Assembly (NCBI GenBank): GCA_016212825.1
Contig: JACRDS010000035.1
Location: 1 to 32,235 of the forward strand
Direction of reading: 5' to 3'
Length of the DNA: 32,235 bases
From: Elusimicrobiota bacterium
GTDB taxonomy: Bacteria > Elusimicrobiota > Elusimicrobia > UBA1565 > UBA9628
In this document: positions 1 through 32,235 of the stretch, one piece after another
Layout: the number at the start of each line of letters is the position of its first letter
How positions within the stretch are numbered: position 1 is the stretch's first letter
Position numbers and translations under genes: made by a program
The notes under the pieces: generated by a model
Told to the model about the DNA's origin: nothing
Database searches by the model: none
The model's input: the letters and a program-made list of their open reading frames with translations, nothing else

Positions 1-303
1 GCCATCCCCCGCATCCGCGACTTCCGGGGCCTGGAGCCGCGCGGCTTCGACGGGACCGGGAACTTCAACCTGGGCCTGCGCGAGCAGATGATCTTCCCTG
101 AGATAAACGTCGAGAAGGTGTCCAAGCCCCGCGGCATGAACCTGACCTTCGTGATCAGCGGCGGCAGCGACGAGCGGAGCCTCGCGCTGCTGCGCGGCCT
201 GGGGATGCCGTTCAAGGCGGTGCCTGTACCGGCGGCCCCCTCCGCGAAGGGAGAACGGCTGCGCTCCGGGGACGACAGGCCCTTGCCTGTCGGAGGTAAC
301 TGA
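1..303 (+). CDS. rplE: 50S ribosomal protein L5 (C-terminal part, cut by window start)
   Basis: The frame is open from base 1 and gives the well-known C-terminal half of L5: an [10 protein letters not shown] segment, then a GNFNLGL and EQMIFPEI stretch, then the RGMNLTF strand and the final GLGMPF motif. L5 binds 5S rRNA in the central protuberance of the large subunit. The family normally stops right after GMPF, but this protein runs on for about 29 more residues rich in Pro, Ala, Gly and Arg, ending VGGN. The added tail is encoded partly by a perfect 8-bp hairpin that touches the ribosome binding site of the next gene. The stop is one base before the rpsN start, so the two are almost certainly translated from one message. 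Identity is certain; the start lies outside the window. Confidence 0.97.
273..292 (+). promoter_or_regulatory. Hairpin touching the rpsN ribosome binding site
   Basis: CGACAGGC (273-280) and GCCTGTCG (285-292) form a perfect 8-bp stem with a CCTT loop. The last stem base is also the first base of the GGAGG Shine-Dalgarno sequence (292-296) of rpsN, whose ATG is at 305. It sits inside the unusual C-terminal extension of rplE. It lacks the bulged bases of the classical S8 binding site, so it is more likely a structural or translational-coupling element than an S8 operator. The structure is seen; a regulatory role is inferred. Confidence 0.4.
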
Positions 304-304
304 C

Positions 305-490
305 ATGGCGACGACAGCTTGGAAGGCGAAGACCCAGAAGACGCCGAAGTTCTCGACCCGGCAGCACAACCGCTGCCAGATCTGCGGCCGGCCCCGGGCG
401 TACTACCGGGACTTCGGCCTCTGCCGCATCTGCTTCCGCAAGATGGCGCACCTGGGGCAGATCCCGGGCGTCAAGAAATCCTCGTGGTAG
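305..490 (+). CDS. rpsN: 30S ribosomal protein S14, zinc-binding (type Z)
   Basis: The 61-residue product has the short, zinc-ribbon form of S14. Four cysteines make two CxxC knuckles (C24/C27 and C40/C43), and the protein ends in the typical [11 protein letters not shown] tail. The long S14 form (about 100 residues) lacks these cysteines. S14 sits in the head of the small subunit near the 16S 3' major domain. The ATG at 305 follows a strong GGAGG with an 8-base spacer and lies two bases after the rplE stop codon (301-303). The position between rplE and rpsH is the standard spc-operon place. Certain. Confidence 0.97.
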
Positions 491-497
491 GGTGAAC

Positions 498-893
498 ATG
501 GACCAGATATCCGACCTCCTGACGCGCATCCGCAACGCCAATCTCCGACAGAAGGACCGCGTGGACGTGCCTCACGGCAAGCTCAAGATGGAGATCGTGC
601 GCATCCTCAAGGATGAGGGCTTCATCGCCAACTACAAGACCTTCTTCGCCAACGGGAACAAGCGCGGCACCATCCGCGTGTTCCTGAAGTACTCCCCGGA
701 GAAGGAAGCCGTGATCCGGGGCATCCAGCGCGTCTCCAAGCCCGGCCTGCGCATCTACCGCTCCTACCGCGACATCCCGCGGGTGCGCGGCGGGTTCGCC
801 GTGACCATCCTCTCCACCCCCCAGGGAGTGCTCACGGACAAGCAGGCCAAGGACAAGAAGGCGGGCGGGGAGATCCTCTGTCAGGTCTGGTGA
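498..893 (+). CDS. rpsH: 30S ribosomal protein S8
   Basis: The 131-residue product starts MDQISDLLTRIRNAN and ends with ILCQVW, both diagnostic of S8. Its length is the family norm (about 130). S8 binds the central domain of 16S rRNA and in Escherichia coli is the translational repressor of the spc operon. I chose ATG 498 because AGGG (489-492) gives a Shine-Dalgarno with a 5-base spacer; an in-frame GTG at 492 would add two residues but overlaps that site. The gene follows rpsN by seven bases and is followed by rplF after seven more. The C-terminal part has a family motif GKAGGEI-like loop written here as KKAGGEI. Certain. Confidence 0.96.
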   Translation: MDQISDLLTRIRNANLRQKDRVDVPHGKLKMEIVRILKDEGFIANYKTFFANGNKRGTIRVFLKYSPEKEAVIRGIQRVSKPGLRIYRSYRDIPRVRGGFAVTILSTPQGVLTDKQAKDKKAGGEILCQVW

Positions 894-900
894 GGCGAAC

Positions 901-1485
901 ATGAGCCGAATAGGAAAGATGCCGGTCGTCATCCCCCAGGGCGTGCAGGTCTCGGTCGGACAGGGACTGGTCACCGCGAAGGGGCCCAAGGGCCAGCTGC
1001 AGCAGACGCTGCACCGGCTCGTCAAGGCCGAGGTCAAGGACGGGAAGGTCCTGCTGACCGCGGACCTCAAGGCCGACCGGACCGCGTCCGCCATCTACGG
1101 CATGAGCCGGGCGCGCATCAACAACATGGTCCAGGGCGTGGCGGTCGGCTTCGCCAAGGTCCTCGACATCGTGGGCCTGGGCTTCCGGGCCGAGGTCCAG
1201 GGCCAGCAGCTGACCCTGAGCCTGGGCAAGTCCCACCCCGTGAAGTTCACGGCCCCGGCCGGCATCACCCTCAGCGTGGACCCGAAGAAGACCCAGATCA
1301 CCGTGGCGGGCCCGGACAAGGACCTGGTGGGCGAGACCGCCTCCAAGATCCGCGGCCTGCGCGAGCCCGAGCCCTACAAGGGCACGGGCATCCGCTATCA
1401 GGGCGAGTACATCCGCAAGAAGGCGGGCAAGACCGCGGCGGGAGCCGGTGTCGGAGCGGCCGGCGGCGCGGGCGCCAAGAAATAG
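901..1485 (+). CDS. rplF: 50S ribosomal protein L6
   Basis: The N-terminus MSRIGKMPV and the C-terminal signature EPYKGTGIRYQGE with following KKAGK identify L6, which has two similar alpha/beta domains and lies near the factor-binding site and helix 97 of 23S rRNA. The product is 194 residues against the usual 175-180. The excess is a C-terminal run of Ala, Gly and Val with a final GAKK. The stop at 1485 is followed 12 bases later by rplR. Another Ala/Gly-rich tail of the kind seen on several ribosomal proteins in this window. Identity certain. Confidence 0.97.
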   Translation: MSRIGKMPVVIPQGVQVSVGQGLVTAKGPKGQLQQTLHRLVKAEVKDGKVLLTADLKADRTASAIYGMSRARINNMVQGVAVGFAKVLDIVGLGFRAEVQGQQLTLSLGKSHPVKFTAPAGITLSVDPKKTQITVAGPDKDLVGETASKIRGLREPEPYKGTGIRYQGEYIRKKAGKTAAGAGVGAAGGAGAKK

Positions 1486-1497
1486 GGACCGATCAAC

Positions 1498-1857
1498 ATG
1501 AAAGACAAGTGGACGCGATACGAATACCGGCAGCGGCGCACCCGTGAGAAGCTCGCGCAGCGCCCCGATGGGCGGCCGCGCCTGAGCGTGACCCGCAGCC
1601 TGAAGTACCTCTACGCCCAGGTCATCGACGACGTCCAGGGCAAGACCCTGGCCTTCGCCTCCTCGCTCTCCAAGGAGCTCAAGAGCGAAAAGGCGGGCAA
1701 GAACCTCGTCTCGGCCAAGAAGGTCGGCGAGCTCATCGCCAAGAAAGCGCTGGCCGCCGGCATCAAGAAGGTGGCTTTCGACCGGGGCGGCCGGGTCTAC
1801 CACGGCCGCATCAAGGCCCTGGCCGAGGCGGCGCGGGCCGGCGGATTGGAGTTCTAG
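1498..1857 (+). CDS. rplR: 50S ribosomal protein L18
   Basis: The 119-residue product has the L18 hallmarks: an Arg-rich start ([13 protein letters not shown]), [20 protein letters not shown], a central K-rich segment and the terminal [21 protein letters not shown] block with the end GGLEF. L18 binds 5S rRNA and anchors it to the large subunit, next to L5. The length is normal, without the low-complexity extensions found on its neighbours. It starts 12 bases after rplF and ends 10 bases before rpsE. Certain. Confidence 0.97.
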
Positions 1858-1867
1858 GAGAACCATC

Positions 1868-2461
1868 ATGAGCGCAGAGATCCCCAGCACGCAGAATCCC
1901 ACTCCCGCCGCGCCGGCGCCGGCCGCGCAGCCGTCCCGCGGAGCGCCGGGGGGCCGGCGCTTCGACCGCGCGCCGCGGCGGCACGACCCCAACGCCCGCG
2001 CCGAGGACGGGTTCCGGGAGACGGTGGTGGCCATCAACCGCGTCTCCAAGACCGTCAAGGGCGGCAAGCGGTTCTCCTTCGCGGCCCTGGTCGTCATCGG
2101 CGACGGGGTCGGCACGGTCGGGTTCGGCCTGGGCAAAGCCCGCGAAGTGCAGGGCGCCATCCTGAAGGCCAACCACCAGGCGCGCAAGAACATCACCAAG
2201 TTCCCGCTCGTGGGCGACACCATCCCGCACGAGATCGTGGCCAAGTTCGGGGCCGGCAAGGTCTGGATGAAGCCCGCGGCTCCCGGCACCGGCGTCATCG
2301 CCGGCGGCGGGGTGCGGGCCGTGCTGGAGGCCGGCGGCGTCCGCAACATCCTCACCAAGAGCCTGGGCTCGAGCAACGCTTTCAACATGGTCGGCGCGAC
2401 CCTGGAGTGCCTGCGCCGGCTGCGCACCAGTGAAGCCACCGCCAAGCTGCGCGGCAAATAG
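1868..2461 (+). CDS. rpsE: 30S ribosomal protein S5 with N-terminal extension
   Basis: From about residue 45 the product is a standard S5: a [15 protein letters not shown] start, the [17 protein letters not shown] double-stranded RNA-binding region, GVGFG-like loop and a C-terminal [16 protein letters not shown] segment. S5 sits at the decoding site and mRNA entrance and affects accuracy. The protein is 197 residues, and the first 40 or so are an extra segment of Ala, Pro, Gln and Arg not found in typical S5. The ATG at 1868 follows AGGAG at 1856-1860 and no later start fits the domain better than one that would drop this extension. rpmD should come next but does not. Identity certain, extension as read. 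Confidence 0.96.
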
Positions 2462-2471
2462 AGGAATGCCC

Positions 2472-2945
2472 ATGAGCGAGAAGAAGAACATCGATCTCAC
2501 CTCCCTGCGCCCGGCCATCGGCGCGCGGCGCCGCCCCATCCGTCTGGGCATGGGCGAGGGCTCCGGCACCGGGCAGACCGCGACGCGCGGCCAGAAGGGC
2601 CAGCGCAGCCGCTCCGGCGACGGCAAGATGTCCGGCTTCGAGGGCGGACAGACGCCCCTGATGCGCCGCATCCCCAAGCGCGGCTTCACCAACGGGCCCT
2701 TCCGGCGCCTCTACCAGGTGGTCTCCCTGGCGGACATCGAGCGGACCTTCCGCAACCAGAAGGAGGTCAACGTCGAGGCCCTGCGCATCCATGGCCTGGT
2801 CAAGGGCCGCCTGCCGGTCAAGGTCCTCGGCGACGGGAGCCTCAACTCCGCCTTCAAGATCAGCGCCCACGCCTTCTCCGGCTCCGCGCGCGAGAAGATC
2901 CAGAAGGCCGGCGGGGAGGCCGTGGTCATCGCCCAGAAGTCATGA
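2472..2945 (+). CDS. rplO: 50S ribosomal protein L15
   Basis: The 157-residue product shows the L15 signature: LTSLRPAIGARR, then the Gly/Arg-rich GMGEGSGTGQTATRGQKGQ segment that snakes into 23S rRNA, GFEGGQTPLMRRIPKRGF and a C-terminal globular part. The ATG at 2472 is preferred over ATG 2466 because GAGG (2461-2464) then has a 7-base spacer. The gene begins 10 bases after rpsE, which leaves no room for rpmD. Its stop overlaps the secY start as ATGA (2942-2945), a sign of coupled translation. Length is slightly above the usual 145-150. Certain. Confidence 0.96.
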   Translation: MSEKKNIDLTSLRPAIGARRRPIRLGMGEGSGTGQTATRGQKGQRSRSGDGKMSGFEGGQTPLMRRIPKRGFTNGPFRRLYQVVSLADIERTFRNQKEVNVEALRIHGLVKGRLPVKVLGDGSLNSAFKISAHAFSGSAREKIQKAGGEAVVIAQKS

Positions 2946-4276
2946 TTCAGCGCTTCACCGACGTCTTCGAGGTCCCGGACCTGCGCAAACGGGTGCTCTT
3001 CACCCTGGGAGCCATCGCCGTCTACCGGCTGGGGGCCGTCATCCCCATCCCGGGCATCAACGCCGACGCCATCCGGGCCATCTTCGAGGCCCAGAAGAAC
3101 AGCCTGCTGGGCTTCCTCAACATCTTCTCCGGCGGGGCTCTGGGGCGCTTCTCCATCTTCTCGATGGGCGTCATGCCCTACATCAACGCCTCCATCATCA
3201 TGAGCCTCCTGCAGGGCGCCCACGTGCTGCCCTACCTTGACCGTCTGCACAAGGAGGGGGAATTGGGGCGGCGCAAGCTCAACAGCCTGACCCGCTACCT
3301 GACCCTGTTCCTGGCCGCGTTCCAGTCGTTCGGATTGACGATCGCGGTGACCAAGATGCCCTCCCCGGGCAACATCCCCGTGGTCTCCAACCCGGACTGG
3401 GGTTTCTACATGATGACGGTCCTGACCCTGACCGCCGGGACCATCTTCATCATGTGGCTGGGCGAGCAGATGACCGAGAAGGGCATCGGCAACGGCATCT
3501 CGCTGCTCATCTTCGCGGGCATCGTGGAGCGCATCCCTTCCGCCATCTACAACGAGATCTCCCTGGTGCGCATGGAGGAGAAGGGGCTGCTCTCCGAACT
3601 CGCGGTCGCTGCCCTGCTCGTCGCGGTCATCATGTCCGTGGTCTGGGTGGAGACGGCCCAGCGCAAGATCCCGGTGCAGTACGCCAAGCGCGTGATCGGG
3701 CGCAAGATGTACGGCGGGGCGTCGAGCTACCTGCCCCTCAAGGTCGACCAGTCGGGCGTCATCGCGGTCATCTTCGCGGTCTCCCTGCTGACAGTTCCCA
3801 TGACGGTGGTGACCTTCGCCCCGCAGTCGCCCTGGGCCGTGAAGATGATGGAGTGGTGGAGCCGGGGCAACTGGCTCTACCAGATCCTCTACGCGGCCCT
3901 GGTGGTCTTCTTCTGCTATTTCTATAACTCGGTGTCCATCAATCCGACCGACCTGGCCGACAACATGAAGAAGTCCGGCGGCTTCGTGCCGGGCATCCGG
4001 CCGGGGGAGCCGACGGCCAAGTACATCGAGTGGGTGCTGGAGCGCATCACCCTGGGCGGGGCCCTGTTCGTGGCGGCCATCGCGGTGCTGCCCGACTACA
4101 TGCGCCAGCAGCTCAACGTCGGCTTCTTCTTCGGGGGGACTTCCCTGCTGATCGTGGTGGGCGTGGCCTTGGACACCATGGGCCAGCTGGAGGCGCACCT
4201 CATCATGCGCCACTACGAGGGCTTCCTCAAGAAAGGCCGCATCCAGCAGCGCTGGTTCAACGTGGGGAGCCAATGA
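2942..4276 (+). CDS. secY: Protein translocase channel subunit SecY
   Basis: The 444-residue product is a ten-helix membrane protein with SecY landmarks: an N-terminal VPDLRKRVLFTLGAIAVYRLG first span, the plug/TM2 region with GVMPYINASIIM, cytosolic loops with ARG/LYS-rich ribosome-contact sites (AQRKIPVQYAKR) and the C-terminal segment ending in HYEGFLKKGRI. SecY forms the membrane pore that receives nascent chains from the ribosome or from SecA. The start overlaps rplO by four bases and the stop overlaps adk by four bases (ATGA at 4273-4276), so stoichiometry is probably kept by coupling. Normal length. Certain. Confidence 0.97.
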   Translation: MIQRFTDVFEVPDLRKRVLFTLGAIAVYRLGAVIPIPGINADAIRAIFEAQKNSLLGFLNIFSGGALGRFSIFSMGVMPYINASIIMSLLQGAHVLPYLDRLHKEGELGRRKLNSLTRYLTLFLAAFQSFGLTIAVTKMPSPGNIPVVSNPDWGFYMMTVLTLTAGTIFIMWLGEQMTEKGIGNGISLLIFAGIVERIPSAIYNEISLVRMEEKGLLSELAVAALLVAVIMSVVWVETAQRKIPVQYAKRVIGRKMYGGASSYLPLKVDQSGVIAVIFAVSLLTVPMTVVTFAPQSPWAVKMMEWWSRGNWLYQILYAALVVFFCYFYNSVSINPTDLADNMKKSGGFVPGIRPGEPTAKYIEWVLERITLGGALFVAAIAVLPDYMRQQLNVGFFFGGTSLLIVVGVALDTMGQLEAHLIMRHYEGFLKKGRIQQRWFNVGSQ

Positions 4277-4929
4277 TCGTCATGCTGATAGGCGCGCCGG
4301 GCTCGGGGAAGGGGACGCAGTCGGCCCTGTTCTGCGAACGTTTCGCTTTCACGCATCTCTCCACCGGAGACATCTTCCGGGCCGAGATGGCCGCCCAGTC
4401 GGCCGTGGGCCGCAAGGCCGCGGAGTACGTCAACAGCGGCAAGCTCGTCCCCGACGAGATCGTCACCGAGATGGTGGCCGGCAAGCTCGACGACCTCAAG
4501 GGCGGGCGCTATCTGCTCGACGGATTCCCGCGCAACCTGGCCCAGGCCCAGTCCCTCTCCGGAATCCTGGCCAAGCGGGGCGCGGCTGTGGAGCTGGTCC
4601 TGTTCCTGGACCTGACCCAGGAGGAGGCCATGAAGAGACTGACCTCCCGGCGCATCTGCGGCGGCTGCGGCGAGGTCTTCAACGTCCTGACCCGGCTCCC
4701 TAGGGCCGAGGGCAAGTGCGACAAGTGCGGCAAGGACCTGGTCCAGCGCGAGGACGATTCCGAGGCCACGGCGCGCAAGCGGCTGATGGTCTACGAGGAC
4801 CTGACCCGCCCGCTAGTCGCCTACTACAAGGCCGAGGGCATCCTCCACGAGGTCGACGGCGGGCGCAGCCCCGACGCGGTGGCCGCCAGCCTCGCCGAGA
4901 TCGTGGCGCCGCAGCTGGGGGCCCGCTAG
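4273..4929 (+). CDS. adk: Adenylate kinase, zinc-LID form
   Basis: The 218-residue product catalyses ATP + AMP to 2 ADP in the cytosol. The P-loop GAPGSGKGT is at residues 7-15, the AMP-binding LSTGDIFR follows at 29-36, and LLDGFPR at 81-87 is the family signature. The LID holds two CxxC pairs (C129/C132, C149/C152), the structural zinc site found in Gram-positive and many other enzymes but not in that of Escherichia coli. R and D residues of the ARKR segment complete the site. The ATG overlaps the secY stop. Position between secY and map matches the spc operon of Firmicutes and many other phyla. Certain. Confidence 0.97.
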   Translation: MIVMLIGAPGSGKGTQSALFCERFAFTHLSTGDIFRAEMAAQSAVGRKAAEYVNSGKLVPDEIVTEMVAGKLDDLKGGRYLLDGFPRNLAQAQSLSGILAKRGAAVELVLFLDLTQEEAMKRLTSRRICGGCGEVFNVLTRLPRAEGKCDKCGKDLVQREDDSEATARKRLMVYEDLTRPLVAYYKAEGILHEVDGGRSPDAVAASLAEIVAPQLGAR

Positions 4930-4935
4930 GCCGAC

Positions 4936-5712
4936 ATGTTCTCCACCAAGACCATCGAACTCAAGAGCGCGGCCGAGCTGGACTGCATGCGCCGGGGAGC
5001 GGAGATCCTCTCCCAGGCGCTGGCCGCCGCCATGGCCGCGGTGCGGCCCGGGGCGACCACCCTCGAGCTCGACCGGGTCGCCGCCGCCGAGCTCGGTCGC
5101 CGCGGGGCCAAGCCCGCGTTCTTGGGCTATCGCGGCTTCCCGGCGTCTTTGTGCGTCTCGATCAACGACGAGATCATCCACGGCATTCCTTCCGCCGAAC
5201 GCCGCGTCCGCGAGGGCGACCTGGTCAGCCTGGACCTGGGCTGCCTCTACGATGGGTTCTACACGGACGCGGCCGCGACCGTGGGCGCGGGGAGCCTAGC
5301 GCCGGACGCGCAGAGGATTTTGGACGTGACCAAGGAGTCTCTGGCCGCGGGGATCGACGCCATGCGGCCGGACGGCCGGCTGGGCGACTACTCCGGGACC
5401 GTGCAGCGGCGGGTGGAGGCCGCGGGATTCTCCGTGGTGCGCGAGTTCGTGGGGCACGGCATCGGCCGGGCCCTGCACGAGGACCCGCCGGTGCCCAACT
5501 TCGGCCGGGCCGCGACCGGCCCGCGTCTGGTGCCCGGCATGGTCGTGGCGCTGGAGCCCATGGTCAACGCCGGCGGCTGGGAGGCGCGGACCCTGTCGGA
5601 CGGCTGGACCTGCGTGACCAAGGACGGCAGCCTCTCCGCGCATTTCGAGCATACGGTGGCCATGACCGCCCAGGGGCCTGAGATATTGACGTGGCATGGG
5701 CGGCGTTCCTAA
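4936..5712 (+). CDS. map: Methionine aminopeptidase type I
   Basis: The 258-residue product removes the initiator methionine from new proteins and uses two metal ions. All five metal ligands are visible and keep the spacing of the Escherichia coli enzyme with a shift of three: D100, D111, H174, E207 and E238. The catalytic histidine of the IHGIP motif is H82. There is no N-terminal SH3 or zinc extension, so this is type Ia. The ATG at 4936 is six bases after adk, with AGG at 4928-4930 as a modest ribosome binding site. The C-terminus (GRRS) overlaps nothing; infA follows after 14 bases. Certain. Confidence 0.96.
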
Positions 5713-5726
5713 GGGGAAGACCGGAT

Positions 5727-5945
5727 ATGGTGAAGGAAGACAAGATCGAAGTGGAGGGCAGCATACTGGAGGCTCTCCCCAACGCGATGTTCCGAGTGGA
5801 GATCGCGCCCGGCAAGGTGGTCCTGGCGCACATCTCCGGGAAGATGCGCATGCATTACATCAAGATACTGCCCGGCGACAGGGTGCGGGTGGAGCTGTCG
5901 CCCTACGACCTGAGCCGCGGCCGGATCGTCTATCGGGAGCAATGA
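5727..5945 (+). CDS. infA: Translation initiation factor IF-1
   Basis: The 72-residue product is exactly the family length and is a single OB-fold: [22 protein letters not shown], a central [19 protein letters not shown] and the end [10 protein letters not shown]-1 blocks the A site during initiation. I place the start at ATG 5727; an earlier in-frame ATG at 5691 would add 12 residues that do not belong to the family and would overlap map. The GGGGAAG stretch at 5713-5719 is the likely ribosome binding site. rpmJ follows after one base. Certain. Confidence 0.96.
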
Positions 5946-5946
5946 G

Positions 5947-6060
5947 ATGAAGGTAAGAGCCAGCGTCAAGCCGATCTGTCAGAAGTGCAAGGTCGTCAAG
6001 CGCAACGGGGTGGTGCGGGTGCTCTGCAGCAACCCCAAGCACAAGCAACGTCAGGGCTAA
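5947..6060 (+). CDS. rpmJ: 50S ribosomal protein L36, zinc form
   Basis: A short gene of 37 codons reads [14 protein letters not shown], then [12 protein letters not shown] and finishes NPKHKQRQG. It has the zinc ligands C11, C14, C27 and H32 of the C+ form of L36, which lies near the base of the L7/L12 stalk. It begins one base after the infA stop (5943-5945), and rpsM follows after 12 bases with a clear AAGGAG. The place between infA and rpsM is the usual one. Certain despite the small size. Confidence 0.96.
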
Positions 6061-6072
6061 GGAGATAATGAG

Positions 6073-6474
6073 ATGGCACGCGTAGCCGGAGTGGATCTGC
6101 CGAAGAACAAGAGGATCGACGTGGCCTTGTGCTACGTCTACGGGATCGGACGGACGACGGCGCAGGAGATCATCGGCCGGCTCAGCGGCCAGGTGGATCC
6201 CAAGACCCGGGTGAAGGACCTGACCGAGCAGCAGGCCAGTCTCATCAACAATCTGATCGTCAAGGAGTACAAGGTGGAGGGCGAGCTTCGTCGAGAGCTC
6301 TCCGGGCACCTCCAGCGGCTCCAGGAGATCGGCAGCTACCGCGGCTTCCGCTACCGTCGCAACCTTCCGGTCCGGGGCCAGCGCACGCGCACCAACGCGC
6401 GCACCCGCCGCGGCCGCCGCAAGACCGTCGGCGTGGGCAAGGCCGTCGATAAGCCGGCCGCTCCCAAGGCGTGA
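6073..6474 (+). CDS. rpsM: 30S ribosomal protein S13
   Basis: The 133-residue product begins [19 protein letters not shown] and contains the helix-two-turn-helix region [10 protein letters not shown] and the C-terminal GLPVRGQRT-like element written [19 protein letters not shown]13 is in the head of the small subunit and contacts the P-site tRNA and the L5 bridge. The end is Lys, Ala and Pro rich ([10 protein letters not shown]), a few residues longer than typical. AAGGAG at 6059-6064 gives an 8-base spacer to the ATG; an out-of-frame ATG at 6068 is not used. First gene of the alpha operon. Certain. Confidence 0.97.
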
Positions 6475-6498
6475 TTTTAGAGAGGTAAGGAACAAGAT

Positions 6499-6942
6499 AT
6501 GGCAGAAGAGAAACCCCAGACGCCCCCGACGCCGGCCCCCGCGGCCGCCGCTCCGGCCGCCAAGCCGCAGTCCGGAGCCAAGAAGTCCTGGAAGGGCCTG
6601 ACCTACGCGAAGGTCTACATCCAGTGCTCCTTCAACAACACGATCGTCTCCCTGGCCGACGAGCGCGGCGACGTCCTCGCCTGGGCTTCGGCGGGGGGCA
6701 ACGGGTTCCGCGGCACCAAGAAGGGCACGCCCTTCGCGGCCGGCATCACCGCCACCAAGATCGCCAAGCGCGCCCTGGAACTCGGGGTCAAGCAGGTCTC
6801 GGTCTTCATCAAGGGCCCCGGCCCGGGCCGGGAGACCGCGGTGCGCAGCCTGGGCAACGCGGGTCTCATCATCATCAGCCTCAAGGACGTCACGCCCCTT
6901 CCGCACAACGGCTGCCGTCCGCCCAAGGCCAGGAGGGTCTAA
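6499..6942 (+). CDS. rpsK: 30S ribosomal protein S11 with N-terminal extension
   Basis: From about residue 35 this is standard S11: YIQCSFNNTIVS, GDVLAWASAGGNGFRGTKKGTPFAA, GPGPGRETAVRSL and the terminal DVTPLPHNGCRPPKARRV. S11 forms the platform of the small subunit near the mRNA exit. The 147 residues exceed the usual 125-130 because of an N-terminal Ala/Pro-rich leader (PTPAPAAAAPAAKP). The leader is like those on S5 and the tail on L6. The rpsD start overlaps the stop by one base, and an AGGAGG inside the last codons serves rpsD. Certain. Confidence 0.97.
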   Translation: MAEEKPQTPPTPAPAAAAPAAKPQSGAKKSWKGLTYAKVYIQCSFNNTIVSLADERGDVLAWASAGGNGFRGTKKGTPFAAGITATKIAKRALELGVKQVSVFIKGPGPGRETAVRSLGNAGLIIISLKDVTPLPHNGCRPPKARRV

Positions 6943-7565
6943 TGCGCTATACCGGAGCCGTCTGCAAACTCTGCCGCCGCGAGCAGAACAAGCTCTTCCT
7001 CAAGGGCGACAAATGCCAGGTCAAGTGCACCCTGGACAAGCGGCCCATGCCGCCGGGGGCGGCCCGGCCCCAGCGGGGGAAGCCCTCCGCCTTCTCTGTC
7101 CGCCTGCGCGAGAAGCAGAAGCTGCGCCGTCTGGTGTCCATGGCCGAGAAGCCTTTCGAGCGGATGGTGACGCAAGCCTCGCAGAGCCCGGAGGCCTCCG
7201 GAGACCACCTCCTGCGCGCCCTGGAACTGCGCCTCGACAATGTGGTGCGGCGCATGGGCCTGGCCACCTCGCTCAAGCAGGCGCGCCAGCTGGTCCGCCA
7301 CGGCCACATCAAGGTGGGGGGCAAGCGCATCGGCATCCCGTCCTACGGCATCCAGGCCGGCGACGTCATCTCGCTGGAGCCCAAGTACCGGGGCAACGTG
7401 GGGATCAAGCTCAGCCTGGAGACGGCCAAGAGGCTCAACCAGAGGCCGAGCTACATGACGTTCGACGAGGCGGAGTTCGCCGCCAAGATCGTGCGCCTGC
7501 CGGAACGGGCCGAGATGTCGTTCCCGGTCAACGAGCAGCTGATCATCGAGTACTATTCCAAGTAG
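6942..7565 (+). CDS. rpsD: 30S ribosomal protein S4, zinc form
   Basis: The 207-residue product has an N-terminal zinc site (C8, C11, C25, C29) and the S4 RNA-binding domain around residues 95-160 with LDNVVRRMGLA, ARQLVRHGHIKVGGKR and PSYGIQAGDVI. It ends in the family MSFPVNEQLIIEYYSK block. S4 starts 30S assembly by binding the 5' domain of 16S rRNA and, in Escherichia coli, represses the alpha operon. The ATG at 6942 shares one base with the rpsK stop, and AGGAGG at 6931-6936 has a 5-base spacer. Together with S14, L36 and Adk the window uses the cysteine-bearing versions throughout. Certain. Confidence 0.97.
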   Translation: MRYTGAVCKLCRREQNKLFLKGDKCQVKCTLDKRPMPPGAARPQRGKPSAFSVRLREKQKLRRLVSMAEKPFERMVTQASQSPEASGDHLLRALELRLDNVVRRMGLATSLKQARQLVRHGHIKVGGKRIGIPSYGIQAGDVISLEPKYRGNVGIKLSLETAKRLNQRPSYMTFDEAEFAAKIVRLPERAEMSFPVNEQLIIEYYSK

Positions 7566-7588
7566 GGGAGCGAGGGAGATAGGGAGCC

Positions 7589-8587
7589 ATGGCTTATAAA
7601 GAACTGATTCTGCCGCAGAAACTCAGCGTCGACGAGAAGACGATGTCGGACAACTACGCCAAGTTCATCGCCGAGCCCTATGAGCGGGGCTACGGGCACA
7701 CCGTGGGCAACGCCCTCAGGCGGGTGCTGCTCTCCAGCCTCGAAGGCGCGGCCGTGACCGCCGCCCGCATCGACGGCGCCACCCATGAGTACGCGACCCT
7801 GACGGGCGTGAAGGAGGACGTGATGAACATCCTCCTCAACCTCAAGAAGCTGCGCGTGCGCCTCTTCTCCAACGGGCCGGAGACCGTCTACCTCACGGCC
7901 AACAAGGAGGGCGCAGTGACGGCTGGCACCGTGCGCGTCAACTCCAACGTGGAGGTCGTCAACAAGGATCTGGTCATCGCCAACCTCGAGGCGGGCGGCA
8001 AGCTCGACATGGAGATCGAGATCTCCAAAGGCCGCGGCTACATCCCGGCCGAGGACCTGCGCCAGCAGAACCACTGGCCCGCGGGCTTCCTCCCGGTGGA
8101 CGCCCTGTTCTCTCCCGTGGTCAAGGTGCACTATGACGTTGAGAACGCGCGCGTCGGGCAGGTCACCGACTACGACCGGCTCATCATGGAGATCTGGACC
8201 GACGGGTCCCTCAATCCCGCCGAGGCGCTCATCCAGTCCTCCAAGCTCCTGCGCCAGTCCCTGGACATCTTCATCCCCGAGGAAGCGGCCCCGGCCGCCG
8301 AAGGCTTCGCCGGCGGAGCCGGCGAAGGCGGCGCGGTCGTGGGCGAGGGCCTCGGCGGCGACTCCAAGCTCAAGGACATCCTGGGCCAGCCCATCGAGAT
8401 GATCGAGCTCTCCTCCCGGGCTTCCAACTGCCTGAAGGTCGCCCGCATCAAGACCATCGGGGAGCTGGTCTCCAAGCGGGACGAGGAGCTCCTGGCCGTC
8501 AAGAACTTCGGCCAGAAGTCGCTCGACGAGATCAAGGACCGGCTCAAGGACATGGGCCTGTCGCTGGGGATGCAGGTCAACGCCTGA
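7589..8587 (+). CDS. rpoA: RNA polymerase alpha subunit
   Basis: The 332-residue product has the dimerisation and assembly domain (about 1-230) with YGHTVGNALRRVLLSSLEGAA and the C-terminal domain (about 265-332) with SSRASNCLK, in which R277 and N280 match the residues that read UP elements and contact activators in Escherichia coli. The end LGMQVNA is typical. The linker (about 232-262) is rich in Gly, Ala and Glu and longer than usual. A good GGGAG lies upstream of the ATG. rplQ follows after 30 bases that hold a promoter-like element. Certain. Confidence 0.97.
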   Translation: MAYKELILPQKLSVDEKTMSDNYAKFIAEPYERGYGHTVGNALRRVLLSSLEGAAVTAARIDGATHEYATLTGVKEDVMNILLNLKKLRVRLFSNGPETVYLTANKEGAVTAGTVRVNSNVEVVNKDLVIANLEAGGKLDMEIEISKGRGYIPAEDLRQQNHWPAGFLPVDALFSPVVKVHYDVENARVGQVTDYDRLIMEIWTDGSLNPAEALIQSSKLLRQSLDIFIPEEAAPAAEGFAGGAGEGGAVVGEGLGGDSKLKDILGQPIEMIELSSRASNCLKVARIKTIGELVSKRDEELLAVKNFGQKSLDEIKDRLKDMGLSLGMQVNA

Positions 8588-8593
8588 TCCTGT

Positions 8594-8602
8594 TGCTATA
8601 AT
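8594..8602 (+). promoter_or_regulatory. Extended -10 promoter-like site before rplQ
   Basis: The 30-base gap between rpoA and rplQ contains TGCTATAAT, a perfect TATAAT hexamer (8597-8602) with the TGn extension. Such extended -10 sites can work without a good -35, and none is visible about 17 bases upstream. A transcript would begin near 8609, just ahead of the GAGAGG that serves rplQ (ATG 8618). In this very GC-rich context a perfect hexamer is unlikely by chance, but activity is inferred. Confidence 0.4.
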
Positions 8603-8617
8603 CAAAGAGAGGCCGTC

Positions 8618-8962
8618 ATGATCAAGACTCTGGGCGGACGAAAACTCGGCGTGACCGGCTCGCACCGCCGGGCCATGCTGCGCAACATGGCCACCAGCCT
8701 TTTCCTCAACGAGAAGGTGGAGACCACCATCGCCAAGGCCAAGGAGCTGCGCCCCTTCGCGGAGCGCCTCATCACCCACGCGGTGCACGGCCGCCATCCC
8801 GTGGTGCGGCGCTACATCCAGGACAAGACGGTTTACAAGAAGCTCTTCGAGGTCCTGGCGCCGCGCTATGCCAAGCGTCCGGGCGGCTACACCCGCATCC
8901 TGCGCCTGGCGCCGCGGGCGGGGGACAACGCCTCGCGCGGACTCATCAGCCTAGTCTCCTAG
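8618..8962 (+). CDS. rplQ: 50S ribosomal protein L17
   Basis: The 114-residue product has the L17 hallmarks [22 protein letters not shown], the [14 protein letters not shown] segment and the C-terminal [19 protein letters not shown]17 sits near the peptide exit of the large subunit. Length is normal. The gene is eight bases upstream of mreB, so the ribosomal operon and the cell-shape operon share a transcript unless the small gap acts as a break. A promoter-like sequence in front of it may give rplQ and the mre genes their own start. Certain. Confidence 0.97.
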
Positions 8963-8970
8963 AGGAGCCC

Positions 8971-10023
8971 ATGTTCGACTTCCTCTTCAGCCTCTTCTCC
9001 AACGACATGGGGATAGACCTGGGCACGGCCAACACCCTGGTCTACGTCAAGAACCAGGGCATCGTGCTCCGCGAGCCCTCCGTCGTGGCCATCGACCGTG
9101 AGACCCGGAAGGTCCTGGCCATGGGGGCGGAGGCGAAGCGGATGCTGGGCCGCACCCCGTCTTCGATCGTGGCTGTGCGCCCCTTGAAGAACGGCGTCAT
9201 CGCCGACTTCGAGGTGACGCAGGAGATGATCAAGTACTTCATCCGCAAGGTCCATAACCGGCGCTCCCTGCTGCACCCGCGCATCGTCATCGGCATCCCT
9301 TCGGGAATCACCGAGGTGGAGCGGCGCGCCGTGCAGGAGTCGGCCGAGCAGGCCGGGGCCCGCGAGGTCTACCTCATCGAGGAGCCCATGGCCGCGGCCA
9401 TCGGCGCGGACCTGCCCATCTCCGAGCCGCACGGCAATTTCATCGTGGACATCGGCGGGGGGACCACCGAGGCGGCGGTCATCTCGCTGGGCGGCCTGGT
9501 CGTCTCGAAGTCCATCGACATCGCGGGCGACGAGATGGACGAGGCCGTCATGATGCATTTCCGCAGGAAGTACAACCTTCTCATCGGGGAGACCACGGCC
9601 GAGGACGTCAAGATCCAGATCGGCTCGGTCTTCCCGCTCAAGGAGGAGAAGACCATGGAGGTCAAGGGGCGGGACCAGGCGACCGGCCTGCCCAAGACGG
9701 TGCTGATCACCTCGGAGGAGGTGCGCCAGTCCCTCATGGAGCCGGTGCAGCTCATCCTCGACGTGATCAAGAACACGCTGGAGGAGACTCCGGCGGAATT
9801 GTCCGCGGATCTGGTGGACCGAGGCATCATGCTGGCGGGCGGAGGGTCGCTGCTGCGCGGACTGCCCGACCTCATCCGGCAGGAGACCGAGCTGCCCGTG
9901 CATCGCGCCGCCGACCCCCTGAGCTGCGTCGCCATGGGGGCGGGGAAGTTCCTGGAAGAGCTCGACAACATCACGGATCGCCGTCCGGACTTCGTCACCT
10001 CGTACCGCTACCGCGGGAACTGA
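8971..10023 (+). CDS. mreB: Rod-shape actin MreB
   Basis: The 350-residue product is a bacterial actin. The phosphate-1 motif is [14 protein letters not shown] (residues 13-26), phosphate-2 is [18 protein letters not shown] and the adenosine motif [15 protein letters not shown] comes near residue 290. Normal length is about 335-350. MreB polymers under the inner membrane guide the elongasome. The N-terminus [10 protein letters not shown] is hydrophobic and amphipathic, matching the membrane-binding helix of Gram-negative MreB. GAGGAG just before ATG 8971 is the ribosome binding site. The order mreB-mreC-mreD-mrdA follows. Certain. Confidence 0.97.
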
Positions 10024-10024
10024 A

Positions 10025-10055
10025 GGCGCGGCGGCCGGAGTGGCCGCCAGGCGCC
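10025..10055 (+). other. Stable hairpin between mreB and mreC
   Basis: GGCGC+GGCGGCC (10025-10036) pairs with GGCCGCC (10042-10048) and GCGCC (10051-10055), giving 12 base pairs with a GGAGT loop and a two-base bulge. It starts two bases after the mreB stop. No run of T follows, so it is not a normal Rho-independent terminator. It could protect the mreB message or reduce mreC expression; its function is inferred. Confidence 0.45.
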
Positions 10056-10093
10056 GTATCGCAAGGAAGGCGGGAGCCCTCTTGCGCTCATAG

Positions 10094-10984
10094 ATGTATC
10101 GCGAAACACAGGTTTCCAACTACGTCCTAGCCGTGCTGGCGGCGCTGGCTCTGGTGCTGCTGTCGCTGCCCCTCTCCGCGCCGGTACGCGCTTTCAAGGC
10201 GGCGGCGGTCTACCTCCTGCATCCGGCGGCGTTCTACGGCGCCAAGGGGGAGCAGCGCCTGGCGCAGGTCCCGCCGCGCCTGGCCAGTCTTCTGCGGGCG
10301 GACCTGGAGAACGTCCAGCTCCAGGCCCAGCTGCGTGAGACCCTCTGGCAGAAGTCGGAGCTGGACGGCTTGCGCGCCGAGAACCACCGGCTGGCCCAGG
10401 CTCTGGGCCTCAGGACGCCCTCCGGCCACACGCCGCTCTGGGCCGACGTCATGGAGCGCGACCCCCTGCACTGGTACAACAGCATCATGGTGACGGCGGG
10501 GTCGGACCAGGGCGTGACCCTCAACGCTCCCGTGTTCGGCGACCAGGATGGGACGCTGGTGGCCATCGGCCGCGTCGCCGAGGTGCGTCCGGACGCCTCC
10601 CTGGTGCTCCTGATGACCGACGAGCTCTCCTCGGTGGCCGCCTACCTCTCCACCTCCGCGGTGGAAGGGCTCATCCAGGGCCAGGGCGGGCCCCGGTTGC
10701 GCATGAACTACCTGCCCGCGGACGTGGTCCTGTCCACGGGCGACCTCGTCTTCACCTCGCCCACGAGCGCGACATTCCCCGGCGAGATACTGCTCGGGCG
10801 GGTGACCGCCGTCAATCCCCACGACCCCTTCCTGACCTTCCAGTCGGTCGAGGTGCGCCCGGCCGCGGATGCGGCCGCGCTCAATCATGTCATGATCCTG
10901 CTCGCGGCGGGGCCCGGGAGGCCGGCCGCCGCGCCCGCTCCCCCGAAGGCGCAGAAGCCGCCGCCGTCCCCGGAGGCGAGATGA
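10094..10984 (+). CDS. mreC: Rod-shape protein MreC
   Basis: The 296-residue product has one N-terminal membrane span (about residues 9-29), a coiled segment (about 65-100, with LRAENHRLAQALGL) and the beta-barrel MreC domain, including VTAGSDQGVTLNAPVFG and TGDLVFTSP. It ends in an Ala/Pro-rich tail. MreC scaffolds the elongasome in the periplasm and binds PBP2. An in-frame TAG directly precedes ATG 10094, so no earlier start is possible. There is no good ribosome binding site: a GGGAG lies about 17 bases upstream. The stop overlaps mreD as ATGA (10981-10984). Identity firm from domain and place. Confidence 0.93.
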   Translation: MYRETQVSNYVLAVLAALALVLLSLPLSAPVRAFKAAAVYLLHPAAFYGAKGEQRLAQVPPRLASLLRADLENVQLQAQLRETLWQKSELDGLRAENHRLAQALGLRTPSGHTPLWADVMERDPLHWYNSIMVTAGSDQGVTLNAPVFGDQDGTLVAIGRVAEVRPDASLVLLMTDELSSVAAYLSTSAVEGLIQGQGGPRLRMNYLPADVVLSTGDLVFTSPTSATFPGEILLGRVTAVNPHDPFLTFQSVEVRPAADAAALNHVMILLAAGPGRPAAAPAPPKAQKPPPSPEAR

Positions 10985-11451
10985 GCCATCTGCGGGGGGC
11001 GGTCCTCTTCCTGGCCGCGGCGCTGCTGCAGTGGTGGTGGTCCGCCAGCCTGGCCGTCTGGGGGCTGACCCCGCAGCTTCTGCTGGTCCTGACCGTGGCC
11101 CTGGCGGCGCGCGTGGGGCCTACGGAAGGGATGTGCTACGGCTTCCTCTGGGGGCTCTTCCTCGACATCCTGCGGCCGGACCTCCTCGGGGGCAACGCCC
11201 TGATCCTGCTCCTGGCGGGCTACGGGACCGGAGCCCTGCGCCGGCAGATCGACGTGAGCGACCCTGTCTCCCATTGCGCGGTCGTGGCCATGATGACCTG
11301 GGCCGGCTTCCTCCTCTACGGCGTGCTGGGCGCCGTGTTCGCGGAGGGCTTCATCTGGGCCGGCTGGCCGGCCTTCCTTCTCGACCCGCTCTATAACTGC
11401 CTCCTCGTCCCGTTCGCAGGCATGGCGGCGGCCTGGCTGAGGGCGCGATGA
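10981..11451 (+). CDS. mreD: Rod-shape protein MreD
   Basis: The 156-residue product is almost wholly hydrophobic, with about five membrane spans, and carries the MreD-like motifs LTVALAARVGPTEGMCYGFLWGLFLDIL and a central LLLAGYGTGALRRQI. MreD is the inner-membrane partner of MreC and PBP2/RodA. The sequence is poorly conserved in general, so position between mreC and mrdA carries much of the weight. It overlaps mreC by four bases and mrdA by four (ATGA-type). Good confidence. Confidence 0.88.
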   Translation: MSHLRGAVLFLAAALLQWWWSASLAVWGLTPQLLLVLTVALAARVGPTEGMCYGFLWGLFLDILRPDLLGGNALILLLAGYGTGALRRQIDVSDPVSHCAVVAMMTWAGFLLYGVLGAVFAEGFIWAGWPAFLLDPLYNCLLVPFAGMAAAWLRAR

Positions 11452-13295
11452 TGCGCGAAGGCGGCGATCGCTTGGCGCGGCTGGAGGCGCTCTGGGTCTT
11501 GGCCTACCTGGTCGGGGCCATGCTGGGGCTGCGCCTGGTCCAGCTCCAGATCCTGCAGCGGGAGGAGTACCGCCAGCTGGCCGAGCTCAACGCCACGAAG
11601 GTCATATACCAGACCGCGCCCCGGGGGCGTATCTATGACCGCCGCGGCACGCCGGTGGCCGCCAACCAGGAGGCCTTCTCCCTCATCTACATCCCGCCCA
11701 AGAAGGGCCAGTCGAGCCCGGACCTGGACTTCCTGGCCGGGCAGCTGGCCCGGGAGCTCGGGCGGGACCGCGGCGAGCTCTTGGAGACCCTGCAGCAGGC
11801 CGTGAAAGAGGAGGCGGCCCTGCGCCTGGCGGAGAACCTCCCGCGCGCAGCGATGTTCCGGCTCTCCGAGCTCAAGACCATCTATCCCGGCGTGGAACTC
11901 ATCGTGGAGGCTCGGCGCCACTATCCCTTCGGCCGCTTCGCCAGCCACCTGCTGGGCTATATGGGGAAGATGGATCCCCGCAGCTGGCGCGTCCTCAAGA
12001 ACAAGGGCTACCGGGTGGATTCGCGCATCGGACGCATCGGCCTGGAGTACGCCCTGGAGGCGGACCTGCGCGGGCGCGACGGGGGCCTGCGCATGCTGGT
12101 GGACGCCCAGGGCCGTCTCAGGAAGAAACTGGAGAGCTTCCCGGGCATCCCGGGGGGCAGCGTCCATCTGACCATCGACGAGGCCGTGCAGAAGGCGGCG
12201 GACGAGGGTCTGCGCCGCTCGCCGAGCGGGCGGGGGGCGGCGGTCGCCATCGACCCGCGCAGCGGGGCGATATTGGCGCTGTCCGCGGCGCCGGATTTCG
12301 ACCCCAATGCCTTCCTGTCCTCGGATCCGTCCGTGGTCAGGGAGGTCGTGTCCAGCATCGACGAGTTCAACCGCGCCATCGCGGGGACCTACGCCCCCGG
12401 GTCCACGTTCAAGCCGATCATCGGCGCGGCCGGGCTCAACGAGGGGCGCTTCTCGACGGAAGACGCGGTCTTCTGTCCCGGGTACATGGAGCTGGGGAAG
12501 AACATCTTCCTGTGCTGGGAGCACAAAGGGCATAAGAGGATGACCTGGTTCCCGGGGCTGACGCACTCCTGCGACGTCTATTTCTACCGCATGGGGCTGC
12601 GCGCGGGAGGGCCCCTCATCGAGAAGTACGCGCGCATGTTCGGCCTGGGCGCCAAGACCGGGGTCGCGCTCAAAGGCGAGCGGAGCGGCAACCTGTTCGG
12701 GCCCACGGCGCGGCAGCGGGCCGGGCGGTCCTGGTACGACGGCGACACCGTCAACCTCTCCATCGGCCAGGGAGAGATGCTGGTGACCCCCATCCAGATG
12801 GCGGTGTTCGCCGCCGCGGTCGCCAACCGGGGCACGGTCTGGCGGCCCTATTACATCGACCGCATCGAGTACTCGGACGGAAGGCCCGAGGTCCGGCAGA
12901 ACCCGGAGAAGCTGAGCCATGTCGTCCTCAAGGACGAGGTCTGGAGCGATCTCCGTGACGCCCTGCGCCTGGTGGTGTCTTCCGGGACCGGGGTGGCCGC
13001 GCGCATCCCCGGCCTGGACGTGGGGGGGAAGACCGGGACCGCGCAGAACCCGGCTGGGCCGGACCACGCCTGGTTCATCGCCTTCGCCGCACGTCCCGGC
13101 GAGGCCCCGGCCGTGGCCGTGGCGGTCCTCGTGGAACACGGCGGCCATGGCTCCTCGGCGGCCGCGCCCATCGCGCGCGCCGTCATGATGGCCGCCTATG
13201 GGATGGAGGACAAGAGCGCGACAGCGCCGAAGTCGGCCGCCGTCCGGCCCGTGCCGGTCCGCCCGGGCGCGCCCATGCCGCCGCGGACGCATTGA
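11448..13295 (+). CDS. mrdA: Penicillin-binding protein 2, elongasome transpeptidase
   Basis: The 615-residue product has one N-terminal span (about 13-31), the dimerisation (PBP-dimer) region with RGRIYDRRGTPVA at 59-71, and the transpeptidase domain with active-site S319-T-F-K322, SCD at 374-376 and K528-T-G530. It ends in a Pro/Ala/Arg tail. It cross-links peptidoglycan on the side wall with RodA. Two tandem ATGs at 11448 and 11451 are both possible; the first overlaps the mreD stop. The usual next gene, rodA, is absent here: a ribonuclease gene comes instead. Class-B PBP identity is certain and the context indicates PBP2 of the rod complex. Confidence 0.95.
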   Translation: MMREGGDRLARLEALWVLAYLVGAMLGLRLVQLQILQREEYRQLAELNATKVIYQTAPRGRIYDRRGTPVAANQEAFSLIYIPPKKGQSSPDLDFLAGQLARELGRDRGELLETLQQAVKEEAALRLAENLPRAAMFRLSELKTIYPGVELIVEARRHYPFGRFASHLLGYMGKMDPRSWRVLKNKGYRVDSRIGRIGLEYALEADLRGRDGGLRMLVDAQGRLRKKLESFPGIPGGSVHLTIDEAVQKAADEGLRRSPSGRGAAVAIDPRSGAILALSAAPDFDPNAFLSSDPSVVREVVSSIDEFNRAIAGTYAPGSTFKPIIGAAGLNEGRFSTEDAVFCPGYMELGKNIFLCWEHKGHKRMTWFPGLTHSCDVYFYRMGLRAGGPLIEKYARMFGLGAKTGVALKGERSGNLFGPTARQRAGRSWYDGDTVNLSIGQGEMLVTPIQMAVFAAAVANRGTVWRPYYIDRIEYSDGRPEVRQNPEKLSHVVLKDEVWSDLRDALRLVVSSGTGVAARIPGLDVGGKTGTAQNPAGPDHAWFIAFAARPGEAPAVAVAVLVEHGGHGSSAAAPIARAVMMAAYGMEDKSATAPKSAAVRPVPVRPGAPMPPRTH

Positions 13296-13323
13296 ACACC
13301 CTTTATCAAGAGAGGATTTCGAC

Positions 13324-15396
13324 ATGTCGAACGAAGAGACGGATGTGAAGCAGGATCCGATCACCCCGCCCCCTCCGGGAGGGGAGAACGCCCTCCCTGC
13401 GGAGGCGGCGCTTCCCAGCGCGCCGGCGCCCCAGGAGCCGCCGCAGGAGGACGCCCGGGACCAGCGCGAGGAGCAGTACCCCCGCGCGGACGCGGTCATC
13501 GCCCGCGACCCGGAGCCGGATTACGCCGCGTCCCCGGAGACCGTCGAAGACGAGGGCGAGGAGGGCGGCTTCGACGGCGTGGCGGAGGTGGGCGATGAGG
13601 GCCCGGAGACGGAGGATGAGCCCGAGGCCGAAGAGCCGCAGTCCCCTCCGCGAGCGGAGAACGGTAACGCTCCGGGGACGGCGCGTCCTGACGCGCCGCA
13701 GCAGCAACAGCAGCAGCGGCATGAGGGACGCGGCCGGCGGCGGGGCCGCGGCGGACGCGGCGGAGACCGCGGCCGGCAGGACCAAGGCGGCCGGCAGGAC
13801 CGCCAGCGCCAAGAACGGGGCCGGCAGGAGCACGGCCGACAGGACCGGCAGCGCCAGGATCGGGACCGGCAGGAGCACGACCGTCGGGGAGGCGAAGGGC
13901 ATCGCGGCCGCGAGCGCGGCGGTGAGCGCGAGTACCGCAGCGACCACCGCACTCCGGGCCCGGCCGTCAAGCGCGAGATCCTGGCCAACACCAACTTCGA
14001 GGAGACGCGCATCGCGATCCTGGAGGACGGCCGCATGGCCGAGCTCCTGTGGGAGCGCAAGAGCAGCCAGAACATCGTCGGCAACATCTACAAGGGCGTG
14101 GTCGAGAACGTGCTGCCCGGCATCTCCTCGGCCTTCGTGAACATCGGCTACGAGAAGAACGCCTATCTCTACATCTCGGATGTGCTCGGGGAGAAGGGCG
14201 CCGCCATCGACGCCACCCTCAAGAAGGGCCAGCACATCATGGTCCAGGTCGCCAAGGAGGCCATCAGCACCAAGGGCGCGAAGGTTACCATGGACATCTC
14301 GCTGCCCGGCCGCTATCTGGTCTTCACCCCCAACCAGACCTACGTGGGCATCTCCAAGCAGATCGGCGACGCCGCCGAGAGGGAGAGGCTCTCCGCCATC
14401 GTGGACCGCCTGGTGGCGGAGCACCTGGACGGCAAGGGCGTGGTGGTACGTACCGAGGCCGAGGGCGCCTCGGAGGCCGACCTGGAGCGCGAGGTCAAGT
14501 ATCTGCAGCAGACCTGGGCCCAGATCCAGAAGAAGTTCGCGGAGACGCCGCCGCCCTGCATGCTGCACAAGGACCTGGACCTGGCCCTGCAGGTGGCGCG
14601 CGACCTGCTCTCCGACAAGGTCTACGTCTACCTGCTCGACAACAAGGACCAGCACAAGAACGTGACGGAGTTCGTGGCGGCCATCTCTCCGGAGCTCCAG
14701 TCGAAGGTGAAGCTCTACGACGCAAAGACCCCCATGTTCAAGGCCTTCGACCTGGAGAGGGAGATCGAGGACATGCGCCGCACCAAGGTCCCCCTGCCCA
14801 ACGGGGGCTCGATCATCATCCAGGAGGCGGAGTCCCTCTGCGCCATCGACGTCAACACCGGCCGATTCACCGGCTCCAAATCCCAGGAGGAGACGGTCAC
14901 CCAGACCAACGTCGAGGCCGCGGCGGAGGTCGCGCACCAGCTGCGCCTGCGCAACATCGGCGGCATCATCGTGGTGGACTTCATCGACATGCGCAAAGCC
15001 TCCAACCGCCAGAAGGTGATGGAGGCTTTCGCCCACGCCTGCAAGGGCGACCGGGCCAAGATCCGCATCCTGCCCATCACCCGCCTGGGCCTGGTGGAAC
15101 TGACCCGCGAGCGCAAGCGCGAGTCCACGGTGAGTCTCATCACCGACGAATGCCCCCAGTGCAAAGGCTGCGGGCGGGTGCTCTCCGGAGAGACCCTGCG
15201 CATACGCATCCAGCGCGAGATCAAGCAGATGACCGGGGGGCGGCCGGGCGGCAGCGTGCGGCTTCTGCTGCATCCCGGCCTGGCGGAGCAGTTCCGCGGC
15301 CAGCAGGTCGCCATCGAGAAGAACGTGGCGCGCACCATCAAGATCCAGAGCGACCCGTCCTTGCCCTGGGAGGAGTACCGCATCGTCCTGGAATGA
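13324..15396 (+). CDS. rng: Ribonuclease E/G family endoribonuclease with disordered N-terminus
   Basis: The 690-residue product has its catalytic core at about residues 215-690: an S1-type RNA-binding region (GNIYKGVVENVLPGISSAFVNIG), the nuclease with D509 (AIDVNTG) and D552 (VVDFIDMRK), and a zinc-link CPQC at 610-613. These spacings (43 and 58 residues) match D303, D346 and C404 of Escherichia coli RNase E. The first 215 residues are not part of the family: an acidic half, a poly-Gln run, then an Arg/Gln/Gly/Asp-rich half with a 15-residue tandem repeat. There is no C-terminal scaffold, so the disordered tail is moved to the front. Start ATG 13324 follows AGAGAGG. Part of the cell-wall operon. 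Confidence 0.93.
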   Translation: MSNEETDVKQDPITPPPPGGENALPAEAALPSAPAPQEPPQEDARDQREEQYPRADAVIARDPEPDYAASPETVEDEGEEGGFDGVAEVGDEGPETEDEPEAEEPQSPPRAENGNAPGTARPDAPQQQQQQRHEGRGRRRGRGGRGGDRGRQDQGGRQDRQRQERGRQEHGRQDRQRQDRDRQEHDRRGGEGHRGRERGGEREYRSDHRTPGPAVKREILANTNFEETRIAILEDGRMAELLWERKSSQNIVGNIYKGVVENVLPGISSAFVNIGYEKNAYLYISDVLGEKGAAIDATLKKGQHIMVQVAKEAISTKGAKVTMDISLPGRYLVFTPNQTYVGISKQIGDAAERERLSAIVDRLVAEHLDGKGVVVRTEAEGASEADLEREVKYLQQTWAQIQKKFAETPPPCMLHKDLDLALQVARDLLSDKVYVYLLDNKDQHKNVTEFVAAISPELQSKVKLYDAKTPMFKAFDLEREIEDMRRTKVPLPNGGSIIIQEAESLCAIDVNTGRFTGSKSQEETVTQTNVEAAAEVAHQLRLRNIGGIIVVDFIDMRKASNRQKVMEAFAHACKGDRAKIRILPITRLGLVELTRERKRESTVSLITDECPQCKGCGRVLSGETLRIRIQREIKQMTGGRPGGSVRLLLHPGLAEQFRGQQVAIEKNVARTIKIQSDPSLPWEEYRIVLE
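13792..13881 (+). repeat. Two copies of a 45-base tandem repeat inside the RNase E/G gene
   Basis: The segments 13792-13836 and 13837-13881 are near-identical and encode residues 157-171 and 172-186. The unit reads RQDRQRQ-E/D-R-G/D-RQEH plus one residue. Copies differ by several silent and a few coding changes. It lies in the disordered Arg/Gln-rich leader, so it is a coding minisatellite and not an intergenic repeat. Confidence 0.75.
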
Positions 15397-16931
15397 GGCT
15401 CGCGCGATTCCTGACGTTGACGCTGGCCGTCCTCTTCGCCGCCTCCGGCGCGCGCGGCGAGGAACTGCAGGTCCTGCTCGGCGGCCGCTACCACGAGCCG
15501 GTGACCGCCTACAAGGCCGCAGACCGGCTCTTCCTCAACGCCAAGCAGGCGGGCGAGCTCTACGGGGCCCAGGCCTACTGGTACCCGGTCTCGGGCCGGG
15601 TGCAGCTGAGCTTCCGCGGCCGCTCCCTGCAGCTGCTGGCGGGCTCCGCCGAAGCCTCCCTGGACGGCCGGCCCGTGGTCCTGGAGTCGCCGGTGATGCT
15701 GCGCGCCGCGCAGGCCTACGCGCCCCTCTCCTTCTTCCTGGGCCGGGAGTTCGGCGAGTTCTCCGGCCTGGAGACCCAGTTCGATGCCCGCACCCGCCTG
15801 CTCACCGTGGAGCGGCGCAGCAGCGTGGGCTCGGTGCGCTGGTATTCCTATCAGGACTATACGCGCCTGGTCCTGGAGCTCAAGAAGCCGCTGGGACACA
15901 TCGCTTCCGGGCGCGGGACAGGGGGGGTCGAGGTGAGCCTGCCGTTCGGCGTCCTCGATGCGCCCGAGGACGGTACGGTGGAGGACCAGTTCGTCCGAGG
16001 ATTCTTCCTGCGGCAGGACTCCAAAGCCGCGGTGTGGAGCGTGCGTTTCGCCAAGCCCGGCCTCAAGTGGCGCCTGCGCGAGCTGTCCGAGCCGCGGCGC
16101 CTGGCCCTGGAGGTCGCCTCCGTGGATCCCAAGGACGTGGCGGGGGACGGCGGCGCGGAGCCGTCCCCGCCGCCCGCGGTGTCCGTCTCCACAGCCCCGG
16201 CGCCGGAGACCTCCGCCCTGCCGGCCAGCCGCCGCATCGTCATCGACGCCGGGCACGGCGGCAAGGACGGCGGCGCCACGGGGCGGCGGGGCACCTCCGA
16301 GAAGGACATCAACCTCTCGGCGGCCAAGGACCTGGCCAGGCTCCTGGAGCAGGAGAAGGTCTTCGATGTCGTGCTCACGCGCGCGGACGACACCTTCGTG
16401 CCGCTCGACGAGCGCTCGCGGCTGTCCAACGAGGCCAAGGCCGACCTCTTCATCTCGCTGCACTGCAACGCCCACCGCGACTCCAAGGAGAACGGCTACG
16501 AGGTCTACTTCATGTCGGAGAAGGCCTCGGACCCCGAGGCCGAGCGGTTGGCGCAGTTCGAGAACGCCTCCCTGGAGTTGGAGGGCAAGTCCGCGGCCGA
16601 CGCGGAGGCCGAACTCATTCTGCACGTCATGGGCAAGACGGAGAGCATCAACGCCGCGGCCGAGCTGGCGGCCCTGGTCGACCGCAGCCTGCGCCGGCGC
16701 GTGGACCTGGCGCCGCGGGGCGTCAAACAGGCGGGCTTCTACGTCCTGCGCGGGACCGACGCTCCCGCCCTCCTCGTCGAGATGGCCTTCCTGAGCAACC
16801 GCCGCGACGAAGCCAAGCTGCAGAGCCGGCGCTACCGCAGCCGCCTCGTCGACGGCATCTACGCGGGCCTGGTGGACTACGCCAAGCGCCAGGGCTGGCT
16901 GCAGAAGGGGGCGCCCCACGCGGCGCGCTGA
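15393..16931 (+). CDS. Periplasmic N-acetylmuramoyl-L-alanine amidase
   Basis: The 512-residue product is exported (signal peptide about residues 4-22, ending ARG-EE). It has a copper-amine-oxidase-like stalk domain (about 26-141), an AMIN-type segment (about 145-245), a Pro/Ser/Ala linker, and a C-terminal Amidase_3 domain (about 281-500). The zinc ligands are H288, E303 and H357 and the catalytic glutamate is E463 in the LVEMAFLSN motif. It cuts the amide between MurNAc and the stem peptide, in the periplasm. Start ATG 15393 overlaps the preceding stop by four bases. AmiA/AmiC-like in domain type, but it has an additional N-terminal stalk. Confident at the family level. Confidence 0.94.
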   Translation: MRLARFLTLTLAVLFAASGARGEELQVLLGGRYHEPVTAYKAADRLFLNAKQAGELYGAQAYWYPVSGRVQLSFRGRSLQLLAGSAEASLDGRPVVLESPVMLRAAQAYAPLSFFLGREFGEFSGLETQFDARTRLLTVERRSSVGSVRWYSYQDYTRLVLELKKPLGHIASGRGTGGVEVSLPFGVLDAPEDGTVEDQFVRGFFLRQDSKAAVWSVRFAKPGLKWRLRELSEPRRLALEVASVDPKDVAGDGGAEPSPPPAVSVSTAPAPETSALPASRRIVIDAGHGGKDGGATGRRGTSEKDINLSAAKDLARLLEQEKVFDVVLTRADDTFVPLDERSRLSNEAKADLFISLHCNAHRDSKENGYEVYFMSEKASDPEAERLAQFENASLELEGKSAADAEAELILHVMGKTESINAAAELAALVDRSLRRRVDLAPRGVKQAGFYVLRGTDAPALLVEMAFLSNRRDEAKLQSRRYRSRLVDGIYAGLVDYAKRQGWLQKGAPHAAR

Positions 16932-16932
16932 T

Positions 16933-17730
16933 ATGAAGAACCGGCCCATCGGCATCTTCGATTCCGGGCTCGGCGGGCTGACCGTGCTCCAGGCGGTGAG
17001 CCGGCGCATGCCCGAGGAGAACCTGGTCTACTTCGGCGACACCGCCCACGTCCCCTACGGCTCCAAGTCCCGGGAGACCGTGACCCGCTACTCCCTCGAG
17101 GTGGCGCGCTTCCTGGCCGGCCGGCGCATCAAGGCCCTGGTCGTGGCCTGCAACACCTCGTCGGCTTTGGCCCTGGATGCCGTGGCGCGCAGCCTCGATG
17201 TGCCCGTCCTGGGCGTGATCCAGCCCGGGGCGGACGCGGCGGCCGCGGCCACGCGCAGCGGGCGCGTCGGCATCATCGGGACCGAGGCCACCATCGCCTC
17301 CGGCGCCTACACGGCGGCGCTCAAGGCGCGCCTGCCCCGGGTGCGCGTGGCCCCCTTGGCCTGCCCGCTCTTCGTGCCGCTGGTGGAGGAGGGCTGGTGG
17401 GGGCACCGGGCCACCGCGTTGGTCGCGCGCCACTACCTGGGCGCTCTCCGCCGCTCCGGCATCGACACCCTCATCCTGGGTTGCACTCACTACCCGCTGC
17501 TCAAGGGCGTGGTGCGCCGGGTCATGGGACCGCGGGTGCGGCTCATCGACTCCGCGGAGCAGACGGCCTTGGAGACCGAGCGGCTGCTCCTGAGCCTGGG
17601 GCTGCGCCGCCAGGGCGGCCGCGGGACCCGGCGCTTCTTCGTGTCCGACGCGCCGAAGAGGTTCCTCAAGCTGGCCCGGCGCCTGCTGGGAGTGCGGGTG
17701 GGGACGGTGGAGCTGCATGCGTTCGATTGA
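16933..17730 (+). CDS. murI: Glutamate racemase
   Basis: The 265-residue product makes D-glutamate for peptidoglycan. It has the family signatures IGIFDSGLGGLTVL (D10, S11), FGDTAHVPYG, VVACNTSSA with catalytic C73, and LGCTHYPLL with catalytic C184. The fold is two aspartate-racemase-type domains. ATG 16933 begins one base after the amidase stop (16929-16931). A peptidoglycan-precursor gene directly after a peptidoglycan hydrolase fits a cell-wall operon. Certain. Confidence 0.96.
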   Translation: MKNRPIGIFDSGLGGLTVLQAVSRRMPEENLVYFGDTAHVPYGSKSRETVTRYSLEVARFLAGRRIKALVVACNTSSALALDAVARSLDVPVLGVIQPGADAAAAATRSGRVGIIGTEATIASGAYTAALKARLPRVRVAPLACPLFVPLVEEGWWGHRATALVARHYLGALRRSGIDTLILGCTHYPLLKGVVRRVMGPRVRLIDSAEQTALETERLLLSLGLRRQGGRGTRRFFVSDAPKRFLKLARRLLGVRVGTVELHAFD

Positions 17731-17740
17731 GGCCGATGAC

Positions 17741-18301
17741 ATGAAAGAGGCATTGCAGCGGCTGGGCAGGGCCAAGACGGTCATCGACCGCGGCTTCAGC
17801 CGGCTGGGGCCTGAACTCAAGGCGCAGGACGAGGTGGGCCGGGCCCTGATGCTGCTGTCCTGCCGCAGCGTCGCCGTCTCCAACGCGCTGATGGTGCTGG
17901 CCCAGCACAACCACGCCAACGAGGCCTTGCCCCTGCTGCGTTCCCTGCTGGAACTGGCCGTCCATATGCGCTGGATCGCGCAGGACGACAGCGCGGCCCG
18001 CGCCAAGGATTTCCTGAAGGAGCATGACCGGCCGCAGTGGGACGGTCTGTGGGCCGGGCGCCGGCTCGACGAGCGCTGCGCGGCGCTGGGTTTTCCGGAC
18101 ACGGTCCGGCGCCAGGTCCAGAGCTGGTGCCGGGCGCACCTGTGGGGCAACGCCGCGGGGCTGCCCTGGGCGCACGTCTTCGCGCCGGCCGAGCCGCGCG
18201 ACGCCTCGGCCAGGGACGTCCTGGAGGCCGCAGCAGCGCTCATGGCCGAGGCGGTCGCCGCCCTGGAGCGGCGCTGGCCGGGAAGATTTCCGACCGACTA
18301 G
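17741..18301 (+). CDS. DUF5677-like helical protein of unknown function
   Basis: The 186-residue product (start ATG 17741, GAGG at 17729-17732, 8-base spacer) is mainly alpha-helical and resembles DUF5677 proteins, with the block ALPLLRSLLELAVHMRWI in the middle. An alternative in-frame ATG at 17717 would add eight residues and overlap murI. It lacks signal peptide and membrane spans, so it is probably cytosolic. I do not recognise a catalytic motif; the DUF5677 assignment is from pattern memory and only moderate. It lies between murI and rho in the same operon. It and rho share a reading frame but a stop at 18299-18301 separates them. Confidence 0.75.
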   Translation: MKEALQRLGRAKTVIDRGFSRLGPELKAQDEVGRALMLLSCRSVAVSNALMVLAQHNHANEALPLLRSLLELAVHMRWIAQDDSAARAKDFLKEHDRPQWDGLWAGRRLDERCAALGFPDTVRRQVQSWCRAHLWGNAAGLPWAHVFAPAEPRDASARDVLEAAAALMAEAVAALERRWPGRFPTD

Positions 18302-18328
18302 ATCGGTTCGTGTGGAGAGGAAAGGAAC

Positions 18329-19444
18329 ATGAACGAAGAGAATGCTGGCGGGCAGGGCGGCGGTCAACCGGGCGCGGGCTCGGGAGGCGGCCAGGGCGGC
18401 CATGGTCACGGCGGCGGCCAAGGCGGGCATGGCGGCCGGAACCGGCATTTCCGGTTCCGCAGACGCCGCGGCGGCGGAGGCGGCGGCGGGAGCCCGCAGC
18501 ACCAGCACCAGCAGCAACGCCGGCCCCAGCAGGGCGGCGGCGGGGGCGGCGGGCCCAGGCCTGTTCCCCAGCCGGTGCGCACCGCCGACGAGATCGCTTT
18601 CATGGAGAAGACGCCGGTCGACCCTTACCAGTGGATCAACCTGGAGAAGGGCTCGACCGACCCGTCCATGCGCGCCCTGGACCTGCTCTGCCCCATCGGC
18701 AAGGGCACACGGGGCCTGATCGTCTCGCCGCCCAAGGCGGGCAAGACGACCTTCCTCAAGCAGATCTCCAACGCGGTCCATGCCGTGGACCCGGCGGTCA
18801 AGCAGTTCTGCCTGCTCGTGGATGAGCGCCCGGAGGAGGTCACCGACTTCAAGAGGAGCGTCCCGGCGGAGGTCGCGGCCTCCTCCAGCGACCAGGCCTA
18901 CGAACGGCACCGCGAGGTGGCCGAGAACCTGATGCGCGCGGCCATCAGCGAGGCGGCCAAGGGCACGGACGTCCTGATCCTCCTCGACTCGCTCACCCGC
19001 CTGGCCCGCGTGCACAACCAGTTCGCCGTGGGCAACCGCACCATGTCGGGAGGCCTGGACTCGCGGGCCATGGAGATACCTCGGCGCTTCTTCGGCGCGG
19101 CGCGCAAGCTGGAGGAGGGGGGGTCCCTTACCATCCTGGCCTCCATCCTGGTGGACACGGGCTCCCGGATGGACGACATCATCTTCCAGGAGTTCAAGGG
19201 CACGGGCAACATGGAGCTCGTGCTCTTCCGTTCGGCGGCCGAGGCGCGCATCTTCCCGGCCTTGAAGGTGCGCGACACGGGCACGCGCAAGGAGGAGAAG
19301 CTCCTGCCCCCGGACATCCTGGAGGGGGTCTACAAGCTGCGCCGCCACCTGGCTCCACTGGGCGAGATGGAAGCGACCAAGGCGATGCACGAACTGCTCA
19401 TGACCTACAAGACCAACAAGGCCCTGCTGGCCTCGCTCAAGTGA
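18329..19444 (+). CDS. rho: Rho-type transcription termination ATPase lacking the OB-fold RNA-binding domain
   Basis: The 371-residue product contains the complete Rho motor from about residue 95: P-loop PPKAGKTT (134-141), catalytic DERPEE (165-170), Walker B LLDSLTRLAR (218-227), Q-loop region MSGGLD and R-loop GTGNMEL (291-297) and arginine finger R320 in GTRKEE. It is clearly an active-looking hexameric RNA-dependent ATPase. But Rho normally begins with about 125 residues made of a helical bundle and a cold-shock-like OB-fold that binds rut RNA; here residues 1-84 are only a Gly/Gln/Arg/His-rich low-complexity stretch. An in-frame TAG at 18299-18301 and no start codon between it and 18329 exclude a longer form. 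ridA overlaps its stop. A full rho may exist elsewhere. Confidence 0.9.
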   Translation: MNEENAGGQGGGQPGAGSGGGQGGHGHGGGQGGHGGRNRHFRFRRRRGGGGGGGSPQHQHQQQRRPQQGGGGGGGPRPVPQPVRTADEIAFMEKTPVDPYQWINLEKGSTDPSMRALDLLCPIGKGTRGLIVSPPKAGKTTFLKQISNAVHAVDPAVKQFCLLVDERPEEVTDFKRSVPAEVAASSSDQAYERHREVAENLMRAAISEAAKGTDVLILLDSLTRLARVHNQFAVGNRTMSGGLDSRAMEIPRRFFGAARKLEEGGSLTILASILVDTGSRMDDIIFQEFKGTGNMELVLFRSAAEARIFPALKVRDTGTRKEEKLLPPDILEGVYKLRRHLAPLGEMEATKAMHELLMTYKTNKALLASLK

Positions 19445-19821
19445 AGACCGCGATCTTCTCGGAGCGCGCGCCGCGGGCCATCGGGCCCTACTCGCAGGCG
19501 GTCAAGGCCGGGGACTGGGTCTTCGTCTCCGGACAGCTGCCCCTCGACGTCGCCGGCGCGGCCATGCCGGCGAGCGTCGCCGAGCAGACCGAGCAGTGCC
19601 TGCACAACGCGGCGGCCATCCTCGGCAAGGTCGGGCTGGAGCTGAAGGACGTGGTCAAGACCACGGTCTTCATGACCGACCTGGACCAGTTCGCAGCCAT
19701 GAACGAGGTTTACGCCAAGCACTTCGCGGCGCCGTTCCCGGCCCGGGCCACGGTGCAGGTGGCGGCCCTGCCTAAGGGCGCCTCCGTCGAAATCGAGGCA
19801 GTGGCGTTTGGGAAGAAATAG
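19441..19821 (+). CDS. ridA: RidA family enamine/imine deaminase
   Basis: The 126-residue product (GTG start, overlapping the rho stop as GTGA at 19441-19444) has the RidA features: an AIGPYSQAVKAG start, VFVSGQLPLD, VKTTVFMTDLDQFAAMNEVY and the catalytic R102 of PARATVQVAALPKGASVEIEAVA. RidA hydrolyses reactive 2-aminoacrylate and related enamines released by PLP enzymes. Trimeric cytosolic fold, normal length. Role near rho is not obvious. The downstream membrane protein overlaps it by 14 bases. Certain at the family level. Confidence 0.95.
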   Translation: MKTAIFSERAPRAIGPYSQAVKAGDWVFVSGQLPLDVAGAAMPASVAEQTEQCLHNAAAILGKVGLELKDVVKTTVFMTDLDQFAAMNEVYAKHFAAPFPARATVQVAALPKGASVEIEAVAFGKK

Positions 19822-20761
19822 CCGGGCCCTGCTGAGGCTGGCCGCGGCCCTGGTCCTGGGGCCGCTCCTGAGCGGCCTGGCGCTCTCGCGCGGTGCGGGC
19901 GCGCTGACCGAATGGCGCACGCTGGTGTTCCCCTACCTCTGGCTCTATCTCTTCATTGAGGGCCGGGTCCGGCGCCAGGCCTTGAACGACGGGCAGGTCT
20001 TCCTCCTGGGCGCGGCCTTCTCCTTCGTCTACGAAGGGCTGCTGACCAAGCGCATGCAGGACAGCTTCGCGGTCTCGGGGCTGGACTGGGTGGCGGTGCT
20101 GGGCGGGCCCCTGGAGTGGGGCATGACCGTGGTGGTCTGGCTGCACTGCCTGCAGGCCCTGCTGCCCCGGGATGAGGAGCCGGCGTCCTGCCCCGGCGGG
20201 GGACTCCTGGTGGCGGGCATCCCGGCTCTCGTGGGCGTGGTCTATCTTTGGAAATCCGTCTTCGGGCACTTCCGGGTGGAGCACTTCCTGGGGCCTATGT
20301 GGCTCATCGACGACCTGGCCCTGGCCGCGGGGGCGTATTGGCTGTGGCGCCGCTACCGCCGGAGTCTGGAGGAGCCGGCCTACCACAACCCGGTCTGGGT
20401 CTGGGTCTTCGTGGGGCTGGGGCTCTGGTTCCTGGGCTCGGGGCTCCTGGCCGAGGCCTGCCTCGCCGTGGAGTCGCCCAAGGTCCTGGCCTACACGCTG
20501 GAGACCTTCTGGCTGGCCGGCCTGGGCATCTTCCTATGGGTGACCTGGCGCGACCGCCGGCTGGTCAGCGACGACCCGGTGCGGCGCAGCCGGCCGGCGG
20601 TGGCGTCCGCGGCCTTCCGGGTGCTGGGGACGTTGGTCCTGCTCAAGTTCTTCGGCGCAACGGACGACCCGCGCATGGCCTTCTGGTCAGGCCTGCTCTG
20701 CGACTGGCCCTCGAAACTCCTCTTCTACTACGCCTTCCTGACGTCGCGCGTCGAAGTCTGA
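19808..20761 (+). CDS. Multi-pass membrane protein, unrecognised
   Basis: The 317-residue product has about eight hydrophobic spans, for instance around residues 10-28, 38-50, 65-80, 92-118, 136-150, 176-190, 205-222, 234-250 and a final one near 293-310. A TTG at 19808 with GAGG nine bases upstream is the likely start and overlaps ridA by 14 bases. Charged loops contain motifs such as EGRVRRQALNDGQ and DEEPASCPGG. Codon use is like the neighbours. I do not recognise the family and give no function. It is the last gene of the long plus-strand run. Real gene by reading frame, spans and overlap with ridA. Confidence 0.8.
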   Translation: MGRNSRALLRLAAALVLGPLLSGLALSRGAGALTEWRTLVFPYLWLYLFIEGRVRRQALNDGQVFLLGAAFSFVYEGLLTKRMQDSFAVSGLDWVAVLGGPLEWGMTVVVWLHCLQALLPRDEEPASCPGGGLLVAGIPALVGVVYLWKSVFGHFRVEHFLGPMWLIDDLALAAGAYWLWRRYRRSLEEPAYHNPVWVWVFVGLGLWFLGSGLLAEACLAVESPKVLAYTLETFWLAGLGIFLWVTWRDRRLVSDDPVRRSRPAVASAAFRVLGTLVLLKFFGATDDPRMAFWSGLLCDWPSKLLFYYAFLTSRVEV

Positions 20762-20863
20762 CCTGGTTGAGTCCGATCTCTGCCTCTGGAATCGGGCATT
20801 GTGACCAGAGACAGCCGCTTCTCGATGCGGACGCCGGGGTCGGGGCCCTGAGGCCGGGTCGAG

Positions 20864-21496
20864 CTAGGAGGGCGTCGGCCTTCGGGCGGTCTCTTTTCTC
20901 AGCGCGGCGCGCGCGGCGCGCGCGACATAGATGGTCGCGGCCAGGGTGGCGGCCAGCCCGACGGCATTCCAGACCCATCCGGCCGGGGTCCGGGCCGAGC
21001 TGCCGACGCCCAGCCCCGTCAGGTCGCCGGCCAAAGATCCGAGATACACGTACACCACCGTCCCCGGGAGCATCCCGACCCATGACGCCAGGATGTACTC
21101 GCCGAACCCCACGTCGGTCAGGCCGAAGGCGTAGTTGATGAGAGTGAACGGGAAGGCGGGCGAGAGCCGGGTCAGGATGACGATCCTCCAGCCGCCCCGG
21201 CCCACGGCCGAGCGGATCGCGGCGGCGCGCGGCACCGCCCGCAGCTCCCGTTCGACCCAATCGCGCGCCAGGTGCCGCGCGACGAGGAACGCGGCGGCCG
21301 CTCCCAAGAGGGAGCCGAGGGAGACGTAGACCGAGCCCCAGAGCACGCCGAAGAGGACCCCGGCTCCCAAGGTCAGCGGAGAGGCCGGCAGGAAGGACAC
21401 GCTGGCCACGACGTAGGCGGCCATGAAGACCGCCGGGGCGCCCGGGCCTTGGGCCTGGATCTGGTGCAGCAGCGCGGCCATCCAGTCGGATCTCAT
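20864..21496 (-). CDS. TVP38/TMEM64 (VTT-domain) family membrane protein
   Basis: The 210-residue product has the VTT fold: hydrophobic helices, the re-entrant loop signature around FLPASPLTLGAGVLFG and the conserved RLSPAFPFTLINYAFGLT block, then VGMLPGTVVYVYLG. The family (DedA relatives) is involved in lipid scrambling or membrane homeostasis, but no substrate can be assigned. It ends in an Arg-rich tail. GGAG with a 7-base spacer precedes ATG 21496. It is the last gene of the minus-strand cluster, 43 bases after the diiron gene. Good confidence at family level. Confidence 0.9.
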   Translation of the reverse strand: MRSDWMAALLHQIQAQGPGAPAVFMAAYVVASVSFLPASPLTLGAGVLFGVLWGSVYVSLGSLLGAAAAFLVARHLARDWVERELRAVPRAAAIRSAVGRGGWRIVILTRLSPAFPFTLINYAFGLTDVGFGEYILASWVGMLPGTVVYVYLGSLAGDLTGLGVGSSARTPAGWVWNAVGLAATLAATIYVARAARAALRKETARRPTPS

Positions 21497-21539
21497 CGCC
21501 GGTCTCCGTCAAAGGCCGGCCCGCGGCCCGGGCCGGCGG

Positions 21540-22043
21540 TCAGTAGTCCTCGAGGTGGTTGAACTCCGCGTTCTCGAGCCAGGTCTGCGGCCGCGAGATG
21601 AACTCGATCATGCTCTCCAGAAGGAACATGTGCCGGCTCTCCTCGCCGGCGATGAGCAGGAGCAGCTCCCGGGCGGGCTTGAGCGCCGCGTCGTCGGCCT
21701 GCGTCTTGTAGTAGTCCCGGGACTTGCGCTCCATCTCGAGCGCCTGCTCGTAGAGCGCCATCTGGTCGGAACCCGCGGCCGGGAAGGCCTTGCGGGACGC
21801 CATGTCGGAGAACACGTTCTTGGAGCCGGCCAGGATCTCGGTCTGCTTCATGGCCGGGGAGGCGCCCTTCTCCAGCTCGCGCAGGACCTTGGCGTGCTTG
21901 ACCTCGTCGTCGGCCAGGCCGTTGAGTATGAACTTCACGCCCTTGTCCGCGGACTTGGCCGCCAGGGAGCGGTAGAACTTCTCCCCGTCCTGCTCCATCT
22001 TCACGGCGAAATCGAAGACCTTCACGGAAGTGTTCTTCGCCAT
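21540..22043 (-). CDS. Ferritin-like diiron-domain protein
   Basis: The 167-residue product is a four-helix bundle with the COG1633 type diiron ligands: E17 (KMEQDGEKFY), E47 and H50 (DDEVKHAKVL), E103 (ALEMERKSRDYY) and E135/H138 (GEESRHMFLLE). The end WLENAEFNHLEDY is a typical family tail. Such proteins resemble rubrerythrin without the rubredoxin domain and usually act in peroxide or iron stress. GGAGG with 8 bases before ATG 22043 supports the start. It sits 19 bases after ccdA, within a minus-strand redox cluster. Function inferred from family. Confidence 0.9.
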   Translation of the reverse strand: MAKNTSVKVFDFAVKMEQDGEKFYRSLAAKSADKGVKFILNGLADDEVKHAKVLRELEKGASPAMKQTEILAGSKNVFSDMASRKAFPAAGSDQMALYEQALEMERKSRDYYKTQADDAALKPARELLLLIAGEESRHMFLLESMIEFISRPQTWLENAEFNHLEDY

Positions 22044-22062
22044 GGTCGTCGCCTCCAGGATA

Positions 22063-22791
22063 TCACATCGAGAACGTGTAGAGCGAGCGCGGCATCAGCC
22101 GCATCAGCCAGGTCATGCGGTTGGACAGCAGGAGCAGGCCGATCGCGATGAGGAGCGCGCCGGCCGCGACCTCGCCCCAGCGGATGAAGCGCTTGTAGCG
22201 GGCGAAGAAGCGCAGGAAGGCGCTCAGGCCCAGGGCGGTCAGGATGAAGGGGACTCCCAGGCCCAGGGAATAGACGAAGAGCAGCCCCACCCCCTGGGCC
22301 ACGGTCTGCTGCGTGGCGGCCAGGGCCAGGATGGCGGCCAGGATGGGCCCGATGCAGGGGGTCCAGCCGAACGCGAAGGCCAGGCCCATGACGAAGGAGC
22401 CCAGCAGCCCCGGCGCCACCTTCGAGGTGTCGGCGCGCTTGGTGTAGTAGAGCCACTTGATGGGCATCAGGCCCGAGATGTGCAGGCCGAAGACGATGAC
22501 CAGAACGCCCGCGGTCCTGCTCAGCAGGGCCAGGTGCGCGGCCAGGAGCTGGCCTATGAAGGAAGCGGAAGCGCCCAGGGCCGTGAACACCGCGGAGAAG
22601 CCCAGCACGAAGAAGAGCGCGGTCAGGGCCGTGCGGCGCGCCGCTCCGGGGCCGGCCTGCCCGGAGGAGAGCTCCTCCAGGGAGAGGCCGGACATGAAGG
22701 AGATGTAGCCCGGCACCAGGGGCAGGACGCAGGGGGAGAGGAAGGACGCCAGGCCGGCCAGGAAAGCGGCCCCGACGCTCACGGAGTGCAT
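22063..22791 (-). CDS. ccdA: CcdA/DsbD-type thiol-disulfide transport protein
   Basis: The 242-residue product has six or more spans and the two cysteine motifs of this family: SPCVLPLVPGY (C21) and GWTPCIGPI (C146). It passes reducing power from cytosolic thioredoxin to the outside of the membrane. It is the short CcdA form, without the periplasmic domains of DsbD. No cytochrome c or thioredoxin-like partner gene lies beside it. It follows the flavoenzyme gene by only four bases with no clear ribosome binding site, so translation may be coupled. Certain at family level; the client is unknown. Confidence 0.93.
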   Translation of the reverse strand: MHSVSVGAAFLAGLASFLSPCVLPLVPGYISFMSGLSLEELSSGQAGPGAARRTALTALFFVLGFSAVFTALGASASFIGQLLAAHLALLSRTAGVLVIVFGLHISGLMPIKWLYYTKRADTSKVAPGLLGSFVMGLAFAFGWTPCIGPILAAILALAATQQTVAQGVGLLFVYSLGLGVPFILTALGLSAFLRFFARYKRFIRWGEVAAGALLIAIGLLLLSNRMTWLMRLMPRSLYTFSM

Positions 22792-22795
22792 GAAA

Positions 22796-23923
22796 CTAGA
22801 ACCGGTTGAGGCGGAAGCGGTGGAGGTTGAGGTCCGACTTGCCGCCCACCATGAGCTGGGCCATGGCCTGGCCCAGGAGCGGCGCGAACTTGAAGCCGTG
22901 GCCCGAGAAGCCCGTCATCACGAAGCCGTTGGAGACGTCGGGCAGCCGGTCCATGATGAAGTCGCCGTCCTTGGTGCTGGTGTAGTAGCAGACGTGCCCT
23001 TCGTATTCCGTGAAGCCGGCCAGTTCCGGGACGAAGCGCTTGAAGAAGCTCCGGACCTTGCGCTCGAACTGCGGCGTGGTCTCCCGGTCGTCCACGTCCC
23101 CCGGCTTGCCGGGAGGGCCCTTGCGGCTCTCCGCGATCTTCATGAAGCCGTGGATGTGCATGGGCAGGCCGTAGAAGCCCTGGCTAGCTACGGAGAAGGG
23201 GGGGAAATGCTCCTGTCGGTAGCGCCCCCGGTTGAAAGGCGGACGCAGGTAGAGCTGGTGCTGGCGGGTCACCTGGATCGGCAGGCGGTAGCCCTTGAGC
23301 AGCTCCGGGGCCCAGGCGCCCGGCGCGAAGAGGAAGCTCCCCGCCTCGTGGATCCGGCCGGCCGAATCCTTCACGGCCTTGATGGCCCCTTGGGCCTTGA
23401 CCAGAGAGACGACCTGGGTGTGGGTGCGCACCTTGGCGCCCCGGCGCTGGGCCAGGCCCAGGATGGAGGAGACCGCGCGCATGGCCCAGATCATGCCTCC
23501 GTCCTTGTGCAGCAGGCCATAGCGGAAGGCCCGTGAGTTCATCATCGGGTAGTGGCGGCGGATGTCCTCCTTCTGCAGGACCTGGCAGGGGATGCGGTGC
23601 TCCTTGAGGACCTGGAGGCAGTGCTCCTCGTAGCCGTGGGCCTGCACCGCCAGGTCCAGGAAGCCGTGCTGGACCAGGAACTTGTCCGAACTCTGCGTGC
23701 AGAGGTCGAGCCACAGCGGCAGGGCTTTGGCCGCCATCTCGGTGTAAAAGGCGTCTTTCCCATAAGTCATGCGGAAGGTGCGCAGTTGGTCGCCCGAGGC
23801 CGCCTGCCGGTTCGGGACTTCGCCGCGGTCGAGGAGGGTGACCTGCCGGCCCAGACGGGCCAAGGACAAGGCCGCGCTGGCGCCCATGATCCCGCCGCCC
23901 ACGACTATGACGCTGTTCTTCAT
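22796..23923 (-). CDS. FAD-dependent oxidoreductase, sarcosine-oxidase-like (DAO family)
   Basis: The 375-residue product has an N-terminal Rossmann GGGIMG (9-14) with the ADP-binding acidic residue LLDRGE and the C-terminal FAD motif TGFSGHGFKFAPLLG. The motif HVCYYT puts a cysteine at residue 312, where monomeric sarcosine oxidase attaches its flavin covalently (C315 in that enzyme). Such enzymes oxidise secondary amines such as sarcosine or N-methyl-amino acids and make hydrogen peroxide. Substrate is not shown by sequence. Its start overlaps the end of the YacP-like gene by four bases and ccdA starts after four bases. The nearby diiron protein could deal with peroxide. Confidence 0.9.
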   Translation of the reverse strand: MKNSVIVVGGGIMGASAALSLARLGRQVTLLDRGEVPNRQAASGDQLRTFRMTYGKDAFYTEMAAKALPLWLDLCTQSSDKFLVQHGFLDLAVQAHGYEEHCLQVLKEHRIPCQVLQKEDIRRHYPMMNSRAFRYGLLHKDGGMIWAMRAVSSILGLAQRRGAKVRTHTQVVSLVKAQGAIKAVKDSAGRIHEAGSFLFAPGAWAPELLKGYRLPIQVTRQHQLYLRPPFNRGRYRQEHFPPFSVASQGFYGLPMHIHGFMKIAESRKGPPGKPGDVDDRETTPQFERKVRSFFKRFVPELAGFTEYEGHVCYYTSTKDGDFIMDRLPDVSNGFVMTGFSGHGFKFAPLLGQAMAQLMVGGKSDLNLHRFRLNRF

Positions 23924-24354
23924 CCCTTGCCCGTGAACCTTCTCTCGATGCTGCCCAGCACCCGTTCCAGCCTTTCCCCGGGCCGGACCGTCAGCCAGCG
24001 GCCGCCTTCTTCCCGCGCGCGGCGGCCCAGCTCTCCGTCCGCCGTCACCACCGTCACGCGGCCTTCATGTCCGAACGAACCGGCGCGCACCCGGTCCAGG
24101 ATGAGCGTGTCCGCCGGCTCGTCCCAAGCGAAGCGCACGCTCAAGCCCGCGCCCCGCGGCAGGCGCTTCCAGGTCCGCCCCTGCCCATCGAAGAAGATCT
24201 CGAACTCCGCCCGCCCCGCGAGCCTGCGGCCCAGGACCGCGAAGGACTCGACCAAGGTGACGCAGTCGCTCTCCTCCTGCTCCCGGAACTCGACGCCGCC
24301 GTAGCCCCAGAGGACCCGGACCACGTTGGTCCCGTCGACGCAGTAGAGCCGCAC
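23920..24354 (-). CDS. YacP-like NYN-domain nuclease
   Basis: The 144-residue product starts at GTG 24354 (CDGTNVVRVL) and has the PIN-like NYN fold with acidic positions D7, D56 (FFDGQ), D82 (DEPADTLILDRV) and D106 (VVTADGELGRRA). The YacP/Rae1 family are metal-dependent RNA endonucleases; in Bacillus subtilis Rae1 works on the ribosome A site. It is first in the minus-strand cluster and overlaps the flavoenzyme start as ATGA. There is no Shine-Dalgarno; a TAAACT box lies eight bases from the GTG, compatible with an almost leaderless message. Family confident, target unknown. Confidence 0.87.
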   Translation of the reverse strand: MRLYCVDGTNVVRVLWGYGGVEFREQEESDCVTLVESFAVLGRRLAGRAEFEIFFDGQGRTWKRLPRGAGLSVRFAWDEPADTLILDRVRAGSFGHEGRVTVVTADGELGRRAREEGGRWLTVRPGERLERVLGSIERRFTGKG

Positions 24355-24362
24355 CTGAGATT

Positions 24363-24368
24363 AGTTTA
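24363..24368 (-). promoter_or_regulatory. TAAACT -10-like box before the YacP-like gene
   Basis: On the minus strand the AT-rich island at about 24360-24385 holds TAAACT, which fits TANNNT, ending eight bases from the GTG start. TATATT lies 9 bases further upstream as an alternative -10 (ends 17 bases before the GTG). No good -35 is seen. With no ribosome binding site, an almost leaderless start is possible. Low confidence. Confidence 0.3.
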
Positions 24369-24431
24369 GCAAATATAGATTGTTGAGACGGGCTGGGCGG
24401 ATCGGAGCGGGGTTATCTCTGATGCGACTCG

Positions 24432-24470
24432 CCGGGCCTTGCCGGGCCGATCACGGAAGCAAAGGCCCGG
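24432..24470. repeat. Inverted repeat next to the kinase promoter
   Basis: CCGGGCCTT (24432-24440) and AAGGCCCGG (24462-24470) are perfect 9-base inverted arms with 21 bases between. A second GCCGGGCC (24441-24448) makes a direct repeat with a 10-base period, one helical turn. The right arm ends four bases before the -35. It could be an operator, or a chance feature of GC-rich DNA. Confidence 0.4.
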
Positions 24471-24474
24471 GCCC

Positions 24475-24503
24475 TTGACACGGACTCCGGGGCTCTCTAC
24501 ACT
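24475..24503 (+). promoter_or_regulatory. Sigma70-type promoter of the kinase gene
   Basis: TTGACA (24475-24480) and TACACT (24498-24503) are separated by exactly 17 bases. The -35 is perfect and the -10 matches four of six. Transcription would start near 24510, and GGAG (24515-24518) with a 5-base spacer precedes ATG 24524. It is the best promoter in the window. Confidence 0.65.
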
Positions 24504-24523
24504 TTAATCAGATCGGAGCCCCC

Positions 24524-26803
24524 ATGCCCCCGCGCGCGGCCCTCGCGGCCGCAGCCGTGCTGATGGTCTTGTCGGCCGCGGCCGCGGATCCGCCGCAGGG
24601 TCCCTCACGGGTGCTGCCCTCCGTGGTCGACCGCAGCGCCGACAACCACGCCACCATCAGGGGCCTGCGCGTCATGGCCCAGAGCCTGCCCGACAGCTCC
24701 GCCAAGCAGCAGGTCCTCCCCCTCCTGACGCGCATCGACGAGGGGGCCGCGCGCCTGCCCCCGTCGAAGCGCGAGACCTTCGTCTCGGAGAGCCTGGGCG
24801 AGCTCACCATCCTGGCCGGACGGCTCTCCCCCGAGGCCGTGCCGAAGGAGGTCCTCAAGCAGGTCCAGAACGGCGCCGCCTACCTCAACAACCGCGCCAA
24901 CCGCTGGGAGGAGTCCGTCCGGCTTTCCGAGCAGGTGCTCGGCATCGACCCGCAGAACCGCGACGCCCTCCTCAACCGCGCCAACGCCGCCTACGGGCTC
25001 AAGAACTTCCAGAACTCCTACGACGACGCCGACCGCGCGGTCAAGCTCGACCCCAACGACCCGGACGGCTACACGGCCCGCGCCCTGGCGTCCTACGGAC
25101 TGGCCGAGTACTTGCAGGCCATGGAGGACGCGCGCCGGGCCCTGGCCATGAACCCCAACGACCGGACCGCCCACGCCCTCATGCGCCTGGCCGAGGGCCG
25201 CGTCCCGCCGACCACCGTGCACGACGTCAGGAGCCGCCTCGAGGTCGAGGTGCAGCGCGAGTACCACGGCATGGTGACCCAGCTCAACGAGGTCGAGTCG
25301 CGCCGCCAGGAGCCGGTCGCCTCCCCCTCGCCGCCCAACGTCAGCCGCCTCCTGCGCGGCGCCGCCGACCGCATCGCGCTCAAAGACTACTACGGCGCGG
25401 TGGCCGCCGCGGACAAGGCGCTGGCCGAGGACCCCAACAACGCCGCGGCCTACTACTACCGCGCCGCGGCCTACAACCTCATCGGGCAGTACGAGAACGC
25501 GGTGGCCAACGCCAGCCACGCCCTGAGCATCAACCCCACCGAGACCGCGGCGCGCGACGCCCGCTCCTTCGCCTACAACCACATGGGCCGCTTCAACGAC
25601 GCCCTGGCCGACGCCAACCACTCCCTCGAGCTCAACCCCCGCAACCCCTACGCATTCGCCAACCGGGGCTTCGCGCACGAGCGCATGGGGGACCTGGAGG
25701 CCATGCTGGCCGACCTCAAGAAGGCCTCGGAGCTCAACCCCCAGTTCGAGCCGGTCTACCATGACGCGGCCGCCGCCTACGGCGTGGAGATCAAGCCCCT
25801 GGCCCGACGCCCCGAGCCGCCCGCAGCCCCGGTCCTCACGCCGCGCCGCAAGCAGTTCTTCTCCATCCTGCTGAGCTCTCTGGCGGGGGGGCTCCTCATC
25901 GCCTTCGGGCTCCTGCACATCTTCGGCCCGCGCCTGGCGCGCAGGTCGCGCGCCCCGTCGGCCATCAACCAGTCCTACGACATCGGCAAGCCCCTGGGGC
26001 AGGGCGGCATGGGCGTCGTCTACGAGGCCGTGGACCGGGCCCTGGGCCGGAAGGTGGCCATCAAGATGCTCCTCGATGAGTTCCAGATCGACGCCGGGGC
26101 CAAGAAGCTCCTCCTCGACGAAGCGCGCACGGTTGCGGCCCTGCACCACCCCAACATCGTGGACATCCACTCCATCGTCGCGGACGACCGGGGGCTCTAC
26201 CTGGTCTTCGAGTTCCTCTCCGGCCGCACGGTGGACCAACTGGTGGCGGCGAAGGGGCGCCTCTCCCTGGAGGAGGCCCGGGCCCTGCTCAAGCCGGTCT
26301 GCGCGGCCCTAGACTTCGCGCACCGCCGCGGCGTGGTGCACCGGGACCTCAAGCCCTCCAACATCATGATGACGGAGCAGGGCATCGTCAAGGTGATGGA
26401 TTTCGGCATCTCCCGCCGCGTCAAGGACACCCGGCAGACGCTCTCCGGCAGGCGCCGCGGCTACGAAGTCACCCAGACCGTGGCCGGGACCCCCTACTAT
26501 ATGGCGCCCGAGCAGGAGGACGGCATCGTGCGGCCGGAGGCCGACATCTACTCCCTTGGGACCTGCCTCTACGAGATGACCACGGGGCGCCGCCCCTATC
26601 CGCCCCCGGCCAGCCGCACCCAGAAGACGGCCGCCGACTACATCAAGCCCTCGGCCCTGGAGCCTTCCCTGCCGCGCTCCTTCGACGTGCTCATCGACGG
26701 CGCCCTGCACCCGGACCCCGAGAGGCGCATCCGCACGGCCGGGGACTTCTGGGCCCTGCTGGAGGTGGTCCGGCCCAACGACGCGGGCATAGCCCCCTCC
26801 TGA
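24524..26803 (+). CDS. Ser/Thr protein kinase with extracytoplasmic TPR sensor
   Basis: The 759-residue product starts with a signal sequence (4-21) and TPR helices (about 115-215 and 275-420; at least six 34-residue units such as ANAAYGLKNFQNSYDDADRA). A membrane span at 444-467 is followed by RLARRSR and a complete Hanks-type kinase (485-750): GQGGMG (492-497), K514, E533, HRDLKPSN with D608, DFG at 626-628, APEQ, and D674. The positive residues after the span put the kinase inside and the TPRs outside. Hanks kinases usually have the catalytic domain first; here the order is reversed. It has its own promoter and no linked phosphatase gene. Activity very likely; ligand unknown. Confidence 0.92.
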   Translation: MPPRAALAAAAVLMVLSAAAADPPQGPSRVLPSVVDRSADNHATIRGLRVMAQSLPDSSAKQQVLPLLTRIDEGAARLPPSKRETFVSESLGELTILAGRLSPEAVPKEVLKQVQNGAAYLNNRANRWEESVRLSEQVLGIDPQNRDALLNRANAAYGLKNFQNSYDDADRAVKLDPNDPDGYTARALASYGLAEYLQAMEDARRALAMNPNDRTAHALMRLAEGRVPPTTVHDVRSRLEVEVQREYHGMVTQLNEVESRRQEPVASPSPPNVSRLLRGAADRIALKDYYGAVAAADKALAEDPNNAAAYYYRAAAYNLIGQYENAVANASHALSINPTETAARDARSFAYNHMGRFNDALADANHSLELNPRNPYAFANRGFAHERMGDLEAMLADLKKASELNPQFEPVYHDAAAAYGVEIKPLARRPEPPAAPVLTPRRKQFFSILLSSLAGGLLIAFGLLHIFGPRLARRSRAPSAINQSYDIGKPLGQGGMGVVYEAVDRALGRKVAIKMLLDEFQIDAGAKKLLLDEARTVAALHHPNIVDIHSIVADDRGLYLVFEFLSGRTVDQLVAAKGRLSLEEARALLKPVCAALDFAHRRGVVHRDLKPSNIMMTEQGIVKVMDFGISRRVKDTRQTLSGRRRGYEVTQTVAGTPYYMAPEQEDGIVRPEADIYSLGTCLYEMTTGRRPYPPPASRTQKTAADYIKPSALEPSLPRSFDVLIDGALHPDPERRIRTAGDFWALLEVVRPNDAGIAPS

Positions 26804-26808
26804 TTTCG

Positions 26809-26814
26809 TAGAAT
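26809..26814 (+). promoter_or_regulatory. -10 box six bases before an ATG, leaderless start
   Basis: TAGAAT ends exactly six bases before ATG 26821, so transcription would start at or near the A of the start codon. There is no Shine-Dalgarno in the gap (CTGCGC). No good -35 is visible. This fits a leaderless message, as known in Deinococcus and Actinobacteria. Inferred from spacing. Confidence 0.42.
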
Positions 26815-26820
26815 CTGCGC

Positions 26821-27135
26821 ATGGCGAACTCGGGTTTGACCATCACACTCTCCCTGGTGGTGGCGGGCGGGGCCATCGGGGGGGGGTACTACCTCTCCCA
26901 GAGGCAGAAGACCGCCCGCCAGACCGGCTCCGCCGGAGTGGAACTGCCCTTGTCGCGCGTCTCCTCTTACTCCCTGGACGACTACTGCCGCAGCCGCGGC
27001 AAGACCTCGGCCGACTACCTGACGGCGCCGGTGCGCGGCTGTCCGCCCAAGGCCCCGCGCGAGGTCGTCGTCCTCATCGAGGCGGTGGTGGACTACCGCA
27101 ACTGCTCCGGCACGGCCCTGATCCCGAAGCAGTAG
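26821..27135 (+). CDS. Small single-span membrane protein of unknown function
   Basis: The 104-residue product has an N-terminal hydrophobic segment (about residues 6-25) followed by a polar region with three cysteines (C56, C74, C95) and a SYSLDDYCRSRG stretch. It would sit in the inner membrane with its tail outside or be weakly exported. No family is recognised. It follows the kinase after 17 bases and has no ribosome binding site, but a -10-like box lies six bases before its ATG. Real gene by codon pattern and typical start; function unknown. Its cysteines could pair in an oxidising space, but this is speculative. Confidence 0.68.
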   Translation: MANSGLTITLSLVVAGGAIGGGYYLSQRQKTARQTGSAGVELPLSRVSSYSLDDYCRSRGKTSADYLTAPVRGCPPKAPREVVVLIEAVVDYRNCSGTALIPKQ

Positions 27136-27138
27136 GGT

Positions 27139-27181
27139 GCCGGAAGGGGCCCCGGCGGCTAGGCCTTTCGACCCTTCCGGC
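27139..27181 (+). terminator. Long hairpin after the small membrane gene
   Basis: GCCGGAAGGG (27139-27148) and CCCTTCCGGC (27172-27181) form a perfect 10-bp stem around a 23-base loop that can fold further. It begins three bases after the stop at 27133-27135. No T run follows, so it would need Rho or act as a stability element. It may separate this gene from the next. Function inferred. Confidence 0.4.
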
Positions 27182-27197
27182 CGGGCGGCGCGCCGGC

Positions 27198-27203
27198 CAT
27201 AAT
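27198..27203 (+). promoter_or_regulatory. -10 box six bases before the second small gene
   Basis: CATAAT ends six bases before ATG 27210, the same spacing as in the gene upstream; TAATAT at 27200-27205 is an overlapping alternative. There is no ribosome binding site in the gap (ATCCCC). It fits a leaderless message. Weak -35 only (TTCCGG at 17 bases). Confidence 0.4.
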
Positions 27204-27209
27204 ATCCCC

Positions 27210-27575
27210 ATGAGCTGGGATTCGCCCCTGCCGACCAAGCTGTTCCTGGGCGCCGCGGTCGCGGTCCTCGTGGCGGGCTGGGCGGCCGTTTACCGGGACA
27301 CTCCCGTCCTCTCGGCTCCCCCCGCCGTCTCCGCCCGGGCCGCGAGCGAGTTGCGCGACGCCGTGGCCTCTCCCGCCCTGCCCATGGCCGGGGGCGGCTG
27401 GTTCCAGGCGGCCGCGTTGGGCCGCGCGGCGCGCATCCCTCCCCTCCTCAATCCCGCCAACCCGGGACTGCCGCCGCGCGCCACCAGCGGCCGCGCGGTC
27501 TTCACGGCCCGGCGCGTCATCGTGGACCGGGTCCGGCCCGGAGTGCCCGAGCCGGCGGTCGCCGCGGGCCGGTAG
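27210..27575 (+). CDS. Small membrane-anchored protein of unknown function
   Basis: The 121-residue product has one N-terminal hydrophobic span (about residues 9-27) and a Pro/Ala/Arg-rich exterior, including AARIPPLLNPANPG. It is not a known family. It has the same organisation as the gene upstream: short, one span, no ribosome binding site, a -10-like box six bases before the ATG. The GC-rich composition makes chance open frames common, so the promoter spacing and membrane start are the main support. It is followed by aconitase with its own -10-like box and Shine-Dalgarno. Function unknown. Confidence 0.58.
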   Translation: MSWDSPLPTKLFLGAAVAVLVAGWAAVYRDTPVLSAPPAVSARAASELRDAVASPALPMAGGGWFQAAALGRAARIPPLLNPANPGLPPRATSGRAVFTARRVIVDRVRPGVPEPAVAAGR

Positions 27576-27595
27576 CCGTTCCCGCCCAAATCAGT

Positions 27596-27601
27596 TATCA
27601 T
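27596..27601 (+). promoter_or_regulatory. -10-like box before the aconitase gene
   Basis: TATCAT lies 21 bases before the ATG at 27623, with an AGGAGG ribosome binding site between (spacer about 7). No -35 close to consensus was found at 16-18 bases. A start near 27608 is plausible. Low confidence. Confidence 0.32.
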
Positions 27602-27622
27602 CGTAGGGCAGGAGGCTCCCCC

Positions 27623-29539
27623 ATGAAAGGCACCATCACCGGCCGCATCATCGCCGAGCATCTGGTCGAGGGGACTCCCGGACCCGGCCGGGAGATCGGA
27701 CTGCGCATCGACCAGACCCTCACCCAGGATGCCACCGGCACGCTGGTCTACCTGGAGTTCGAGGCTCTGGGCCTGCCCCGCGTCAAGGTCGACCTGGCGG
27801 TCAGCTACATCGACCACAACATCATCCAGACCGACTCGCGCAATTTCGACGACCACCGCTTCCTGCAGTCCTGCGCCTCCAAGTTCGGCGTCATTCTCTC
27901 CCCGGCCGGCAACGGCGTCTCGCACCACGTGCACCGTCAGCGTTTCGGCGTCCCCGGCAAGACTTTGCTGGGGTCGGACAGCCACACCACGACCGGCGGC
28001 TGCCTGGGCATGCTCGCCATGGGCGCGGGCGGCGTGGAAGTGGCCCTGGCCATGGCCGGCCGGCCCTATCATCTCCGCACTCCTAAGCTCTGGGGCGTGC
28101 GCCTGACCGGCAAGCTCCAGCCCTTCGTCTCCGGAAAGGACCTCATCCTGGAACTGCTGCGGCGCCACACCTGCAAGGCCGGCATCGGCAAGGTCCTGGA
28201 GTTCTTCGGACCGGGGGTGGCCGTCCTGGACATGGCGGACCGCGGGGCGGTGTCCAACATGGCCGTGGACATGGGCTTCACCGCCGGGCTCTTCCCCTCC
28301 GACGCGGTGACGCGGGAGTACCTGGCGCGCAACGGCCGGGCGGGAGACTTCCGGGAGTTGCTCACCGGCCCCGACCCGAGCTATGACGAGGTCACGGAGC
28401 TCGACCTCGGCGCTATCGAGCCGATGGTGGCCTGCCCCAGCAACCCCGACAACGTCAAGCCGGCCCGCGAGCTCTCCTCCGTGCCGGTCCAGCAGGTGCT
28501 CATCGGCTCCTCGGCCAACGGCAGCTACAAGGATTTCATGGTCGCGGCCAAGATGTTGGAGGGGAAGGTCAAGCATACCTCCGTGGACTTGCAGATAAAC
28601 CCGGGCAGCCGCCAGACCCTGGAGAACGTCATGGCCATGGGCGGTCTCAAGGCTTTCGTGGAGGCGGGCGCGCGCATCTGCGAGGCAGGCTGTCTGGGCT
28701 GCATCGGCATGGGCCAGGCGCCGGGCACCGGGGTCAACTCCCTGCGCACCTTCCCGCGCAACTTCAAGGGCCGCAGCGGCACCAAGGACGACCAGGTCTA
28801 CCTGTGCTCGCCCGAGACCGCGGCCGCTTCGGCCTTGACCGGCCGCATCACGGACCCCCGCGCGCACGGGGCCTACCCCAAGATCGATTATCCCAAGACA
28901 TATGCCTTCAGACCCGGCTGGTTCATCCCGCCGGCGGCCGCGGGGACAGCGGTGGAGATCGTGCGCGGGCCCAACATCAAGCCTTTGCCCGAGATGCCGC
29001 CTTTGCCGGAGTCGCTGGAAGGAGAGGTGCTCCTCAAAGTCGGCGACAACATCAGCACGGACATCATCATGCCCGCGGGCGCGAAGGTCCTTCCCTTGCG
29101 CAGCAACATCCCGGCCATCAGCGAGTTCGTCTTCGCCCAGGTCGAGGAAGGCTTCTCCAAGCGCGCCCTGGCCGGGGGCGGGGGCTTTATCGTGGGCGGG
29201 GAGAACTACGGGCAGGGCTCCTCGCGCGAGCACGCCGCCCTGGCGCCGCGCTATCTGGGCGTCAAGGCCAAGCTGGCCAAGAGCTTCGCGCGCATCCATC
29301 ACGCCAACCTCATCAACTTCGGCATCGTGCCCCTGACCTTCGCCGACCCGGCGGACTACGACCGCGTCGCCGCGGGCCAGGCCCTCGAGATCCCCGGCAT
29401 CCGCGCGGCCCTGCAGAAAGGGGAGAAACAGGTCGAGGTCCAGGCGGGGACTCTGCGCATCAAAGCCCGGCTCGAGGTCACGTCCCGCGAGCGCGACATC
29501 CTGCTCGCCGGCGGCGCGCTCAACCTCGCCAAGGCATGA
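27623..29539 (+). CDS. acn: Aconitate hydratase, single-chain Aquifex type
   Basis: The 638-residue product belongs to the aconitase superfamily and fits the shorter Aquifex-type class in length. The catalytic domain has VSYIDHN-like DHN (64-66), SDSHTTTGG (118-126), CPSNPDNV (271-278) and the CxxC C357/C360 in EAGCLGCIGMG. The swivel domain follows with GDNISTDIIMPAG and the active-site GSSREHAAL (532-540). It interconverts citrate and isocitrate in the TCA cycle. The usual third iron-sulfur ligand, the Cys of GSCTN, is S297 (GSSANG); an extra C353 lies four residues before C357. A homoaconitase or isopropylmalate-type substrate is possible but the chain length argues for aconitase. gph overlaps the stop. 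Confidence 0.85.
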   Translation: MKGTITGRIIAEHLVEGTPGPGREIGLRIDQTLTQDATGTLVYLEFEALGLPRVKVDLAVSYIDHNIIQTDSRNFDDHRFLQSCASKFGVILSPAGNGVSHHVHRQRFGVPGKTLLGSDSHTTTGGCLGMLAMGAGGVEVALAMAGRPYHLRTPKLWGVRLTGKLQPFVSGKDLILELLRRHTCKAGIGKVLEFFGPGVAVLDMADRGAVSNMAVDMGFTAGLFPSDAVTREYLARNGRAGDFRELLTGPDPSYDEVTELDLGAIEPMVACPSNPDNVKPARELSSVPVQQVLIGSSANGSYKDFMVAAKMLEGKVKHTSVDLQINPGSRQTLENVMAMGGLKAFVEAGARICEAGCLGCIGMGQAPGTGVNSLRTFPRNFKGRSGTKDDQVYLCSPETAAASALTGRITDPRAHGAYPKIDYPKTYAFRPGWFIPPAAAGTAVEIVRGPNIKPLPEMPPLPESLEGEVLLKVGDNISTDIIMPAGAKVLPLRSNIPAISEFVFAQVEEGFSKRALAGGGGFIVGGENYGQGSSREHAALAPRYLGVKAKLAKSFARIHHANLINFGIVPLTFADPADYDRVAAGQALEIPGIRAALQKGEKQVEVQAGTLRIKARLEVTSRERDILLAGGALNLAKA

Positions 29540-30183
29540 TGAAAGCAGTCCTCTTCGACCTGGACGGGACCCTGCTCGACACGCTGGTGGACATCGCGAG
29601 CTGCGTCAACCTCATCCGGGCGGAGCTAGACCTGCCGCCCCATCCCAAGGACGCCTACAAGCACTTCGTGGGCGACGGCCTCAGGGAGCTCCTGGTGCGG
29701 GCCTTCCCGGCCCGGGTCCTGCGCGGCCCGGGGCTGCGGGCCCGGGCGCGGCGTTTCGAGGAGCTCTATGAGGAGCACGCCATGGACGAGACGCGTCCGT
29801 ATCCGGGCGTGGCCCGGATGCTCGACGGCGTGGTCCGGCGGGGCCTGCCCATGGCCGTGGTCTCCAACAAGCCCCAGCGCTTCACCGAGGCCTGCGTGGA
29901 CAAGCTCCTGCCGCGCTGGCGCTTCGCCGTGGTGCGCGGGGAGCGGCCCCAGGTGCCGCTCAAGCCGGACCCGACCGCGCCCCTGGCCGCGGCCCGGGCC
30001 ATGAAGACCGCGCCCCGCGACATGCTCTACCTGGGCGACACCAGCGTGGACATGAGGGCCGCGCGCAACGCGGGGATGTTCGCGGTGGGGGCCTTGTGGG
30101 GCTTCCGGGGCGAGGCGGAACTCCGCGCCAGCGGGGCCCAGGCTCTCATCCGCCGGCCCGGCGAGCTGCTGGCGCGGCTATAA
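29536..30183 (+). CDS. gph: HAD phosphatase, phosphoglycolate-phosphatase-like
   Basis: The 215-residue product has the HAD motifs: FDLDGTLLDT with D8 and D10 (nucleophile and acid), VVSNKP for motif II, LKPDP with the motif III lysine, and LGDTSVDMRAARNAGM as motif IV. The cap is the helical C1 type. Phosphoglycolate phosphatase clears 2-phosphoglycolate from DNA repair and oxidation, but related enzymes use other phosphates. Two consecutive ATGs (29536 and 29539) are possible; the first overlaps the aconitase stop by four bases. It meets the minus-strand SGNH gene tail to tail with a 6-base overlap. Family certain, substrate not. Confidence 0.88.
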   Translation: MMKAVLFDLDGTLLDTLVDIASCVNLIRAELDLPPHPKDAYKHFVGDGLRELLVRAFPARVLRGPGLRARARRFEELYEEHAMDETRPYPGVARMLDGVVRRGLPMAVVSNKPQRFTEACVDKLLPRWRFAVVRGERPQVPLKPDPTAPLAAARAMKTAPRDMLYLGDTSVDMRAARNAGMFAVGALWGFRGEAELRASGAQALIRRPGELLARL

Positions 30184-30189
30184 GCCGCG
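30173..30189. terminator. Hairpin across two overlapping stop codons
   Basis: CGCGGCT (30173-30179) and AGCCGCG (30183-30189) form a 7-bp stem with an ATA loop. The stop of gph (TAA, 30181-30183) and, on the other strand, the stop of the SGNH gene (30178-30180) both lie in it. The hairpin is equal on both strands, as expected for a bidirectional transcription end, but no T run is present. Confidence 0.4.
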
Positions 30190-31308
30190 GGGGAAGAGCT
30201 TCAGGAGCTCGCGGGCCACGACGCGCTGCCCTGCCGGGTCCGGGTGGAGCATGTCGCCCTGGACGAACACGCGGCCGCGGCGCGCGGCCTGGCGCAGGGC
30301 CGGCTTGAGGTCCACGGCCTCGATGCCGTGGGCGCGCAGGTAGTCCATGATCTCCTTCTGCGGCCGCTCGTCGCGCCAGCCCGCGCTGACCTGGAAGTTC
30401 ACCGGGAAGACCGCGACCTTGAAGGGCACGCCCCGGCTGCGGCATTCCCGGGCCATGGCCGAGAGCGCGGGCAGGGCCTTTGGCCAGTTGTTGTCCACGA
30501 GGATCTCCCGGATGGCGTCGCGCATGGCCTGTTCTCCCCAGCCTTCCTCCGCGGCGCCCCGACGGAGGGATTCGAGGGAAGAGGCATCCAGCGTGCCCAG
30601 GAGCTTCTCGGAGAGCGGGTCCGAGGGCAGCCCCTTGACCGGCACGCCCGCCGCCTTGCCGAAGAGCGGCTTGAGCAGCTTGTTGACGTTGAATACGTAG
30701 AGGCAGGAGTAGACCAGACGGCTCTTGACGAGCAGATGCTTGAGCCGGGGCCAGAGCCCGAGGCGGCCGTCCGGGCCGGGCAGGGGCAGACCCAGGGCCT
30801 TGGGCCAGGCATCGTTAAGGCAGAGGAAGACCAGGACCGCGTCGGGCGCGAAGCCCCAGCCCTTGCCGCGCAGGCAGTAGTAGTAGTCCCAGACGTTGTA
30901 GCTCAGGGTCCCGAAGTTGAGCAGGCGGACCTTCGCGCCCGCCGGGGCGGACTTGGCCAGGGCGAGCTCCAGGAGCCGGGCCGCGCCCTGCTCCGGTCGC
31001 GCGCCCACGCCCATGGCGATGGAGTCGCCCAGCAGGAGCAGGCGGCGCTCGCCGGCGGGCTTGGCCTCGGGCAGGTCCTCCCCGACCATCCCCCGGCGGT
31101 TGAAGCGGTAGGTGACGCCGCGCACGTGCGTCTGGAAATCCGGGACGTTCTCGTAGGTGAGGCCGAAGACCCAGGAGGGGCGCTGCTGGTAGACGCGCAG
31201 GGCGTCGTAGGCCGTGACGCAGGCCGCCTCGGCCGTCAGGAGGGCGCAGAGGCAACCCAGCAGGACCAGCAGGAGCTTGGCCCCCAGGCTGACCGGCGGC
31301 TCAATCAT
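30178..31308 (-). CDS. Membrane-anchored SGNH/GDSL hydrolase
   Basis: The 376-residue product has an N-terminal membrane span (about 9-28) and an SGNH fold: block I GDSIAMGVG with nucleophile S96, block III FLCLNDAW with N165, and block V DMLHPDP with D352 and H355. The block II glycine is probably in NFGTLSYN. These enzymes remove or move acyl groups from surface glycans or lipids. A preceding RFNRRGMVG segment is common in this class. The start ATG 31308 overlaps the stop of the upstream gene by four bases (ATGA). It overlaps gph at its 3' end. Catalytic residues suggest an active enzyme; the substrate is unknown. Confidence 0.88.
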   Translation of the reverse strand: MIEPPVSLGAKLLLVLLGCLCALLTAEAACVTAYDALRVYQQRPSWVFGLTYENVPDFQTHVRGVTYRFNRRGMVGEDLPEAKPAGERRLLLLGDSIAMGVGARPEQGAARLLELALAKSAPAGAKVRLLNFGTLSYNVWDYYYCLRGKGWGFAPDAVLVFLCLNDAWPKALGLPLPGPDGRLGLWPRLKHLLVKSRLVYSCLYVFNVNKLLKPLFGKAAGVPVKGLPSDPLSEKLLGTLDASSLESLRRGAAEEGWGEQAMRDAIREILVDNNWPKALPALSAMARECRSRGVPFKVAVFPVNFQVSAGWRDERPQKEIMDYLRAHGIEAVDLKPALRQAARRGRVFVQGDMLHPDPAGQRVVARELLKLFPRGL

Positions 31309-32235
31309 CGCAGGGATTCTAGCATTCCGGCGTCCCGGAGATGCCCGGCGATGACGTCGGCTACGATCTGGTGCGCCGGGTCCGTGGGATGAAAGACGTC
31401 CTTGTGGTCGGGGAAGTGCTGGGCGTAGCTGTCTCGCTGCTCCGGCTTGAAGGTGCGGTGGAGGTCGATGAAGTCCACCCCGGATTCCTCGAGGACCTTC
31501 TTCATGGCCAGGTATTGCGGCTCGCGTTCCGACTGCGGGATGAAATAGGGGAAGACCACGGCCAAGAGCGGGATCGAAGCCCGCCGGCACAGTTCCTGGA
31601 TCCTGCCGAGGTACAGCCGGCCTATCATCTCCGGGTCGAAGCACCGGCGCCTGCCCCGCGCGGCCTCCAGCCGGGTCAGGATGAGCCGGTAGAGATGGGA
31701 GCGGCGGTAGAGCCAGTTGTCCCAATTGCCCTTGGCCAGATAGAACGGGCGATAGCAGAGCATCCTGCCGTCCTCCGCCCGGAACATCACGGGCGTCGGC
31801 GCGAAATCATTCAGGCAGAAGCCGATGATGACCAGGTCCGGCCGGTACCCGAGGACGCGATGCTTCAGGTTGTGGTAGTAGTCGGCGATGCCGTGGCCTC
31901 CGATGGCGCAGTTCCAAACCTCGACCCGGCGGTCCTGGCGCCTGTCCAGGGCCTCCTCCAGATATTCCGTGTAGCGCCCGTACATGGCGACGGAGTCTCC
32001 GAGCACGGCGATGCGGTAGACGCCGGGAGCCTTCTTGACGGAGCGCTCCTTGTCGCGCATCCCCAGGGAGTTCGAGAAGCCGGGGAGGTCCGGGGCCAGC
32101 TCGAACGGCAGGATGTTCGAGGGGATGAAGATGTCGGTCTTCGGGAAGTCCTGGTCCCGGTAGGCTTCCAGCGGATGGAGGCCGGCGAGGCGGCAGTACG
32201 CCTCCCCCGCCAGCCCGCACAGCAGGAGGCCGGCC
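31305..32235 (-). CDS. SGNH/GDSL hydrolase, N-terminus beyond the window
   Basis: The minus-strand frame is open from the stop at 31305 to the window edge, so the gene starts outside; an internal ATG at 32060 would cut a conserved NSLGMRDKE approach segment that is typical of this family upstream of block I. Block I is LGDSVAMYG, block II lies in GGHGIADYYH, block III is GFCLNDF and block V is DVFHPTDPAH. It resembles its downstream neighbour and follows the same layout, so the pair may act on one surface polymer. The visible N-terminus (AGLLLCGLAGEAYC) is hydrophobic and could be the end of a membrane span. Confident at family level; incomplete. Confidence 0.88.
   Translation of the reverse strand, partial: AGLLLCGLAGEAYCRLAGLHPLEAYRDQDFPKTDIFIPSNILPFELAPDLPGFSNSLGMRDKERSVKKAPGVYRIAVLGDSVAMYGRYTEYLEEALDRRQDRRVEVWNCAIGGHGIADYYHNLKHRVLGYRPDLVIIGFCLNDFAPTPVMFRAEDGRMLCYRPFYLAKGNWDNWLYRRSHLYRLILTRLEAARGRRRCFDPEMIGRLYLGRIQELCRRASIPLLAVVFPYFIPQSEREPQYLAMKKVLEESGVDFIDLHRTFKPEQRDSYAQHFPDHKDVFHPTDPAHQIVADVIAGHLRDAGMLESLR

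Follow-up and report, generated by a model that had tools for sequence, protein, structure and literature searches.

A disordered N-terminal leader precedes an RNase G-length core in the RNase E/G of an Elusimicrobiota order

Noncatalytic extensions of RNase E have been described at either end of the catalytic core. In gamma-proteobacterial RNase E, according to the portion of PMC4435900 drawn on here, the tail is ANR-rich close to the core and AEPV-rich distally, with tandem repeats serving as a source of short motifs. In Caulobacter crescentus RNase E, Arg-rich charge blocks stimulate RNA-driven phase separation into BR-bodies (PMC10412687, consulted in part). Streptomyces RNase ES, a protein of 1340 aa, has a central core extended at both ends, and its flanks contact PNPase; excerpts of PMC10126417 argue that these extensions serve the same function as the C-terminal scaffold of E. 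coli, and also record a later failure to see E. coli PNPase binding for RNase ES. For the Elusimicrobia, a 2011 survey listed an RNase E/G of 488 aa with no predicted degradosome-like or scaffold potential (PMC3071783, as given in its Table 2). Our literature search on Elusimicrobia and RNase E returned nothing besides that survey.

The locus studied here lies in a window of 32,235 nucleotides (contig JACRDS010000035.1 of assembly GCA_016212825.1), the whole stretch of DNA that was analysed. An ORF on the forward strand at 13324–15396 encodes a protein of 690 aa beginning MSNEETDVKQD, and is the sole RNase E/G match in its genome (3.56 Mb, 186 contigs, 85.7% complete). A Shine-Dalgarno-like gagagga (13310–13316, +) ends 7 bases 5′ of the ATG at 13324. 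By Pfam, rpoA, mreB, mreC, mreD and a PBP2-type gene lie upstream and an amidase downstream; elsewhere in the window, 24524–26803 (+) encodes TPR repeats with a C-terminal protein kinase domain. The product matches Pfam RNase_E_G (PF10150) over residues 326–597 with 322.1 bits (cut-off 25.5) and NCBIfam RNaseEG (TIGR00757) over residues 227–631 with 448.3 bits (cut-off 325.95). A domain score above the curated cut-off thus places the predicted product in the RNase E/G family. The RNase G equivalog model NF008689 covers residues 217–689 at 397.9 bits, under its cut-off of 594.

The catalytic core (13969–15396, +) is of RNase G-like length. In alignment, D509, N511 and D552 correspond to D303, N305 and D346 of E. 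coli RNase E with identical D-N-D spacing, and the 5′ sensor residues R376/T377 (E. coli R169/T170) and the Zn-link cysteines C610/C613 likewise match the E. coli chain; the E. coli numbering follows a table in the consulted part of PMC10126417. The catalytic, 5′ sensor and Zn-link residues are invariant across 56 homologues. The closest named records to the core are Elusimicrobia MAGs, the first at 93% core identity, in a list from which own-genome records were possibly excluded. An earlier note on this DNA had stated that the core ends the protein, that its active-site spacing equals that of E. coli RNase E and that the enzyme should work. The first two statements hold: the core runs to residue 689 of 690, with no C-terminal noncatalytic scaffold of the E. 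coli type, and the spacing is the same. With the core intact and its key residues invariant, the enzyme should also be active, as predicted from its sequence.

Upstream of this core, residues 1–215 (13324–13968, +) form a leader that is disordered by prediction. In an AlphaFold model built on 56 aligned homologues, pLDDT over residues 1–210 is mostly below 50, with ten-residue means ranging from 34 to 47, and the chain is ordered from its first core strand, at residue 217. The boundary at residue 215 (nucleotide 13968), and with it the 215-residue disordered leader proposed in the earlier note, is correct because the first strand follows at once and confidence before it is low. The leader contains 7% hydrophobic residues against 34% in the core, so few that membrane anchoring of the leader is unlikely.

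The leader evolves as translated protein. Across 10 congeneric pairs its substitutions fall mostly at third positions, and its dN/dS is 0.11–0.41 against 0.02–0.15 for the core, exceeding that of the core in 10/10 pairs; the leader ratios depend on low-complexity alignments, and the lowest-ratio pair is near synonymous saturation. The alternative that the leader is untranslated and the true start lies near the core, which the earlier note had named as a refuting outcome, draws its sole support from leaderless relatives that start at the core. Codons 89–238 hold no ATG, GTG or TTG, so a start near residue 215 cannot occur with the usual start codons. Together with the third-position bias and the Shine-Dalgarno-like site before the ATG at 13324, this leaves that alternative with a negligible chance of being right.

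The leader is a property of the order. RNase E/G is present in 51/56 order genomes and in all 19 genera; the five genomes without a match are G024, G043, G061, G063 and G066, of which four have a completeness rating of 90% or more. A search for homologues sharing the leader, as the earlier note had advised, covered all 51 loci with the enzyme and found leader-like sequence immediately before the core in 50; in the remaining genome (G028) the contig ends within the core. For 45 leaders a start was assigned by choice among candidates, the other five being cut by a contig end (four) or containing unread bases (one). Assigned leaders measure about 85–319 aa, with a median of 162 (n = 45; figures include two core residues).

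Across the phylum, RNase E/G occurs in 307/340 genomes. Stop-to-stop frame lengths were listed for 233 genomes outside the order; six frames shorter than 470 aa, possibly cut, were left unjudged, and no comparable leader was seen in the 227 genomes with readable frames. In 223 of these the frame is 472–551 aa, too short for a leader of at least 85 aa, and the other four were read individually. Long frames outside the order (G051, G183, G212 and G229, each >560 aa, and G219 at 551 aa) were rejected as leader-bearing, since each has an ATG at the core or only a few codons away from it and what lies further upstream was judged to be frame overhang; for G183 a script found no Shine-Dalgarno-like site. 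In a core tree of 57 sequences (43 with leader, 14 without), rooted at midpoint only, the leader-bearing rows form one side of one branch with support 99/97, recovered in 99% of 200 bootstrap trees. The leader thus needs one change on this tree, most probably a single gain in the ancestor of the order; this is the simplest reading because the rest of the phylum is leaderless.

The leader of the source protein is divided by charge. Net charge is negative in all six 20-residue blocks of residues 1–120 (13324–13683, +), an acidic Ala/Pro/Glu-rich part with the conserved MSNEE start, and positive in every block of residues 121–200, in agreement with the acidic-then-Arg/Gln/Gly-rich order described in the earlier note. 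Averaged over the 45 leaders, the distal half contains 49% A+E+P+V and 6% R, and the proximal half 26% and 23%, respectively. Net charge is negative in the distal half of 40/45 leaders and positive in the proximal half of 44/45; both hold in 39/45, including the source leader, and the layout is absent in six. By calculated charge, the disordered leader has opposite charge blocks, as in BR-body-forming RNase E.

Conserved elements are embedded in this layout. They were sought by a motif scan with one leader per genus, scored against 60 shuffles within 30-residue blocks, with many windows tested. In family f1 the best-conserved part of the leader is an Arg/Gly block, EGRGRRRGRGGRGG (residues 134–147; 13723–13764, +), with z 8.7, a score reached in 0/60 shuffles; the MSNEE start ranks next (z 5.6), and both persist across f1 genera. 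The conservation of the block fits a putative RNA-binding function.

These observations lead us to a reading to which we assign a probability of roughly 0.6: an RNase G-type core acquired, once, a translated disordered N-terminal extension whose Arg/Gly block holds RNA and whose charges cluster the enzyme into decay assemblies. By binding RNA, the Arg/Gly block near the core would concentrate substrate locally. Attraction between the acidic distal part and the Arg-rich part, and of both for partner proteins, would let the enzyme gather into decay assemblies. The N-terminal leader would in this way do the job of the C-terminal disordered tail in E. coli or Caulobacter. We infer RNA binding and clustering because the plan of the gamma-proteobacterial tail recurs here in reverse and because Arg-rich charge blocks condense in Caulobacter. 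Against the RNA-holding, clustering leader stand the leaderless class relatives, which manage without one, the six of 45 leaders in which the charge layout fails and the five order genomes that gave no match to the enzyme. Leader length also varies almost fourfold and much of the sequence is unconserved, which makes a precise scaffold unlikely, and partners, if any, are not fixed, since f2/f3 conserve a motif other than that of f1. The observation of a leader in the earlier note is confirmed, and its suggestion that the leader may hold partners or RNA is plausible as an inference.

Searches for other RNA-decay enzymes favour the same reading. Neither RNase Y (N-terminal model PF12072) nor RNase J (TIGR00649) exceeded its cut-off in any of 57 genomes, with weaker matches in 3 and 19 genomes, respectively; RNase E/G is therefore the only one of these three decay enzyme types detected. 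PNPase scored over cut-off in 52/57 genomes. Leader-like features were looked for in ORFs of the window, in PNPase and in two of the nine DEAD-family matches. The PNPase of the source genome (L157, on G000:C174) has an Arg/Gly-rich C-terminal tail, PPRRDGPGGGRPRHGGGGRGRR, and L160 and L161, the best-scoring two of the nine DEAD-family matches in that genome, have similar Arg-rich C-terminal tails of RF[RK]FRRR type.

The leader might instead be mainly a sequence-specific scaffold, with short motifs docking PNPase, a DEAD-box helicase or the Rho paralogue described below, and with RNA binding secondary. Two motifs that exceed local shuffles speak for such docking. EQYPRADAVIARDP (YPRAD; residues 50–63, 13471–13512, +) reaches z 3.2 in f1 and 2.8 for the corresponding stretch in g9, weaker than the Arg/Gly block, and LEEMDMGEALAQHE (DMxEALAxxE) reaches z 12.1 against six f2/f3 leaders with no enrichment against f1. 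The Arg-rich C-terminal tails of the source genome's PNPase and of the two best of nine DEAD-family matches point the same way. The motifs are lineage-specific, however. YPRAD is clear mainly in genera g1 and g9, is missing even there from some members (G006, G027, G029) and is absent from the short leaders of g3, g6 and g10; DMxEALAxxE is visible in 7/10 aligned f2/f3 leaders (L039, L041, L037, L022, L052, L044 and L049) and invisible in the other three. A regular-expression search for DMxEALAxxE in ribosomal S1 or PNPase, made on the longest frames of eight regions of which only four (L151, L155, L156 and L157) were the intended proteins, gave no match. We hold the docking proposal to be rather doubtful, part of f1 (YPRAD) and most of f2/f3 (DMxEALAxxE) being the lineages to which it would apply.

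Could the leader be a tolerated low-complexity expansion, produced by repeat slippage in GC-rich DNA at a structurally free N-terminus and of little function? The top-scoring tandem array of the window does lie in the leader (13764–13883, +; period 45 bases, 2.6 copies), where it codes for a variable RQ/RG/RD tract. Where repeats slip in GC-rich DNA, stretches rich in Arg, Gly, Ala and Pro form readily, which counts against the RNA-holding, clustering leader, and the length range and a dN/dS above that of the core in every pair would also suit slippage. Nevertheless, dN/dS of the leader stays far under 1, f1 genera keep both the Arg/Gly block and the MSNEE start, and the leader is found in 50/51 enzyme-bearing genomes and its charge layout in most assigned leaders. 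Slippage with little function is accordingly an improbable account.

Direct regulation of the core is less probable still. On this reading the leader would, for example, bend its acidic part onto the 5′ sensor or active site, where it would mimic RNA from within the protein. In favour are the long acidic stretch ahead of an RNA enzyme and the connection of the leader to the first core strand. Against it, the AlphaFold model shows hardly any secondary structure in the leader, at low confidence, although a fuzzy contact would be invisible to it. We see little likelihood in such fold-back and prefer the leader as an RNA-holding, clustering element.

The composition of the leader recurs in one neighbouring gene. 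Among 29 chosen window ORFs, the R+G+Q+H fraction of a 60-residue stretch exceeds 0.7 only in RNase E/G (0.83) and a Rho-like gene (0.87), which is more than chance would give; 28804–30183 (0.68) and 7013–7582 (0.60) follow, and both resemble frame overhangs. The Rho-like gene (18329–19444, +) is a syntenic neighbour encoding, by Rho model and structure alignments, the ATPase part only of a Rho paralogue. It aligns to TIGR00767 at positions 127–414 (332 bits, cut-off 509), to NF006886 from position 125 of 413 (350.9 bits, cut-off 315) and to the Rho2 short form NF041509 from position 71 (279.8 bits, cut-off 628); all these matches begin past the RNA-binding part, and NF006886 would name the protein Rho because its cut-off is passed. 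It also aligns to residues 141–425 of 428 of the solved Rho chain 8hsj_A, which takes in the Rho ATPase part with its P-loop, Q-loop and R-loop. Pfam detected only PF00006 in the paralogue, neither Rho_N nor Rho_RNA_bind, both of which are present in two canonical Rho proteins of relatives. The canonical Rho of the source genome appears as two fragments at contig ends.

The paralogue begins with a Gly/Gln/His/Arg-rich low-complexity leader of 84 aa (18329–18580, +); residues 1–77 have low pLDDT, and the rest is modelled with moderate confidence only. Its stretch RHFRFRRRR resembles the tails of L160 and L161. Within the 57 relatives searched, matches at 57–92% identity occur in 44/45 other order genomes (all but G040; in pieces only in G018 and G036). 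RNase E/G and the paralogue share a contig in 32/42 order genomes, with match starts 2.7–6.5 kb apart, and lie on separate contigs in 10, counting genomes with both genes located, including the source genome and excluding G018. Paralogue leaders span 24–142 aa (median 75; 43 with assigned start). In three class relatives outside the order, a version of the paralogue begins with a short basic segment: G047 and G049 carry it on another contig than RNase E/G, and G050 yielded no RNase E/G match. Concerted evolution of the two leaders was considered and found no support, with no significant correlation across 18 genera (length p 0.088, His p 0.063, Arg p 0.28). Our literature search for a Rho form without RNA-binding domains found nothing on point.

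The leader of the paralogue would stand where the whole folded RNA-binding part of Rho should be. Joint assembly is plausible because both leaders are Arg/Gly-rich, the genes lie near each other and the PNPase and DEAD-family tails are Arg-rich. We tentatively raise, as our boldest and a rather unlikely possibility, that RNase E/G and the paralogue form a two-gene decay-termination module meeting on RNA through their leaders, with the Rho ring loaded by a disordered arm rather than by the primary site. A Rho paralogue without RNA-binding domains but with a leader raises the chance of such a linked complex; if true, this would be an RNase E–Rho degradosome built from N-terminal disordered leaders. 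The linked Rho paralogue would be the part most surprising to a specialist.

More broadly, the phylum previously recorded with a 488-aa enzyme and no scaffold potential (Table 2 of PMC3071783) contains an order in which, these data suggest, a disordered RNase E part has arisen at the other end of the core with an equal internal layout. One class holds both leaderless and leader-bearing relatives, and neither RNase Y nor RNase J scored over cut-off in the 57 genomes searched; the group might therefore offer a natural experiment on the contribution of the disordered part of RNase E.

Compared with the consulted descriptions of known systems, the leader most resembles the gamma-proteobacterial tail in plan. 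Both are disordered and bipartite, Arg-rich near the core and AEPV-rich distally, with repeats and short conserved motifs, but here the plan sits at the opposite end of the protein and is reversed end for end; with hydrophobic residues at about 7% of the leaders, an amphipathic membrane helix as in the E. coli tail is improbable here. Caulobacter RNase E shares an Arg-rich disordered region of opposite charge blocks, which in the excerpted account is C-terminal with condensation seen, whereas the present one is N-terminal. The earlier note had treated the order of scaffold and core as reversed; the leader does precede the core, but this arrangement has precedents in mycobacterial RNase E and Streptomyces RNase ES. 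In the mycobacterial profile (RnaseEMycob, NF052588) the core lies at positions 339–767 of 945, so that a long N-terminal extension is present there too, while about 180 profile positions follow the core, where our protein has no tail. The match to this profile covers residues 228–640, the core only, at 301.2 bits (cut-off 1400), and homology of the leader to mycobacterial N-terminal regions was rejected, with no alignment beyond the core. RNase ES likewise has a long N-terminal extension, although by the cited excerpts its core is central and ours is terminal. An N-terminal noncatalytic extension of actinobacterial type is thus present (residues 1–215) and a second extension after the core is absent. 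RNase G (NF008689) has a like core over model positions 3–488 of 489, in a model without a leader. N-terminal extensions are already known from Actinobacteria; what differs here is that the core ends the protein and has the length of RNase G.
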